Assembly: GCF_001570365.1 (NCBI RefSeq)
Contig: NZ_BBYK01000039.1
Span: forward strand, 62,001-126,000
DNA: 64,000 bases
Direction of reading: 5' to 3'
Source: Microtetraspora fusca
GTDB taxonomy: Bacteria > Actinomycetota > Actinomycetes > Streptosporangiales > Streptosporangiaceae
In this document: positions 1 to 64,000 of the stretch, piece after piece
Position numbering within the stretch: the first letter of the stretch is position 1
How the letters are laid out: each line of letters begins with the position of its first letter
Position numbers and translations under genes: made by a program
Notes under the pieces: model-generated
The model's database searches: none
The model's input: only the letters and a program-made list of their open reading frames with translations
Told to the model about the DNA's origin: nothing

Positions 1-71
1 ACCTCCACCGAGCCGAACCGCTTGCGCAGCGAGCGGATCTTGACCATCGGCTCGGCCTGCCCGGTCGTCAT
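1..71 (-). CDS. Amino-acid ABC transporter ATPase, N-terminal fragment cut by the window edge
   Basis: Only the first 23 or so codons are present, reading MTTGQAEPMVKIRSLRKRFG, the usual opening of an ABC ATPase just before the first beta strand and Walker A. The start codon overlaps the stop of the upstream permease by 4 bases (ATGA), so it is translationally coupled to that gene. It would power the importer formed with the permease and binding protein that precede it in the operon. Everything from Walker A onward lies outside the window. Family assignment comes from the opening residues plus operon context. Confidence 0.85.
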   Translation of the reverse strand, partial: MTTGQAEPMVKIRSLRKRFGSVE

Positions 72-1018
72 GCCGGCTCCTTCGCGAACGGCCGCAGGTT
101 GCGGCGGACCCGTGCCCCCAGCGCGGCGTGGCCGCGCTCGAACCGCTTCTCGATGAAGTGCTGGCCGATGCTGGCGATCGTGGTGAGCACGACGTACCAG
201 ATCGACGCCACGATGAGCATGGCGATGACCTCGAAGTTGCCCAGGTAGATGCGCTGGGCGACGGTCAGCAGCTCGGCTCCGGCGATCACCGAGACCATCG
301 ACGTGGTCTTCAGCATGGAGATGAACTGGTTGCCGGTCGGCGGAATGATCACCCGCATCGCCTGCGGGAGCACGACCCGGCGCAGCACCTGCCCGTGCGA
401 CATGCCGAGCGCCTCGGCGGCCTCGCGCTGGCCGGGGTCCACCGAGCGGATGCCGGCCCGCACGATCTCGGCCATGTACGCGCCCTCGTTGATCGCGAGG
501 CCGAGCAGCGCCGCCGTGAACGGCGTGATCAGCTCGTTGGCCTGCCACTCGATCAGCTTCGGCCCGTCGAACGGCACGCCGATCCCGAAGCTCGGGAAGA
601 CCAGCCCGATGTTGAACCAGAAGATGAGCTGCACCAGCAGGGGCGTGCCCCGGAAGAACCAGGTGTAGAGGCCGGAGGTGCCGCGCAGCACGGGGTTGTC
701 GGAGAGCTGCATCACCGCGGCGAGCACGCCGAGGACCAGGCCGATCGCCATCGAGAAGACGGTGAGCTGGATCGTCACCCACAGGCCGCCGAGGATCCGG
801 CCGTCCATGAGGAACGAGACGATCACGTCCCAGTGGAGGTTCTCGTTGACGATGACCGTGTACGCGAGCCAGACCAGGAAGAGGAGCGCGACGCCCGCAC
901 CGATCACGCGGCCGGGGCGCGGGGGCCGCACCGCCTCGATCGGCAGCTCGACCGGCACCTGGGCGGACGGCTCGCCGTCCTGGGATCCGGCGGAGCTCCC
1001 GGTGGAGGTCACTTCCAT
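68..1018 (-). CDS. Amino-acid ABC transporter permease (polar amino-acid, HisM/GlnP type)
   Basis: This 316-residue inner-membrane protein starts with about 45 hydrophilic residues, then a membrane segment and a typical type I importer permease domain. The conserved EAA loop that docks on the ATPase is visible as EAAEALGMSHGQVLRRVVLP in the second half. The family (His/Glu/Gln/Arg/opine permeases) forms the channel for periplasmic-binding-protein-delivered amino acids. It overlaps the binding-protein gene by 10 bases and the ATPase gene by 4 bases, so the three form one tight operon read leftward. One permease gene suggests a homodimer. The exact substrate cannot be read from the sequence. 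Confidence 0.93.
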   Translation of the reverse strand: MEVTSTGSSAGSQDGEPSAQVPVELPIEAVRPPRPGRVIGAGVALLFLVWLAYTVIVNENLHWDVIVSFLMDGRILGGLWVTIQLTVFSMAIGLVLGVLAAVMQLSDNPVLRGTSGLYTWFFRGTPLLVQLIFWFNIGLVFPSFGIGVPFDGPKLIEWQANELITPFTAALLGLAINEGAYMAEIVRAGIRSVDPGQREAAEALGMSHGQVLRRVVLPQAMRVIIPPTGNQFISMLKTTSMVSVIAGAELLTVAQRIYLGNFEVIAMLIVASIWYVVLTTIASIGQHFIEKRFERGHAALGARVRRNLRPFAKEPA

Positions 1019-1893
1019 GGCGCGGTGTTCACCATGACCTCGGACACGGCGTTGGCGCCGACGCCGTACTTGTCGAGCACGCCCTTGTAGCCGCCGTCGG
1101 CCTGGAGCTCGCCCATCGCCTTGGCCACGGCGTCACGCAGCCCGGTGTTGCGCTTGTCGATCGCGATGCCCCACGGGCCGGCGTCGTACTGCTCGGAGAG
1201 CACCTCGTAGTTGCCGGTGTCGTTCGCGTACATGTGGGCGACGGGCGAGTCGACGATCGTGGCGACCGCGCGGCCGGAGTCCAGGGAGAGCAGGCCGGTC
1301 GGGGCGTCCTCGCTCTGCATGATCTTCATCTTGGTGGCGCACTTCTCGTTCTGCCGCTCGCCGATGGCCAGGTTGGAGCTGCCCTTGGCGAGGACCACCG
1401 TCTTGCCGCAGAGGTCGTCGAGGGTCTTGATGCCCTCGGGGTTGCCCTTCTTGACCATGATCGCGCCGCCGGCGTTGAAGTAGTCGACGAAGTCGACCGC
1501 GCCGCGCCGTTCCTCGGTGTCGCTCATCGACGACATCACGATGTCCCAGCGACCGCCCTGGAGGCCGGGGATGAGGCCGTCGAAGGCGGCGTTGGTGATG
1601 GTGAACTTGAGGCCCAGCTTCTCGGCGATGGCGGCGCCGAGGTCGGGGTCGACTCCGGTGAGCTCCTGGGTGCCCTTCTTGTACATCTCCATCGGCGGGT
1701 ACCCCTCGGATGTGGCCACCCGCAGCTCACCGGTCTTGCGCACGGCCTCGGGCACCAGATCCTTGGCGGACTTGTCCGCCGTCGCCGCCGCGCCCTCGCC
1801 CGCGGCGGTTCCCGACGACGAACGCCCGCAGCCGCCCGCGAGCGCGGACACCACCAGCGCGCCAGCAATGGCAACAAATAGGCGATTTGCCAT
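1009..1893 (-). CDS. Amino-acid ABC transporter substrate-binding lipoprotein
   Basis: The 294-residue protein begins with a lipoprotein signal: MANRLF, a hydrophobic stretch and the lipobox LAGGC, so the cysteine near residue 22 should be lipidated and the mature protein anchored outside the membrane. The body is a family-3 solute-binding domain, with ELRVATSEGYPPMEMYKKG near the start and a DIVMSSMSDTEERR segment typical of polar amino-acid binders. It is first in the leftward operon with the permease and ATPase. The promoter should lie in the gap to the right. Ligand identity (Glu, Gln, Arg, His or an opine) is not resolved. Confidence 0.93.
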   Translation of the reverse strand: MANRLFVAIAGALVVSALAGGCGRSSSGTAAGEGAAATADKSAKDLVPEAVRKTGELRVATSEGYPPMEMYKKGTQELTGVDPDLGAAIAEKLGLKFTITNAAFDGLIPGLQGGRWDIVMSSMSDTEERRGAVDFVDYFNAGGAIMVKKGNPEGIKTLDDLCGKTVVLAKGSSNLAIGERQNEKCATKMKIMQSEDAPTGLLSLDSGRAVATIVDSPVAHMYANDTGNYEVLSEQYDAGPWGIAIDKRNTGLRDAVAKAMGELQADGGYKGVLDKYGVGANAVSEVMVNTAPWK

Positions 1894-2327
1894 GGATCCT
1901 CCTATTTTGCGAACGATTGAGCATATGCTGGCGATGCCATGTCACAGCCCCAAGAGTCGTGAACGCTTGCGGGTCTGAGCCCCGAATTCTTCGATGCTCC
2001 TGCCGGGCCGCATCCCGCGCACCGCCTCCGTGCCATGCCCCGGCCGACGCTCTCCCTGCGTGGTACGACGGCGTAGACCGCCAGGCCACGGGGGCTTTCG
2101 TGGCCGCCGGTCCCCATCAACATCGGGGCCGGCCATCCGCCCTCGGCCGGATGGGCGAGCCGAGAGTGGCGAAGCTGGTGGGAGGTCAAGCCGCGCCTAC
2201 GGCGGTCGTCCTTCTCGGTGACCTGATTGAACGGATATTCGGCGCGCTCCCACGACAGCCGGCCGCGGCCGGTGTGGGGGCGCAGGCCGGCGATCGCGGG
2301 TGTGCGGAGGTCATGGGGCCGCGATGG
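1894..2327. other. Gap without a recognisable gene
   Basis: About 430 bases between two divergently oriented units. Open frames occur on both strands (one of roughly 148 codons on the minus strand), but none shows a recognisable motif or a convincing ribosome-binding site. Short inverted repeats such as GGCCACG/CGTGGCC near 2080-2101 are present. The promoter of the amino-acid importer must be at the left edge. This may be decayed sequence, given the gene remnant immediately to its right. Confidence 0.5.
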
Positions 2328-2348
2328 TTGGCCCTGACGCAGGGTCAA
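2328..2348. promoter_or_regulatory. MerR-type operator/promoter palindrome
   Basis: A 21-base near-perfect inverted repeat with arms TTGGCCCTG and CAGGGTCAA around a 3-base ACG spacer (one mismatch). This TTGACCCTG-type palindrome is a known form for actinobacterial MerR-controlled promoters of ABC exporter genes, where the regulator untwists an over-long spacer. It lies 18 bases upstream of the ATG at 2366, and a MerR gene lies downstream at 3290. That this MerR binds here is an inference. Confidence 0.6.
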
Positions 2349-2365
2349 TCTCCCAGCATGGTGGC

Positions 2366-2464
2366 ATGACCACGAAATCCAGGGCGACGGAGGTCGCCGG
2401 ACCGCACAAGTCGTACGGCGACCACGGCGACGATGGGGAGCGGGCCGAGAGAGGCGACAGGACG
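2366..2464 (+). pseudogene. 5' scrap of a DrrA-like ABC ATPase gene, in frame with the next hydrolase
   Basis: The frame from the ATG at 2366 reads MTTKSRATEVAGPHKSYGDH, which matches the opening of DrrA-like ABC ATPases (consensus near AIEVAGLRKSYGDH). The similarity then stops: no Walker A follows, and the sequence becomes low-complexity GDDGERAERGDRT. The frame continues without a stop into the alpha/beta hydrolase at 2465, so translation from 2366 would give a chimera with about 33 extra residues. It appears that an exporter gene under MerR control was deleted except for its start. The match is short, so confidence is moderate. Confidence 0.5.
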
Positions 2465-3265
2465 ATGCGGCATTTCACGATCCATCACGACGGGGTCACG
2501 ATCCCGGTGTCTCGCGGCGGCCGGGGACGGCCGCTGGTCCTGTGCCCTGGGCTGAACTCGACTCAGGCCGACCTACACGAGCTGACCGAGCTGCTGCGGC
2601 GCGACCACGACGTGGTGACCTTCGACCTGCGGGGCCATGGCCTCGCCTCGGCCGCCGACAGGTACTCCTTCGAGGGGTTCCTCAGTGATCTGATCGCCGT
2701 GTTCGCGGAGCTGGGACGCCTCGACCTGCCCGCGGCACCCGTGCTCGTGGGCTACTCACTGGGCGCGGACCTGGCTGTGCACTATGCCTCCGAGCATCCC
2801 GGCACCGTCGCGGAGCTTGTTCTCATCGACGGGGCGAACCCGGTGCCCGAGCCGTTCGTCACCGGGGCCCTCCTGTCGGAGTTCCGCGCGATGTGGGAGG
2901 AACTGGCGACGCAGCAGGAGGCCGTACGGGGCACCGCGCGTCAGGTGTTGCTCACTGCCCAGGAGATTCTCGACCTGAATGTCGAGATCGATGTGGTTCG
3001 GTCCGACATCCTTGACCGGTACAGGAAGATCGACCGCCCGATCAACATGATCATGTCAACCCGGATGGCCGGCGACAGCGGCGAAGGGCATGCGCCGCAG
3101 CTCAATCAGAACTGGCGTGCCGGCGTCGAGCGGCTGGTCCGCGAGCAGCCGCACATCGCCACGTTCCGGCTCGACGCCGACCACCGGCTCGTCTTCACCC
3201 ACGCCCCGGAAATCGCCCGGATCATCCGGCGTACACAAGGCATGGCCGGCCGGGCCGACTCTTGA
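2465..3265 (+). CDS. Alpha/beta hydrolase
   Basis: The protein is 266 residues from the ATG at 2465, which follows a GAGAGAGG-like purine tract and begins the recognisable fold (MRHFTIHHDG). Visible elements are the oxyanion-region sequence LVLCPGLNS, the DLRGHG turn, the nucleophile elbow GYSLG and a C-terminal histidine in DADHRLVF. It is a cytoplasmic esterase/lipase/peroxidase-like hydrolase of unknown substrate. Its frame is open upstream to 2366 through an ABC-ATPase remnant, so a longer start under the MerR-type promoter is possible. It precedes the MerR gene by 24 bases and is probably co-transcribed with it. Confidence 0.85.
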   Translation: MRHFTIHHDGVTIPVSRGGRGRPLVLCPGLNSTQADLHELTELLRRDHDVVTFDLRGHGLASAADRYSFEGFLSDLIAVFAELGRLDLPAAPVLVGYSLGADLAVHYASEHPGTVAELVLIDGANPVPEPFVTGALLSEFRAMWEELATQQEAVRGTARQVLLTAQEILDLNVEIDVVRSDILDRYRKIDRPINMIMSTRMAGDSGEGHAPQLNQNWRAGVERLVREQPHIATFRLDADHRLVFTHAPEIARIIRRTQGMAGRADS

Positions 3266-3289
3266 ACACACCCTGGAGAGACTGGGGCG

Positions 3290-4132
3290 ATGCTGACTAT
3301 CGGTGAGCTCGCGTCGTACACCGGAGTGACGGTGCGCGCGGTGCGGCACTATCACGCGAAGGGGTTGCTGCCGGAGCCGGAGCGGGACCACTTCGGCTAC
3401 CGCAGATACGACGCCGGCGCCGTGATCGAACTGATCAAGATCCGGACCCTTGCCGAGGCCGGAGTCCCGCTGGCACGGGCGCGGGAGCTGCTGCGGGCCG
3501 ACGAAGAGGCGTTCGCCGCGGCGGTCGCCGACATCGACAAACGGCTGCGGGCGGAGATCCGGCAGCGGCAGCGGCACCGGGAGCAGCTCGCCCGGCTCGC
3601 CGCCGGGGACAATCTGGCGCTGCCACCGGAGGTGGTCGAGTATCTCGACCGGCTGCGGGTGCTCGGGGTCGACGAGCGGATCGTCCAGGTCGAACGCGAC
3701 GGCTGGATCCTGCTGGCCGCGCGCTCACCCGAGCGAGTCCCGGAGTGGATGGCACGCAAGCGGGAGCAGATCGCCGACCCGCAGCTCATCGACTTCTATC
3801 TCACCCTGGGCCAGGCTCTCGACCGGACCGCCGACGATCCACGGCTGGTCGAGCTGGCCGACGAACTGGCCGCCTACATTTCGCGGTTGGCCGACGAACA
3901 GGGCGAGGACTACATAGACGACACCGACATCGAGCCGCCGCTGGTCAAGCTGATGGACACACTGGCGTTCGACACTGTGCCGCCGGCCCGTCGGCTGATC
4001 GAGCTGTTGAAAGGGCGAGGCTGGACCGGCTGGACCAAGCTCGAGCGCGTGGACCCCCCACGGGATGCGGCCGGAATCGGCCCCGGGCCCGTTCACCGTC
4101 CCCGGTTCCCGGTTCCCGGCCCCGACGCGTGA
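3290..4132 (+). CDS. MerR family transcriptional regulator
   Basis: The 280-residue protein starts with a canonical MerR winged helix (LTIGELASYTGVTVRAVRHYHAKGLLP), followed by the GYRRYDAGAV wing and a long coiled-coil dimerisation helix to about residue 110. The C-terminal 160 residues form an all-helical effector domain with no metal-binding cysteine pair, so a drug-type or other organic ligand is more likely than a metal. The last 25 residues are proline-rich. It sits just behind an alpha/beta hydrolase and close to a MerR-type palindrome at 2328-2348, suggesting autoregulation. The ligand is unknown. Confidence 0.9.
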   Translation: MLTIGELASYTGVTVRAVRHYHAKGLLPEPERDHFGYRRYDAGAVIELIKIRTLAEAGVPLARARELLRADEEAFAAAVADIDKRLRAEIRQRQRHREQLARLAAGDNLALPPEVVEYLDRLRVLGVDERIVQVERDGWILLAARSPERVPEWMARKREQIADPQLIDFYLTLGQALDRTADDPRLVELADELAAYISRLADEQGEDYIDDTDIEPPLVKLMDTLAFDTVPPARRLIELLKGRGWTGWTKLERVDPPRDAAGIGPGPVHRPRFPVPGPDA

Positions 4133-4184
4133 TCGGGCGGAGCGCTCCCGGTAGCGTCCTCCTGCGCGTGGCGAAGGGAGAGCG

Positions 4185-5423
4185 GTGGCGGAGGCGGCGT
4201 CGATCGTTCTGCTCCTGCTGGTGCTCGCCTTCGCCGTCGTCAAGCCGAAGGGCCTGCCGGAGGTCGTGGCCGCCGCCCCCGCGGCCGTCGTGGTGGTCCT
4301 GGCGGGCCTGGTCTCCCCGGAGGTCGCCGGCGCCGAGGTGCTGCGCCTGCTGCCGGTGGTCGGCTTCCTGGCCGCGGTGCTCGCGCTGGCCCACCTCTGC
4401 GACCGGGAGGGGCTGTTCGAGGCCGCGGGCGCGCTGATGGCGCGCGGACCCGGGGGCCTGCTGATCCGGGTCTTCGCGGTCGCCTCGGTGGTCACGGCGG
4501 TGCTCAGCCTGGACGCGACCGTCGTGCTGCTGACCCCCGTGGTCCTCGCCACCACGTCACGGCTGCGCGTGCACCCCGCCCCGCACCTTTACGCGTGCAC
4601 CCACCTCGCCAACACTGCGTCGCTGCTGCTCCCGGTCTCCAACCTGACGAACCTGCTGGCGTTCACGGCGAGCGGGCTGTCGTTCGGGCGGTTCGCGGCC
4701 CTCATGGCGCTACCGTGGCTGGCCGCGATCGCGGTGGAGTACGCCGTCTTCCGCCGGTTCTTCGCGGCGGAGCTACGGCCCGCGGAACGCCGCGCTCCGG
4801 CGCCGGGGCCGGGAGCGCCAGGGGTGCCGGTCTTCGCGATCGTCACGGTCGCGCTGACTCTCGCAGGGTTCGTCGTCGCGTCCGCCGCGGGCGTCAACCC
4901 CGCCTGGGCCGCGCTCGGGGGCGTGCTCGTGCTGGCCGTACGCGCGCTTACCCAGGGGCGGGTGACCGCGCGGGCCGTGCTCAGGTCCGCCGACCTCCCG
5001 TTCTGCGGGTTCGTGCTCGCGCTCGGGATCGTCGTACGCGCGGTGGTGGACGGCGGGCTGGGCCGTGCCGTACGGCCTCTGGTGCCGGAGGGGGCGTCGC
5101 TCCTCGGACTGCTCGCGATCGCGGCCATCGCCGCCGTGCTCGCGAACCTGTTCAACAACCTGCCCGCCGTGCTCGTGCTGCTGCCGATCACCGCCGTGAG
5201 CGGCCCCGGTCCCGTGCTCGCGACGCTGATCGGGGTGAACGTCGGCCCGAACCTCACCTACGTCGGCTCGCTGGCCACACTCCTGTGGCGGCGGGTGCTG
5301 CACGCCCACGACCACGAACCCGACCTGGGCCGGTTCCTGCGCCTCGGCCTGCTCACGGTCCCGCCGGCGCTCGTCGTGGCGGTGGCGGGGCTCTGGGCGG
5401 AGCTCCGCGTGATCGGCCCCTGA
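4185..5423 (+). CDS. ArsB/SLC13-like membrane carrier
   Basis: The 412-residue polytopic protein has about 11 hydrophobic segments. The GTG start at 4185 follows a GAAGGGAG ribosome-binding site. Two family signatures are clear: ANLFNNLPAVLVL in the second half, and GVNVGPNLTYVGSLATLL near the C-terminus, both characteristic of ArsB/SLC13 anion carriers. These proteins export arsenite or transport organic or inorganic anions. No arsR, arsC or other arsenic gene lies nearby, so an arsenic role is unproven. It is convergent with the following oxidoreductase, with only 10 bases between the stops. Confidence 0.85.
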   Translation: MAEAASIVLLLLVLAFAVVKPKGLPEVVAAAPAAVVVVLAGLVSPEVAGAEVLRLLPVVGFLAAVLALAHLCDREGLFEAAGALMARGPGGLLIRVFAVASVVTAVLSLDATVVLLTPVVLATTSRLRVHPAPHLYACTHLANTASLLLPVSNLTNLLAFTASGLSFGRFAALMALPWLAAIAVEYAVFRRFFAAELRPAERRAPAPGPGAPGVPVFAIVTVALTLAGFVVASAAGVNPAWAALGGVLVLAVRALTQGRVTARAVLRSADLPFCGFVLALGIVVRAVVDGGLGRAVRPLVPEGASLLGLLAIAAIAAVLANLFNNLPAVLVLLPITAVSGPGPVLATLIGVNVGPNLTYVGSLATLLWRRVLHAHDHEPDLGRFLRLGLLTVPPALVVAVAGLWAELRVIGP

Positions 5424-5433
5424 GCGCGTCCCT

Positions 5434-6399
5434 TCACAGGCTGCGCAGCGTGGCCAGCAGCTCCCGCTCCGCCCACTCGAAGAACTCCTTCTGGTGCTCG
5501 TGCCCGATCTGGACCAGGGCGACGTGGGTGAACCCGGCGTCCGTGTACTTGCGCACCGCCTCCACCACGGCGTCCACGTCCGCGCCGCAGGGCACCTTCT
5601 CCGCGACGTCCTCGGGCCGTACGGTCCCGGCGTACGCGTCGAAGTTCACCGGGGCGGGCAGCTCGGCCATCACCTTCCAGCCCGCGGCCGACCAGCGCCA
5701 CAGCCGGTGGGCCCGCTCGACGGCGGCCTCCCGGTCGGTGTCGTAGGAGATCGGGAGCTGGCCGTAGACCGGCTTGTCCCGGCCGCCCTCGGCGAAGAAC
5801 TTCGCGACCAGCTCGGCGTCCGGATCCACGGTGACCAGGCCGTCCCCGTACTCGGCGGCGATCTCGCCGGACTGCTCGCCCGAGGCGGCGATCGCGATCG
5901 GCACCGGCTGGTCCGGCAGGTCGTACAGGCGGGCCGAGTCGACGTCGAAGTGCGCCCCGCGATAGCTGGTGTAGCCGCCCTCGAACAGCTCCTGGATGAT
6001 CTCGATGGCCTCCCGGAACATGTCGTGCCTGGTGTTGACCGGCGGCCAGCCGTGGCCGATCACGTGCTCGTTGAGGTTCTCGCCCGCCCCCAGGCCGAGC
6101 GTGAACCGCCCTTCGGACAGGACGCCCACCGTGGCGGCCTTCTGCGCGACCACCGCCGGGTGGTAGCGCATGATCGGGCAGGTGACGTACGTCATGAGTG
6201 GCAGCCGCTGCGTCGAGACGGCCGCCGCGCCCAGCACCGACCACGCGTACGGCGCGTGCCCCATCTCCTCCAGCCAGGGGAAGTAGTGGTCGGAGATTAC
6301 GGCGTAATCGAACCCGACCCGCTCGGCCGTGACCACGTCGTCGACGAGCTGCCGGGCGGGCGTCTGCTCGGTCATCATCGTGTACCCGATTTGCACCAT
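5434..6399 (-). CDS. F420-dependent LLM-class oxidoreductase
   Basis: The protein is 321 residues from the ATG at 6399 (MVQIGYTMMTEQ). It has the luciferase-like monooxygenase TIM barrel seen in F420-dependent dehydrogenases of the glucose-6-phosphate dehydrogenase subgroup: FDYAVISDHYFPWLEEMGHAP early, TLGLGAGENLNEHV in the middle and an IAASGEQSGEIAAEYGDG segment. It would use coenzyme F420 as hydride carrier in the cytosol, which is common in actinobacteria. The substrate is not predictable. The open frame extends further upstream, but those residues show no family similarity. It diverges from the exporter operon at 6538. Confidence 0.9.
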   Translation of the reverse strand: MVQIGYTMMTEQTPARQLVDDVVTAERVGFDYAVISDHYFPWLEEMGHAPYAWSVLGAAAVSTQRLPLMTYVTCPIMRYHPAVVAQKAATVGVLSEGRFTLGLGAGENLNEHVIGHGWPPVNTRHDMFREAIEIIQELFEGGYTSYRGAHFDVDSARLYDLPDQPVPIAIAASGEQSGEIAAEYGDGLVTVDPDAELVAKFFAEGGRDKPVYGQLPISYDTDREAAVERAHRLWRWSAAGWKVMAELPAPVNFDAYAGTVRPEDVAEKVPCGADVDAVVEAVRKYTDAGFTHVALVQIGHEHQKEFFEWAERELLATLRSL

Positions 6400-6537
6400 G
6401 GGGCACGAATACCCATCTCGCGCCCGCCCTCGCCGGGGCGGACGGTCTCTTTGCCGGAACCGGTTCCTGGGCAGTTCCGGGGCAAGTCGTGAATTTTTCA
6501 CTGCCGCCGTGCGGCGCGGCTCCGAAGAATCGGAGCC

Positions 6538-7431
6538 ATGGAAGCAATCCAGGTGGACGGGCTCAGGAAGAGCTACGGCGACTTCGAGGCGGTCCGGGAG
6601 ATCTCCTTCTCCGTCGCCCGGGGCGAGATATTCGCCCTGCTCGGCAGGAACGGCGCGGGCAAGAGCACGACGATGGAGGTCCTCGCCGGGTTCCAGCGCC
6701 CCGACGGCGGCACCGTACGGGTGCTCGGCCTCGACCCGGTGAAGGACCGGGCCAAGGTGCGCAAGAGCACGGGGATCATGCTCCAGGAGGCGGGCTTCTT
6801 CCCCGACCTGACCGTGGCGCAGACGGTGGACTCCTGGCGGCAGCTCGTCCCGGCCGCCCGGCCGCGCGCCGAGGCCCTGGAGTTGACCGGGCTGACCGGC
6901 AAGGCGGGCACCAAGGTGCGCCAGCTCTCCGGCGGCGAGAAGCGGCGGCTCGACCTCGCGCTGGCCACGCTGGGCCGTCCCGACCTGCTCTTCCTGGACG
7001 AGCCGACGACGGGCATGGACCCGGAGGCGCGCAAGGCCACCTGGGACGTCGTCACTGACCTGGCGGCGCACGGCACCACCGTCCTGCTCACGACGCACTA
7101 CCTGGAGGAGGCCCAGCGCCTCGCCTCCAGGATGGCGATCATGGACAGGGGCGCGATCGTGGCCGCCGGAGGCATGGCCGAGACGCTCGCCGCGCAGACC
7201 GGGCGGGTGGCGTTCGAGCTGCCCGACGGCGTGGAGATCCACGACCTGCCCGTGGAGGCCACGGCCGTGGAGGGCGGCACCGTGATCTGCCGGGTGCCCG
7301 ACCCCGACGTGGCCGCGCAGACGCTCCTCGGCTGGGCCGGCGAGCGCGGACTGCGGCTGCGCGGCCTGGAGGTCCGTACGGCGACCCTCGAAGACCTGTT
7401 CCTCGATCTGGCGAGCAAGGAGAACGCGTGA
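6538..7431 (+). CDS. DrrA-like ABC exporter ATPase
   Basis: The 297-residue nucleotide-binding protein has Walker A GRNGAGKST, Q-loop region GIMLQEAGFFPDLT, signature LSGGEKRRLDLA, Walker B LLFLDEPTTGMDP and H-loop TTHYLEEA. A C-terminal extension of about 80 residues is typical of the daunorubicin-resistance (DrrA) group. It overlaps the permease by 4 bases and leads a co-directional set with a two-component system. Such ATPase-permease pairs export drugs, lipids or antibiotics, and association with a NarL-type sensor pair fits a stress-inducible pump. The substrate is unknown. Confidence 0.94.
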   Translation: MEAIQVDGLRKSYGDFEAVREISFSVARGEIFALLGRNGAGKSTTMEVLAGFQRPDGGTVRVLGLDPVKDRAKVRKSTGIMLQEAGFFPDLTVAQTVDSWRQLVPAARPRAEALELTGLTGKAGTKVRQLSGGEKRRLDLALATLGRPDLLFLDEPTTGMDPEARKATWDVVTDLAAHGTTVLLTTHYLEEAQRLASRMAIMDRGAIVAAGGMAETLAAQTGRVAFELPDGVEIHDLPVEATAVEGGTVICRVPDPDVAAQTLLGWAGERGLRLRGLEVRTATLEDLFLDLASKENA

Positions 7432-8198
7432 TGACGGCTCGTGAGACCCTGGCGGTCGCCCGCCTCGGCGGCCGGATCTACTGGCGGGACAAGCAGGCGC
7501 TGACCGCGACCGTGCTGACCTCCCTGGGACTCGGCATCGGCCTGCCGGTGCTGATGGACCGGGTACGTGCGGGCGACCCCTCGGTGGTGGCCGCCCAGTT
7601 GCTCGGCATGCTGGCGGTGGTTCTCACGCTCAGCGGGTTCAACCAGAGCGCCGTCTCGCTGACCGCCCGGCGCGACCAGCTCGTCCTCAAGCGGCTGCGC
7701 GCCACCGGGCTGAGCGACGGCGCGGTGCTCGGCGGCGAGCTGCTCAACATCATGGTCCAGGGCGTGCTGATCGCGCTGGTCACGACGGTGGCGGTGGTGA
7801 ACCTCACCTCGGCTCCCGCGCCGCGCGACCCGATCCTGTTCGCCGTCTTCGTGGTGCTCGGCGCGGCCGTGATCACGCTGCTCGGCGCCGCCTGGACCGT
7901 GGTCATCCCCCGGGCCGAGGTGGCTGCCCCGATGAGCATCCCGTTCTTCATGATCGCCGGGCTGGGCGCCGGGGCCTTCGGGCCGATGGGCCAGCTCCTC
8001 CCCGGCTGGCTGACGACCGCGCTCGACCTGCTGCCCACCGCGGCGGTGGTCAAGGTGGGCAGGGCGACCTTCGCCGACGGCACCTTCGCCGACGATCTGC
8101 AGGCGGCGGCGGTGCCCCTGCTGATCCTGACCGTCTGGGCGGCCATCGCGCTCCTGGTGATCAGTCGCTGGTTCCGCTGGGAAGCGCGCCGGTCATAA
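7428..8198 (+). CDS. ABC-2 type exporter permease
   Basis: This 256-residue protein has six hydrophobic segments after a short cytoplasmic N-terminus, the ABC-2 membrane fold. The start overlaps the ATPase stop (ATGA), giving translational coupling. It should dimerise and assemble with the preceding ATPase as a DrrAB-like efflux pump in the cytoplasmic membrane. Downstream, a 110-base spacer of short repeats separates it from the sensor kinase, which probably shares the transcript. Confidence 0.92.
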   Translation: MMTARETLAVARLGGRIYWRDKQALTATVLTSLGLGIGLPVLMDRVRAGDPSVVAAQLLGMLAVVLTLSGFNQSAVSLTARRDQLVLKRLRATGLSDGAVLGGELLNIMVQGVLIALVTTVAVVNLTSAPAPRDPILFAVFVVLGAAVITLLGAAWTVVIPRAEVAAPMSIPFFMIAGLGAGAFGPMGQLLPGWLTTALDLLPTAAVVKVGRATFADGTFADDLQAAAVPLLILTVWAAIALLVISRWFRWEARRS

Positions 8199-8247
8199 TC
8201 GAGCCGGTCGTCATCAAGTCCGGTCGCAATCAAGCCGGCCCGATCAC

Positions 8248-8297
8248 GTCTGATCACGCCTGACCAAGCCTGATCGAGCCTGATCGAGCCGGTCATA
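8248..8297 (+). repeat. Ten-base tandem repeat between permease and sensor kinase
   Basis: Four to five successive decamers of the form gcctgatcga (gtctgatcac, gcctgaccaa, gcctgatcga, gcctgatcga, gccggtcata) fill the spacer before the kinase start at 8309. The motif ccggtcataatcg also occurs at both ends of the spacer (about 8192 and 8289). The ten-base period matches one helical turn, which would place any binding sites on one DNA face. A function is not established. Confidence 0.7.
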
Positions 8298-8308
8298 ATC
8301 GGGACGTC

Positions 8309-9511
8309 ATGCGTATACGCTCGCAAACCTTGGCCATCGCCGTGGTCGGCACGATCTCGGTGGGGTTCACGATCAACCTGATCGCCTCAGTCCTGATGTT
8401 CGGCTCCCTGCCGCACGACGGAATCATGGTCGTCGCGATGGTCGCGTTCTTCGTCCCCCACTACCTCCATATTCGTGCGGCCCTGCGCGGACAGGCCTTC
8501 CGGGGGTTCCCGGTGGCTCTCCTCGTTCAGGCGGTGGCCACCTACGCGCCGTCCTTGGCCTTCGGCGGCATGTGGTACTTCTGGATCGCCCCGATGGTTC
8601 CGATCCTCATGGGCTCGGTGCTGCTCCGCCTGCGGTTCGCCGTGGCCCTGCCGATCGTGGCCTGCGCGATGGCCGTACACGCCTGGGTGTTCACGACCGT
8701 GCCGCCGGGCGGAAGCCTGTCGAGCGGGTTCTACTTCGCCATCACCGTTTTCGTCACCGGATTCGTGATCTACGCGGTGACCCGGCTCGTGGTCGTGACC
8801 AGAGAGCTGGAGCGGGCCCGCGCCGACCTGGCCGAGGCGGCGGTGCTGAAAGAGCGGCTGCGCATCTCCCGCGACCTCCATGACGGCCTCGGGCACAGCC
8901 TGTCTGCCATCGCGCTGAAGGGCGATCTCGCGCGGAGGCTGGTCGAGCGCGACCCCGCCGTGGCCGCCGGCGAGCTGGAGGAGCTCGTCCGGGTCGCCAG
9001 GGACGCCGCCCAGGACGTACGGCAGGTGGCCCGGGGGTTCCGGGAGATGTCGCTGTCGCAGGAGGTCGATCGCGGCGTGGCGCTGCTCGCGGCCTCGGGC
9101 GTCCGGTGCCACGTCAACCTCGCGGACGTCGAGGTGCCGAAGGTCGTGGGCGAGACCCTCGCCTGGGGCGTGCGCGAGGGGATCACCAACGTCGTACGGC
9201 ACAGCCGCGCGACGACCTGTTCGATCACCACCTCCCTGCGCGGCCGGGCCGTACGCCTTGAGGTCGTGAACGACGGCCGCATCGAGGGGGACGGCGGCCC
9301 CGCCCCCGTCTCCGGCCGGAGCGGCGGCGGCGGCGGGCTGGCGGGCCTGCGGGAACGCGCGGAGCAGGTCGGCGGCTCGGTGGTCGCGGAGCGGGTCGGT
9401 GACAGCGGGTTCCGGCTCGTCATGGAGATCCCCGTGCCCGACGCGTCCTCCCTGGGGACGGCGGCCGGTCCCGGGACATCGGAGCTTTCCCAGCCGGAGG
9501 TGACCGGATGA
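8309..9511 (+). CDS. Sensor histidine kinase, NarL/DesK group
   Basis: This 400-residue membrane kinase has an N-terminal half of five or six hydrophobic helices (to about residue 155) that acts as an integral-membrane sensor without a large extracellular loop. A HisKA_3 domain follows with phosphoacceptor His191 in RDLHDGLGHSL. The C-terminal HATPase domain carries the N-box region WGVREGITNVVRHS and a glycine-rich lid (GGGGGLAGLRERAEQVGG). Its stop overlaps the response regulator start by 4 bases. It probably controls the exporter encoded upstream, a common arrangement in actinobacteria. The signal is unknown. Confidence 0.93.
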   Translation: MRIRSQTLAIAVVGTISVGFTINLIASVLMFGSLPHDGIMVVAMVAFFVPHYLHIRAALRGQAFRGFPVALLVQAVATYAPSLAFGGMWYFWIAPMVPILMGSVLLRLRFAVALPIVACAMAVHAWVFTTVPPGGSLSSGFYFAITVFVTGFVIYAVTRLVVVTRELERARADLAEAAVLKERLRISRDLHDGLGHSLSAIALKGDLARRLVERDPAVAAGELEELVRVARDAAQDVRQVARGFREMSLSQEVDRGVALLAASGVRCHVNLADVEVPKVVGETLAWGVREGITNVVRHSRATTCSITTSLRGRAVRLEVVNDGRIEGDGGPAPVSGRSGGGGGLAGLRERAEQVGGSVVAERVGDSGFRLVMEIPVPDASSLGTAAGPGTSELSQPEVTG

Positions 9512-10113
9512 TCAAGGTGCTGCTCGCCGAGGACATGCATATGATCAGAGCGGCCCTGACGGCGTTGCTGCGCCTCGAATCGGACATCGAGGTGGTCGCC
9601 GAGGTGACCAAGGGTGACGAGATCGTCCCCGAGGCGCTCCGCACCCGTCCGGACGTGGCGGTCGTCGACATCGACCTCCCCGTCGTGGACGGCATCACCG
9701 CCGCGGCCGAGTTGCTCGGCCGCCTGCCCTCCTGCCGCGTCCTGGTGCTCACCGCGATGGGCCAGCCCGGGCAGGTACGGCGTGCCCTGCAGGCCGGCAT
9801 CGAGGCGTTCCTGGTCAAGGACGCCCCCGGTGACCGGCTGGCGGACGCGATCCGCCGCACGGCCCAGGGACTGCGCGTCCTGGATCCGGAGCTCGTCGCG
9901 TCCGCGATGGAGTACGGCGCGAGCCCGCTGACTCCCCGGGAGGCGACCGTGCTCAAGGAGGCCGCCCACGGGGCGGCGGCGGAGGAGATCGCGGCACGGC
10001 TGCACCTCTCCCCCGGCACCGTGCGCAACTACCTGACCAGCGCGATCACCAAGATCGGCGCACGTAACAAGATCGACGCCATCCGGGTGGCCCAGGACGC
10101 CGGCTGGCTGTGA
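9508..10113 (+). CDS. LuxR/NarL-type response regulator
   Basis: The 201-residue protein has an N-terminal receiver with acidic residues at the start (LLAEDMHMI), phosphoacceptor Asp54 in VVDIDLPVVDG and the conserved lysine in FLVKDAPG. The C-terminal LuxR-type helix-turn-helix reads LTPREATVLKEAAHGAAAEEIAARLHLSPGTVRNY. It is translationally coupled to the upstream kinase (4-base overlap) and to a downstream P-loop gene. The likely regulon includes the DrrAB-like pump ahead of it. Confidence 0.94.
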   Translation: MIKVLLAEDMHMIRAALTALLRLESDIEVVAEVTKGDEIVPEALRTRPDVAVVDIDLPVVDGITAAAELLGRLPSCRVLVLTAMGQPGQVRRALQAGIEAFLVKDAPGDRLADAIRRTAQGLRVLDPELVASAMEYGASPLTPREATVLKEAAHGAAAEEIAARLHLSPGTVRNYLTSAITKIGARNKIDAIRVAQDAGWL

Positions 10114-10160
10114 CGAGGCGGCCCCGGGGCCGCACCGCGCGAGGACGAGGAGGCGGCCGG

Positions 10161-10715
10161 ATGCCGGTCCGGGCAGGAGACCCAGCAGAGTTCGTCGTCA
10201 TCACCGGAGGTCCCGGTTCCGGGAAGAGCACGCTGATCGACCGTCTTGAGGGCGCCGGGTTCGCGCGGTCGCAGGAGGCGGGACGCGCGATCATCCAGGA
10301 CCAGACCGCGATCGGCGGGCGCGCCCTGCCCTGGCTCGACCCGGAGCTGTTCGCCGAGCTGATGCTCTGCTGGGAGCTGCGCTCGTACCAGATCGCGCGC
10401 GGCCACCAGGGGCCGGTCTTCTTCGACCGGGGAGTGCCGGACATCGTGGGATATCTACGTCTCGAAGGGCGCGCGGTGCCCGATCACGTGGACGCCGCCG
10501 CGCGGACCTTCCGGTACCACCCTCGCGTCTTCATCGCCCCGCCCTGGCCGGAGATCTACCGCCAGGACGTCGAGCGCAGGCAGTCGCTCGACGAGGCCGA
10601 GCGGACATACGCCTCCATGGTCGCCGCGTACACGGACTACGGGTACGAGCTGGTCACGCTGCCGCGCGGCTCGGTGGAGGAGCGGGTGCGCTTCGTCAGG
10701 TCGGAGATCGGCTGA
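10161..10715 (+). CDS. P-loop ATPase/kinase of the AAA_28 type
   Basis: The protein is 184 residues from the ATG at 10161, which has a strong AGGAGG site 7 bases upstream. An in-frame GTG at 10110 overlaps the regulator stop and is the alternative start. Walker A is GGPGSGKST; a DRGVPD motif and a later arginine-rich helix resemble small nucleotide or metabolite kinases grouped as AAA_28. It is the last gene of the exporter/two-component unit. The substrate cannot be deduced and a role in the signalling system is only suggested by position. Confidence 0.8.
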   Translation: MPVRAGDPAEFVVITGGPGSGKSTLIDRLEGAGFARSQEAGRAIIQDQTAIGGRALPWLDPELFAELMLCWELRSYQIARGHQGPVFFDRGVPDIVGYLRLEGRAVPDHVDAAARTFRYHPRVFIAPPWPEIYRQDVERRQSLDEAERTYASMVAAYTDYGYELVTLPRGSVEERVRFVRSEIG

Positions 10716-10732
10716 TCCGCGAGAAGTACGGA

Positions 10733-10736
<4 letters not shown>
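10712..10736. terminator. Bidirectional hairpin between convergent genes
   Basis: Arms CTGATCCG (10712-10719) and CGGATCAG (10729-10736) with a 9-base loop overlap the stop codons of both convergent genes. There is no T-tract, so this is a candidate actinobacterial-style terminator. Confidence 0.5.
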
Positions 10737-12267
<1,531 letters not shown>

Positions 12268-12318
12268 TCTCCCGTCCTCACGTCGAGCGGCCGTCCCGGG
12301 CACTTCTAGGATCGAGGC

Positions 12319-13050
12319 ATGTACCAGGGAACCGTGGACGGCCTGCACCGCTGGCCGGTCAAGTCCTTGCGCGGGGAGCGCCTCTCCGCCGCCCTCCTGG
12401 ACCACCGGGGTCTGGCGGGCGACCGCGCGTACGCGCTGATCGACGAGCGCCCGACGCACGCGGGCAAGCGGCTCACCGTGCGCCAGTCGCCGCCGATGCT
12501 GGCCTGGGAGGCGGCCTACCCGGCCACCTGCGACGGCTCCCCCGAGCCGCCCGGCCCTCCGGTGCTCTACTCACCCGGCGGCGTGCCGTGGGCCTGGGAC
12601 GACCCCGGTCTCCCCGACGAGCTGACGGAGTCGTACGGCGTGCCGCTGTCGCTGCGGGCGCAGGACGGCCAGCAGGATCGGGGCCCGACGGTGCTGGTCA
12701 CCTTCGCGGCGTCGTTGCACGGCCTGGAGGAGGAACTCGGCGCGAAGGTCGAGCTGGAGAGGTTCCGCCCCAACGTCCACCTCACCACCGACGCGCCCGC
12801 GTTCGCCGAGGAGTCCTTCACCGAGGGCACGGTGATCACGCTGGGTGAGGCGGTCCTGGAGGTGACCGGCGACAACGCGGGCCCGTGCATCCGCTGCGCG
12901 GTGCCGAGCTGGGACCCGTACGGCCGGGAGCGCCGGCCCGAGCTGCAGAAGCATCTGATCGCGGCGCACGAGAACAAGTTCGGCGTGATCATGCGGGTGA
13001 CCCGGCCCGGCACGGTGCGCACCGGGGACCCCGTGGAAGTCCGGCGGTAG
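12319..13050 (+). CDS. MOSC-domain molybdenum-cofactor sulfurase-like protein
   Basis: The 243-residue protein has an N-terminal MOSC beta-barrel (VDGLHRWPVKSLRGERL, GLAGDRAYALID) followed by a MOSC domain with FRPNVHL and a conserved cysteine in GPCIRC. The family includes mARC-type molybdenum proteins, which carry the cofactor on such a cysteine. No partner reductase is adjacent. It follows the iminopeptidase by about 50 bases and may be co-transcribed. Confidence 0.88.
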   Translation: MYQGTVDGLHRWPVKSLRGERLSAALLDHRGLAGDRAYALIDERPTHAGKRLTVRQSPPMLAWEAAYPATCDGSPEPPGPPVLYSPGGVPWAWDDPGLPDELTESYGVPLSLRAQDGQQDRGPTVLVTFAASLHGLEEELGAKVELERFRPNVHLTTDAPAFAEESFTEGTVITLGEAVLEVTGDNAGPCIRCAVPSWDPYGRERRPELQKHLIAAHENKFGVIMRVTRPGTVRTGDPVEVRR

Positions 13051-13132
13051 CCGCCGCATCCCCGGTTTCGCAAGTCTCCCGTACGGCTTTATTCAGTGGC
13101 GTTCCCGACAAAGCGCACGAGACAGTGTGCGG

Positions 13133-13885
13133 ATGGAACGTGACCTGATCAGCCACATCGCGCACGGCGACCACCCGATCGCCTCACCCATCAGCGAGGC
13201 GCACATCGATCGCCTGCTCACCCGGGCGAAGCTGCCCGAGGGCGCGCGAATCCTCGACCTGGGCTGCGGCGGCGGGGAGTGGACGCTGCGGGCGCTGGCG
13301 CTCTGTCCGAGCGCGACGGCGGACGGTGTGGACATCTCGGTGCACGCGCTCGACTCCGCCGCCCGAGCGGCGAAGGAGCGGGGCGTGAGCGACCGGATCC
13401 GCCTGCACCGGACGTCCGCGACCGAGTTCGGCGGCCCGGAGGGCGGCGAGCCGTACGACCTGGTGATGTGCATGGGGTCGACCCACATCTTCGGCGGGCT
13501 CGTCCCGACGATGGAGGCGGTCGCCGGTTTCCTGCGCCCGGGCGGCCTCGCCCTCGTCGGCGAGGGCTTCTGGGAGAGCCCGCCCTCCCCTGAGGTGGCC
13601 GGCCTGCTGGTCGACGACCCGGACGACTACGCGGACCTCGCCGGGACGGTGGCGCGGGCGGAGAGCGCGGGCTACGTGACCGTCTACGCGCACACCAGCG
13701 AGCGCGGCGAGTGGGACGAGTACGAGTGGTCCTGGACCGGCACCCTGCTGCGCTGGGCCGAGGAGAACCCCGGCCCCGACGGTGAGGCGGCGCGCGAGGC
13801 GGCGCTGGAGCACCGCGACATGTGGCTGAACGGCTATCGGGGCGTCTTCGGCTTCGTCTCGCTGCTGCTGCGCCGTACGCGGTAG
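13133..13885 (+). CDS. SAM-dependent methyltransferase, class I
   Basis: The protein is about 250 residues. The ATG at 13133 and an in-frame GTG at 13127 are both possible starts; neither has a strong ribosome-binding site. Motif I is ILDLGCGGGEWTL, followed by the acidic VDISVHAL end of strand 2 and a PYDLVMCMGSTH strand 4. The C-terminal part has a YEWSWTGTLLRWAEENP segment. It resembles UbiE-like small-molecule methyltransferases. The gene stands alone between the MOSC gene and an acyltransferase, so the substrate is unknown. Confidence 0.88.
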   Translation: MERDLISHIAHGDHPIASPISEAHIDRLLTRAKLPEGARILDLGCGGGEWTLRALALCPSATADGVDISVHALDSAARAAKERGVSDRIRLHRTSATEFGGPEGGEPYDLVMCMGSTHIFGGLVPTMEAVAGFLRPGGLALVGEGFWESPPSPEVAGLLVDDPDDYADLAGTVARAESAGYVTVYAHTSERGEWDEYEWSWTGTLLRWAEENPGPDGEAAREAALEHRDMWLNGYRGVFGFVSLLLRRTR

Positions 13886-14058
13886 GGCGGGGAATTCCGC
13901 ACCACCCCGCACGGCCGTCGCGGAGGCTCTCGCGGCGCGGAGTCCGCGCCGCGAAAGCGACATTCTCCAGACCGGTCGATCTGATCACATCTCGTGCGAT
14001 TTTCCGGAAATGGGGAACTGTTCGGCAATCACTAGCATCATCGTTTAATGTGACATAA

Positions 14059-15243
14059 GTGCCTATTGACGATCAGGTTGCCATAACCAGATACAGATGG
14101 CTCGACGCTCTTCGCGGGCTGGGCGCGACAGCGGTGCTGCTCGAACACATGACCTACCGCTTCCTGCCCGATCTCCGTCCGACCTGGTTCAACCTGGGGA
14201 ACTATGGCGTCCTGGTGTTCTTCCTGGTCAGCGGCTACATCATCCCCGCCTCACTGGAGCGCAGGGGCGACGTGCGGGCGTTCTGGATCGGCCGGCTGTT
14301 CCGCCTCTATCCCCTGTACGTCCTGACCATCGCCGTCGTCCTCGCGATGACGCCGGTCCAGCCGCTGCGCGACAACATCGACCCCGTCGGGCACATCACG
14401 ATGCTCATGGAGGTCACCGGCTCGTGGGCGTTCACCGAGCCGATGTGGACCCTTTCCTACGAGATGGTCTTCTACCTCCTCGTCACCGCCCTTTTCGTGG
14501 GCGGTCTGCACCGGCGCAGCACACTGTTCGCCCTGGCGTTCGCGGCACTGTCGGTGCTGGTGGCGTTCGTCATGCCGGCCCGGGGCCTGCTCGGCGGCCC
14601 GGTCGTGCCGGTCATCGTGCTCGCGGTGATCGTGGCGAGCCTCGGAGGCGTGCTGTTCGGCGCCGGGCGGGTCCGTACGGCCGGGGCGTTCGGATTGGGC
14701 GCCCTCGCCGTCGGGCTGATCGTGGTCGGCAGCCGGGTGCCCTGGCAGGGGGCGATGGTCCTGGCGGTCATGTTCACCGGCACGGTGATCTACCGCTGGG
14801 AGCGGGGCGAGATGTCGGGGATGTGGCCGGTCCTGGGCGTCGCGTTCCTGATCTGCCTGACGCCGTTCCTGAAGCCGGTGACGGTCAACGGCATGGCCAA
14901 CCTGGCGACGGTCGCGCTGGCCGGGGGCACGTTCTGGCTCTTCCACGCCCTACGCGGGCGCCGGATCCCGTACGCGCTGGCCTGGCTGGGGTTGATCAGC
15001 TACTCCGTCTACATGCTGCACATGCCGGTGCTGCGGCTCTTCATGCTGGTCTCCGGCAACCCGCTCAGGTTCTCCTGGCCGGTCCAGCTCGGGCTCGGCC
15101 TCGCCGCCCTCGCGTGCATCTGCGGCGTGAGCTGGCTCACGTACCGCTTCGTGGAGCTGCCGATGCAGCGACTCGGGCGACGGCTGGCGAGGCGGCATCC
15201 GGCGCCCCTCATCCCCGCCCCGGAGCGCATTACCGTCTCTTAG
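14059..15243 (+). CDS. Acyltransferase-3 family membrane O-acyltransferase
   Basis: The 394-residue polytopic protein uses a GTG start at 14059. The first segment has RWLDALRGLGATAVLLEHM, the family hallmark in which the arginine and histidine are functionally important. Ten or so membrane helices follow, including YGVLVFFLVSGYIIP and WTLSYEMVFYLLV, and the family's end motif YRFVELPMQRLGRR is present. These OafA-like enzymes acylate sugars, lipids or antibiotics at the membrane. No neighbour reveals the acceptor. Confidence 0.92.
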   Translation: MPIDDQVAITRYRWLDALRGLGATAVLLEHMTYRFLPDLRPTWFNLGNYGVLVFFLVSGYIIPASLERRGDVRAFWIGRLFRLYPLYVLTIAVVLAMTPVQPLRDNIDPVGHITMLMEVTGSWAFTEPMWTLSYEMVFYLLVTALFVGGLHRRSTLFALAFAALSVLVAFVMPARGLLGGPVVPVIVLAVIVASLGGVLFGAGRVRTAGAFGLGALAVGLIVVGSRVPWQGAMVLAVMFTGTVIYRWERGEMSGMWPVLGVAFLICLTPFLKPVTVNGMANLATVALAGGTFWLFHALRGRRIPYALAWLGLISYSVYMLHMPVLRLFMLVSGNPLRFSWPVQLGLGLAALACICGVSWLTYRFVELPMQRLGRRLARRHPAPLIPAPERITVS

Positions 15244-15248
15244 CTCAG

Positions 15249-15270
15249 GTACGTAGATGCGAATACGTAC
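15249..15270. promoter_or_regulatory. Inverted repeat upstream of DUF5999/anti-sigma pair
   Basis: Perfect 7-base arms GTACGTA (15249-15255) and TACGTAC (15264-15270) around an 8-base spacer, 115 bases ahead of the DUF5999 start. It is followed by a small GGGG-TTTAT-CCCC hairpin. The position suits a repressor or activator site for the pair; the regulator is unknown. Confidence 0.4.
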
Positions 15271-15385
15271 CCATACGGGGGTTTATCCCCTCACGACCTG
15301 GGCGCGTCCCTCGGCATCCTGATGGTGGAAGAAAACCACGACGACCGGCCACGACCACCAGCGAGGATCTACCAAGGACACGACC

Positions 15386-15580
15386 ATGTGCGAGCACCTG
15401 CCTTCCTGTCCTCCCGCCTCCGCCTCCGACCACGAGGCGGCCGTCCTGGTGGCCTACCACCCGGAACAGGGATGGGGACTGCTCTGCAACGGCGTGGTGG
15501 TCTTCGACGACAGCGGTGAGCTGCTGCCCGACGGGCGCAGTCTCCCGGCCGATCGGAAGCTCACGGGGTGTACGGCATGA
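15386..15580 (+). CDS. DUF5999 family small protein
   Basis: A 64-residue protein (MCEHLPSCPPAS at the start, then YHPEQGWGLLCNGVVVF and a GELLPDG turn). The paired N-terminal Cys-x3-His and Cys residues and the HPEQGW core are the pattern of DUF5999, a short protein found in Streptomyces and relatives. Its stop overlaps the start of an anti-sigma-type ATPase gene (ATGA), and the two are commonly paired. The role is unknown; the neighbour suggests a link to sigma-factor partner switching. Confidence 0.85.
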   Translation: MCEHLPSCPPASASDHEAAVLVAYHPEQGWGLLCNGVVVFDDSGELLPDGRSLPADRKLTGCTA

Positions 15581-16098
15581 CCATCGACATCGCGACGGCG
15601 GGCGTTCGGAACGTCCCGTCGACTACTTTGTTCTCCGCGCGACGTAGCTGGGCCGTGAACTGGGACAGGTCGCAGGCCCCGGCCGAGGCCCCCCGCGGGC
15701 CGGAGCCGAGCGAGGATTTCACCGCCACCTGGGAACTCCCGCAGCGCCTGTCCTCGACGTGCATGGCCCGCCGGGTGACCCGCGCCCGGCTCTCCGCCTG
15801 GGGCCTGCCCGGCGAGACGATCGACATCGCCGAGCTGCTCGTCAGCGAGGTGGCCGGCAACGCGCTGCGGCACACCCACGGCCCGGTCCAGCTCTCCCTC
15901 TCCCTGGCGGACGGCCTGCTGCGGTGCGAGGTCGAGGACGCCGACCGGAACCCGCCGCGGCTGCGCGATCCGGGCCCGGACGACGAGCGCGGCCGGGGCC
16001 TGAACATTCTGCGACAGCTCGCCTGCTGCTGGGGCGCCGTCCCCACGTTCACCGGCAAGGTCGTGTGGTTCGAGCTGCCCGCGGACTCAAAGTTCTGA
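15577..16098 (+). CDS. RsbW-like anti-sigma ATP-binding protein
   Basis: The protein is 173 residues from the ATG at 15577, which overlaps the DUF5999 stop; an in-frame GTG lies at 15568. After about 60 disordered residues comes a GHKL ATPase domain with N-box SEVAGNALRHT, G1 box EVEDAD and a lid GRGLNIL. This is the HATPase_c_2 group of serine kinases that bind sigma factors or phosphorylate anti-sigma antagonists. It lies in the cytosol and is translationally coupled to DUF5999. Its target is not encoded nearby. Its end overlaps the convergent SnoaL-like gene by 12 bases. Confidence 0.87.
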   Translation: MTIDIATAGVRNVPSTTLFSARRSWAVNWDRSQAPAEAPRGPEPSEDFTATWELPQRLSSTCMARRVTRARLSAWGLPGETIDIAELLVSEVAGNALRHTHGPVQLSLSLADGLLRCEVEDADRNPPRLRDPGPDDERGRGLNILRQLACCWGAVPTFTGKVVWFELPADSKF

Positions 16099-16515
16099 TC
16101 CCGGCAGCAGCCCGAGCTGGGCGAGCAGCTCCAACTGGTCGAAGTAGAAGCGCAGGCTGACGATGAGCCCGCCCTCGACCGTGCACATGGAACAGCAGCG
16201 AAGCTGGATGGGGCGGCCGGTCCCGGGGATCGCCCGCCCGCCCGGCATCAGGTAGGTGCCCGCGTGGGTGCCCACCATCATCAGTTCCTCGGCCGCCAGG
16301 TCACCGTTGTCGACGGTCTCCCAGACCAGGGCGCGTACGTCGGGGAACGCGGCGAAGAAGTGCCCGATGTAGGAGGCGATCTCCTCGTGCCCCTCGGCGG
16401 GGCCCTCCGGGCTGATCCACACGGCCGCGGGGCTCACCACCCGTAACAGTGCGGCGATGTCGTGCTCGTTGAACGCGGCCGTGTGCCTGTTCAGGACCTC
16501 CCGGGCCTCCGTCAT
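16087..16515 (-). CDS. SnoaL/NTF2-like protein
   Basis: The protein is 142 residues from the ATG at 16515 (MTEAREVLNRHTAAFNEHD). It has the NTF2-like alpha+beta cone: HTAAFNEHDIAALL helix, AVWISPEGPAEG, a FFAAFPDV turn and a final sheet. SnoaL-like proteins are ester cyclases, isomerases or of unknown function. It follows the aldolase/dehydrogenase gene in the same direction, but a strong palindromic terminator lies between, so it may have its own promoter or rely on read-through. Confidence 0.85.
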   Translation of the reverse strand: MTEAREVLNRHTAAFNEHDIAALLRVVSPAAVWISPEGPAEGHEEIASYIGHFFAAFPDVRALVWETVDNGDLAAEELMMVGTHAGTYLMPGGRAIPGTGRPIQLRCCSMCTVEGGLIVSLRFYFDQLELLAQLGLLPGSEL

Positions 16516-16565
16516 GGCGTCCCCCTTCCCGATCCGGCGACGCTCGAACGCGGAGGCCCGGCGAC

Positions 16566-16599
16566 GGGGACGCCGCCCCTCGCGAGGGGCGGCGTCCCC
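16566..16599. terminator. 34-base perfect palindrome, terminator of the aldolase gene
   Basis: A perfect 17+17 inverted repeat (left arm GGGGACGCCGCCCCTCG) lies 9 bases beyond the stop of the bifunctional aldolase gene, on the downstream side. It has essentially no loop and no T-tract. The GGGGACGCC arm resembles the terminator at 56841-56863. Confidence 0.75.
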
Positions 16600-16607
16600 G
16601 CGCTGTG

Positions 16608-18563
16608 TCAGCGGAGGAAGGCCGCCGCCACGCCGGCGTCCACCGGGATGTGCAGTCCGGTGGTCAGCGACAGGTCCCCACCGGTGAGCGCGAAGACCGC
16701 CGCCGCGACGTGCTCGGGCAGCACCTCGCGCTTGAGCAGAGTGCGCTGGCCGTAGGCGGGGTTGACGCCGTTGACCCGGATGCCGTGCTCGCCCAGCTCG
16801 GCGGCGAGCAGCCGCACCTGGTGCGCCTGGTCGGCCTTCGCCGCGCCGTACGCGACGTTGTCGGGGCCGGCGAAGACCGAGTCCTTGGACGAGATGGAGA
16901 CGATGTCGCCGCCCATGCCCTGGTCGATCATGATCCGGGCGGACTCCCGGGAGACCAGGAACGAGCCGCGCGCCATGACGTCGTGCTGGAGGTCCCAGTC
17001 CTGGACGGTGGTCTCCAGCAGGGAGCGCGACAGCGACAGGCCCGCGTTGTTGACGATCAGGTCGACGCCGCCGAAGGCCAGCACGGCCTCCCGGAAGGCG
17101 GCGGCGATCTGCTCCTCGTCGGTCACGTCCACGCCCGCGGCGATCGCCACGTCCGAGGGCCGGTACGCGCGGGCGCCCAGCTCGGCGGCGACCTTCTCGG
17201 CGGCGGCGAGGTCGCGGTCGGCGACGACGACGCAGGCGCCCTCGGCCGCGAGTCGGCGCGCTGTGGCGGCGCCGATGCCGGAGCCGCCGCCGGTGACCAG
17301 GGCGATCCGCCCGGCCAGCGGCTTGGGCGCGGGCAGACGGCGCAGCTTGGCGTCCTCCAGCTCCCAGTACTCGATGCGGAACTTCTCCACCTCGGGGATC
17401 GGCGCGTACGCGGAGACCGCCTCGGCGCCGCGCATCACGTTGATCGCGTTGAGGTAGAACTCGCCGGCGACCCGGGCGGTCTGCTTGTCCTTGCCGAAGG
17501 AGAACATGCCGACGCCGGGGACCAGCACGATCGCCGGGTCGGCGCCGCGCATGGCGGGCGAGCCGGGGACGGCGTGCCGCTCGTAGTAGGCGCGGTACTC
17601 CTCGCGGTAGGCGGCGTGCCGCTCGCGGAGCCGCGCCACGGCCTCCTCGAACGGCGCGCCGGCCGGCAGGTCGAGCACCATCGGGACGACCTTGGTGCGC
17701 AGGAAGTGGTCCGGGCAGGAGGTGCCGAGCGCGGCCAGGCGCGGGTGCTCGGCCCGGGACAGGAAGTCCAGGACCTCGGGGGTGTCGGTGAAGTGGCCGA
17801 CCTGGCGCACGTCGGTGCTCGCCAGCCCCCGGATGATCGGGAAGAGCGCGGCGGCCCGGGCGCGCCGCTCCTCCTCCGGCAGCGCCTCGTAGCCGGGCAG
17901 CACCGGCCCGAACGGCTCGGGCTTGCCGTGCTCGGCGATGTACGCCTCCGCGGTGCGGATGATCTCCAGCGAGTTGGCCTCGCACTGGGCGGAGGTGTCG
18001 GCCCAGGCGGTGATGCCGTGGCCGCCCAGGATGCACCCGATGGCCTGCGGGTTCTCCGCCTTGATCGCGGCGATGTCCAGGCCGAGCTGGAAGCCGGGCC
18101 GCCGCCAGGGCACCCAGACGACTCGGTCGCCGAAGATGCGCCGGGTCAGCTCCTCGCCGTCGGCGGCGGCCGCGATGGCGATGCCGGCGTCGGGGTGCAG
18201 ATGGTCCACGTGCGCGGCCTCGACCAGGCCGTGCATCGTGGTGTCGATGGACGGCGCGGCGCCGCCCTTGCCGAAAGCGCAGAATTCGAACGCGGCGACC
18301 ATCTCGTCCTCACGCTCGACGCCCGGGTAGACGCCGGTCAGCGCGCGCAGCCGGTCCAGACGGAGCACGGCGAGGCCGGCCTCGGTCAGCGTGCCGAGGT
18401 CGCCGCCCGACCCCTTGACCCACATCAGCTCGACGTCGGACCCGGTCGCCGGGTCGACGGCCGTGCCCTTGGCCGAGGCGTTGCCTCCGGCGAAGTTGGT
18501 GTTGCGCGGGTCGGCCCCGAGCCTGTGCGACCGGTTCAGCAGCTCTTCAACCGGCGAACTCAT
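16608..18563 (-). CDS. Bifunctional rhamnulose-1-phosphate aldolase / short-chain dehydrogenase
   Basis: The protein is 651 residues from the ATG at 18563 (MSSPVEELLNRSHRLG). The N-terminal ~420 residues are a class II aldolase/adducin domain, with GGNASAKG and histidine-rich zinc-site segments (HVDHLHPDA, GGHGITAW). The C-terminal ~230 residues are a classical SDR: Rossmann motif VTGGGSGIGAATARRLA, NNAGLSLS and the catalytic YGAAKADQ. This fusion cleaves L-rhamnulose 1-phosphate to DHAP and lactaldehyde and oxidises the lactaldehyde. The expected rhamnulokinase partner survives only as a frameshifted tail directly upstream on the other strand, and no isomerase is present, so the pathway here is incomplete. 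Confidence 0.92.
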   Translation of the reverse strand: MSSPVEELLNRSHRLGADPRNTNFAGGNASAKGTAVDPATGSDVELMWVKGSGGDLGTLTEAGLAVLRLDRLRALTGVYPGVEREDEMVAAFEFCAFGKGGAAPSIDTTMHGLVEAAHVDHLHPDAGIAIAAAADGEELTRRIFGDRVVWVPWRRPGFQLGLDIAAIKAENPQAIGCILGGHGITAWADTSAQCEANSLEIIRTAEAYIAEHGKPEPFGPVLPGYEALPEEERRARAAALFPIIRGLASTDVRQVGHFTDTPEVLDFLSRAEHPRLAALGTSCPDHFLRTKVVPMVLDLPAGAPFEEAVARLRERHAAYREEYRAYYERHAVPGSPAMRGADPAIVLVPGVGMFSFGKDKQTARVAGEFYLNAINVMRGAEAVSAYAPIPEVEKFRIEYWELEDAKLRRLPAPKPLAGRIALVTGGGSGIGAATARRLAAEGACVVVADRDLAAAEKVAAELGARAYRPSDVAIAAGVDVTDEEQIAAAFREAVLAFGGVDLIVNNAGLSLSRSLLETTVQDWDLQHDVMARGSFLVSRESARIMIDQGMGGDIVSISSKDSVFAGPDNVAYGAAKADQAHQVRLLAAELGEHGIRVNGVNPAYGQRTLLKREVLPEHVAAAVFALTGGDLSLTTGLHIPVDAGVAAAFLR

Positions 18564-18633
18564 GAAATATCCCCCAAAGTGTGTCAATACGCCCACGATG
18601 GTGCCAGGCGCCCCAACCGGCCTGGCGACCGCC

Positions 18634-18854
18634 CACCCGCTCCTGTGCCGGATGACCACCGACGCCACCGGTCTTCCCGTGGCCGCCGAGCCGGTGGAGG
18701 CCGCCGCGCTCGGCGACGCGCCGGTGCAGGCCAGGGCGTGATCTCCGACATCTGCTCGTACAGCGAGCGGCTCGTCACCTACGAGCTGCCGGGGGACGAG
18801 GCGTCCTGGGACGACGCCGAATCCCGCCTGGTCCAGCTCACCGCCACGACCTGA
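18634..18854 (+). pseudogene. Rhamnulokinase C-terminal remnant with frameshift
   Basis: The plus strand reads HPLLCRMTTDATGLPV then EPVEAAALGDAPVQARA and a stop, closely matching the C-terminus of rhamnulokinase (PLLCQLTADATGRPV, GPVEATALGN.LVQARALG). Shifting frame at about 18738 recovers the rest: GVISDICSYSERLVTYELPG to a natural stop at 18854. Bases near the expected ALG codons are missing. The N-terminal ~85 percent of the kinase is absent, and the fragment points away from the aldolase gene, so deletion was accompanied by an inversion or translocation. Confidence 0.75.
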
Positions 18855-19206
18855 CCAGCTCATCCGGCCCGTACGCCGCCACTCCAGAACAGGCGACCCC
18901 GCTCCTGGACACCGCGACCAGCGGGAGCGTGCGGTCAGTCAGCGCGGCGCGGTGCCGGATCAGCCGCTGGAGGTCGTGGTCGTCGAACGGGCTTTCCAAC
19001 CACTTGATGGAGCCGACGAAGCGCAGCTCTCTCGCGATGGGCGCGCGATCCGCTCCTACGATGTCGATCTCCACGTCATTGCTGCGCGTCCAGTAGGCGC
19101 CGATCGCCTCGGCCGCCGGAAGACGGTCGTCAGGCAGCAGCCGGGCCAGCGCCTCGCGTACGAGGGGCTCGATCGCCTGCCCTCGCCAACTGCTCCAGCC
19201 CGCGAC
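18838..19206 (-). pseudogene. C-terminal remnant of a DUF234-type ATPase
   Basis: The minus strand encodes GWSSWRGQAIEPLVREAL, YWTRSNDVEIDIVGAD, LRFVGSIKWLESPFD and LPLVAVSRSGVACSG, then a natural stop. This is the C-terminal nuclease-like DUF234 region of actinobacterial AAA ATPases; the whole ATPase module is missing. The similarity ends at about 19206, exactly where an alpha/beta hydrolase that lacks its head begins on the other strand. An intact but divergent family member is at 45116-46591. The open frame could still be translated from about 19254, but it would be non-functional as an ATPase. Confidence 0.75.
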
Positions 19207-19207
19207 G

Positions 19208-19921
19208 ATGGTGGATCTCCGGGGCACCGGCGGGTCCGCGACACCGGAGGACACCGGCTCCTATCGCTGTGACCGCCAGGTGGACGACGTCGAGGCGCTG
19301 CGCGAGCACCTGGGTCTGGAACGGATGGACCTGATCGCACACTCCGCGGGCGCGAACCTCGCGGTGCTGTACGCCACCCGGCATCCGGAGCGCGTCGGCA
19401 GGCTCGTGCTCGTCACCCCGAGCACCAAGGCGGTCGACATCACAGCGACCCCGGAGATCCGGCGTGAGGTGACCCGGCCCCGCGCGGCCGAACCGTGGTA
19501 TCCGGCCGCGTCCGCCGCACTCGAAGCGGTCATGGCGGGCGACGCCACGGACGAGGACTGGGAGGCCATCACCCCCTTCTTCTATGGCCGGTGGGACGCG
19601 GTGGCGCAGGCCCATCACGCGGCCGAGGACGAGTGGCGTAACGTGGAGGCCGCGGCGGCCTTCGCCGCCGAGGGCGCGTTCGACCCGGACGCCATCCGCT
19701 CGACGCTGGCCGGGTTCCCGGCGCCGGTGCTGCTGCTCACCGGCGAGGTGGACGTGGGCGCCGCCCCGCGGGTGATCGCCGAGTACGCCACGTTGTTCCC
19801 GAACGCCGAACACGTCGTACAGCCGGGCGGCGGACACTTCCCGTGGCTCGACGACGCCGAGTGGTTCACGACCGCCATCGAGGCGTTCCTGACCCGGCAC
19901 GCCGCGCACCCGACCCGATGA
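19208..19921 (+). CDS. Alpha/beta hydrolase lacking its N-terminal segment
   Basis: The 237-residue frame opens directly at MVDLRGTGGS, which in the family is the strand and turn following the HGGPG oxyanion loop. The usual ~50-60 residues before it are absent. What remains includes the nucleophile elbow AHSAGAN, the acid in LLTGEVDVG and the histidine in GGGHFPWLDD. It is probably inactive or mis-folded without strand 3 and the oxyanion loop. The junction at about 19206 abuts the DUF234 remnant. Whether it is expressed is uncertain; no ribosome-binding site is evident. Confidence 0.7.
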   Translation: MVDLRGTGGSATPEDTGSYRCDRQVDDVEALREHLGLERMDLIAHSAGANLAVLYATRHPERVGRLVLVTPSTKAVDITATPEIRREVTRPRAAEPWYPAASAALEAVMAGDATDEDWEAITPFFYGRWDAVAQAHHAAEDEWRNVEAAAAFAAEGAFDPDAIRSTLAGFPAPVLLLTGEVDVGAAPRVIAEYATLFPNAEHVVQPGGGHFPWLDDAEWFTTAIEAFLTRHAAHPTR

Positions 19922-19972
19922 ATTCGCAGCCGGGAGCGTGCGTCGAGGCGATACCGTCGGCGATCGACGTGT

Positions 19973-20200
19973 TCACGCCTCTCCGAGGCGGCGCAGCAAG
20001 TGCCGGCGCCTCAGTTCGAGGTCCTCGATCAGCGCCTCCTGCTGCTCCACATTGGTGATCAGGGCGGACATCTCAGCGGCATCGGTGGTGCCGTCGCGGC
20101 GCTCGCCGATCTCGCGGCGCATCTCCTTCACCTCCTGGCGCAACCGCGCCAGGTCCGCGTCCACCCGCTCCAACTGGCTCCGGTAGTCCGGCTCGCTCAT
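19973..20200 (-). CDS. Small coiled-coil protein of unknown function
   Basis: A 75-residue, highly charged protein (MSEPDYRSQLERVDADLARLRQEV at its start, broken here by heptads) that appears to be two long helices: residues 5-35 and 42-73, separated by a DGTTDAAE turn. The amphipathic pattern suggests an antiparallel coiled-coil hairpin. It is encoded between the truncated hydrolase and a Nudix gene. No family is recognised. Codon use is normal for the genome, and the length and composition suggest a real gene. Confidence 0.6.
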   Translation of the reverse strand: MSEPDYRSQLERVDADLARLRQEVKEMRREIGERRDGTTDAAEMSALITNVEQQEALIEDLELRRRHLLRRLGEA

Positions 20201-20283
20201 GGCTTCCCGCCCGTCGTCGTCAACCGTTCTTCAACGACATTCCACCGACAGACCGGACTAATCGGACTTTCGGCAGCGCGTGG

Positions 20284-20745
20284 TCAGGGAGACAGGTAAA
20301 CGACGGTCCCCGCCGTACGCGCGGCCTGGGCTGCCCGCAGTCGGGCGGCCAGATAGGACGGCATCAGCGCGTCGGCCTCGCGGGCCGTGAAGAAGCCGAA
20401 GCCGTCGAGTTCCTCCTCCTGGAGGACGATGCCGTCGCCGTCGGCCAGCGTGCCGCAGTCGAACAGGAAGTGGACCAGAGGCATCGGCCGGTCGTCCAGC
20501 GGATCGACCCAGTTGACGACGAGCAGCGGGCCGACCGGCAGGCTCAGGCCCAGTTCCTCGCGCAACTCGCGCCCGCAGGCCGCCTCCGGCGACTCGCCCT
20601 CGTCGACGTGGCCGCCGGGCCAGCCCCAGTGGTCCCGATAGTTGGGCTTGACCAGCAGCACCCGGCCCTCGGAATCGGTGATGAAGCCGGCGGCTGCAGC
20701 GATCACCTTGTGCAGCCCGGCGTAGAACACGTCGGGCGGGATCAT
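20284..20745 (-). CDS. Nudix hydrolase
   Basis: The protein is 153 residues from the ATG at 20745 (MIPPDVFYAG); a GTG at 20772 is an alternative start. The full Nudix box is intact: GHVDEGE, then seven residues, then RELREELGL, so Mg-dependent hydrolysis of a nucleoside diphosphate derivative is expected. WGWPGG precedes it, as in MutT-like housecleaning enzymes. The gene faces an MMPL transporter remnant whose relics lie directly upstream. The exact substrate is unknown. Confidence 0.88.
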   Translation of the reverse strand: MIPPDVFYAGLHKVIAAAAGFITDSEGRVLLVKPNYRDHWGWPGGHVDEGESPEAACGRELREELGLSLPVGPLLVVNWVDPLDDRPMPLVHFLFDCGTLADGDGIVLQEEELDGFGFFTAREADALMPSYLAARLRAAQAARTAGTVVYLSP

Positions 20746-20791
20746 GGGCGGGCCGGGCGGCAGGAGACGCACATGGGACGAGCTTATGCGC

Positions 20792-20827
20792 GCCCTCCCG
20801 GACTGCCGTGCCCTCCCGGACTGCCGC
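20792..20827 (+). repeat. 18-base tandem duplication at the MMPL remnant border
   Basis: The 18-base unit beginning gccctcccggactgccg occurs twice in tandem (20792-20809 and 20810-20827), differing at the last base. It lies 10 bases before the start of MMPL similarity and may mark the break-point repair. Confidence 0.8.
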
Positions 20828-20836
20828 GCCGGGTCG

Positions 20837-21250
20837 ATGGACTTCAACGAGCGGCTCGGCCGGAGCCTGCCTCTCGTGTTCGGGTTCGTGCTGCTGTTCG
20901 CGTTCGTCCTGCTGCTGGCCTCGTTCCGCTCCCTGGTGGTCGCGATCAAGGCCATCGTGCTCAACCTGCTGTCCGTCGCGGCGGCGTACGGCGTGCTCGT
21001 GCTGGTCTTCCAGAAGGGGTACGGCGAGAGCCTGCTGGGCTTCCACTCGACCGGCACGATCACCAACTGGCTGCCGCTGTTCCTGTTCGTGATCCTCTTC
21101 GGGCTCTCGATGGACTACCACGTCTTCATCCTGAGCCGGGTCCGTGAGGCGTACGACAAGGGCATGCGCACGGAGGACGCGGTCGCACACGGCATCAGGA
21201 GCACGGCCGCCGTGGTGACCAGCGCGGCGCTCGCAGTCCCGGTCGGCTGA
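20837..21250 (+). pseudogene. Internal fragment of an MMPL/RND-type transporter
   Basis: From the ATG at 20837 the frame encodes about 137 residues of the second membrane domain of an MMPL family transporter: LGRSLPLVFGFVLLF, VVAIKAIVLNLLSV, then the strongly conserved LPLFLFVILFGLSMDYHVF and AVAHGIRSTAAVVTSAA, and stops at once. Full MMPL proteins are 700-1000 residues, so both the N-terminal three quarters and the C-terminal helices are missing. The upstream residues include an 18-base duplication. It cannot form a transporter. Confidence 0.8.
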
Positions 21251-21263
21251 GGCCGAGGTGCGG

Positions 21264-21307
21264 CGGCTCAAAGCGCGGAGGCCGGCAGGCCGCCGCGCTT
21301 TGAGCCG
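21264..21307. terminator. Strong hairpin between convergent units
   Basis: Perfect 15-base arms CGGCTCAAAGCGCGG (21264-21278) and its complement (21293-21307), with a 14-base loop that can pair further. It sits between the MMPL remnant and the minus-strand propeller gene and probably acts in both directions. Confidence 0.8.
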
Positions 21308-21333
21308 TCACTCAGCGCCCAGAAGCCCGAAAG

Positions 21334-22218
21334 CTACGGGGTCAGGCCGAGCAGGCCGAACTTGCGGGCCTCGGCGGGCTCGATGACCCGCTGGATCTCC
21401 TTCAGGTTGCCGTCGAGCACCGCGACGGTGTTGTTCTTGGCGCCCTTGACCCGCACCGCGAGCCGGCCGTCCTTCATGTAGAGCGCGCCGATGAGGCTGC
21501 CCTTGACCGGCAGCTTGATGGTCGCGCCGGTCATGGTGTCCACCAGCGTGGGGCGGAAGGCGAGCGGCCACGTCCCGTCGCCGCCGGGAGCGTTCGCGCC
21601 GATCTTGTTCACGATCACCCGGCGGCCGTCGGGCGACAGGCTCTGGACATGGTTCGCGAGCTTGATCCCCGCGGCCCGCCGGGACTTGCCGGTGGTCGTG
21701 TCGAGCAGGAAGACACCGTCGGTGGTCCCGGCGTAACCCGCGAGATAGCGGCCGCCGGCCGACCAGGCGAGGTGGCACACGCCGTACGTCTTGCCGATCG
21801 TGCGGCGGTTCTTGCCGTCGGCGCCGACGATCGCGATGGGGGCCATCGACTCCGCCGCGGTCATCGCGTACGCGATGCGGGTGGAGTCGGCCGACCAGAC
21901 GGGGGTGGCGCACGGCACGCCCGCCACGGCGCCCTTGGCCACGACGGTGTCCTTCGTCCCCTGGGTCACGTGCAGGCCGCCGTTGTCGTCGATCCAGGCG
22001 ACCTTCTTGCCGTCGGGCGCGGCGGAGAACTGGAACGCGCTGCCGCCGACCTTGGCCGTGGTGAATCCCCGGCCCGGCAGGTACGTGTAGACCGTGGCGC
22101 CGGATCCCCCGTACCCCACGAAGGTCGCCCCGCCGACCTGCTTGGCCGCCGCCTGGGCCGGCGCCGGGATCGCAAGGAGGGGGAGGGCCAACGCGGACAG
22201 AGCCGTCATGATTCGCAT
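21334..22218 (-). CDS. Secreted beta-propeller (TolB/WD40-like) protein
   Basis: The protein is 294 residues from the ATG at 22218. It begins with a Sec signal (MRIMTALSALALPLLAIPAPAQA broken after AQA), so it is exported. The mature part contains repeated propeller blades: FSAAPDGKKVAWID, PVWSADSTRIAYAM, LAWSAGGRYLAGYA and SLSPDGRRVIVNK, each with the S-x-DG-x3-A/V pattern of TolB-like repeats. No catalytic motif is visible, so protein binding is the likely function. A strong bidirectional hairpin terminates it. Partners are unknown. Confidence 0.75.
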   Translation of the reverse strand: MRIMTALSALALPLLAIPAPAQAAAKQVGGATFVGYGGSGATVYTYLPGRGFTTAKVGGSAFQFSAAPDGKKVAWIDDNGGLHVTQGTKDTVVAKGAVAGVPCATPVWSADSTRIAYAMTAAESMAPIAIVGADGKNRRTIGKTYGVCHLAWSAGGRYLAGYAGTTDGVFLLDTTTGKSRRAAGIKLANHVQSLSPDGRRVIVNKIGANAPGGDGTWPLAFRPTLVDTMTGATIKLPVKGSLIGALYMKDGRLAVRVKGAKNNTVAVLDGNLKEIQRVIEPAEARKFGLLGLTP

Positions 22219-22316
22219 AGGCGTAACGACTATCGGATCATCGCCGCCACCGGCAATCCACATCACCTCTTGTCCACAAAAATCACGATTTGTGGGGATT
22301 TCCCCGCGCGCCGGGG

Positions 22317-23054
22317 TCAGCGCGCGGACGTCGGTGTGAAGGGCTCGGGGAAGTGACCGGTGGCGAGGACGGCGACCCGTTCAAGGAGGGCCGTGCGGCT
22401 CCGCGCCGCCAGCTCCGGGTCCTCATCGTAGACGTAGGTGATCGCGGGGTCGCGGAGTTGCACCGGGTGGAGCACCACGTCGCCGCTCAGCGCGAGATCG
22501 CCCACCTCGACCGTCTGGTGCCCCGGGGTGTGGCCGGGCGTGTGGACGGCGGTGATCCCGGGGAGCAGCTGCGTCGTCCCGTCGAGGATCTGCAGCGAGT
22601 CGCGGAGCGGAGCGACGACCTGGTCGAGCATGGGCCCGCGCACCCAGTCCAGATCGGCCCGCTGTACGGCATAGCGCGCGTTGGGGAAGGCCGGGCCGTC
22701 GCCGCCGACGCAGCCGCTCGCGTGGTCGCTGTGCAGATGGGTGAGGACGACCAGGTCCACGTCCTCGGGGGCGACGCCGACGGCGGACAGCTCCTCGGGG
22801 AGCCGCCCCGGCACGGGGGCCCAGCCCGCCGCGGGCGACCCGGTCCCGCCGATCCCGGTGTCCACCAGGACGGTGCGCCCCGCCGCCCGCAGCAGGTAGC
22901 AGTGGAAGTGGAGGATCCACTCCTCGCCCTCCTCGAACACCCCGCCGGGGAACATCTCGGGCAGCGGCTTGCGGATATGCGACCCCATCGGCCCGACGGC
23001 GTCGCACAACGGGACGACCTCGACACCGGACACGATCTTCGTCTCATGCGGCAT
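22317..23054 (-). CDS. MBL-fold metallo-hydrolase
   Basis: The protein is 245 residues from the ATG at 23054 (MPHETKIVSG), with an in-frame GTG 9 bases upstream. The metal site motif THLHSDHASG is intact, and later ligands are HTPGHTPGH and LSGDVVLHP. This is a lactonase-like beta-lactamase fold enzyme, probably binding two zinc ions in the cytosol. The family includes quorum-quenching lactonases and many uncharacterised hydrolases, so the substrate is open. Confidence 0.9.
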   Translation of the reverse strand: MPHETKIVSGVEVVPLCDAVGPMGSHIRKPLPEMFPGGVFEEGEEWILHFHCYLLRAAGRTVLVDTGIGGTGSPAAGWAPVPGRLPEELSAVGVAPEDVDLVVLTHLHSDHASGCVGGDGPAFPNARYAVQRADLDWVRGPMLDQVVAPLRDSLQILDGTTQLLPGITAVHTPGHTPGHQTVEVGDLALSGDVVLHPVQLRDPAITYVYDEDPELAARSRTALLERVAVLATGHFPEPFTPTSAR

Positions 23055-23098
23055 GGCGCCCACAATAGGGAGGAAAAAGCGCCAACCGTCCCGCTACC

Positions 23099-23281
23099 AC
23101 CGCCCCGGCTTCAGCCGTGGGGGTCGGCCCATCCCTTGGTAGGGTTTTGGTGCTCGCGATGACCAAGCGGGCTGCGCTGACAGTACGTGGACACCTCGCC
23201 GTCGGGCGGTCTGTGCAGCGCCGACCACCGACCTCCGGGTTGGAATCCCCCGCCGTCAGCCGTGGGGAGGAAGTCAAGGGA
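23099..23281 (+). mobile_element. Probable decayed IS200/IS605-type end or MITE-like scrap
   Basis: Two related hairpin blocks bracket about 150 bases: ccccggcttcagccgtgggg near 23106-23125, and a second with tcccc, cgccgtcagccgt and gggga near 23246-23268, followed by gaggaagtcaa. The second block, preceded by gggttggaa, closely resembles the right end found downstream of tnpB in actinobacterial IS200/IS605 elements, where the 3' part also encodes the guide (omega) RNA. No tnpB or tnpA reading frame remains. The element ends directly before the rRNA methyltransferase start. Confidence 0.4.
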
Positions 23282-23284
23282 CCC

Positions 23285-24109
23285 ATGCTCGCCGACGTGA
23301 TCGACCACCTGATCTGCCCGGTCTGCCGGGAAGGGCTGGCGCTGACCGGGAGCACGGTCCGGTGCGGGCGCGGGCACAGCTTCGACGTCGCGCGGCAGGG
23401 ATACGTCAGTCTCTTGACCGGGTCCGCGGCGCCCGGCACGGCCGACACTCCCGCGATGGTCGCCGCCCGCGCCGATTTCCTCGCCGCCGGGCACTATGCC
23501 CCACTCGCCGACCGGCTGGCCCGGCTCTGCGCCGACGCCGCCGTGGTCGCGGACGCGGGAGCCGGGACCGGCCACTACCTGGCCCGCGCCCTGCCCGAGG
23601 GGGCCGTCGGCATCGCCCTCGACATCTCCCGGCACGCGATCAAGCGGGCCGCGCGGGCGCACCCCCGCGTCGGCGCCGTCGTCGCGGACGTCTGGCGCCC
23701 CCTCCCCGTACGCGACGCGAGCGTGGACGTGCTGCTCAACGTGTTCGCGCCGCGCAACCCCGACGAGTTCGCCCGCGTGCTGCGGCCGGAGGGCACGCTC
23801 GCGGTGGTGACCCCTGACGCCGGGCACCTGCGCCCATTGGTGGAGCGCCTGGGCCTGCTGTCGGTGGACGAGGACAAGGAGCGGCGACTGGAGGCGGCGC
23901 TCGGCGACCGCTTCACGCGGTCCGGACGCGAGGCGGTCGAGGTCACGCTCGACCTCTCCCATCCGGAGGTCGAGGCCGTGGTGGGGATGGGGCCGAGCGC
24001 CTGGCACACCGACCCCGCCACCCTGGCCGGCCGCGTCCGCGATCTGCCCGATCCGGTACGGGTGACCGCGTCCTTCCAGATCACCACCTGGGCGCGACGG
24101 CACTCCTGA
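23285..24109 (+). CDS. 23S rRNA guanine-N1 methyltransferase, RlmA(II)/TlrB-like
   Basis: The protein is 274 residues from the ATG at 23285. A zinc knuckle with Cys11, Cys14, Cys27 and His31 (CPVC, CGRGH) has the RlmA spacing and leads into SFDVARQGYVSLL. The SAM domain has VADAGAGTGHYLA and a NVFAPRNPDEFARVLRPEGTL segment (both RlmA/TlrB features), and the C-terminus has VGMGPSAWHTDP. In Gram-positives this family methylates G748 of 23S rRNA and, as TlrB, contributes to tylosin resistance. Here it may be housekeeping or self-resistance; no macrolide cluster is visible. Confidence 0.88.
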   Translation: MLADVIDHLICPVCREGLALTGSTVRCGRGHSFDVARQGYVSLLTGSAAPGTADTPAMVAARADFLAAGHYAPLADRLARLCADAAVVADAGAGTGHYLARALPEGAVGIALDISRHAIKRAARAHPRVGAVVADVWRPLPVRDASVDVLLNVFAPRNPDEFARVLRPEGTLAVVTPDAGHLRPLVERLGLLSVDEDKERRLEAALGDRFTRSGREAVEVTLDLSHPEVEAVVGMGPSAWHTDPATLAGRVRDLPDPVRVTASFQITTWARRHS

Positions 24110-24236
24110 TACTGCTGGTACCAAAGGGGCATTTCCCCAGAATTTCGGGTTTGACTTCCCGTCGTTCTCCGGCGATTCCGCAGATTCGCGGGACATACTT
24201 GACGCGACCCCGCCGGCACCGAATGCAGGAGGCCGC

Positions 24237-25997
24237 GTGAAAGTCGAGGAGCGCTGGCAGGCCAGGTTCCGGGCCCCGCGCATGACCCTGCCGATCTGGG
24301 CCAGGCAGGCGCCGCACCGGGCCGTCTACCGCAGCGACGCCTCGGGGGCCTGGGAGATCCACGCCTGGGACCGCTCGACCGGGCGCACCCGCCAGGTGAC
24401 CGACCGCCCCGGCGGCACCGTCCACGGCGCCATCGACCCCACCGGCCAGTGGATCTGGTGGTTCGCCGACACCCGCGGCGACGAGTACGGCGGGTGGATG
24501 CGCCAGCGGTTCTCAGGCGGACCCGACGTGCCAGTGAACGTGCCGCCCGGCCACCCCGGCGGGCTCGGGCTGTCCGTCGCGGGCGTCGCCGCGGTGGGAC
24601 GCTCCGGCCGGGACGGCTTCCAGGTCCTGCTCGTCCGCGACGAGGAGGAGCCGGTCACGATCTACGAGCATGCCGAGCACGCCTCGGTCGCCGCGATGTC
24701 GCTCGACGGGTCGCTCATCGCCGTCGAGCACAGCGAGCAGGGCGACTCGCGCCACCCGGCCCTGCGCGTGGTCAGGGCGAACGGCCGCACGGTCGGTGAG
24801 CTGGACGACGGCGTGGGCAAGGGCCTGACCGGCGTCGGTTTCGCCCCCGCGCTCGGCGACCGGAGGCTGCTCGTCCTGCACGAACGGCGCGGCCGGCGCG
24901 AGCCGCTGGTCTGGGACCCGCAGACCGGGGAGCTGCGCGAGATCTGGCTCCGCGTGCCCGGAGACATCGACGCGACCTGGTACGGCGACGGCCGGGCCCT
25001 GCTCATCGTGCACAGCCACCGCGGCCGCACCGAACTGCTGAAATACGACCTCACCGGGGGCGGGCTCACCCCCATCGACACCCCGCGCGGCGTCATCGAG
25101 GCGGCGGCCCCGCGCCCCGACGGCAGCGTCGAGTACGCGTGGTCGAGCGCGTCCCAGCCTCCGGTGATCCGGTCGAGCAACGGTCACGTGGTGATGAACC
25201 CCGGCCGGGCCGCCCCGGCCTCGGTGCCCGTCGAGGACGCCGACGTCGAGGGTCCCGGCGGGCGGATCCACGCGCTCGTCTCCCGGCCCGAGACCGGCGC
25301 CCCGCCGTACCCCACGGTCTTCCTGCTGCACGGCGGCCCGGCCGCGCGGGACGGCGACGCCTTCCTGCCCGCCGTCGCCGCCTGGGTGGACAGCGGGTTC
25401 GCGGTGATCCGGGTCAACTACCGCGGCTCCACCGGGTATGGCTCCGTCTGGCGCGACGCCCTGCACGGGGACGTCGGGCACATCGAGCTGGCCGACGTGA
25501 CGGCCGTGCGCGAATGGGCGGTCCGCCGGGGCGTGGCCCACCCCGAGCGGCTCGTCCTCGCCGGATCATCGTGGGGCGGCTATCTCACCCTGCTCGGCCT
25601 GGGGACCCAGCCGAAGGTCTGGGCCGCGGGCATCGCCGCGTCGCCCATCGCGGACCACGTCGCCATGTACGAGGACGAGACGGAACGGCTGCGCGCCCAC
25701 CACCGGGCGCTGCTCGGCGGCTCACCCGAGGAGCTGCCCGAGCGGTATGCCGGGTGCTCCCCCATCACCTATGCCGACCTGGTGCAGGCGCCGCTGCTGG
25801 TCCTCGCCGGGGAGAACGACCCGCGGTGCCCGATGCGGCAGATCGAGGGCTATCTCGACGCGCTCGCCAGGCGCGGCCACCAGGCCCACATCCACCGGTA
25901 CGACGCGGGACACGGCACCCTGGTGGTGGCCGAGCGCGTCCGCCAGATGTCGCTCCAGATCGACTTCGCGATCAGGGCGCTCGCAGAACGAGAATAG
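24237..25997 (+). CDS. S9 family (prolyl oligopeptidase-like) serine peptidase
   Basis: The 586-residue protein starts with GTG at 24237, with AGGAGG just upstream. The N-terminal ~320 residues form a beta-propeller (for example GRTRQVTDRPGG and DPTGQWIWWFAD blades). The C-terminal alpha/beta-hydrolase domain has FLLHGGPA, the YRGSTGYG loop, nucleophile GSSWGGY, the aspartate in AGENDPRCP and the histidine in DAGHGTL. No signal peptide is seen, so it acts on short peptides in the cytosol. The gene end overlaps the convergent phosphatase gene by 26 bases. Confidence 0.93.
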   Translation: MKVEERWQARFRAPRMTLPIWARQAPHRAVYRSDASGAWEIHAWDRSTGRTRQVTDRPGGTVHGAIDPTGQWIWWFADTRGDEYGGWMRQRFSGGPDVPVNVPPGHPGGLGLSVAGVAAVGRSGRDGFQVLLVRDEEEPVTIYEHAEHASVAAMSLDGSLIAVEHSEQGDSRHPALRVVRANGRTVGELDDGVGKGLTGVGFAPALGDRRLLVLHERRGRREPLVWDPQTGELREIWLRVPGDIDATWYGDGRALLIVHSHRGRTELLKYDLTGGGLTPIDTPRGVIEAAAPRPDGSVEYAWSSASQPPVIRSSNGHVVMNPGRAAPASVPVEDADVEGPGGRIHALVSRPETGAPPYPTVFLLHGGPAARDGDAFLPAVAAWVDSGFAVIRVNYRGSTGYGSVWRDALHGDVGHIELADVTAVREWAVRRGVAHPERLVLAGSSWGGYLTLLGLGTQPKVWAAGIAASPIADHVAMYEDETERLRAHHRALLGGSPEELPERYAGCSPITYADLVQAPLLVLAGENDPRCPMRQIEGYLDALARRGHQAHIHRYDAGHGTLVVAERVRQMSLQIDFAIRALAERE

Positions 25998-27504
25998 CCA
26001 GGTCGTCGGCGCTCGGCTCGGGCGCGAAGTCCTGACAGGCGCGACGGATCCGCTCGGCCACGGCACGCGCGGACAGGTCCACGCACTCGGCCAGCAGCTT
26101 GGCCAGTCCGCCGTCGTCGTCGAGCAGCCGCGCGCCGCACCGCCGCTCGGTCACCCCGTCGGTGACCCCGAGCAGGACGTCGCCGGACTCCAGCCGGACG
26201 CTCTCCTCGTGGAACTCGGCCTCGGGGAAGACGCCGAGCAGGGACTGCGGCGACGCCACGGCCTCCACCACGCCGCTCGGCCGCAGCCGCAGCGCCTCGG
26301 GGTGCCCGGCCGACACCAGGCTGATGTCCAGACCGCCCTCAGTGCGGGTGATCTCGCCGTGCAGCAGCGTCAGGAACCGGGCCCGGTCGCCCTCCTCCAG
26401 GATCGCCTGGTTGAGCCGGGCCACCACGGCGGCGACGCCGTACCCCTCCCGGGCGAGCAGGCGGAGCGCGTGCCGGGCCAGGCCGGTGACCGCCGCCGCC
26501 ACCGGTCCGGTGCCGCAGACGTCGCCGATGGCGAAGCGCCACACGCCGTCGCCCACCGGGAACAGGTCGTAGAAGTCGCCGCCGACCTCGTTGGTCTCCC
26601 CCGCCGGCTCGTAGATGACGTGCGCATCCAGGCCGGGCGTGTGCGGCTCCTCCGGCGGCAGGAGGCTGCGCTGGAGCGCCAGGTTCGCCGCCGCCTGCTG
26701 CGCGTACAGCCGGGCGTTGTCCATCGCGAGGGCGGCCCGCCGGCAGAGGTCCTCGGCGAGCTGCATCACCTCGTCCGGGAAGCGGTCGCTGCGGCCCAGG
26801 CACATGACGCCGAGCCGCCGCCCGCGCGCGGTCAGCGGGAAGGCCAGCGCCTGCCACTCGCCCACGTGCAGCACGGCCGGCCCCTCCCCCGGCGGCATGG
26901 CGAGCTCGTCCAGCTCCTCGCGCAGCGCGTCCATCTGGGCCTCGTCGGCGTGCCACAGGTAAGCCGGGAGCACCTCGCCCGACCTGTCCTCCATCGTGTA
27001 GACGGCGCACCAGGTCGCCAGCCTCGGGACCACGATCTGGGCGATGATCGCCGGGACCATGTCCGGGTCGAGCGTGCCGGCGAGCAGATCGCTGGCGTCG
27101 GCGAGGAAGCCGAGCCAGCCCGGCCCGTGCATCGGCTCGCCCACCCAGTCGTCACTCGTACGGCCGACGATGCCGGGGAGGTCGATCCTCGCCCACCGGG
27201 TGCGGGTCGAGCCGCTGAACGTGACCCCCCAGGAGATGGCGTTCGTGGGCGGCTCGGGCACCTCGGCGTCGCCCTTCTCGCGCACCTCGACCTGCACGGA
27301 GTCGCCGTGGTGCACCCACATGACCTCGAACGGCCCGTCGCCCGCCTCCCGCACCAGGTCGCCGGCGAGTCGCTCGGCGTCATCGCTCACGGACATGGCG
27401 GCCCACGCGGTCATCACCTCGCGGGTGAACCGCCTCGCGGCTGGTACGGCTTCGTCGCCCGGCGCGAAAGACGCGGCGAGCACGGCTCGTGGGGTAGTCG
27501 TCAC
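25972..27504 (-). CDS. SpoIIE-type PP2C phosphatase with RsbW-like and GAF domains (OsaC-like)
   Basis: This 510-residue cytosolic protein has a degenerate RsbW-like ATPase segment (about residues 15-130, with ERLAGDLVREAGDGP), a GAF-like sensor (about 140-285) and a SpoIIE phosphatase domain (about 300-510). Metal-site motifs are GGDFYDLFPVGDG, FAIGDVCGTGP and VTDGVTE. The layout and its divergent position from a poly-HAMP kinase match OsaC of Streptomyces coelicolor, which resets sigma-B after osmotic stress. It lacks the longer PAS-containing architecture of OsaC, so equivalence is inferred mainly from synteny. Confidence 0.85.
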   Translation of the reverse strand: MTTTPRAVLAASFAPGDEAVPAARRFTREVMTAWAAMSVSDDAERLAGDLVREAGDGPFEVMWVHHGDSVQVEVREKGDAEVPEPPTNAISWGVTFSGSTRTRWARIDLPGIVGRTSDDWVGEPMHGPGWLGFLADASDLLAGTLDPDMVPAIIAQIVVPRLATWCAVYTMEDRSGEVLPAYLWHADEAQMDALREELDELAMPPGEGPAVLHVGEWQALAFPLTARGRRLGVMCLGRSDRFPDEVMQLAEDLCRRAALAMDNARLYAQQAAANLALQRSLLPPEEPHTPGLDAHVIYEPAGETNEVGGDFYDLFPVGDGVWRFAIGDVCGTGPVAAAVTGLARHALRLLAREGYGVAAVVARLNQAILEEGDRARFLTLLHGEITRTEGGLDISLVSAGHPEALRLRPSGVVEAVASPQSLLGVFPEAEFHEESVRLESGDVLLGVTDGVTERRCGARLLDDDGGLAKLLAECVDLSARAVAERIRRACQDFAPEPSADDLAILVLRAP

Positions 27505-27558
27505 CGCTTCCGTGTTATCACACTTCTTCCTGACCCTCGTAAAACAAGCAGACGACTA

Positions 27559-27587
27559 CATGCCACGGAACGTGACAGACTGGCATG
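27559..27587. promoter_or_regulatory. Inverted repeat in the phosphatase/kinase divergent region
   Basis: Arms CATGCCA (27559-27565) and TGGCATG (27581-27587) with a 15-base spacer lie between the two divergent stress genes, about 55 bases from the phosphatase start and 75 from the kinase start. It could be an operator shared by both. Confidence 0.35.
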
Positions 27588-27659
27588 AGGTTCGTGCCAG
27601 ACACGGCGTTGTTTCGCCGTGCCCGCCGGCCGGGAAATCCCGCAGGGGAAGGAGTCTCG

Positions 27660-31835
<4,176 letters not shown>

Positions 31836-31838
31836 TCG

Positions 31839-32471
31839 ATGCCGGACCGCGCCAAGATCCTCCTTGTCGACGACCGCGAAGAGAACCTGATCGCCCTGGA
31901 AGCGATCCTCAGCTCGCTCGACCTGACCCCCGTCCGGGCCAGGTCGGGCGAGGAGGCGCTGAAGGCCCTACTGAGCAACGAGTTCGCGCTCATCCTCCTC
32001 GACGTCCGGATGCCCGGAATGGATGGCTTCGAGACCGCCGCCCACATCAAGCGTCGCGAGCGCACCCGCAACATCCCGATCATCTTCCTCACCGTCGTGG
32101 ACAGCGCCCCCGACTACGCCTTCCGCGGCTACGCCGCCGGAGCGGTCGACTACCTCACCAAGCCCTTCGACCCCTGGGTGCTGCGCGCCAAGGTCGCCGT
32201 CTTCGTCGAGCTCTACTACATGAACCAGCGCCTCACAGAGCAGGCCTCGCTGCTCCGCGAGCGGGTGACCTCCGAGCTGCCCGAAGGAAACGGCGCCGGG
32301 CACGGCGAGGTGCTGCCCGAGTTGTCCCGTCGGCTCAGCTCCGTCGAAGAGGAGCTGACCCGGGTACGCGAACTGGTCGGGAAGACGGGCGACGTCCACC
32401 TCATCGGCCCCGTGGCCGACCTCGCCGAGCGTATCGGCCGTCTCAGAGCCGGCTTCGACGCCCTCACCTGA
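31839..32471 (+). CDS. Receiver-only response regulator with coiled-coil tail (OsaB-like)
   Basis: The 210-residue protein has a receiver domain with LLVDDREEN, phosphoacceptor Asp55 (LLDVRMPGMDG), the conserved threonine in FLTVVDS and lysine in TKPFDPW. The tail (about 125-210) has no DNA-binding domain but two predicted coiled-coil helices. This is the OsaB architecture, which in Streptomyces is needed for aerial growth under osmotic stress. It starts 3 bases after the kinase stop and surely shares its mRNA. It probably signals through protein contacts rather than DNA. Confidence 0.88.
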   Translation: MPDRAKILLVDDREENLIALEAILSSLDLTPVRARSGEEALKALLSNEFALILLDVRMPGMDGFETAAHIKRRERTRNIPIIFLTVVDSAPDYAFRGYAAGAVDYLTKPFDPWVLRAKVAVFVELYYMNQRLTEQASLLRERVTSELPEGNGAGHGEVLPELSRRLSSVEEELTRVRELVGKTGDVHLIGPVADLAERIGRLRAGFDALT

Positions 32472-32483
32472 CCTGTCCCCCCC

Positions 32484-32623
32484 GCTCAGTGTCGCGCCCG
32501 CACAGCGCCCAACGGCCTCACTCCGTTCGGCGGGAGCAGGCGCCTCAAGCCGCTGGCCTCCGTCCTCGCTCGGGACTCCTCCGTCGCCCGCTCGCTCGTC
32601 GGTCGGCTCAGTGTCGCGCCCGC
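32484..32623. repeat. 18-base direct repeat at the 3' end of the NYN gene
   Basis: gctcagtgtcgcgcccgc occurs at 32484-32501 and again at 32606-32623. The second copy encodes the last residues and stop of the NYN gene (ARH-stop), and the first repeats that ending 122 bases beyond. Between them lies sequence rich in gcgagc-like blocks that resemble the large repeat before purD. Confidence 0.6.
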
Positions 32624-34104
32624 TCCAGGGCATCCCAGAAGCCGCGGCGGAGGGCTTGGCGTACCTCCTCGTGGAGGAGGAAGTCGATCGGGAGAGAGGA
32701 GCCCTGGAGCAGCCGGGCCTCCAGGTCGGAGGGCATCCGGGGCTTGCGGGCCAGCACCGCCTCCAGCCACAGGACGGGGGCGTCGCGGGCGACCGACTCG
32801 CCGAAGTCGAACCCCTCCTTGTGCGCCGACTGCACCGACTCGGCGAGCGTCGTCGCGTTGCCCGCGCTGTGCGACGCCACATGCGTGGGCTGCGGCCCCG
32901 TGTACGGCCCGAGCGGCACCGGACCGGGCGACGGGTAGGCGCTCCCGGACGCACCGGAATAGCTCCCAGAACTCGCCGAATGGTGGCTCTGTGCGTGAGC
33001 GGGCGCTGACGACGCCTGCTGCCCGGGCGGTGTCGAAAGGGGCGCGGGAAGCGGCGGCGAGGCCGGAGCGAGCGAGGAGATCTGCACCGGAGGCGAGCTC
33101 TGGGGCGGCGACGAAACCGGTGGCGCCGCCTGCGGCGCGGCGTGGGCGGGCGGAGGCGTCTGGATCGGCCCTGGCATCGAGACGGACGGCGTGGCGGGCG
33201 CGGGGATCGGAGCCGGCGCGGGCAGCTGCGCGGGCTGCGGATCCGGCGTGTACGCGGCGTACACGGGAAGGGCGGGCTGCGCGTGCGCGGCGCCCGAGGA
33301 AGGAGCGGACGCGGGGAGGGCGGGCTGCGCGTGCGCGGCGCCCGAGGAAGGAGCGGACGCGGCACCGCCGCCGGACCCCGCGACGACGTTCCCATCGGAA
33401 GATCCGCCGTTCGGCGTGCCTCCGCCGAAGGCGCCCATCGTGCCGTTGGCGAAGCTCCCGCCCAGCGCGCCGTTAGCGGAGTGGGCGCCCGAAAGCCGGC
33501 CGGAGCCGTTCTGCCGGGACTGGCCGTTCAGGGCCGGCGCCTGCCCGTTCCCCTGGACGGAAGCCGGTTCGGCGTTCAGAGTGGCATACGGCCGGAGCTC
33601 GTCGCCGCCGATCTCGATGAGGTCGTCGCACTCCTGGCGCAGGGCGCGCGAGACCGCCCAGCCGCCCTCGACCGCGACGTGGATCACGGTCACCCTGATG
33701 CCGAGGTCCTGCGCGTCGCTGACGACCTGGGCCAGGTCCTCGTCGCCGCTGACCACCACGGCGTCGCAGACGGCGTTGTTGCGCGCGAGCGTCATCAGGT
33801 CGCGGTGAACCTGGGCGTCGACGCCCTCGCGGCGGCCGGGACGGATCCGGGCCAGGCGGAGCTTGAGCCCGGGGAGGTCGGCCAGCACGTCGTGATCGGT
33901 CGTACGGCGGCCCTCCACTGTCGCCTCGTACCAGTAGCAGCGGAGGAGCGGGAGGCCGGTGCGGTCCTTGCACAGGCCGGTCAGCAGCTTCAGGAGGCCG
34001 GGGTAGTCCCAGGAGACGGACTCTCGGTGGCGGGTCCCGTGCGCGGCGAGCGCGCCGTCCGCCAGCAGGTAGCCGGCGTCAACGAACAACGCGCAGCGAT
34101 CCAC
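32608..34104 (-). CDS. NYN-domain protein with long proline-rich linker
   Basis: The 498-residue protein has a GTG start at 34104. Residues 1-170 form a NYN (PIN-like, LabA/DUF88) nuclease domain: acidic residues in FVDAGYLLADG, VDAQVHRDLMTLA and VVSGDEDLAQVV are in place, so metal-dependent RNase activity is plausible. Residues ~185-425 are Ala/Pro/Ser-rich and disordered, with a duplicated 16-residue block. The last ~60 residues form a conserved-looking helical tail (FGESVARDAPVLWLEAVLA, ALRRGFWDALERARH). The RNA target is unknown, and no adjacent partner is obvious. Confidence 0.85.
   Translation of the reverse strand: MDRCALFVDAGYLLADGALAAHGTRHRESVSWDYPGLLKLLTGLCKDRTGLPLLRCYWYEATVEGRRTTDHDVLADLPGLKLRLARIRPGRREGVDAQVHRDLMTLARNNAVCDAVVVSGDEDLAQVVSDAQDLGIRVTVIHVAVEGGWAVSRALRQECDDLIEIGGDELRPYATLNAEPASVQGNGQAPALNGQSRQNGSGRLSGAHSANGALGGSFANGTMGAFGGGTPNGGSSDGNVVAGSGGGAASAPSSGAAHAQPALPASAPSSGAAHAQPALPVYAAYTPDPQPAQLPAPAPIPAPATPSVSMPGPIQTPPPAHAAPQAAPPVSSPPQSSPPVQISSLAPASPPLPAPLSTPPGQQASSAPAHAQSHHSASSGSYSGASGSAYPSPGPVPLGPYTGPQPTHVASHSAGNATTLAESVQSAHKEGFDFGESVARDAPVLWLEAVLARKPRMPSDLEARLLQGSSLPIDFLLHEEVRQALRRGFWDALERARH
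33269..33364. repeat. 48-base tandem duplication in the NYN linker
   Basis: Two nearly identical 48-base units (33269-33316 and 33317-33364) encode a repeated 16-residue block around SAPSSGAAHAQPALP. It expands the disordered linker and suggests replication slippage. Confidence 0.85.
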
Positions 34105-34298
34105 GCGACACCGCCCTTCCTACGTGGCCATCTCAGGGTAATCAAGCCGGTGAGGCGGCGAGGGTGAATCGACACGATTCAGGCCCTGCCGACACGATGG
34201 GGGTCTCGTGCGCCTCAGCCCCGATGCCATGGCGTTCACGGAGACCGTACCAGTTTGTCCTGGTCTTGCCTGCCCCTCATTTCGCTATGGATCAGGCG

Positions 34299-36800
34299 CT
34301 ATGGAATGGTCGGCACGCTGATCGCGGCCACCCCGAAGAGCAGCGCGTCCTTTCTGGTCAGGACGTTGAGCGCGGGGCTCTGACCACGCAGCGTCACCGC
34401 GTCGCGCCGCGGCCCGGCCTTCCCCGGCCAGCTCAGGACCTCCAGCCGGGCCTCCCGACCCCCGGCCCCCAGCCCGCCGAGCGTGACGTTGAGCGGACGC
34501 CCGCCCCGCAGCAGCGACGCGGTCTCCAGCACCGCCGCCTGCCCGTACGGCTGCCGCGGATCGGAGGCGACCACGACCAGCGTCCATCCGGCCCGGCCCG
34601 CGGAACCGGCGGCACGGGCCGGGCCCGGGGCTGCGGTTCCGCTCCGGCTCGGTGCGGGAGTGGCGGAGGAACCAGCGCCGGTCCCGGAAGCGGCCATGGA
34701 AGGAACGGCCGGGGTGGGCGAGGCGGCGGCCGTGGAAGGAACGGTCGCCTTGCGAGAGGGAGATCCGGAGGGCCGGAGCACCTTCCCGGAGGCCGGTGCG
34801 ACGGTCGCGATGGACGGGTCCGCAACCCACCACACGCCGTTCGGGCCGGCGGCGCGCACGAGGCGCGTCACGTCGGCGAACGCGAGATAGCCGGTCCCGG
34901 AGGAAAGCGACCGTCGGGTCAGCTCGGTGGCGCGCACCGTCACATAGCTCGCCGATCGCGGCGCCCGGACCCGGACGACCCCGGCCGGGGAGCTCCCCTC
35001 CCTGCCCGCCGACCAGTACAGCCCGGCCCAGAGCACCCGGGCGCGGCTCGGCAGCGAGAGGCGGGCCGAGCTGGAGCTCCGCGTCGAGGGGTCGCGGTCG
35101 CGGTCGACGAGGACCTTCGCCGCGCAGCCGGACGTCTTCGATGGGCAGGCCAGCAGGTCGCCGCCGACCGCCTGGCCGGTCAGGTGCCCGTCGGCGGCGA
35201 AGCGCGCGGTGGCCCCCGACGCGCTGACCCCCTTGGCCGACGTCGCCGCCGCCCGCAGCGTCCCGGCCCGCACGCGTACGGCGGGGCCGCGGTCGCGTGG
35301 CGCGTTCCCGGCCACGGTCACCGGCAGGAAGAGCGAGGTGGCCTGGCCCGGCGCGAGCCCGTCGTGCGCGCACCGCACCCCCGTCCCGCTCGTATGGCAC
35401 GCCCACCCGCCGGGCGCCGCCGAAGCGGCGGTCGAGCGCCCCTTGCCCGCCGAGGCCGCCGCCGGGGCGACCCCGCGGGGCAGGTCCACGGCCGCCTCGA
35501 CCTCGGCGGAGGCGGCGTTCCCGGTGTTGCGCAGCCGTATCGCGACGACGCCGCGCCGGTCCCGTACGAGCGCGCCGACCGGCTCGACGGTCGCGGCGAG
35601 CCGGGCCGTCCGAGGGACCGGCGCCTGTGCCTGCTTCCTGGTCATGACCGGCCGCTCGGCCGCCGGGGCGGGGGTCGTCGCTCCCGAGGACGACCCGCCG
35701 CCGGCCGTCCGGGGACGCGCGGAGCCGGTGGCCGACGGAGAGGGCGACCGCCCAGGCGAGAACGGCACGAGAGAGGAGGGCGCCGACGGGACGGACACGG
35801 GTGAGCGCGCGGGCGGCGAGGGCACCGGCTGCGGCCCCGATCGACCCTCGACATCGCTCTCCATGGCGCCGGTGCCATCCCGCTGGTCGTGGACGCCCTG
35901 GGCGGCGGGGTGCCGTCCGCTGACAACCGTGGTGGAGAGGAGCAGGCCGCCGGCGGCGGCCGTGGCCGCACCCGCGGCGGCCCAGTACGCCAGCGGCACC
36001 CCCCGCAGCCGCCCCCACACGCCGCCGGCCCGCGTCCCGCTTCCCTCCTCCGCCACCCCGTTCAGCGCGGCGAGATACCCGGTGAGGAAGGGCCCGGCGA
36101 TGAGCGGGCCGACGACGACCCGCAGCCCCTGGACGAGGTCGGACAGTTCGAGGAAGACCGTGCGGCAGTCGACGCAGTCGGCGACGTGGCCGTCCACCAT
36201 GCGGGTCTCCCGCCGGCTCAGACCGCTCCGGACGTAGGCCCCCATCTTCTCCAGCATGGTGCGGCAGCCGGGAAGCGGCCCGGCGTCGAGGTGGATCTGC
36301 AGGAACGCCTGGCGCAGCCCCTCCCGCGCGCGGAACGCGAGCGCCGCGACCCCCTTCGCCGACAGGCCGAGCATCGGGGCGATCTCCATCGCCGCGCAGG
36401 TCTCCACCTCGGTGTGCCACAACACCATGCGCCACCGCTCCGGCAGCGAGAAGTACGCCGCGGCGACCGGCGAGCGCTCCAGCCCCGCGTACGCCGGGTC
36501 CACGTACGGGGCGCCGAGCTCGTCCTCGTCGCGCTGCCCGGCGGCGGTACGGCGCAGCGCGGTCAGGAGGTAGGGGCGGAAGGCCGTCTCGGGACCGCTC
36601 CCGCTCCTGATCGCGTTGAGCACGGCCGCGAACGTCTCGGAGAGGATCTCGTCGGCCTCGGCGTCGCCCTCGACCATCTGCCCGGCCAGGGAGCGGGCCG
36701 CGGTGACGTGGCGGTCGAAGAGGGCGGCGTAGGCCGACACGTCGCCGCCCCGCACCGCGTCCAGCAGTTCTGCATCGGTTTGCCGCATTCCCGCACCCAT
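34299..36800 (-). CDS. Membrane-spanning ECF sigma factor fused to zinc anti-sigma domain and surface region
   Basis: The protein is 833 residues from the ATG at 36800, with GTGAGG upstream. Order: sigma region 2 (about 10-80; LFDRHVTAARSLA, FRPYLLTALRR), sigma region 4 (about 115-170; LPERWRMVLWHTEVE, MLGLSAKGVAALAFRARE), a zinc anti-sigma motif HVADCVDC near residue 215, one membrane helix (YWAAAGAATAAAGGLLL, ~275-300), a Ser/Pro/Thr-rich stalk and a secreted domain (VLWAGLYWSAG, YLAFADVTRLV, GWTLVVVASD). ECF sigmas with membrane-spanning extensions are known in actinobacteria. Release probably needs proteolysis. The C-terminus looks short compared with related surface domains. Confidence 0.85.
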   Translation of the reverse strand: MGAGMRQTDAELLDAVRGGDVSAYAALFDRHVTAARSLAGQMVEGDAEADEILSETFAAVLNAIRSGSGPETAFRPYLLTALRRTAAGQRDEDELGAPYVDPAYAGLERSPVAAAYFSLPERWRMVLWHTEVETCAAMEIAPMLGLSAKGVAALAFRAREGLRQAFLQIHLDAGPLPGCRTMLEKMGAYVRSGLSRRETRMVDGHVADCVDCRTVFLELSDLVQGLRVVVGPLIAGPFLTGYLAALNGVAEEGSGTRAGGVWGRLRGVPLAYWAAAGAATAAAGGLLLSTTVVSGRHPAAQGVHDQRDGTGAMESDVEGRSGPQPVPSPPARSPVSVPSAPSSLVPFSPGRSPSPSATGSARPRTAGGGSSSGATTPAPAAERPVMTRKQAQAPVPRTARLAATVEPVGALVRDRRGVVAIRLRNTGNAASAEVEAAVDLPRGVAPAAASAGKGRSTAASAAPGGWACHTSGTGVRCAHDGLAPGQATSLFLPVTVAGNAPRDRGPAVRVRAGTLRAAATSAKGVSASGATARFAADGHLTGQAVGGDLLACPSKTSGCAAKVLVDRDRDPSTRSSSSARLSLPSRARVLWAGLYWSAGREGSSPAGVVRVRAPRSASYVTVRATELTRRSLSSGTGYLAFADVTRLVRAAGPNGVWWVADPSIATVAPASGKVLRPSGSPSRKATVPSTAAASPTPAVPSMAASGTGAGSSATPAPSRSGTAAPGPARAAGSAGRAGWTLVVVASDPRQPYGQAAVLETASLLRGGRPLNVTLGGLGAGGREARLEVLSWPGKAGPRRDAVTLRGQSPALNVLTRKDALLFGVAAISVPTIP

Positions 36801-36919
36801 TGTTACCTCACGATTACGCTCCGTCGTCCCGCACATGATTCCGCCGACCATGTACCGGCTAAACCGATGACGGGCCCTTACCTCCGGAGCGGTGCTCGTG
36901 ACCTCGTAGGCTGGGCGCC

Positions 36920-37456
36920 ATGAACGACCGCGAGAAGCTGCTTGACGAGATCAAAAAGAAGGGGGTCGTGCACGGCAGGGTCGTGCTCTCCTCGGGCAAG
37001 GAGGCCGACTGGTACGTCGATCTCCGCCGCATCACGCTGGACGGCGTGGCGGCACCGCTCGTGGGTCGGGTGATGCTCGACCTGACGGAGGACCTCGGCT
37101 ACGACGCGGTCGGCGGCCTGACGCTCGGCGCGGACCCCGTCGCGACCGCGATGCTGCACGCCGCCCACGCCCGCGGCCGGGTGCTCGACGCCTTCGTCGT
37201 ACGGAAGGCGGGCAAGGCGCACGGCCTGCAGCGCCGCATCGAGGGGCCGGACGTGAAGGGGCGCCGCGTGCTCGCGGTGGAGGACACGACCACCACGGGC
37301 GGCTCCGTGCTGACGGCCGTGGAGGCGCTGCGCGAGGCGGGCGCCGAGGTGGTGGGCATCGCGACGATCGTCCACCGGGGCGGCGACGAGAACCTGGCCG
37401 CCACCGGCCTGCCGTACCGGTCGGCCTACGGCCTCACCGACCTGGGTCTCGCGTGA
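36920..37456 (+). CDS. pyrE: Orotate phosphoribosyltransferase
   Basis: A 178-residue enzyme of pyrimidine synthesis that joins orotate and PRPP to give OMP. The PRPP-binding loop VEDTTTTGGS is intact, with SGKEADWYVDLRR at the N-terminus and VVRKAGKAHG, the flexible catalytic loop. Length is typical. The neighbours DedA, fba, DUF3151 and purA follow, a conserved actinobacterial order. The end overlaps the convergent small membrane protein by 23 bases. Confidence 0.96.
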   Translation: MNDREKLLDEIKKKGVVHGRVVLSSGKEADWYVDLRRITLDGVAAPLVGRVMLDLTEDLGYDAVGGLTLGADPVATAMLHAAHARGRVLDAFVVRKAGKAHGLQRRIEGPDVKGRRVLAVEDTTTTGGSVLTAVEALREAGAEVVGIATIVHRGGDENLAATGLPYRSAYGLTDLGLA

Positions 37457-37868
37457 CTTTGAACGACTGGCGTTCCCCGGCCTCGCCCGGGGGACGCTGG
37501 GCCCCGTTCTCCAGCACCGTGACGGTGCTCGCGTCGCCGAGGACCACGTCCAGCTCGGGTTCGAAGTAGGAGGCCTGCTCGCCTCTGGTCATGTCCCGGT
37601 CCATCAGCACGTCTCCGCCGGGGACACGGACGAACACCGGGCATCGGTCGGCACTGCACACGATCTGCACGGTCGGGGCACGCGTCCCCGCGGGCGAGGG
37701 CGAGCCATCGGTGGCCGCGGGGGTGGCGGCGGCCCCGGCCTCGTCCGTGCCGAGGGCCGTCATCAGCGCTTTCCCTCCGACGGCGAGGAGGGCCAGCGCG
37801 AGAAGGACCACCAGGCCGATGAGTACCAGCCGGGCGATCCCCATCGGGTCAGACCTGTGGCGTCCCAC
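37434..37868 (-). CDS. Small single-pass membrane protein of unknown function
   Basis: The protein is 144 residues from a GTG at 37868 (an ATG at 37844 is the alternative). One hydrophobic helix (ARLVLIGLVVLLALALLAVGG) is followed by an Ala/Thr/Pro linker and a ~80-residue extracytoplasmic domain with a disulfide-like pair in CSADRCPVFV. No family was recognised. It lies antisense to the end of pyrE and ahead of the DedA gene in the opposite flank. It is probably a surface-exposed protein. Confidence 0.6.
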   Translation of the reverse strand: MGRHRSDPMGIARLVLIGLVVLLALALLAVGGKALMTALGTDEAGAAATPAATDGSPSPAGTRAPTVQIVCSADRCPVFVRVPGGDVLMDRDMTRGEQASYFEPELDVVLGDASTVTVLENGAQRPPGEAGERQSFKVTRDPGR

Positions 37869-37946
37869 ATACCGGAGAGTAGCGGTTCAGCGAACAGGTC
37901 AACAGGACCCAAATGGGGATTTATCGCACTTTCAGCAAGTAAAGGG

Positions 37947-38633
37947 TCAGCGTCGGGCGTGGTGCTTGCCCCTCGGGGCGGTGGCGTCGCCCTTGGCCTT
38001 CCGGTTCTTCAGAACCTCGCGGACGATCGGCACCAGCGACAGCACGACGATCACGAAGACGCCCGGCAGGATGTACTTGTCGATGCCCTCGACCTTCGCG
38101 CCGAGGAAGTGGCCGAGCAGCAGCAGCGCCTCGACCCACACGACGCCGCCCAACACGTTCCACAGGAAGAACTTGCGCGCGTCCATTTCCAGAACGCCGG
38201 CCACGGGGTTCATGAAGGTGCGCACGATCGGCATGAACCGCGCGGCGACCACCGCCTTGGCCGGGCCGAACTTCTGGAAGTAGAACTCGGCCTTTTCGAC
38301 GTGCTCCTTTTTGAACAGCCGGGAGTCGGGCTTGTCGAAAAGCTTGCGGCCGATTCGCGCGCCAAGAAAATGGCCGAGCTGGGCGCCGAGGATCGCGGCC
38401 AGCGGCGTTCCGATGAGCAGCGTCGGCAGCGACAGGGGTTCGATGCCCAGTCCCTGGGCCGCCGCGGCCGAACTGAAGATCCCGGCTGCGACCAGCAGTG
38501 AGTCGCCGGGCAAGAAGAAACCGACGAGCAACCCGGTCTCGGCAAAGATGATCGCGATGACGCCGACCGTCGCGAAGGCGCCGAGCATGGTCAGCCACCA
38601 CTGCGGGTCAAGGAGGTTCAGGATCACGTCCAC
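37947..38633 (-). CDS. DedA family membrane protein
   Basis: The 228-residue protein has a GTG start at 38633. The DedA signature FFLPGDSLLVAAG and the reentrant-loop arginine region ARFMPIVRTFMNPVAG are present, and the rest is membrane helices. DedA proteins are undecaprenyl-phosphate or polar-lipid flippases that recycle carrier lipid. The tail is basic. A second DedA gene lies at 56065. It diverges from fba. Confidence 0.92.
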   Translation of the reverse strand: MDVILNLLDPQWWLTMLGAFATVGVIAIIFAETGLLVGFFLPGDSLLVAAGIFSSAAAAQGLGIEPLSLPTLLIGTPLAAILGAQLGHFLGARIGRKLFDKPDSRLFKKEHVEKAEFYFQKFGPAKAVVAARFMPIVRTFMNPVAGVLEMDARKFFLWNVLGGVVWVEALLLLGHFLGAKVEGIDKYILPGVFVIVVLSLVPIVREVLKNRKAKGDATAPRGKHHARR

Positions 38634-38770
38634 GCCCAGAGCTTACCGGTCCGATATGAGGCAAGACTGAAAGAAGACAGGCCGCGGACCCGAGCCTGCT
38701 TCACACATCGGCGGGGGCTTCGGGATACTTGCGACCGCCGGTAACTGTCTCAGAAGGAGATGAATTTCCG

Positions 38771-39793
38771 ATGCCTATCGCGACTCCAGAGGTCTACGCC
38801 GAGATGCTCGACCGGGCCAAGGAGGGCGGCTTCGCCTACCCGGCGATCAACGTGACCTCGTCCCAGACCCTGAACGCTGCGCTGCGCGGCTTCGCCGAGG
38901 CGGAGAGCGACGGCATCATCCAGGTGTCGACCGGCGGGGCGGAGTTCCTCTCCGGCACGACGGTCAAGGACATGGTGACCGGCTCGGTCGCGCTGGCGGA
39001 GTACGCCCGCGTGGTTGCCGCGAAGTACCCGGTCACGGTGGCGCTGCACACGGACCACTGCCCGAAGGACAAGCTGGACGGCTTCATGCGGCCGCTGATC
39101 GAGATCTCTCGTGAGCGGGTCGCCCGTGGCGAGGAGCCGCTGTTCCAGTCCCACATGTGGGACGGCTCCGCCGTACCGCTGGAGGAGAACCTCTCCATCG
39201 CCTCCGAGCTGATCGACAAGTGCGCCGAGGCTCGGGTGATCATGGAGATGGAGATCGGCGTCGTCGGCGGCGAGGAGGACGGTGTCGTCGGCGAGATCAA
39301 CGAGAAGCTGTACACCACGCCGCAGGACGCCATCGCCACGGCCGAGGCCGTCGGCCTGGGCGAGCGCGGCCGCTACCTGCTGGCCGCCACCTTCGGCAAC
39401 GTGCACGGCGTCTACAAGCCGGGCCACGTCAAGCTGCGCCCGACCGTCCTGAAGGAGATCCAGGAGGCGGTCGGCGCCAAGTTCGGCAAGGACAAGCCGT
39501 TCGACCTGGTCTTCCACGGCGGCTCCGGCTCGCTGCTGGAGGAGATCCACGAGGCCATCTCGTACGGCGTGGTGAAGATGAACATCGACACCGACACGCA
39601 GTACGCCTTCACGCGACCGGTCGCGGACCACATGTTCCGCAACTACGACGGCGTGCTGAAGGTCGACGGAGAGGTCGGCAACAAGAAGGCCTACGACCCC
39701 CGCTCGTACGGCAAGGCCGCCGAGGCGGGCATGGCCGCGCGCGTCGCCGAGGCGTGCGCGCACCTCAAGTCGGCGGGCACCAAGCTCGGCTGA
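38771..39793 (+). CDS. fbaA: Class II fructose-bisphosphate aldolase
   Basis: The 340-residue zinc aldolase starts at an ATG at 38771 with AGAAGGAGATG upstream. It has the zinc and catalytic elements LHTDHCPKDK, EMEIGVVGGEEDG, VHGVYKPGHVK, FHGGSGS and MNIDTDTQ. It interconverts fructose 1,6-bisphosphate and the triose phosphates in glycolysis and gluconeogenesis. A 16-base-stem terminator follows. The gene is in the conserved pyrE-DedA-fba-DUF3151-purA order. Confidence 0.97.
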   Translation: MPIATPEVYAEMLDRAKEGGFAYPAINVTSSQTLNAALRGFAEAESDGIIQVSTGGAEFLSGTTVKDMVTGSVALAEYARVVAAKYPVTVALHTDHCPKDKLDGFMRPLIEISRERVARGEEPLFQSHMWDGSAVPLEENLSIASELIDKCAEARVIMEMEIGVVGGEEDGVVGEINEKLYTTPQDAIATAEAVGLGERGRYLLAATFGNVHGVYKPGHVKLRPTVLKEIQEAVGAKFGKDKPFDLVFHGGSGSLLEEIHEAISYGVVKMNIDTDTQYAFTRPVADHMFRNYDGVLKVDGEVGNKKAYDPRSYGKAAEAGMAARVAEACAHLKSAGTKLG

Positions 39794-39814
39794 TCCGAGG
39801 CCGGGTGTCACAAG

Positions 39815-39853
39815 GCGTCGCGCGGAGCGGGCGTGATCCGCTCCGCGCGACGC
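39815..39853. terminator. Terminator hairpin downstream of fbaA
   Basis: Perfect 16-base arms (left GCGTCGCGCGGAGCGG, 39815-39830; right 39838-39853) with a 7-base loop, 22 bases after the stop. The right arm merges into a 19-base repeat array. Confidence 0.85.
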
Positions 39854-39950
39854 CGCGTCTTCCCCGCGACACCGCGTCTGCCCTGTGACGCCGTGTCTGT
39901 CCTGTGACGCCGCGTCTTCGCTGGGCGCGGAAAAGACACCGCGTCTTCGC
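39849..39950 (+). repeat. 19-base intergenic tandem repeat (five degenerate copies)
   Basis: The motif GAC(G/A)CCG(C/T)GTCT recurs with GAC at 39849, 39868, 39887, 39906 and 39935; the first four are spaced exactly 19 bases and the last 29. It fills the fba-DUF3151 gap and has no spacer conservation, so it is not a CRISPR. Function is unknown. Confidence 0.8.
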
Positions 39951-40023
39951 GGCATGGAAAAGCGGCGCGGAAAGTAGATTCACCCCCGGGTGAATCCGGC
40001 GATCCCCTCGTTAGAATCGATCG

Positions 40024-40443
40024 ATGGAAACGCACGAAAACCTCCTGGCCGGTCCGCCGCCCACACTTCTCCCGGACAACACCGAGGCCCGGCAGATGCT
40101 GGAATCCGGTGCCAAGGCGGCCGACGTGGCCGCGCGCTTCCCCGCCTACTCCGGCGCCTGGGCGTCGCTCGCCGACGACTACTTCGCGGCCGGCCACGCC
40201 GTCACCTCGTACGCGTTCGCGCGCACGGGCTACCACCGCGGGCTCGACCAGCTCCGGCGCGCCGGTTGGAAGGGCCACGGCCCGGTCCCCTGGGACCACG
40301 CCCCCAACCGCGGCTTCCTCCGCTGCCTGTACGCGCTGAGCCGCGCGGCCAACGCCATCGGAGAGAAGGACGAGGCCGAGCGGTGCGCGCAGTTCCTGCG
40401 TGACAGCAGCGCCGAGGCCGCCCGCTTCCTCAGCGGCAACTGA
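40024..40443 (+). CDS. DUF3151 family protein
   Basis: The 139-residue protein begins with [13 protein letters not shown] and contains [25 protein letters not shown] followed by NRGFLR (given here in parts as [10 protein letters not shown] and [10 protein letters not shown]). This pattern is specific to DUF3151, an actinobacterial family usually adjacent to fba and purA. Helical repeats resemble TPR-like hairpins. Biochemical function is unknown. Position suggests a link to central or purine metabolism. Confidence 0.9.
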
Positions 40444-40545
40444 CCTGCCCGAGCCGGCGGAGCCGTACATCGGGGGTGGGACGCCCACTTAGCACCCGTG
40501 GATCCCATTTTCCGACCGGCTCAGGTAGTCTCAGGTTGCAAGAGG

Positions 40546-40579
40546 CCCCTGTCGTACTTGCGTCAGGGGTTTTCGTTTT
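40546..40579 (+). terminator. Hairpin plus T-tract just ahead of purA
   Basis: Arms CCCCTG (40546-40551) and CAGGGG (40564-40569) with a 12-base loop are followed at once by ttttcgtttt, a rare intrinsic-type terminator for this genome. It ends only 20 bases before the purA start codon at 40599. It may end the DUF3151 transcript, or act as an attenuator if the purA promoter lies upstream. Confidence 0.6.
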
Positions 40580-40598
40580 GTGGTGCAGGAGTCAGACC

Positions 40599-41882
40599 AT
40601 GCCGGCTGTGGTTCTCGTAGGTGCCCAATGGGGCGATGAGGGCAAGGGAAAGGCCACCGACCTGCTCGGCGGTGACGTCCACTACGTCGTTCGCTACCAG
40701 GGCGGTAACAACGCGGGCCACACGGTGGTCATCGGTGACCAGAAATACGCCCTGCACCTGCTGCCCACGGGCGTGCTCTCCCCCGACGTCGTCCCGGTGA
40801 TCGGCAACGGCGTCGTGGTGGACCCGGGCGTGCTGCTCAGCGAGATCGACGGTCTGGCCCAGCGTGGGATCGGCGCCGAGCGGCTGCTGATCTCGGCGAA
40901 CGCCCACCTGATCATGCCGCACCACAAGGCCATCGACAAGGTCAGCGAGCGCTACCTCGGCAAGGCCAAGATCGGCACGACCGGCCGCGGCATCGGCCCC
41001 TCGTACGGCGACAAGATCTACCGCATGGGCATCCGCGTCCAGGACCTGCTGGACCCGGGCATCCTCAAGCAGAAGATCGAGATCTCCCTGGGCGACAAGA
41101 ACCAGATCCTCACCAAGATCTACAACCGGCGCGGGCTCGACCCGGCCAAGGTGCTCGACGAGTACCTCGGGTACGCCGAGCGGCTCAAGCCGCACATCAC
41201 CGACACGTCGCTGGTGTTGAGCAAGGCGCTGGACGAGGGCAAGGTCGTCCTCCTCGAAGGCGGCCAGGGCACGCTGCTGGACATCGACCACGGCACCTAC
41301 CCGTTCGTGACCTCCTCGTCGCCGACCTCCGGCGGCGCGTGCATCGGCTCGGGCATCCCGCCGTCGCGGCTCACGCGCGTCATCGGCATCCTCAAGGCGT
41401 ACACCACGCGGGTCGGTTCCGGGCCGTTCCCGACCGAGCTGACCGACGAGATGGGCGACTGGCTGCGCTCCACCGGCGGCGAGTACGGCGTGACCACGGG
41501 CCGCAACCGCCGCTGCGGCTGGTTCGACGCGGTGATCGCCCGGTACGCCACCCGGATCAACGGCGTGACCGACTTCTTCCTCACCAAGCTGGACGTGCTG
41601 TCCGGGCTCGAGCGGATCCCCGTCTGCGTCGCGTACGACGTGGACGGCGTGCGTCACGAGGAGATCCCCATGACGCAGACCGAGTTCCACCACGCCAAGC
41701 CGATCTACGAGGAGCTGCCCGGCTGGCAGGAGGACATCACCGGCGCCAAGACGTTCGAGGACCTGCCGCCCAAGGCGCAGGACTACGTCAAGGCCCTGGA
41801 GGAGATGAGCGGCGCCCCGATCTCGGCGATCGGCGTCGGTCCGGGCCGCACCCAGACCCTCCAGATCCGTCCGCTGATCTGA
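40599..41882 (+). CDS. purA: Adenylosuccinate synthetase
   Basis: The protein is 427 residues from the ATG at 40599 ([18 protein letters not shown]). It joins IMP and aspartate with GTP to form adenylosuccinate, the first AMP-specific step. The nucleotide-binding loop [43 protein letters not shown] (given as the [10 protein letters not shown] segment) and [13 protein letters not shown] are intact. It forms a purine set with purD and purC further right. An attenuator-like hairpin lies in the leader. Confidence 0.97.
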
Positions 41883-41988
41883 GCGGGCTTCCCTCACTTC
41901 GCGGGACTTCGCGACGTTTGAGGGGATGCGCGCCCAACGGGGTACGGATGCACGGGGAGCGAAGGGCGACACAGTAGGGTTCGCCGTT

Positions 41989-42915
41989 GTGCACGGACAC
42001 GTTGAAATACACGGCCATCGGGGGGCACGCGGGCTACGGCCCGAAAACACGCTCCCCGGGCTCGCCTTCGCGCTGGAACTCGGGGTCGACGCGCTGGAGT
42101 TCGACGTCGCCCTGAGTTCCGACGGTCAGATCGTGCTGACCCACGATCTGATCGTCTCGCCGGTGACCAGCGCGGACACCGGGATGGCCATTCCTGGCGA
42201 CGAGATGTTCCCCTATGTCGGCAAACCGATCGCCTCCCTGTCGCTCGCCCAGCTCAGGACGCTCGACGTCGGCATCCGGCTGCCGAAGCGCCCCGACGAC
42301 CCCTTCGCGCTCACCCAGGTCCCGCTGCCCGACACCCGGATGCCCACGCTGGGCGCCGTGCTCGGCCTCGTCGACGCGTACGGCGCGGACGGGGTCAGGC
42401 TGCACGTCGAGCTGAAGTCCAACCCGGAGCGCCCCGATCTGACGGCCGATCCCCGCGAGTTCACCGAACTGGTGGCGGAGGAGCTCGACCGGCACGGCAG
42501 GCTCGGCGACGCCGCCCTGCTCAGCTTCGACTGGCGCATCCTGGTGGCCGCCCAGCCGCTGGTGGATCGCCGGTTCGCGCTGGTCGAGGAGGTCACGATG
42601 GCTCCGGCCTGGATGAACGGCCTCGACCTGGCCGACTTCGACGGCGACCTGGCGGCCGCGGCCGAGGCGGTCGGGGCCACCACACTCTCCCCCGACCGCG
42701 TGCTGGTCGACGACACCCTGATGGCCGCCGCGTCGGATCGCGACCTGCCGGTCGTCGTCTGGACGGTCAACGACCCCGACGAGGCGGCCACGCTGCTCGA
42801 CCTCGGCGTGGCCGGCCTCGTCACCGACTATCCGGACCGGATGCGGCGGGTGTGGGCCGCCCGCGGCCTCCCCCTGCCCACGCCGATCCCCCCGCTCCGC
42901 ACCGCCGTCGCCTAG
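41989..42915 (+). CDS. Glycerophosphodiester phosphodiesterase
   Basis: The protein is 308 residues from the GTG at 41989, chosen because the domain begins immediately (HGHRGARGLRPENT). The catalytic GDPD signature HRGARGLRPENT, the acidic LEFDVALSSDGQIVLTHD segment (parts EFDVALS and VLTHD) and the final VWTVND and GLVTDYPD are present. No signal peptide, so it is probably cytosolic, hydrolysing glycerophosphodiesters to glycerol 3-phosphate and an alcohol. The open frame continues upstream to 41926. It ends 4 bases inside the convergent ferredoxin gene. Confidence 0.92.
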   Translation: MHGHVEIHGHRGARGLRPENTLPGLAFALELGVDALEFDVALSSDGQIVLTHDLIVSPVTSADTGMAIPGDEMFPYVGKPIASLSLAQLRTLDVGIRLPKRPDDPFALTQVPLPDTRMPTLGAVLGLVDAYGADGVRLHVELKSNPERPDLTADPREFTELVAEELDRHGRLGDAALLSFDWRILVAAQPLVDRRFALVEEVTMAPAWMNGLDLADFDGDLAAAAEAVGATTLSPDRVLVDDTLMAAASDRDLPVVVWTVNDPDEAATLLDLGVAGLVTDYPDRMRRVWAARGLPLPTPIPPLRTAVA

Positions 42916-43139
42916 TCCCGCTCGGCCCGGTCCCTGTCCGCGTACGGCTCCGCGAGGGACAGGGCGCCGGACGGGCAGAGCTGCACCGCCCGCCGGACCG
43001 CGTCCGCCATCGACGCGGGCGGCTCGGGATCGAGCAGCACGACGGTGCCGTCCTCCTCGCTCTGGTCGAAGACCTCGCCCAGAGCGAGGACACACATGCC
43101 GGCGCCGATGCAACGGCCGGTGTTCGCGATGATCTTCAT
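42912..43139 (-). CDS. [3Fe-4S] ferredoxin, partner of the adjacent P450
   Basis: The 75-residue ferredoxin has three cluster cysteines at 10, 16 and 55 (CIGAGMC, LCPSGAL); the position of the usual fourth ligand is not cysteine, as in P450-type [3Fe-4S] ferredoxins. It lies 13 bases downstream of the P450 gene and should deliver electrons to it. No ferredoxin reductase is adjacent. The small stop overlap with the GDPD gene is convergent. Confidence 0.93.
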   Translation of the reverse strand: MKIIANTGRCIGAGMCVLALGEVFDQSEEDGTVVLLDPEPPASMADAVRRAVQLCPSGALSLAEPYADRDRAERD

Positions 43140-43152
43140 CGCTCCCCCTCTC

Positions 43153-44352
43153 CTACCAGGTGACCGGCAGCCGGTGCACCCCGTAGATCGCCATGTCGGT
43201 CCGCATCGGGACCTCCTCGGCCGGTACGGCGAGACGCAGGCCGGGGAACCGGCGCAGCAGGGCCGGGTAGGCGATGCGCATCTCCGTCCTGGCGAGTTGC
43301 TGGCCGAGGCACTGGTGGATGCCGTGGCCGAAGGTCAGGTGCCCGCTCGCCGGCCGCGTGACGTCGAGCTGGTCAGGCTCGGGGAACCGTTCGGGGTCGC
43401 GGTTGGCGGCGGCCACCGAGAGGGTCACCGACTCGCCCGCCCTGATGAGGCGACCGTCGATCTCGACGTCCTCCAGAGCGGCGCGTATCGGGCCGATGTG
43501 GATGACGGTCAGATAGCGGAGCAGCTCCTCGACCGCGTGGTCCACCACCTCGGGATGGTCGCGCACCGCGGCGAGCTGCTCGGGGTTGCGCAACAGGGCG
43601 AAGGTGCCGAGCCCCAGCATGTTGGCGGTCGTCTCGTGCCCCGCGATGAGGAGCAGGGTGGTGATGCCGGTGAGCTCGTCGTCGGTCAGGTCGGTTTCGG
43701 TCGCGAGCCCGCTGACCAGGTCGTCGTCCGGCTCGGCCCGCTTGCGCCGTACCAGGTCGTCGAGGTAGTCGAGCAGGTCGTTCATCGCGGCCTCCACCTG
43801 CTCCACCGAGGAGTTCAGGCTGAGCAGCACCGACGAGTCGCGCTGGAACTTCTCCCTGTCGGCGTACGGGACGCCGAGCAGCTCGCAGATCACGAGGGAC
43901 GGGATCGGCAGCGCGAACGCCTGGACGAGGTCGGCGGGGGCGCCCACGCGCTCCATGGCGTCGAGGTGGTCGCGGGTGATCTCCTCGATCCTCGGCTCGA
44001 GCCCCTTCATCCGGCGTACGGTGAACTGCCCGGCCAGCAGCCGCCGGTAGCGGGTGTGATCCGGGGGGTCCATCCGCAGGAAGAAGCCGGGCCGCCGCAG
44101 GGTGTTGCGGAACTGCGCGGCGCGCTGCGCCACCGGCGTGTGCAACAGGTCGATCCGCGTGCTGAACCTCGCGTCGGCGAGGATCGCCCGGGCGGCGGCG
44201 TAGCCGGTCACCAGCCAGCCCTGGTGGCCGTCGGGGTAGGCGAGCGGGCGGATGGGATCCTCGTCGCGCCACAGTCCGAGGGCGTCCGGCGGATCGAAGG
44301 GGCGTTCACGCGTAAGGGGGAGTGTCACAGGACGGGTCGTGGCCTCGGTCAT
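43153..44352 (-). CDS. Cytochrome P450, CYP105-like
   Basis: The 399-residue soluble P450 has I-helix AGHETT, K-helix EELLR and the heme loop FGHGIHQCLGQ with Cys348. The AGHETTANM and HQCLGQ details fit the actinobacterial CYP105 group. It would hydroxylate or epoxidise a small hydrophobic substrate using the downstream ferredoxin. A divergent TetR gene with a palindrome in between suggests substrate-induced expression. No biosynthetic partner genes are nearby, so xenobiotic breakdown is as likely as natural-product tailoring. Confidence 0.94.
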   Translation of the reverse strand: MTEATTRPVTLPLTRERPFDPPDALGLWRDEDPIRPLAYPDGHQGWLVTGYAAARAILADARFSTRIDLLHTPVAQRAAQFRNTLRRPGFFLRMDPPDHTRYRRLLAGQFTVRRMKGLEPRIEEITRDHLDAMERVGAPADLVQAFALPIPSLVICELLGVPYADREKFQRDSSVLLSLNSSVEQVEAAMNDLLDYLDDLVRRKRAEPDDDLVSGLATETDLTDDELTGITTLLLIAGHETTANMLGLGTFALLRNPEQLAAVRDHPEVVDHAVEELLRYLTVIHIGPIRAALEDVEIDGRLIRAGESVTLSVAAANRDPERFPEPDQLDVTRPASGHLTFGHGIHQCLGQQLARTEMRIAYPALLRRFPGLRLAVPAEEVPMRTDMAIYGVHRLPVTW

Positions 44353-44430
44353 GACGGGCTCCTTGTGGGAGAACGCGATGGGAATAGGGTGCGGATGTCG
44401 CTTCGCCTCTCCTCACGGAACAACATTTAA

Positions 44431-44460
44431 TGCAAAATTGCAATGGATGAAGATATATCT
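44431..44460. promoter_or_regulatory. AT-rich operator between P450 and TetR genes
   Basis: Two palindromes: TGCAA-AA-TTGCA (44431-44442) and AGATATATCT (44451-44460), in a strikingly AT-rich stretch of the 124-base divergent region. They suit an operator for the TetR regulator and the promoters of both genes. Confidence 0.6.
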
Positions 44461-44476
44461 GCGGTAAATTCAGAAC

Positions 44477-45112
44477 ATGTCGGACCCTCCTGGCCTGCGG
44501 GAACGCAAGAAGATCCGCACACGGAACGCGCTGATCGACGCATCGTTGCGGCTGTTCGACGAGAAGGGATTCGACGAGACCACAATCGCGGAGATCGCGG
44601 CCGCCGTCGATGTCTCGCCGAGAACGTTCTTCAGCTATTTCACGAGCAAGGAAGACGTGGTCTTCTACGACAATGAGGCGCGGGTCGCCGAGGCGCTCGA
44701 CGTGATCGCGAGCCGCCGCCCCGGCGAGACCGCGATCGACCTCCTGGCCCGTGCCGCGCGGCACACCGTGGACCGCGACTTCCACGGACCGGAGCGCTCG
44801 CCGGAGTCGGCCGCGCGGCGCGAACGCCTGATCGAGTCGGTCCCGGCGCTCCAGGCGCGGGCGCTCCGCCTGCTCTTCGACACACAGCGGCGGGTGGCCC
44901 GCGCCCTGTACGAGGCCTGCCCCGGTGAACTGGATCCCGTGGAGGCGGCCGCGGCGGTCGGCGCGCTGGTCGGCGCGGCCAGGCTCGCCGCCATGACCAG
45001 CCACGACAGCGGGGCCTCCTGGGAGGAGACCCGGGCCGCCGCCCAGAGGGCGATCGACATCACGATCAGCGGGCTCGCCTCCCTCCGCTCCCGCGAGGAC
45101 GAGCCCGGATAG
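44477..45112 (+). CDS. TetR family transcriptional regulator
   Basis: The 211-residue protein has an N-terminal TetR helix-turn-helix: RNALIDASLRLFDEKGFDETTIAEIA then VSPRTFFSYFTSKEDV (parts shown). The C-terminal helical ligand domain is variable. It diverges from the P450/ferredoxin operon and probably represses it, relieved by the P450 substrate. It ends 3 bases before the stop of the convergent ATPase gene. Confidence 0.93.
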   Translation: MSDPPGLRERKKIRTRNALIDASLRLFDEKGFDETTIAEIAAAVDVSPRTFFSYFTSKEDVVFYDNEARVAEALDVIASRRPGETAIDLLARAARHTVDRDFHGPERSPESAARRERLIESVPALQARALRLLFDTQRRVARALYEACPGELDPVEAAAAVGALVGAARLAAMTSHDSGASWEETRAAAQRAIDITISGLASLRSREDEPG

Positions 45113-45115
45113 GCG

Positions 45116-46591
45116 CTATGCGCCGTTGTACAGACGGTCGAGATCGACCAACTCGACGTCCACACGCGCGTCCGCGACCCGCCGCAGACTCTCGGTGAAC
45201 CCCGAGCGGCCGAAAAGCAGCAGCTTGGGAAGAGGACCGACCTTCGCGGCCGGCAGGAGGCCGCGAAGGTGTTCGAGCCGTTGCAGATGCGGGACGTCCA
45301 TCGCCGTACTGGTCCCCTTCGCCTCGCCTATCGCAGTGATCCGCTCCGTGGAGAACGAAGGAGACTCGGTCACGACGATGTCGATCTCATGTCCCTGCCG
45401 GTGCTCACGGCAGGCGATCTCGGTGGGGCGAACCCTGGAAGCCACTCCCCCGACCGTCTCCGGATCGGCGTGTTCGAAGCACCACTCCCGGGCCAGATCC
45501 TCGAAGTGCGGCCCGTAGATCTTTCCGGCCACGGTGTCGGCGGCCTCCGCCCAGACCCGGCTTGCCCGGCCGATCACCAGCTCGGGCTCGTGCCGTTGGA
45601 TCAGGAGCTGATGGAAGCGGACGACCGGCTCCGCGATCCGGTACATGCTCCGCTTCTCCCGGAACGCGTCGTCCACCTGGTCGATCAGGCCGATGTCCCG
45701 CAGACCTGACAGCAGATGACCGAGCGCGCTGCTCGGACGCCCGAGCACCGACGCGATCTCGGAGCGGCGATGGTTTCCCGCGCTCAGGGCCGCCAGGGTC
45801 GCCGCGTACGAGGTGGGGTCGCTGATGGACGTGTCCTCCCGCAGAAGCAGGCTGCCCTCGCGGAACATGGCCGAGGCGGGATTCAACAAACGGCGCGCCA
45901 CCCACTCGTCGAAGTCCGCCACGGAGGAGGGGGGCGAGCCTCCGCTCATTTCGAGGTATGCGGGGGTTCCCCCAAGCAGCGCGTGCAGCCGGAACGCCAG
46001 TTCCGGGTCATGTGACACCCGCCAGAAGGCCGCCGTCTCCCGGTAGCGGAACGGGCGGACGACCAGCTCCATGCTCGCTCGCCCACGGAGCGGAGCCCCG
46101 CCGCCGAGCAACTCGGCCATCGTGGTCAACGCGCTGCCACAGAGGATCATCCTGGTGCGGCTCCGCTCCTTGGCGAAGCTCAGCGGGCTGAGCGCCTGCT
46201 GAATGTAGGAGGGAAGCCCCGGACTTGCGGCGATCAAGTAGGGAAACTCGTCGATGATCATGGGGACGGCGCGGTCCTCACCCAGCCGGAACAGTTCCTC
46301 CAGAGCCTCCCTCCAGGACGGGAAGCTCACGGGCTGCCGAAGGCCGAGAAAGGCACCGTACGCGGCGCCGAGATCGGCCAGGTTCTGCGCCTCGCTCTGC
46401 TGCGTGGCGGCGAAGAGGAAGCCTGAAGTCTGCCGGGCGAGAAGTTCGAGCATCAACGTCTTGCCCTGGCGTCGCCTCCCGTAGACGAGGCCCAGCGTTG
46501 CGCCCAGAGTGGACGTGGAGGCGAACTCCGTGAGCTCCCGCCACTCCGTGTCGCGCCCGAACAGCCGCTCCGGCTTCCCCGTGCTTGACAT
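45116..46591 (-). CDS. DUF234-type AAA ATPase (intact)
   Basis: The 491-residue protein starts with an ATP-binding domain: FGRDTEWREL, Walker A-like YGRRRQGKTLML, Walker B-like PMIIDEFPYLI, sensor MILCGSA. A winged-helix region follows (RRSEIASVLGRPSSALGHLLSGL), and a C-terminal nuclease-like DUF234 domain with GHEIDIVVTESP and ITAIGEAKGT, where the Asp/Glu/Lys pattern resembles a PD-(D/E)XK core. Such ATPases are of uncertain role; some act like toxin or defence ATPases. A striking three-half-site palindrome sits just upstream. A tail of a sister gene lies at 18838. Confidence 0.88.
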   Translation of the reverse strand: MSSTGKPERLFGRDTEWRELTEFASTSTLGATLGLVYGRRRQGKTLMLELLARQTSGFLFAATQQSEAQNLADLGAAYGAFLGLRQPVSFPSWREALEELFRLGEDRAVPMIIDEFPYLIAASPGLPSYIQQALSPLSFAKERSRTRMILCGSALTTMAELLGGGAPLRGRASMELVVRPFRYRETAAFWRVSHDPELAFRLHALLGGTPAYLEMSGGSPPSSVADFDEWVARRLLNPASAMFREGSLLLREDTSISDPTSYAATLAALSAGNHRRSEIASVLGRPSSALGHLLSGLRDIGLIDQVDDAFREKRSMYRIAEPVVRFHQLLIQRHEPELVIGRASRVWAEAADTVAGKIYGPHFEDLAREWCFEHADPETVGGVASRVRPTEIACREHRQGHEIDIVVTESPSFSTERITAIGEAKGTSTAMDVPHLQRLEHLRGLLPAAKVGPLPKLLLFGRSGFTESLRRVADARVDVELVDLDRLYNGA

Positions 46592-46612
46592 CCATCACCC
46601 CAGGGCTGGCAG

Positions 46613-46651
46613 AACTATGATAGCTACAACTATCATAGTTTTAGCTATCAT
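46613..46651. promoter_or_regulatory. Three-half-site operator upstream of the DUF234 ATPase
   Basis: Perfect 11-base arms AACTATGATAG (46613-46623) and CTATCATAGTT (46630-46640) with a 6-base spacer, followed by a third similar half site TTAGCTATCAT (46641-46651). The block is over 60 percent AT in a GC-rich genome and starts 22 bases ahead of the start codon. It looks like an autoregulatory or repressor-controlled promoter; TATCAT is a possible -10. Confidence 0.7.
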
Positions 46652-46814
46652 TCTTCCCCGGGAACTCGCGCAGAGAACGCGGTCGGCCTCTCCTCGTCGG
46701 AATCGCCCGGGGGAACGGGGCGCGAATGTCCCGGCCTCGACCTTGGGGGTCGCCGAACCACGCCGACGTCACCGCGTCTTGCAGGGCGTGGTGGTCGGCG
46801 TCGGAGGCGCGGTC

Positions 46815-47933
46815 TCAGAGCCAGCCGTTGCGGCGGAAGGCGCGATGGAGCAGCGCGCAGACGACCGCCATCAGACCGAGCGCCGCCGGATACCCCCAGT
46901 ACGTGTCGATCTCCGGCATGTGGGTGAAGTTCATGCCATACAAACCGGCGATCATCGTGGGCACGGAGATGATGGCCACCCAGGCCGAGATCTTGCGCAT
47001 GTCCTCGTTCGCCAGCGCGTTGGAGCGGGCGAGCGCGGCCTGCAGGATCGAGTCGGACAGCTCGTTGGACGACTGGACCTGCTCGCACACCCGGGACAGG
47101 TGGTCGCCGACGTCGCGGAAGTACTCACGCATCTCGGAGGGGATCATCCGCCGCTGGGGAAGGGCGTTGAAGGGGCTCTGCAGCGGGCCGACGGCGCGCT
47201 TGAGCTCCAGCATCTCGCGCTTGAGCTGGTAGATCCGGTTGATGTCCCGCGAGCTGACCTCGGCGAAGACGGCCGCCTCGACGTCCTCCAACTCGTCCTG
47301 CATCAGGTCGGCGACGTACAGGTACTTGTCCACGACGAAGTCGGCGATGGCGTGGAGGACGCCGGTCGGGCCGCGCCCGAGCAGCTTGGGGTTGTCCTCC
47401 AGCTTCTCGCGGACGTCCGCCAGGGAGCACTGCTCGCCGTGCCGTACGGTGACGACGAAGTCGGGGCCGACGAACGCCATGATCTCGCCGATGGCGATGA
47501 TCTCGCTCGTGGCAGTGGGCGTCTGGTGGTCGAGGAAGGCCACGGTCTTGAGCACGACGAAGAGGGAGTCGCCGTACCGCTCGACCTTGGGCCGCTGGTG
47601 CGCCTTGATGGCGTCTTCGACGGCGAGCGGGTGCAGGCCGAAGACCTCGGCGAGCCACTCGACCTCGGGGGCGGCGGGCTCGTAGAGACCGACCCATACG
47701 TAGGCGTCGGTGGCGGCGCTGGCGTCGTTGTGCGCGCGGACCATGCTGACGGCCTCGGGGATGCCCGCGGCCTCGACCTTCTCGCCGCCGATGTAGGCGC
47801 CGTATTCGATCAGGGAGGTACTCGGCGGCACGCAGCGGTCGGTCACGGGCTTGTCAAGCACGGGCTTGACCAGTCGCGGCGGGATCACCCGGGCGTGCCG
47901 TGAAATCAGTGGAAAAAGCGTTGAGGAGCGCAT
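46815..47933 (-). CDS. corA: CorA-family magnesium/cobalt transporter
   Basis: The 372-residue protein has a long cytosolic N-terminal funnel domain (VGLYEPAAPEVEWLAEVFGLHPLAVEDAI in parts), a long stalk helix and two C-terminal membrane helices with the signature YGMNFTHMPE. CorA pentamers import Mg2+ and Co2+. The last segment has a basic tail (FRRNGWL). It is transcribed leftward, convergent in orientation with nothing, and its upstream side is a long repeat-rich gap. Confidence 0.93.
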   Translation of the reverse strand: MRSSTLFPLISRHARVIPPRLVKPVLDKPVTDRCVPPSTSLIEYGAYIGGEKVEAAGIPEAVSMVRAHNDASAATDAYVWVGLYEPAAPEVEWLAEVFGLHPLAVEDAIKAHQRPKVERYGDSLFVVLKTVAFLDHQTPTATSEIIAIGEIMAFVGPDFVVTVRHGEQCSLADVREKLEDNPKLLGRGPTGVLHAIADFVVDKYLYVADLMQDELEDVEAAVFAEVSSRDINRIYQLKREMLELKRAVGPLQSPFNALPQRRMIPSEMREYFRDVGDHLSRVCEQVQSSNELSDSILQAALARSNALANEDMRKISAWVAIISVPTMIAGLYGMNFTHMPEIDTYWGYPAALGLMAVVCALLHRAFRRNGWL

Positions 47934-48343
47934 GGCGGACCCTTCCCGCCCGAGTCGGCACGCTCCACGCGCGACGCAACGTCACCCCTTTTTCAGGCGT
48001 GAGCTTGCCTCTCGGGCTCACAGATCAGGTGGTCGGGAATGCGCACGTCGTACGTGCGCCGGCACGTACTAACGGGGTCACCAGAAGACACCCGAACCAC
48101 CTCCAATCGCCACGAGACACAGCGAAGCTGGGCTAACCTATCACATTCGCCTGGCTCGTCTCTAGGATAACGAGCCCCTCCGCCGCGATCAGGTACTTCC
48201 CCACAAAAAGCCACCAAGCACCCTGAGCCCCTCGATCCCGCCAGGGGCCGAGCGGACGAAGAACCGCCGGCGCCCCCCAAACCCACCCACAAGGGGCGCC
48301 GCATGCACGAAGCCAGGCCACCACCCGCCCGCCCGCCCGCGAG
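47934..48343. other. Non-coding region upstream of corA and the purD repeats
   Basis: No gene was recognised in about 410 bases. It has a GTGAGC/GCTCAC hairpin (47999-48021), a perfect 8-base-arm palindrome GCGCACGT/ACGTGCGC (48041-48048, 48052-48059), and then proline-codon-like C-rich sequence. Small open frames on the minus strand here look spurious, being made of the adjacent repeats. Confidence 0.5.
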
Positions 48344-48738
48344 GGGCGCGGCGGTGTCTGGACTGAGGAACGAGTGGGCTGAGGAACGAAGCCCCGAGTG
48401 ACGAGGGAAGACATCGCCGCGCCCCTCGCCGCGCGAGCGAAGCGAGCGCAAATAGACACGGGCGCGGCGGTGTCTGGACTGAGGAACGAGTGGGCTGAGG
48501 AACGAAGCCCCGAGTGACGAGGGAAGACATCGCCTCAAGGCGCCCCGAGCCGCGCGAGCGCAGCGAGCGCAAATAGACACGGGCGCGGCGGTGTCTGGAC
48601 TGAGGAGCGAGCGGGGAGCGAGCGGGGAGCGAGGGACGAGCGACTCCGAGCGACGAGGGAAGACACCGACTCAAGGCGCCCCGAGCCCGCGCGAGCGAAG
48701 CGAGCGCCAACAAACACAGCGAGCGCAAATAAACTCAG
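48344..48738 (+). repeat. Large tandem repeat running up to the purD start
   Basis: Three units begin with gggcgcggcggtgtctgg at 48344, 48460 and 48581 (116 and 121 bases apart), and the last is extended to about 48738. Shared blocks are gaggaacgag, gacgagggaagaca and gcgcgagcg/gcgagcgcaaat. The first two units are nearly identical; the third has diverged with gagcgagcgggg expansions. The array is purine-rich on the plus strand, has no CRISPR-like spacer pattern, and ends 4 bases before the purD GTG. Confidence 0.85.
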
Positions 48739-48741
48739 CGG

Positions 48742-49983
48742 GTGCGCGTACTAGTCATTGGATCCGGTGGTCGTGAGCATGCCCTGTGCCGGGGGCTGCG
48801 GCTCGACCCCTCCGTTTCGGAAGTCCACTGCGCCCCCGGCAACGCCGGGATCGCTCAGGTGGCGACTCTGCACAAGGTGACGCCGACCGACGGCGCCGCG
48901 GTGTCGGAGCTCGCGGTCTCGCTGGGGGCCGATCTCGTGGTGGTCGGCCCTGAGGCACCGCTGGTCGCGGGGGTCGCCGACGCGGTCCGGGCCGCCGGGA
49001 TCCCGTGCTTCGGCCCGTCGCGGGAGCCGGCCGCGATCGAGGGGTCCAAGTCCTTCGCCAAGGACGTCATGACGGCCGCCGGGGTGCCGACCGCCCGCGC
49101 GTTCACCTGCACGACGCCGGACGAGGCGGCGGCCGCGCTGGACGAGTTCGGCCCGCCGTACGTCGTGAAGGACGACGGCCTGGCCGCGGGTAAGGGCGTG
49201 GTGGTGACCGGGGACAGGGACCAGGCGCTCGCGCACGCCGCGGCGTGCGAGCGGGTCGTCATCGAGGAGTACCTCGACGGCCCCGAGGTATCGCTGTTCG
49301 CGCTGTGCGACGGCGAGACGGCCGTGCCGCTCCAGCCCGCACAGGACTTCAAGCGCGCCGGGGACGGCGACACGGGCCCCAACACGGGCGGGATGGGCGC
49401 GTACACGCCGCTCCCGTGGGCGCCCGAGGGGCTGACCGAGCAGGTGATGTCCGAGATCGTGCGGCCCACGGTGGCCGAGCTGGCCGCGCGCGGCATGCCG
49501 TACACGGGCGTGCTCTATGCGGGCCTGGCGCTCACGGCGAAGGGTCCGCGGGTCATCGAGTTCAACGCGCGGTTCGGCGACCCCGAGACGCAGGTCGTGC
49601 TGGACCGGCTGGAGACGCCGCTCGCTGGGCTGCTGCTGGCCTGCGCCAAGGGCGAGCTGGCCGGGCACGGCCCGCTCCACTGGCGCGACGGCGCGGCGGT
49701 GACCGTGGTCGTCGCGGCGGAGAACTACCCGGCTGATCCGGTCAAGGGCGACGTGATCGAGGGCCTCGACACGGAGGTGCCCGGGGCGTACGTGCTGCAC
49801 GCGGGGACGACGTTCGACGCCGAGGGGCGGATCGTCTCCAGCGGCGGCCGGGTGCTGAGTGTGGTCGGCACCGGACCCGATCTCGCCGAGGCGCGCTCGC
49901 GCGCGTACGAGCTGGTCGGGCACATCCGGATGCGCGGTTCGCACCACCGCTCCGACATCGCGCTGCGCGCCGTCGAGGCGTAG
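48742..49983 (+). CDS. purD: Phosphoribosylamine-glycine ligase
   Basis: The 413-residue ATP-grasp enzyme has a GTG start at 48742 (VRVLVIGSGGREHALCRGL, in parts). It joins phosphoribosylamine and glycine with ATP in purine synthesis. Motifs include GGREHAL, the ATP-grasp PYVVKDDGLAAGKGV and NTGGMGAYTP, and a C-terminal FNARFGDPETQ. There is no clear ribosome-binding site: the sequence before the start is the end of a tandem repeat array, which is unusual for a housekeeping gene. Confidence 0.96.
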   Translation: MRVLVIGSGGREHALCRGLRLDPSVSEVHCAPGNAGIAQVATLHKVTPTDGAAVSELAVSLGADLVVVGPEAPLVAGVADAVRAAGIPCFGPSREPAAIEGSKSFAKDVMTAAGVPTARAFTCTTPDEAAAALDEFGPPYVVKDDGLAAGKGVVVTGDRDQALAHAAACERVVIEEYLDGPEVSLFALCDGETAVPLQPAQDFKRAGDGDTGPNTGGMGAYTPLPWAPEGLTEQVMSEIVRPTVAELAARGMPYTGVLYAGLALTAKGPRVIEFNARFGDPETQVVLDRLETPLAGLLLACAKGELAGHGPLHWRDGAAVTVVVAAENYPADPVKGDVIEGLDTEVPGAYVLHAGTTFDAEGRIVSSGGRVLSVVGTGPDLAEARSRAYELVGHIRMRGSHHRSDIALRAVEA

Positions 49984-49994
49984 GAACCGGTCCG

Positions 49995-50049
49995 GCTCCG
50001 GCCGGGCGCCGACGCGCGTCCGGCCGGAGCGAGGCCCGGAACGGGCCTC
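49995..50049. terminator. Tandem hairpins downstream of purD
   Basis: First hairpin: GCTCCGGCCGG (49995-50005) with its complement (50020-50030). Second: GAGGCCCG (50031-50038) with CGGGCCTC (50042-50049). Two consecutive stems between purD and purC may end or attenuate the transcript. Confidence 0.65.
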
Positions 50050-50119
50050 ATCGGCCGCCGCCGGCGCGAGGGATTGGGTCGGTCGGCAAAGAGGTCTGAA
50101 CCACTGGCAAAATGGCATA

Positions 50120-50968
50120 GTGAAGCACCTCCACTCCGGCAAGGTCCGCGATCTGTACGAGACCGACGACGGGCTGCTCCTGATGGTGGCCTCAGACCGG
50201 ATCTCGGCGTTCGACCATGTTCTGACGCCCGGCATCCCCGACAAGGGCGTGATCCTCACCCAGCTCTCGCTGTGGTGGTTCGAGCAACTCGCGGACGTGG
50301 TCCCCAACCACGTCGTCTCGACCGACGTGCCCGCCGAGTTCGCCGGCCGCGCCGTGCTGTGCCGCAGGCTGCGGATGGTTCCGGTGGAGTGCGTGGCACG
50401 CGGTTACCTGACCGGATCCGGGCTGGCCGACTACCGCCGTGAGGGCGTGGTCTCGGGCGTGTCACTGCCCGCCGGACTGACCGACGGCTCCCAGCTGCCC
50501 GAGGCGATCTTCACACCGTCGACCAAGGCCCCGATCGGCCAGCACGACCAGCCGATGACCTATGACCAGGTCATCGAGGAGGTCGGGGCGGACGTCGCGG
50601 AACGGTTGCGGCGGATCACGCTCGACGTCTATGTGCGCGGCGCCGAGATCGCCCGTGAGCGCGGCATCATCCTGGCCGACACGAAGATCGAGCTCGGCTG
50701 GGACGCCGACGGCGGGCTCGTTCTCGGCGACGAGGTGCTCACCCCCGACTCCTCCCGCTTCTGGCCGCTGGACGAGTGGCGGCCGGGCCGGCCTCAGCCG
50801 TCGTTCGACAAGCAGTTCGTCCGCGACTGGCTGACCTCTCCCGAGTCCGGCTGGGACAGGTCCTCGGACGAGCCGCCGCCGCCCCTTCCCGACGAGATCG
50901 TCGAGCGCACCCGGCAACGGTACGTGGAAGCGTACGAGCGGCTGACCGGCCGCGTCTTCCGCGGGTAG
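50120..50968 (+). CDS. purC: Phosphoribosylaminoimidazolesuccinocarboxamide synthase
   Basis: The protein is 282 residues from the GTG at 50120, the only start codon in frame near LHSGKVRDLYE, where the family begins. SAICAR synthase joins CAIR and aspartate in purine synthesis. Motifs SDRISAFDHVL, MVPVECVARGYLTGSG (MVPVECVARGY), IILADTKIEL and the DEVLTPDSSRFWP end are all present. It follows purD with a terminator-like gap of 136 bases. The next gene is a MurA homologue. Confidence 0.96.
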   Translation: MKHLHSGKVRDLYETDDGLLLMVASDRISAFDHVLTPGIPDKGVILTQLSLWWFEQLADVVPNHVVSTDVPAEFAGRAVLCRRLRMVPVECVARGYLTGSGLADYRREGVVSGVSLPAGLTDGSQLPEAIFTPSTKAPIGQHDQPMTYDQVIEEVGADVAERLRRITLDVYVRGAEIARERGIILADTKIELGWDADGGLVLGDEVLTPDSSRFWPLDEWRPGRPQPSFDKQFVRDWLTSPESGWDRSSDEPPPPLPDEIVERTRQRYVEAYERLTGRVFRG

Positions 50969-51061
50969 TTCCCCTCAAAACGCCCGTCCCAGCGGCTACT
51001 CTGGTCACACTCAGCCGCCGCGTCGTGCGAGTTCCCCACCTTTGACTTAGGAGTCTCATCG

Positions 51062-52339
51062 ATGGTCCGTTACCGCGTGCGCGGAGGCAACGTACTGCGC
51101 GGAACCGCCTTCATCCAGGGGGCGAAGAACGCCGTGCTCCCCATGATCGGCGCGGCGCTCCTCGCAGCGGAGGGCCAGACGGTGCTGCGCAACGTGCCCG
51201 TGATCGAGGACGTGCGCCGCGCCGTCGAGCTGGCCGAGGCGGTCGGCGCCAAAGTTCAGTTCCACGAGGCCGAGCGGACGCTGGTCATCGACGCGTCCCA
51301 GCTCACCAGCCCGGTGCTGCCGGCGGAGATCGCGCGCCGCTTCCGCGGCTCGGTGCTGTTCGTCCCGGCCCTGCTGCACCGGCTGGGTGAGGCGATCATC
51401 GAGGGCGTGGGCGGCTGCAACCTCGGCAGCCGGAACCTGGACTTCCACTACCTCGGCTACAAGCGTCTCGGCGCGGTGGTGGACGAGGGTGAGTCGGTCA
51501 TCCACATCAAGGCGGCCGGCCTGGTCGGCGCCCCGCTGTACCTGGACACCCCGTCGCACACCGGCACCGAGAACCTGATCATGGCCGCCGCCCTGGCCGG
51601 GGGCACCACCGTGATCGAGAACGCCGCCCTCGAACCCGAGGTGCTCGACGTCATCGTCATGCTCTCCCGGATGGGCGCGCGAATCCGGGGCGGCGGCACC
51701 GGCTTCATCACCGTCGAGGGCGTCAACGAGCTGTCGGCGGTCGAGCACACCGTGATGCCCGACCGGCTGGACGCCGGCGTCTTCGCGATGGCCGCCGCGA
51801 TCACCGGCGGCGAGGTCAACCTGGTCGGCGCCTCCCTCGAGCACCTCGGCGTGGTCCGCTGGAAGCTGGAGCAGATGGGCGTCGAGTTCGCCGTCGACGG
51901 CGCGGTGCTGAACGTCCGCAGGGACCGCCGGCTGCGCCCGATCAACGTGATCACCGACACCTACCCGGGCTTCGCCACCGACCTGCAGTCGCCGCTGATG
52001 ACGGTCGCGTGCCTGGCCGACGGCTCCAGCTACATCCACGAGCGGATCTTCGACGGGCGTTTCGCGCTCGCCGGCGAGCTGAACAAGATGGGCGCCAACA
52101 TCGAGGTCGACGGCAGCCGCGCCGTCGTGCACGGCCCGACGCCGCTGCGGGGCACCGAGGTCACCGCGCACGATCTCCGGTCGGGCATCGCGCTCGTGCT
52201 CGCCGGGCTCTGCGCCGAAGGCGAGACGACAATCGACTCCGGTTATCTCATCGACCGCGGTCACGCTCATCTCGCGCAGCGTATGCAGGCGCTCGGGGCA
52301 GATGTGGAACGCCAGATTTCCTCTTTCGCCACCGACTGA
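51062..52339 (+). CDS. UDP-N-acetylglucosamine 1-carboxyvinyltransferase-like protein (MurA paralogue)
   Basis: The 425-residue EPSP-synthase-fold enzyme starts with TAGGAG upstream. Lys22 in GAKNAVLP is conserved. The active-site loop reads GVGGCNLGSRNLDFH with Cys119 in place; usual loops are LPGGC.IG.RPVD or, in mycobacteria, with Asp instead of Cys. The catalytic arginine and aspartate remain but the surrounding residues differ, as does the RASI.VLGPLL segment. It is probably a second MurA rather than the housekeeping copy. It sits directly after purC. Confidence 0.85.
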   Translation: MVRYRVRGGNVLRGTAFIQGAKNAVLPMIGAALLAAEGQTVLRNVPVIEDVRRAVELAEAVGAKVQFHEAERTLVIDASQLTSPVLPAEIARRFRGSVLFVPALLHRLGEAIIEGVGGCNLGSRNLDFHYLGYKRLGAVVDEGESVIHIKAAGLVGAPLYLDTPSHTGTENLIMAAALAGGTTVIENAALEPEVLDVIVMLSRMGARIRGGGTGFITVEGVNELSAVEHTVMPDRLDAGVFAMAAAITGGEVNLVGASLEHLGVVRWKLEQMGVEFAVDGAVLNVRRDRRLRPINVITDTYPGFATDLQSPLMTVACLADGSSYIHERIFDGRFALAGELNKMGANIEVDGSRAVVHGPTPLRGTEVTAHDLRSGIALVLAGLCAEGETTIDSGYLIDRGHAHLAQRMQALGADVERQISSFATD

Positions 52340-52500
52340 TCCCAGGGGCCAATTTTGCCCGCCTGAGCTGGTAAGACGTTCTGATTGGCCACATCCGGCC
52401 ACTATGCAGAACGGAATTCCGGAAAATTTGGGCGTGACATTACGGCCGCCAGACGCGATCGTTTCAAAGAGAGCTTCAACGAATTCAGAAACGGTCACGG

Positions 52501-53847
52501 ATGGGACAGACATTGGTGGAGCGCACGGAAGAGAATCCGCGCGGGTCACGGGTGGGCACGATGACTCCGGATCTCACTATCGGTGTGGTGGGGCCGCATG
52601 ATCTGGTCGAGCGAGTGATGCTCATGGGTCATGCGGCCGCGCCCGTGCCGTGCCGCCTGGTGGCGGCGGCCTACCGGGACGAGCAGGAGGCGGCCGACAA
52701 GGTGACCCGCCTCGGCCCGAACGTGGACGCCTGCCTGTTCTCCAGCCCCGCGCCGTACGAGATCGCCCGGCGCGCCGGGGTGCTCACGATGCCCGCCACG
52801 TTCGTGCAACTGGGCGGCGCGGCCCTGTCCGCCGCGATCGCCCAGGCCGCCATGGACGAGCGGATCGACCCCCGGCGGGTGAGCGTGGACGTGCTCGGCC
52901 GCGCGGAGATCGACGAGGCGTACACCGATCTCGGCCTGCCCTCGGACGAGGTGCACTGCCGCGACGAGCCCGGGGGCGCCGGCGCGATCGCCGCGTTCCA
53001 CGAGCGCCTGATCCGTCAGGGGGCGTCCACGGGTGCGCTCACCTGCGTTCCGGGCGTCGCCGACCGGCTGGCCGCCACCGGCCTGCCCGTCGTGCGGATC
53101 CGCCCCACCTCGGCCGCGATCCGTACGGCGCTGCACACCGCGGCACTTCTTGGAGCGCACCATCGGCTGGAGGAGTCGCAACTCACGGTGGTGCTGGTGG
53201 AGGTCCCCACGCTGCGCGAGCCGGTACGGCGGGCCGCGCCCCGCTACTGGCGGGACGAGTTACGGCTGTCGCTGCACCGCCTGCTCGTCCAGGAGGCCAA
53301 CCGGATGAACTCCAGCGTGTGGCCGATCGACGACCACAGCTACCTGGTGGTGGCCTCGCGCGGCTCGATCGCCGCCGCGACGGACGGGTTCCGGGTGCTG
53401 CCGTTCGCGGCCAAGATCAGAGACGAGCTGGGCCTGGCCGTCGAGGTGGGGGTCGGCATGGGCCGGACGACGCACGACGCGGAGACGCACGCCCGGGGCG
53501 CGCTGGGGCGCAGCCAGGGTGCCAAGAACTCGCAGGGCTTCGCGGTGGACCGGGAGGGCCGAGCGCTGGTCCCGGCGCCCCGGATGCCCCCGAACGCGGC
53601 CGGGGCGGCCAAGCCGAAGGGCGTCGAGGTGCTCGCGCGCCTCGCGGCCAAACTGGAGGGCGGCGACACCGTGGTGGACGCCGAGAGTGCGGGCAAGATG
53701 CTCGGCGTGACGCCGCGCACGGCCCGGCGGTTGCTGCGCACGTTGGTGGACGAGGGACTCGCGTGGCCGCTTCCGCCGAACCGGACGCCCGCCCCCGGAC
53801 GGCCGCGCCAGCTCTACCGGCTCATCGTGGAGAAACTCAACCGCTGA
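52501..53847 (+). CDS. Probable transcriptional regulator with cyclase-like middle domain
   Basis: The 448-residue protein could start at 52501 or, with a GGGTGGG site, at ATG 52561, where the conserved part begins (LTIGVVGPHDL). The first ~190 residues look like a periplasmic-binding/response-regulator-like Rossmann fold, without a signal peptide. The middle (about 225-345) has a cyclase/GGDEF-like pattern (WPIDDHSYLVV, VGVGMGRTTHDAE). The C-terminal ~85 residues are a winged helix (AGKMLGVTPRTARRLLRTLVDEGL, in parts). It looks like a signal-sensing DNA-binding protein; the ligand and target are unknown. Confidence 0.7.
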   Translation: MGQTLVERTEENPRGSRVGTMTPDLTIGVVGPHDLVERVMLMGHAAAPVPCRLVAAAYRDEQEAADKVTRLGPNVDACLFSSPAPYEIARRAGVLTMPATFVQLGGAALSAAIAQAAMDERIDPRRVSVDVLGRAEIDEAYTDLGLPSDEVHCRDEPGGAGAIAAFHERLIRQGASTGALTCVPGVADRLAATGLPVVRIRPTSAAIRTALHTAALLGAHHRLEESQLTVVLVEVPTLREPVRRAAPRYWRDELRLSLHRLLVQEANRMNSSVWPIDDHSYLVVASRGSIAAATDGFRVLPFAAKIRDELGLAVEVGVGMGRTTHDAETHARGALGRSQGAKNSQGFAVDREGRALVPAPRMPPNAAGAAKPKGVEVLARLAAKLEGGDTVVDAESAGKMLGVTPRTARRLLRTLVDEGLAWPLPPNRTPAPGRPRQLYRLIVEKLNR

Positions 53848-53878
53848 GTCAGGATGCGTCCCGCTATTGTAAGGAGCC

Positions 53879-54808
53879 ATGGGGAAGAACACTCATGGCG
53901 TGCGAGTCTGGCTGGCGTTGGCGACGGTCTACATCGTGTGGGGATCGACGTACCTCGGCATCCGCATCGCCATCGAGACCCTCCCCAGCATGCTGAGCGG
54001 CGGCCTGCGCTTCATCGCCGCCGCGCTGATCCTCGGCGTGGTGCTGCTGCTCCGCAAGGGGCGGGAGCCGTTCCGCGTCACCGGGCGGGAGCTGGGCGGG
54101 GCCGCCCTGGTCGGCCTGTTGCTGCTGACCAGCGGGAACGGCATGGTCGCGATAGCCGAGCAGCACATCGGCAGCGGACTGGCGGCCCTGCTGGTCGCGT
54201 CGGTCCCGCTCTGGCTGGTCGTCCTGCGGACGGTGTTCCGCGACCGGCCCCAGGTGCTCACGCTCGCCGGGGTGTTCATCGGGTTCGTCGGCGTGGCGGG
54301 GATCTCGCTCGGCGGCGGCACGGCGTCGAACCCCGTCGGCGTGGTCATCATCCTGGTGGCGTCGCTGTCATGGTCGATCGGCTCCTTCCTGTCGGGGCGC
54401 ATCCCCATGCCGCGTGACCCGTTCGCGGCGAGCACGGTGGAGATGGCCGTCGGCGGCGTCGGGCTGCTGATCATCGGCACCGGCCTGGGCGAGCGCCTGG
54501 ATTTGGCCGCCGTCAGCGGCCGATCCTGGGCGGCGCTGGCCTACCTGATCGTGGTGGGCTCGCTGGTCGGCTTCACGTCGTACGTCTGGCTGCTCGGCAA
54601 CGCGCCCATCTCGCTCGTGTCCACGTACGCGTACGTGAACCCGGTCGTGGCGGTGCTGCTCGGGGTGGCCGTGGTCGGGGAGAGCGTCACGGCGGCCATG
54701 CTCGGCGCCGGCGGCCTGATCGTGATCGGCGTCGCCTTGGTGGTGTCCACCGAGCGTCGCAGCCGGACCGCGCAGGCCGTGCCAGAGGTGGAGACGGCGC
54801 CGAGCTGA
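53879..54808 (+). CDS. EamA/DMT family exporter
   Basis: The 309-residue protein has ten hydrophobic segments in two EamA repeats: VWGSTYLGIRIAIETLP in the first and YVNPVVAVLLGVAVVGESV in the second, typical of the RhaT/YdcZ-like DMT group. A TAAGGAG site precedes the start. The regulator gene upstream ends 31 bases before it, so they may be one unit. Substrates of this family are amino acids or other metabolites. Confidence 0.92.
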   Translation: MGKNTHGVRVWLALATVYIVWGSTYLGIRIAIETLPSMLSGGLRFIAAALILGVVLLLRKGREPFRVTGRELGGAALVGLLLLTSGNGMVAIAEQHIGSGLAALLVASVPLWLVVLRTVFRDRPQVLTLAGVFIGFVGVAGISLGGGTASNPVGVVIILVASLSWSIGSFLSGRIPMPRDPFAASTVEMAVGGVGLLIIGTGLGERLDLAAVSGRSWAALAYLIVVGSLVGFTSYVWLLGNAPISLVSTYAYVNPVVAVLLGVAVVGESVTAAMLGAGGLIVIGVALVVSTERRSRTAQAVPEVETAPS

Positions 54809-54864
54809 CCGGTGGCCGGCGGCGGGGTGTGGGGCCCCGCCGCTGCCCTCTCGGCGTCCCTCGG

Positions 54865-54910
54865 GCGCCTCTCAGCGATCCTCAGCGCCTCTCAGCGACC
54901 CTCGGCGCCT
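54865..54910 (+). repeat. 20-base tandem repeat after the DMT gene
   Basis: The unit gcgcctctcagcgatcctca repeats at 54865 and 54885 and partly at 54905. It lies in the 115-base gap between convergent genes. Likely slippage product. Confidence 0.75.
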
Positions 54911-54923
54911 GCCTGCGTCAGGG

Positions 54924-55991
54924 CTATTCGACGCCGAACGCCTCGGCGGCGGCGAGGAAGGCGTCGTTGGCCTCCCGGTCGCCGATCGAGATCCGGACGC
55001 CCTCGGCGCCGAAGGGCCGCACGGCCACGCCGTACCCGGCGCAGAACTCGGCGAACGCGGGGCTCCGGTCGCCGAGGCGCATCCACACGAAGTTGGCCTC
55101 GGTGGGCGGGATCGTCCACCCCTGGGCGATCAGCGCCTCCCTGACCCGGGCACGCTCCTTCACCACGGTCTCGACCCGCTCCAGCAGCTCGTCCTCCGCC
55201 TTGAGGGACGCGACGGCGGCGGCCTGCGCGATGCGGTTGATCGCGAACGGCACCATGGTCTTGCGCGCGGCGGCGACCACCGGCTCGTGCCCGATCAGGT
55301 AGCCCACCCGCAGCCCGGCCAGCCCGTACGCCTTGGAGAACGTGCGCAGGACGGCGACGTTGGGGCGGTCGCGGTAGAGCGCCAGGCCGTCGGGGACGTC
55401 CTCGTCGCGGACGTACTCGCGGTAGGCCTCGTCGAGGATCACCAACACGTCATCCGGGACGCGGTCGAGGAACTCCACCAGCTCGGCGGTGCGCTTGACC
55501 GTGCCGGTCGGGTTGTTCGGGTTGCAGACGAAGATCATGCGGGTGGCGTCGGTGATCGCCTCCGCCATCGCGTCGAGGTCGTGCGCCTCGTCCTTCAGCG
55601 ACACCTTGACCGAGGTCGCCCCGGACAGGTCGGCGAGCACCGGGTACGCCTCGAAGGACCGCCACGCGTACATCACCTCGGCGCCCGGCTCTCCGACGGT
55701 CTCGAAGAGCTGCTGCGCCAGCGTCACCGAGCCCGCGCCGAGCGCGACGTGCTCGCACGGCACCGCGAACCGCTCGGCGAGCGCCTCCGTGAGCGCGACC
55801 GAGGCCGGGTCCGGGTAGAGGTGCATCTCGGCGGCCGCCGCGGCGATCGCCTCGCGCACGCTCGGCAGCGGCCCGAACGGGCTCTCGTTCGAGGACAGCT
55901 TGAACGACCTGCCGTCAGGCCCGACGACGACCTTGCCCGGCGTGTACGCGGGCATGGTGTCGAGTACGGCCCGGAAGCGCGGCGCCGTCAT
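54924..55991 (-). CDS. Histidinol-phosphate/aromatic aminotransferase (HisC/Pat type)
   Basis: The protein is 355 residues from the ATG at 55991 with GAGGAGGA upstream. It is a fold-type I PLP enzyme: [20 protein letters not shown], the aspartate in ILDEAYREY and the Schiff-base lysine in [10 protein letters not shown]. It transfers amino groups to histidinol-phosphate or aromatic keto acids. It is not in a his operon, so the aromatic aminotransferase (Pat) role is plausible. It lies leftward of the next DedA gene. Confidence 0.92.
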
Positions 55992-56064
55992 GCTCGTCCT
56001 CCTCAGATCAATGCCTTTGTCCAGCATTAACCCTACTGAGAACGGGGTACTGCACGGCACCCAC

Positions 56065-56724
56065 CTAGGAGTCGGCTTCTGCCTCCTCGTCGTCGAGCCG
56101 GTGGCGTTCCCGCCACGAGGTGACCAGCCGAATGGTCACGAAGGCCAACACGACGATGACGACCAGGACGAGCACTCCCTTGGAGTAGACGTCCACATAG
56201 TCCTGGACAAGCCACCAGTTCTCGCCGAGCTCGTAACCCGCCAGCACGAACGTGCAGTTCCAGATCAGGCTGCCGAGCATGGTGTACACCAGGAAGATCG
56301 TCGGCCGCATCCGCTCGATCCCGGCCGGGATCGAGATCAGGCTGCGGAAGATCGGCACCATCCGTCCCAGGAACACGGCCTTGCCACCGTGACGATGGAA
56401 CCAGGCCTCCGTGCGGTCGATGTCGGAGACCTTCAGCAACGGCATCTTGGCGGCGATCAGCCGGATCCGGTCGGCGCCGAGCAGCATCCCGAGCAGGTAC
56501 AGCACCACCGCTCCCGCCAGGGAGCCGCACGTGGTCCAGAAGATCGCCCCGGCGAGGCTGAGGTCGCCCCGGCTCGCGGTGAACCCGGCCAGCGGCAGGA
56601 TCACCTCACTCGGCAGCGGCGGGAACAGGTTCTCCAGCGCGATCGCCAGCCCGGCTCCCGGGCCGCCCAGCGTCTCCATGATGTGCATCGCCCATGCGGC
56701 GAGGCCGTCCGTCGTCTCGATCAC
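56065..56724 (-). CDS. DedA family membrane protein (second copy)
   Basis: The protein is about 219 residues from a GTG at 56724; a longer frame reaches a GTG at 56757. The DedA loop [16 protein letters not shown] and the arginine-containing [18 protein letters not shown] are clear. It probably moves undecaprenyl phosphate or polar lipids across the membrane. It differs considerably from the copy at 37947, so it is not a recent duplicate. The C-terminal tail is charged. Confidence 0.88.
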
Positions 56725-56840
56725 GCGATCAACGCTAGGAACCGGGCGCCGGTCCACCCCCAGGAAGCCCTCGGACCTGGCGCGGTCTTGCCCCAGTGCC
56801 GACCCGCGTAAGACCGTACGGGCCCGGGCGAGACCCGTAC

Positions 56841-56863
56841 GGGGACGCCGCAGGGGCGTCCCC
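56841..56863. terminator. Hairpin downstream of the GNAT gene
   Basis: Arms GGGGACGCC (56841-56849) and GGCGTCCCC (56855-56863) with a 5-base loop lie 5 bases past the minus-strand stop at 56869. Confidence 0.75.
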
Positions 56864-56868
56864 GCCTC

Positions 56869-57297
56869 TCAGGTCAGATGCTTCACCCAGCGGCCCCACT
56901 GGGGCTGAGGCCCGTAGCCGGACGCCGACCAGGCGCGATGGGCGAGCTCGTTGTCGTGCAGGACCATCGCGTCCGCGCGGAAGGCCCCGAACTTCCGGAA
57001 CCGGTCCTCCGCCGCCTCGATCAGGCGGGATCCGACGCCCATGCGCCGGTGCCCGGGGTCCACGGCGAGCCGGTAGAGATGGGCCCGCCAGCCGTCCCAC
57101 CCGGCGATGAGCGTGCCGACCAGCGTCCCGTCGATTTCGGCGATCAGCAGCGCCTCGGGGTCACGCTGGACGAGCTGGACGACCTTGTCCGCGTCGTCGT
57201 GCCGATCGGTGCCCTCGGCCGCCTCGGCCCAGAAGCGGAGCACCTGCTCGACGTCGTCCCGCCCGCCGTACCTGATCGTGACCCGGGGTGTCGTCAT
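56869..57297 (-). CDS. GNAT family N-acetyltransferase
   Basis: The protein is 142 residues from the ATG at 57297 (MTTPRVTIRYGG). The acetyl-CoA-binding motif RLAVDPGHRRMGVGSRLI and the following AEDRFRKFGA helix are clear, then VLHDNELAHRAWSASGYG near the end. It acetylates an unknown amine in the cytosol. It is preceded by a strong terminator on its far side. Substrates in this family include antibiotics, polyamines and protein N-termini. Confidence 0.88.
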   Translation of the reverse strand: MTTPRVTIRYGGRDDVEQVLRFWAEAAEGTDRHDDADKVVQLVQRDPEALLIAEIDGTLVGTLIAGWDGWRAHLYRLAVDPGHRRMGVGSRLIEAAEDRFRKFGAFRADAMVLHDNELAHRAWSASGYGPQPQWGRWVKHLT

Positions 57298-57341
57298 GGC
57301 AGACAAACTTAATCGGGCATCGGGCTTCCGGCCTCGGCGGG

Positions 57342-57677
57342 TCAGCCGCCCCGTGGCGCGTACATGATCACAGCGACACCGGCGAGGCAGATCAGGGCAC
57401 CGATGACGTCGAACCGGTCCGGCCGGTAGCCGTCCATCGCCATGCCCCACGCGAGCGAGCCCGCCACGAACACCCCGCCGTACGCCGCCAGGATGCGCCC
57501 GAAGTTGGCGTCCTGCTGGAGCGTGGCGACGAATCCGTACAGGCCGAGCGCGATCACTCCGGCGCCGATCCACGCCCAGCCGCGGCTCTCGCGGGTGCCC
57601 TGCCACACCAGCCAGGCTCCGCCGATCTCCAGCACCGCGGCCAGGACGAACAGGAGCACAGAACGCACGACGGTCAT
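57342..57677 (-). CDS. YnfA family small membrane protein
   Basis: The protein is 111 residues from the ATG at 57677, with four membrane helices: [20 protein letters not shown] (segment), [45 protein letters not shown] (in parts) and a final helix. The GAWLVWQ and [11 protein letters not shown] parts are typical of the UPF0060/YnfA family. Function is unknown. It diverges from a PadR gene across a 72-base region. Confidence 0.93.
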
Positions 57678-57706
57678 GTCGGTGGAGTCTATGTATTGCA
57701 CCCCGA

Positions 57707-57736
57707 TACTCGCGGACGTATATTCGCGTACGAGTA
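57707..57736. promoter_or_regulatory. Inverted repeat between YnfA and PadR genes
   Basis: Arms TACTCG (57707-57712) and CGAGTA (57731-57736), with inner CGCG copies and a tatatt centre. A candidate PadR operator controlling its own gene and YnfA. Confidence 0.45.
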
Positions 57737-57749
57737 GGGGGGGTGCCGG

Positions 57750-58397
57750 ATGGCCAAACGCCGCAAAGTGAACAACATGCTCGGCCTGGCCGTGCTCGCG
57801 ACGGTCGTGGACAGGCCGATGCACCCGTACGAGATGGCCTCCCTGATGCGCGCCCGCGGCAAGGACCGGGACATGGACGTCAAGTGGGGCTCGCTCTACA
57901 CCGTCGTGCGCAACCTGGAGAAGCACGGGTTCCTCGAAGTGACCGACAGCGTCCGCGACCGCGGGCACCCCGAGCGCACGATTTACCGCATCACCGAGGC
58001 CGGACGCGCGGAGCTGGCCGACTGGATCCGGGACCTCCTCGCGACACCGGAGCGGGAGCAGCCGAAGTTCGAGGCCGCGCTCTCTGTCTGCGGGGTACTC
58101 CCGCCCGACGAGGTGACGAGTCTGCTCCGGCGGCGCGTGGACCTGCTGGAGGCGGAGGTCGCCGGCCAGCGGGAGTCGCTGGCCGCGTATCTCCAGGAGG
58201 TCCCCCGGCTGTTCCTCGTGGAGGCGGAGTACGACCTCGCCATCCGGGAGGCCGAGCTGGCCTGGACCCGGTCCCTGCTCGACGAGCTCGCCTCCGGAAC
58301 GTTCCCCGACCTCGCGCTGTGGCGCGACTGGCACGAGACGGGCCGGAAACCGGCCGAGATCGCCGAGCTCGCGGAAAGGGGCGCCGTAACGGACTGA
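57750..58397 (+). CDS. PadR family transcriptional regulator
   Basis: The 215-residue protein has an N-terminal winged helix ([39 protein letters not shown]) followed by a C-terminal helical dimerisation domain of about 110 residues. A GTAGGGGGGG tract lies before the start. PadR proteins respond to phenolics or drugs and often control efflux genes; the divergent YnfA gene is the likely target, with the palindrome between them. The inducer is unknown. Confidence 0.92.
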
Positions 58398-58556
58398 CCC
58401 CGGAAACGACGACCCCGGCGGCGTGCGCCAACACGACCGCCGGGGAGCCCTCGAACCGAACCCGCGGAAGGCGGCCCGGCCACGAGGTGGCACTGGTAAG
58501 AATAGTCGGGCTCTTTCCCGGGCCGGTTCGGAAGAACATCCGAAACCGGAGGGAAC

Positions 58557-59228
58557 ATGGAGAAGACACACACCACCCGCTCCCAGGCCCCGGGGATGGA
58601 GGGAGCGATGGCGCGCTGGTACTCCCGCCAGCGCGGCTCGGCCCCCCAGGTCGCCGCCGTCCGCCGCTACGCCGCGCAGCTCGCGGAGAGCCTGCCCGGC
58701 GGAGCCGCGGTATTGGAGGTGGCCCCGGGGCCCGGCTACCTGACCGTCGAGATGGCACGGCTCGGGTTCGCGGTGACCGGGCTCGACATCAGCCACACGT
58801 TCGTGGAGATCGCGAGCGAGCGGGCCCGCCGCGCCGGCGTGTCCGTCCGGATCGAGCAGGGCGACGCCGCCGACCTGCCCTTCCACGACGCGTCCTTCGA
58901 CCTGGTCGTCTGCCAGGCCGCCTTCAAGAACTTCGGACGGCCCGTCCGCGCGATGGACGAGATGCACCGGGTCCTCCGGGACGGCGGCACGGCGTTGATC
59001 CACGACCTGAACCGGGACGCGTCCGGGGCCGACATCGGCGAGGAGGTCAGGAGGATGAAGCTCAACCGGCTGAACTCCGTACTGACCAGGGTGCCGCTGA
59101 CGATGCTCAAACGCCGCGCCTACTCACGGGCCCAGTTCGAGCGTCTCGCCACCGAGAGCGCCTTCCGCACCTGCGACGTCCGGACCGACGGCATCAGCCT
59201 TGAGGTCCGGCTGACCAAACCCGCCTGA
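58557..59228 (+). CDS. SAM-dependent methyltransferase
   Basis: The 223-residue protein starts with GGAGGGAAC upstream. Motif I is [16 protein letters not shown], then [11 protein letters not shown] and [25 protein letters not shown], as in UbiE/COQ5-like enzymes. The C-terminus has a basic lid region. It may share a transcript with the PadR gene 160 bases upstream, which could regulate it. Substrate is unknown. Confidence 0.88.
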
Positions 59229-59292
59229 TCCAGCACGGTGTCGCGGGTGGAGGTCCCGCGAGGGGCGTCCCGGCGATCGAATCGAGGACCAA

Positions 59293-59322
59293 GGGCGACC
59301 GTGCCACACGGCACGGTCGCCC
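59293..59322. terminator. Terminator hairpin after the methyltransferase
   Basis: Perfect 13-base arms GGGCGACCGTGCC (59293-59305) and its complement (59310-59322) around an ACAC loop. It lies between the methyltransferase and the convergent kinase. Confidence 0.85.
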
Positions 59323-59392
59323 CACGCGTGTCTGACCCGGCGATCTCGGCTCGGGGCGGTTCCTGACCTTCTGGGGGCAGCCGAGCCGTCGA

Positions 59393-59926
59393 TCAGCCGA
59401 CCTGGGCCACGATGGCCCGCGCGCACATCAGGGACTCCGTACGCGTGGTGTCCACCTCCAGGTCGTAGACCACGCCCTGGTGGACCACCTCCGCCTGAGA
59501 CGCGGCCATCCCCGAGACCCGATCGCCCCGGGCGAGCTCACGGCCCGCGGCGACCGCGCTCTCACACCTGACGCCGACCCACAACACGTTCAGCCCGCCG
59601 AGAGCCTTCTGCCACCGCTGCTGCGACGCCGTTCCACTGAGGAAAACGTCATCGATGATGACCCGAGCGCCCGCACGGACCATCGCGGCGACTCCCTCCA
59701 TCCATGCCGTCTCCAGTGTGCGGAACTCCGACCCGACGCTCACCCCGCCATCCGTGGCGAACTCGATCCCCGTGTCCGATGTCTGCATGGACGCGGGCAT
59801 CGCCTGGATCAGCGTGTCGACCCCGACGGCAAGCCACGGATCCGGCAAGACCGCCTGCAGGCACCGGACGATTCCGGACTTGCCCGAGCTGGATCCGCCA
59901 TTGAGAACGATCACCTGAGTTGTCAC
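59393..59926 (-). CDS. Chloramphenicol 3-O-phosphotransferase-like kinase
   Basis: The 177-residue P-loop kinase has [13 protein letters not shown] and Asp37 in [10 protein letters not shown], the catalytic aspartate of Streptomyces venezuelae CPT. Further CPT landmarks [15 protein letters not shown] and [13 protein letters not shown] match throughout. CPT inactivates chloramphenicol by phosphorylating its C3 hydroxyl. Sequence likeness supports the family strongly; whether it phosphorylates chloramphenicol or another metabolite is not shown. It is a single gene. Confidence 0.85.
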
Positions 59927-60012
59927 GGCGTCACAGTAGACGTCCTCCCCGCGAGGCCCGAAACGGATTTCGGCGGACGTGGCCCTACTTCCTGGACACT
60001 TCGGTCGCAGCG

Positions 60013-60669
60013 CTAGACGCGGAGCATCGGCGGATGCAGGACGACGGCGGGGCCGCGCCGGTAGAGCATCGCCGGACGTCCCCCGTCACGGGTCGTGGTC
60101 TCGCCCGTGGGGATCAGGAAGCCCTCGGTCTTGGTGACCTTGCGGTGGAAGTTGCGCGGATCCAGGGGCCTGCCCCACACGATCTCGTACACGCGGCGCA
60201 GCTCCGCCACGGTGAACTGCGGCGGGCAGAAAGCGGCACCCAGCGGGCTGTACTCCAGCTTGGCCCTGGCCCGCTCGATGCCGTCGAGCATGATGCGCCG
60301 GTGGTCGAACGCCATGCGGGTCAGCGAGTCGACCGGCTGCCAGCTCATGTGGGCCTCGGTCGAAGCCGGCAGGTCGGGCGCGAGCCCCAGATAGGCCACG
60401 CTGACCACGCGCTGCCGGGGGTCGCGGTCCGGATACCCGTATGTCTGGAGCTGCTCCAGATGGACGGGGGCCCCCGGAAGCCCGGCGCGCTCCGCGAGCA
60501 CCCGGGCGGCGGCGGCCGGAAGGTCCTCGTCAAGCTGGATGAACCCGCCGGACAGCGCCCAGCACCCTTCGTACGGGGGCCTGTCCCGCCGCCAAACCAG
60601 CGCGCAGAGCACCTGCGACCTCACCGTGAGCACGACGAGATCCACGCTGACGGGGATACGCGGGATCAT
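60013..60669 (-). CDS. Nudix-like transcriptional regulator, NrtR type
   Basis: The 218-residue protein has an N-terminal Nudix fold ([12 protein letters not shown]) and a C-terminal winged helix ([20 protein letters not shown], in parts; [17 protein letters not shown]). In the Nudix box the expected REUXEEXGU is RVLAERAGL, so two of the metal-binding glutamates are missing and hydrolase activity is unlikely. This is the NrtR layout, which senses ADP-ribose to control NAD genes. No NAD gene is nearby, so its targets may be elsewhere. Confidence 0.85.
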
Positions 60670-60826
60670 GCACAGAACGCTACCTGAACGCGCCCACCTC
60701 GGTATCCCTCCATTCGATCACTGAGGCGCCCCTCGCCCCAAGAAAGCGGAGAACGCCCCCGCCATCGGTGGCCCGGTCGCCCTCCACACGAGAGAGCGGA
60801 GCGGGCGGGAGCGAGGACCGGAGCTT

Positions 60827-60869
60827 CCGGACGGCGCAGCGAACCCCTGAACAGACCGGACGGCGCAGC
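60827..60869 (+). repeat. 14-base direct repeat in the gap before the glycan cluster
   Basis: ccggacggcgcagc occurs at 60827-60840 and 60856-60869, each followed by a (t/g)aac block. The 250-base gap around it holds no gene. Confidence 0.65.
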
Positions 60870-60921
60870 TAACGCCCCCGTGGAAACCGGACACCCCAGA
60901 ATCCAGCGGCGGGGCCCGGGC

Positions 60922-62787
60922 TCAGCCGGTGTTCTTGTAGTAGACGGGCTCGGCGGCCTTGCGGCCGTCGAGGGAGCTCACCTCGATGCGGACCCACACG
61001 TCCGCCGGCACGGTCGCCCAGTCGACCGGGATCCAGATCCTCTCGACTCCCTGCGGGAGGTTCTCGAGCGGGGTGGCGTCGTGCCAGCCGACGGAGGCCG
61101 AGTCGACGACCCGGGGGGTGTCGAGGCCGGGCCAGCTCAGCGTGACCTTGGCCGAGCCGAGGTGGTAGCCGCGGACCTCCAGACCCTCCTGGATCTGCCG
61201 GGCCTGCCGGACCGCCTGCACGGCGATCGGGCGGTCCCAGTCCTGGGTGATCTCCTCGGACAGCGAAGGCGAGCCGCAGGTGAAGAAGTCGCTCCACATG
61301 TACGAGATGACCTTCGACACGTACGGGCCGGCCAGCGTCACCTGGGTGTCGAGGCGGGGCTTGACGGTGCGGCTGCGGAAGGTCTGGGTGCCGCACTTCG
61401 GGGTGCCCGACTGCTCGGGGGTGGACGGTTCGAACGCCTCCACGTTGGCCCAGAGCTGGACCTGTACGCCTTCGGAGGCGAGTTCCTCCCTCGCCTGCGC
61501 CATCTCCCGGTAGTAGTCGCGCGTGCCGCCGTAGTACGCGGCCGCGTACGTGCTGTCGCCCACGCCGTTCACGATCTTGAGCTGGTCGTCGACCTTCTTG
61601 TTCTTCCAGTTGGGCCAGAAGAGGCCGACCTTGCCGGTGCCGCGGCCGTCCTGCGGGGCGATGATCTCCACGCCGGTCTTGGCGAGGGCCTTGAAGCCCT
61701 GAGCCACCTGTTTCGGCGTGGCGGTGAACTTCTGCTTGCGACGGGCGTCGATGTACGGGCTGACCAGGATGGGCTTGCCCGGCAACTCCTGCTCGACGAT
61801 GCGGTGCTGCTCGGCGTAGACCGTGAGGGTCTGGACCTTGGACGGGTCGGGCCAGTCGCGAAGCTGCAGCTCGAACGGCTGGTAGACGCCGCCGAGCGAC
61901 TGCCGGTCGGCGAACCGGGCGCCGTAGTCCTGCACGATGCGCCGGGTGAGGGTGGTCAGCGTGCCGATGTGGCGCGGGTCGGCCCGGGTGCTGTTGGCCG
62001 GGTCGCGGGGGGCGAGCGGCAGCGCGGGGAAGACCTGGATGCCGAACTGGTCGCCGAGGTCCAGCAGCTCGGTCAGGCTGTCCTCGGCTCCGGCCGACAC
62101 GATGATCACGTGATAGTTGCGTCCCTTGGACGAGAAGTCGCAGGTCGCGTCGTCGGAACCGTCTTCGGGGGCGACCAGCCGGTAGAACACGGACGAGCCG
62201 ACGACGATCTTGCGTTCCATCGTGGGACAGCGGAAGATCCCGTCTCCGTACTGCTCGTCGGTGCGGTAGACGTACGTCCAGGTGATCCGGTTGCCGGGGT
62301 TGGCCGCCTGGAGGTCCTTCTCGGCCGCCTTCACACAGGGAACGCCGTTCTCCACGCAGGCGGCGTACCGCGCTTCGGGGCTCTCGCCGGTCTTGTCCTT
62401 GATCTCGCCGGTCTGGTAGTTCACCTGGCGCGGCGACAGGCCGAAGCCGAGCCGGACCACGGTGTCGCCGCCGACCTTGTGGATGGCCTGGAGCTGGCGC
62501 CGCCAGGTGCAGCGGTCGGCCGTCGGCACCAGCCAGTACCCGCTCACCGCGTACGGCGCGGGCGTCGTGGTGTCGAACGTGCCGCAGGGGTCGGTGAACG
62601 CACTGGCCGTCGGGGTGAGCGGTGCCGGGGAGGCCGGCGGGTTCGCGGGGGTGGTGTTGCCGACTCCGGCGACCTTGGAGGAGGGCTGGTCGTGCCGCAT
62701 GACGATCACTACGGAGGCGACACCGGCGAGGATCGCGATGCCCAGGAGCAATGTGAGCCAGCGCACCTTCAGGACACTACCGCCCAT
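60922..62787 (-). CDS. Extracytoplasmic DUF4434-like protein
   Basis: The 621-residue protein begins with a signal anchor (LTLLLGIAILAGVASVVIV), a Pro/Thr linker and a DUF4434-like TIM-barrel glycosidase-type domain (for example GYWLVPTADRCTW, GLSPRQVNYQT, IQVFPALPLAP, GVYQPFELQLRDWP, VLVSPYID). The last ~130 residues look like a separate beta domain (VRIEVSSLDGRKAAEPVYY, in parts). Acid residues fit a glycoside hydrolase, but the catalytic pair is not assigned. It lies ahead of a glycosyltransferase, suggesting glycan remodelling. Confidence 0.72.
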   Translation of the reverse strand: MGGSVLKVRWLTLLLGIAILAGVASVVIVMRHDQPSSKVAGVGNTTPANPPASPAPLTPTASAFTDPCGTFDTTTPAPYAVSGYWLVPTADRCTWRRQLQAIHKVGGDTVVRLGFGLSPRQVNYQTGEIKDKTGESPEARYAACVENGVPCVKAAEKDLQAANPGNRITWTYVYRTDEQYGDGIFRCPTMERKIVVGSSVFYRLVAPEDGSDDATCDFSSKGRNYHVIIVSAGAEDSLTELLDLGDQFGIQVFPALPLAPRDPANSTRADPRHIGTLTTLTRRIVQDYGARFADRQSLGGVYQPFELQLRDWPDPSKVQTLTVYAEQHRIVEQELPGKPILVSPYIDARRKQKFTATPKQVAQGFKALAKTGVEIIAPQDGRGTGKVGLFWPNWKNKKVDDQLKIVNGVGDSTYAAAYYGGTRDYYREMAQAREELASEGVQVQLWANVEAFEPSTPEQSGTPKCGTQTFRSRTVKPRLDTQVTLAGPYVSKVISYMWSDFFTCGSPSLSEEITQDWDRPIAVQAVRQARQIQEGLEVRGYHLGSAKVTLSWPGLDTPRVVDSASVGWHDATPLENLPQGVERIWIPVDWATVPADVWVRIEVSSLDGRKAAEPVYYKNTG

Positions 62788-62832
62788 CGTTTCAGGACCG
62801 GATAAATCGAATCCGCCCGTCGGCGGGAACGG

Positions 62833-63921
62833 TCAGCGCCGGACGCCCGCCCACTCTTCGAGCTGGGTGACGAAGCGGCGGGCGGAGTTCGGCCAGTGAT
62901 GGTTGGCCCGCGCGGCCGCGTAGCCGCGGGCGCCGATGGCGCGCCGCTCCACGGCGTTGTCCCGGAGGAAGAGGACGGCCCGGGCCACCGCCTGCGGGTC
63001 CTGCCAGGGGACGACGAGGCCGGAGCGGTAGCGCTCGACCAACTCGACCGCGCGCGGGGACGGCGTGGTGATCACGGGGATGCCGTGCGCCATGTACTCC
63101 ACGATCTTCGTGGGCATGGAGTGCCGGTAGTTGGGCTCGTCGTGCAGGAGCGAGAGGCCGCCGAGCGCGCCGTCGAGCCGCTTGAGCGCCTCGTCGTTGG
63201 GCATGAAGTCGCGCCATTCGAGCACGCCCTCGGCGACGGCCTGGTTCAGCAGCGGACGGCTCTGCGGGTCGGCGTAGCCGATGAGCTCGACGACCACCCG
63301 GTACGGCTGGAGCAGCCGGCCCACCTCGACCGCCTCGCGGACGCCGCGCGCCTCGGACAGCCAGCCGAGGTAGACCACCCGGTCGTCGCCGGGGGCGCTG
63401 ACGGTGTCGGGGACCCAGGTCTCGTTGGGCACGACGAGGTGCTGCCGCTTGAAGCGTCCCGCGTAGGCGGTCTCGGCGAGCAGCAGGCGCAGGCGGCGTT
63501 CGGCGGCGCCTTCGAGCAGCCGGGCGAGGAACCGGGTGGGCGGGCGTAAGAACGCGGGCAGCCACGGCTTCAGGGAGAGCGTGGCGGGGGTGTCCTCGTG
63601 GACGTCCCAGACGACCGGCGGACGGCCGCGCACGCCGACGACGGCGAGCAGCAGCTCCGGGTCGTGGATGAGCGCGAGATCGATCTTGTCTCGCATGCTC
63701 TTGAAGAGCTTGCGGGCGGCCCGTACGGCCGTGATCCTGCGCCGCTCGGCGGCGCGCGGCAGGTCCACCCCGTTGACCCAGGACCGTGGGACGACCCCGC
63801 GCGCGGAGTACGGCGCGGCGTACGTGACCTCATGACCGGCGTCGACGAGCGCGCGGATCTGCCGGTGCAGGATCCGGGCGTCCTCGGGGTGATGCACCAC
63901 CGTCATGACGAGCACGTGCAC
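62833..63921 (-). CDS. Family 4 glycosyltransferase
   Basis: The 362-residue protein has a GT-B fold: an N-terminal domain with VHHPEDARILHRQIRALVDAG and WDVHEDTPATLS, and a C-terminal domain with the GT4 pattern YLGWLSEARGV, SLLHDEPNYRHSMPTKIVEYMAHG (in parts) and the nucleotide-sugar-binding E in PTKIVEYMAHGIP. It would transfer a sugar from an NDP donor. The dehydrogenase gene just upstream may supply a uronic acid donor. Together with the DUF4434 gene this looks like the edge of a polysaccharide cluster. Confidence 0.92.
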   Translation of the reverse strand: MHVLVMTVVHHPEDARILHRQIRALVDAGHEVTYAAPYSARGVVPRSWVNGVDLPRAAERRRITAVRAARKLFKSMRDKIDLALIHDPELLLAVVGVRGRPPVVWDVHEDTPATLSLKPWLPAFLRPPTRFLARLLEGAAERRLRLLLAETAYAGRFKRQHLVVPNETWVPDTVSAPGDDRVVYLGWLSEARGVREAVEVGRLLQPYRVVVELIGYADPQSRPLLNQAVAEGVLEWRDFMPNDEALKRLDGALGGLSLLHDEPNYRHSMPTKIVEYMAHGIPVITTPSPRAVELVERYRSGLVVPWQDPQAVARAVLFLRDNAVERRAIGARGYAAARANHHWPNSARRFVTQLEEWAGVRR

Positions 63922-63933
63922 GCGCGGACCCTC

Positions 63934-64000
63934 CTACAGTCGCTCGACGCGATCGCTCGTGGCCAGGACGCCGCGAGTGTCGAGCACGAGCTGGGCCCGT
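63934..64000 (-). CDS. Nucleotide-sugar dehydrogenase, C-terminal fragment cut by the window edge
   Basis: The last 21 codons read RAQLVLDTRGVLATSDRVERL before the stop (shown here as AQLVLDTRGVLA then SDRVERL). VLDTRGVL is the usual end of UDP-glucose/UDP-ManNAc-type dehydrogenases. It oxidises a UDP-sugar to its uronate. The start lies outside the window to the right. It precedes the glycosyltransferase in the same direction, 12 bases away. Confidence 0.7.
   Translation of the reverse strand, partial: RAQLVLDTRGVLATSDRVERL

What the first reader, a model, noticed from the sequence alone, without database searches (positions are those of the whole stretch)
34299..36800. One-chain sigma factor, anti-sigma zinc domain, membrane helix and surface domain
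Regions 2 and 4 of an ECF sigma factor are followed on the same chain by an HxxxCxxC anti-sigma motif, a membrane helix and an extracellular domain. A sigma factor tethered to the membrane with its inhibitor in cis should need proteolytic release, making the protein a complete envelope-stress circuit in one gene. The surface part is related to adhesin-like domains and could sense the outside directly. Groups of ECF sigmas with membrane extensions are known, but the adhesin-like sensor and cis anti-sigma deserve study.
Basis: partly seen in the sequence, partly recalled or inferred. Interest (0 to 1): 0.75.

Follow-up and report, generated by a model that had tools for sequence, protein, structure and literature searches.

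The report
Membrane-tethered sigma factor with surface sensor
One gene of a soil actinomycete (genus Microtetraspora) encodes a gene-switching sigma factor fused to its own zinc inhibitor, a membrane anchor and an outside domain related to surface proteins; the one-chain design is already known from Streptomyces, but this outside domain marks a separate, unstudied version found in much of a bacterial family.

Summary
Window 36800-34299 (-) is one 833-aa frame: ECF sigma regions 2 and 4, a CHCC zinc anti-sigma domain, a weak membrane helix, a Pro-rich linker, a DUF11-like domain and a C-terminal domain homologous to the N-terminal head of DUF11/SdrD_B proteins of Thermus (hhalign probability 99.9). 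The arrangement recurs across the class: a sigma-plus-zinc profile matches 58 of 158 genomes at E<=1e-35 (in one, the sigma part only). The outside part is exchanged between clades: NPCBM (SCO4117-type, ECF52), ricin, Ig+ricin, LamG, bacterial Ig, or this one. The version here occurs in 16 of 25 genomes searched in its family, mostly in one gene neighbourhood, under purifying selection. Most likely mechanism: the zinc domain holds the sigma factor at the membrane, and proteolysis frees it when the outside domain senses something. This is published as expected for ECF48/52/53, with partial support for SCO4117. Cis inhibition, cleavage, signal and regulon are untested here; the AlphaFold models were too poor to use. 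So 'complete circuit in one gene' is not new. New here are the surface-protein-type sensor, its family-level conservation and a conserved upstream element. Verdict: new variant of a known kind, moderate interest.

The parts
34299..36800 (-). whole gene from the likely start codon (833 aa); the open frame runs on to 36851
   Evidence: conserved in M. malaysiensis, M. glauca, Nonomuraea
36543..36722 (-). ECF sigma region 2
   Evidence: Pfam Sigma70_r2 E 2.1e-6 above cut-off; profile match to solved ECF sigma factors
36321..36449 (-). ECF sigma region 4
   Evidence: Pfam Sigma70_r4_2 E 0.018, below cut-off; family profile matches sigma4 of 3hug_A; relatives L059, L006, L007 pass the Pfam cut-off
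36162..36266 (-). CHCC zinc anti-sigma domain (zf-HC2)
   Evidence: Pfam E 2.8e-6 above cut-off; CHCC pattern in 83 of 85 frames collected with a profile that includes this domain; profile matches 3hug_B
36063..36119 (-). hydrophobic segment H1 after the zinc domain (VVVGPLIAGPFLTGYLAAL); helix of the anti-sigma domain or a second membrane segment
   Evidence: hydropathy >=1.5 in 57 of 81 frames
35922..35978 (-). membrane helix, weak in this copy
   Evidence: hydropathy 1.49; 21 of 23 members of this ectodomain class have more Lys+Arg in the 20 residues before it than after it, 1 tie, 1 fewer
35622..35921 (-). Pro/Ser-rich linker
35217..35612 (-). DUF11-like domain with a near-invariant Cys pair
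   Evidence: DUF11 E 0.2 in this protein (below cut-off); 4 of 25 orthologous ectodomains at E<=1, best 0.021; Cys columns
34302..35216 (-). C-terminal domain homologous to the N-terminal head of Thermus DUF11/SdrD_B proteins; distant to DUF3344
   Evidence: hhalign probability 99.9, 273 columns; BLASTP 38% over 155 aa; DUF3344 E 1.2e-7 in family member L095
34602..34796 (-). fast-evolving Ala/Ser/Pro insert inside the C-terminal domain
   Evidence: absent from Thermus; length varies within the genus; dN/dS 1.28 over 39 codons against M. glauca
36838..36866 (-). conserved upstream element CGGTTTAG...GCGGAAT
   Evidence: the only match in the window's genome at <=3 mismatches, against 1 for the reversed control pattern

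Best explanation
It is a membrane-tethered one-component ECF sigma factor. The N-terminal sigma regions 2 and 4 are followed directly by a zinc anti-sigma domain that, most likely, folds back on them (in the same chain or on a neighbour) and blocks binding to RNA polymerase. A membrane helix and a Pro-rich stalk present a two-domain surface-protein-like ectodomain outside. A signal at the cell surface (a ligand, cell-wall change or mechanical change) would allow an outer cut, then a cut in the membrane by a site-2 protease, then clearance of the zinc domain, releasing the sigma part to transcribe its own gene and a regulon not yet known. Shown here: the domain order, zinc ligands, conservation, different ectodomains on a common cytoplasmic core, purifying selection, a site-2 protease gene in the genome. 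Inferred: cis inhibition, outside location, proteolysis, signal, autoregulation.
For: Sigma and zinc domains by Pfam and by profile against solved structures, including both chains of one complex. CHCC pattern in 83 of 85 collected frames and in all 23 of this ectodomain class (frames were picked with a profile that includes the zinc part). A common sigma+zinc core with at least six kinds of ectodomain, most of them binding or Ig-like modules, is what a sensor module would look like. More positive charge before the helix than after it in 21 of 23 of this class, and a near-invariant Cys pair in the ectodomain, fit an exported C-terminus. Purifying selection on sigma and ectodomain. A Peptidase_M50 site-2 protease gene (E 6.9e-46). 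Published precedent: the sigma domain of SCO4117 alone can modulate development and its own gene is then activated (PMC5826349, passages); IutY, a fused sigma/anti-sigma, is released by Prc and RseP (PMC8999054, passages).
Against: No experiment on this protein or its clade. The AlphaFold model of the cytoplasmic half has mean pLDDT 45, so the cis contact is not modelled. H1 could be a second membrane helix, which would put the C-terminus inside. Over all 81 frames the charge rule holds in 52, ties in 10 and fails in 19; in the NPCBM class it holds in 0 of 11. Region 4 scores below the Pfam cut-off here. M50 proteases occur in all 14 control genomes, so presence is weak evidence. No target gene other than perhaps its own was found.
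Confidence: 0.62

Rival explanations
1. Release without proteolysis: the zinc domain is a redox or metal switch (as in zinc anti-sigma factors such as RslA or RsrA, recalled) and the chain stays at the membrane while the sigma regions open; the ectodomain only localises the protein.
For: CHCC motif and match to the partner chain of 3hug.
Against: Does not explain why the ectodomain is under purifying selection (0.19-0.37 outside the insert) and replaced by other binding modules in relatives. A tethered holoenzyme is hard to picture.
Confidence: 0.13
2. Two membrane segments (H1 and the helix): the C-terminus is cytoplasmic and the protein is not a surface sensor.
For: H1 is uncharged with hydropathy 1.79; 57 of 81 frames have H1 at or above 1.5; in the NPCBM class the charge rule does not favour a single outward helix, 0 of 11.
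Against: Charge rule in 21 of 23 of this class; H1 below 1.0 in 11 of 81 frames, 4 of them in this class; Cys pair; homology to Thermus proteins that look secreted.
Confidence: 0.08
3. The sigma part is degenerate in this lineage and the protein is now mainly a membrane-anchored surface protein.
For: Region 4 below Pfam cut-off; the sigma2-sigma4 linker in Microtetraspora is about 12 residues shorter than in most relatives aligned.
Against: Lowest dN/dS of the protein is in sigma2 and sigma4 (0.16, 0.14); region 2 above cut-off; zinc ligands intact.
Confidence: 0.07
4. Inhibition acts mainly in trans: the zinc domain of one chain, or another anti-sigma protein, controls the sigma part of another, so that it works as a classical pair that happens to be fused.
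For: Zinc anti-sigma domains normally act between two proteins (established knowledge); nothing here tests cis against trans.
Against: The junction between sigma4 and the first zinc Cys is short (about 13-19 residues), which makes cis contact natural; the adjacent genes seen are an NYN protein and pyrE, not an anti-sigma gene.
Confidence: 0.1

Closest known systems
ECF52 sigma factors (SCO4117 of Streptomyces coelicolor)
   Same: ECF sigma + zf-HC2 zinc finger + membrane region + Pro-rich stretch + extracellular module on one chain (PMC5826349, passages)
   Different: SCO4117 carries a carbohydrate-binding module (smart00776; that this is NPCBM is recalled); here DUF11-like plus a surface-protein head domain. 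In the tree the 11 NPCBM rows lie in a 13-row group of their own (100/99) apart from this one
ECF53 and ECF48 groups
   Same: described as C-terminal fusions with zinc domain and one to two membrane helices, expected to be activated by proteolysis (PMC8999054, passages)
   Different: no reference sequence of either group was at hand, so the relation could not be measured; some ECF52 and ECF53 proteins are said to have glycosyl hydrolase and carbohydrate-binding domains (PMC10766802, passage)
IutY (ECF243) of Pseudomonas putida
   Same: sigma and membrane anti-sigma on one chain, freed by Prc and RseP (PMC8999054, passage)
SigL/RslA of Mycobacterium tuberculosis (PDB 3hug; names recalled)
   Same: sigma region 4 and the partner chain both match the profile
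   Different: two separate proteins
DUF11/SdrD_B proteins of Thermus (L210, L211)
   Same: head domain homologous to the C-terminal domain
   Different: no sigma factor; signal peptide read by eye only

Membership tests
ECF sigma factor | regions 2 and 4 of sigma70 without the others | tested here: met
   Sigma70_r2 above cut-off, r4_2 E 0.018 below cut-off; family profile aligned across SigE, SigL, SigH structures
Zinc anti-sigma (ZAS) domain | zf-HC2 with C-H-C-C ligands | tested here: met
   E 2.8e-6 above cut-off; C-x25-H-x3-C-x2-C; zinc binding itself not testable
Sigma with fused membrane anti-sigma (ECF48/52/53 kind) | sigma, zinc domain and membrane helix in one frame | tested here: met
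   helix weak in this copy
ECF52 | Pro-rich extension after the membrane region | tested here: met
   residues ~311-410 of the 850-codon frame
ECF52 | carbohydrate-binding module at the C-terminus | tested here: not met
   no Pfam carbohydrate-binding match in the window ectodomain; only weak DUF11 and Big_2
ECF52 | groups with NPCBM (SCO4117-type) proteins by sigma+zinc sequence | tested here: not met
   NPCBM rows in a separate group 100/99; window in a 25-row group 88/89. SCO4117 itself was not identified among the rows
ECF52/53/48 | score above the published group HMM | not testable with these tools
   classification papers not held, no group models at hand
Sigma released by regulated proteolysis | cleavage in vivo | not testable with these tools
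   only a site-2 protease gene found
DUF3344 / DUF11 surface domains | Pfam model above cut-off | tested here: not met
   window protein below cut-off; relative L095 above for DUF3344; no DUF3344 match in 26 genomes at E<=0.001; homology to Thermus heads by profile

The most novel reading that the evidence does not exclude
Streptosporangiaceae use the head domain of a surface or adhesin-type protein as the sensor of a one-chain sigma factor, so that the cell reads its own surface layer or contact with a partner directly (for example by the head binding the same ligand or assembly as the true surface proteins), and cutting the chain both frees the sigma factor and sheds the head. Across actinomycetes the same sigma+zinc core would be a plug-in receptor platform whose outside module is exchanged for lectins, Ig arrays or surface heads.
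Probability: 0.15. Interest if true: 0.62.

Novelty: new variant of a known kind. Interest (0 to 1): 0.36.

Why it matters
One-chain sigma factors are about the simplest way to turn an outside signal into transcription. SCO4117 was reported in 2018 as the first ECF52 member characterised (PMC5826349), and neither its signal nor its protease is given in the passages I read. A conserved sister group with a different, recognisable ectodomain, plus at least four further ectodomain types on the same core, makes domain-swap tests direct: exchange the outside part, keep the sigma part, and see whether the signal changes while the regulon does not.

Tried and rejected
AlphaFold2 of the cytoplasmic half (3 sequences, pLDDT 45) and of the ectodomain (4 sequences, pLDDT 40): too poor, so no fold search was run. 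Viral-contig scans with A1 and A2: no relatives confirmed. Phage collection with the last 367 residues: no match. Profile of the ectodomain against solved structures: weak hits (best E 0.0033) at profile positions 41-139, which I take to be the Pro-rich start of the profile; not used. DUF3344 in 26 genomes: none. Other weak Pfam matches among the 25 orthologous ectodomains, not followed: NPCBM_assoc in 2 (best 7.8e-4), Collagen in 1 (3.5e-4), Glyco_hydro_79C in 1 (5.8e-3).

Idea that these sigma genes generally sit beside sortase-anchored surface proteins: sorting signals in 2 of 20 loci from other families against 1 of 20 control stretches, so not supported as a rule. Annotated pilin or sortase-dependent genes do lie beside or near 3 of 7 plasmid relatives looked at; in L006 one gene lies between, and two of the seven have no annotation.

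Idea that the upstream element marks a regulon: the pattern (built from these same upstream regions, so its matches there are by construction) has 12 matches in 10 of 21 genomes at <=3 mismatches, the reversed control 6; the own genome has one, the sigma gene, and one control match. Eight have 0-1 mismatches: seven lie before sigma genes and one before a sigma+zinc frame that ends in the linker in G008. The G012 match (3 mismatches) is also the sigma gene. The other three (3 mismatches) were not examined.

Slips: alignment A6 held a stray 4-base row and was not used. In A8 row 1 (the window) was in the wrong frame, so the counts rest on 75 of 76 rows; the window ectodomain was scanned.
Full report
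Observation. The minus-strand frame 36851-34299 has 850 codons. The likely start is codon 18 (36800): GAGG precedes it, the start context is conserved in four aligned species, and the Nonomuraea gerenzanensis frame has no ATG further upstream. Pfam finds sigma region 2 (E 2.1e-6) and zf-HC2 (E 2.8e-6) above cut-off, and region 4 (E 0.018) below. A profile of 21 relatives over the sigma and zinc part (A7) matches ECF sigma factors in solved structures (best E 4.1e-16). In one entry, 3hug, it matches both the sigma region 4 chain and the partner membrane protein (that these are SigL and RslA is recalled). So the two halves of a solved complex lie on one chain here. The zinc motif is a full C-x25-H-x3-C-x2-C.

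Conservation. The gene has the same order of parts in M. malaysiensis (87% identity) and M. glauca, and in N. gerenzanensis (49%); in M. niveoalba the ectodomain lies at a contig start. A profile of the ectodomain (A2) matches 17 of 41 genomes: 16 of 25 of the same family (own genome and 3 of the genus included), 1 of 4 others of the order, 0 of 12 others of the class. An NYN gene lies close downstream on the same strand in 22 of the 23 family loci listed (the 23rd, L054, ends before it). pyrE and fba lie nearby on the opposite strand in most; in L050 they lie downstream on the same strand, and in several the distance is larger. I read this as vertical inheritance. dN/dS against M. glauca is 0.16 and 0.14 in the sigma regions, 0.40 in the zinc domain, 0.33, 0.37 and 0.19 in the ectodomain pieces, 1.28 in the low-complexity insert (39 codons), 0.37 over all. 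Against M. malaysiensis (0.65 overall) there are too few changes to read.

A family of one-chain sigma factors. The A7 profile matches 58 of 158 genomes of the class at E <= 1e-35; in one of them (G092) the only match covers the sigma part alone, and several further single rows elsewhere do too. From the loci held I collected 85 open frames with this profile; 83 carry the CHCC pattern (the profile includes the zinc part and I fetched mostly long frames, so this is not a random sample). Ectodomains cluster into 23 like the window's, then groups of 11, 9 and 9, then smaller ones. Pfam gives NPCBM in 11, Ig in 9, a ricin family in 20 of 75 usable rows. The groups were named by these counts and by one scanned member each for NPCBM (L107) and Ig+ricin (L122); the second group of 9 is called ricin by counts alone. 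LamG (L010), ricin (L007, L008) and bacterial Ig (L105) were scanned singly. In a maximum-likelihood tree of the sigma+zinc part (midpoint root, bootstrap not fully settled) the window's ectodomain class falls in one group of 25 rows (88/89, not starred); the two extra rows, L050 and L062, are damaged orthologs. The NPCBM rows lie in a 13-row group (100/99), the ricin cluster in another (100/97). Thus different ectodomains sit on a common core, and this group is not the SCO4117-like one.

The ectodomain. In the window protein Pfam gives only sub-threshold DUF11 (E 0.2). Of 25 orthologous ectodomains, 4 match DUF11 at E <= 1 (best 0.021) and 3 DUF3344 (best 1.2e-7, L095, from another family of the class); scattered other matches are listed under rejected ideas. 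tblastn over plasmids found Thermus frames at E 1e-3 to 3e-3. These open frames are about 1000 aa with DUF11 and SdrD_B above Pfam cut-off. Their N-terminus looks like a signal peptide (my reading, not tested), and the annotated genes start further in, so that the head lies in the open frame before or across the annotated start. The head aligns with the C-terminal domain here: 38% over 155 aa by BLASTP and probability 99.9 over 273 columns profile against profile (the Thermus side has only two sequences). [quoted passage not shown] its one mention of DUF3344 was not shown to me. PMC9674854 (passage) calls DUF3344 proteins likely cell-surface proteins. So 'adhesin-like' is fair as 'surface-protein-like'; binding is not shown. 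A low-complexity insert (about 34602-34796) inside this domain is absent from Thermus and varies within the genus.

Topology. In the window's ectodomain class 21 of 23 frames have more Lys+Arg in the 20 residues before the membrane helix than after it (1 tie, 1 fewer), which fits a C-terminus outside, as does a near-invariant Cys pair. But over all 81 frames the rule holds in 52, ties in 10 and fails in 19, and in the NPCBM class it holds in 0 of 11. The uncharged segment H1 could be a second membrane segment (57 of 81 frames at hydropathy 1.5 or more). This stays open.

Mechanism. I think the most likely reading is the one published for ECF48/52/53: zinc-domain inhibition and proteolytic release. 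PMC8999054 (passages) states it as expected for these groups and cites SCO4117. PMC5826349 (abstract and passages) reports that the sigma domain of SCO4117 alone can modulate development and that expression of SCO4117 is then activated, and speaks of an uncharacterised protease. Here I add a site-2 protease gene in the genome, which all 14 control genomes have too. The cytoplasmic AlphaFold model was too poor to judge the contact.

Upstream element. Orthologs share CGGTTTAG ... GCGGAAT upstream of the start. As a pattern built from these regions it has 12 matches in 10 of 21 genomes at <=3 mismatches (6 for the reversed control). The own genome has one match, the sigma gene (36838-36866 in the window), and one control match. 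Eight of the 12 have 0-1 mismatches and lie before sigma genes or, in G008, a sigma+zinc frame that ends in the linker. The core ATGACGCG, picked out by eye in these regions first, lies within 320 bases upstream, on either strand, of 19 of 85 sigma frames, against 1.7 expected from resampled sequence. The 19 fall in four family codes (f1 9 of 22, f24 5 of 13, f33 4 of 7, f25 1 of 1), with none in 42 others, the window and M. malaysiensis among them; kinship is not corrected for. This suggests a conserved promoter or operator of the sigma gene and possible self-activation; it is not proof.

What is known. The one-chain design is known. In the rows listed by my paper searches (DUF3344, 2 of 2; 2 of 2; 15 of 81; 3 of 3; 10 of 72; 9 of 9; 6 of 6; 20 of 33) I saw no mention of this ectodomain on a sigma factor. 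The classification papers (Huang 2015, Casas-Pastor 2021) are not held, so they may contain it. I file this as a new variant of a known kind.

Verdict. Interest 0.36.

Noticed in passing
window 36801-36920 and upstream regions of L048-L062, L094-L153: A conserved upstream element: composite CGGTTTAG...GCGGAAT in Streptosporangiaceae, and a core ATGACGCG (19 of 85 upstream regions, 1.7 expected, kinship not corrected) shared by sigma genes with different ectodomains in several families; its reverse complement reads to me like an ECF promoter pointing away from the gene.
   Followed up: partly
L062 (G024) 6283-10319, L050 (G004) 6296-7563, L163 (G008): Three orthologs are damaged or shortened: in L062 and L050 sigma part and ectodomain are in different frames, and L163 ends in the linker. 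A Streptomyces clavuligerus ortholog of SCO4117 is reported split between the carbohydrate module and the rest, perhaps by a sequence error (PMC5826349). Error, decay or a real split product cannot be told apart.
   Followed up: partly
window 36450-36542; A7 alignment: In Microtetraspora the linker between sigma regions 2 and 4 is about 12 residues shorter than in most relatives aligned, while L058 (G015) has an insert of well over 100 residues there.
   Followed up: no
L006, L009, L008: Plasmid-borne relatives in Paenarthrobacter, Arthrobacter and Streptomyces sp. NBC_00334 lie beside or near annotated SpaA/LPXTG pilin or LAETG sortase-dependent surface protein genes; L006 also holds a second copy that ends soon after the zinc domain. 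Not a general rule.
   Followed up: partly
window 27585-31835 (+): A 1416-aa frame that reads like a histidine kinase with a long array of near-identical HAMP-like repeats, a GAF-like part, kinase and receiver, followed by a second receiver-like gene (read from the translation, not scanned).
   Followed up: no
PLSDB record NZ_LT559118.1 (L004): The 11.85-Mb Nonomuraea gerenzanensis record is filed as a plasmid but by size and by carrying fba and pyrE is evidently a chromosome; plasmid counts that include it mislead.
   Followed up: no
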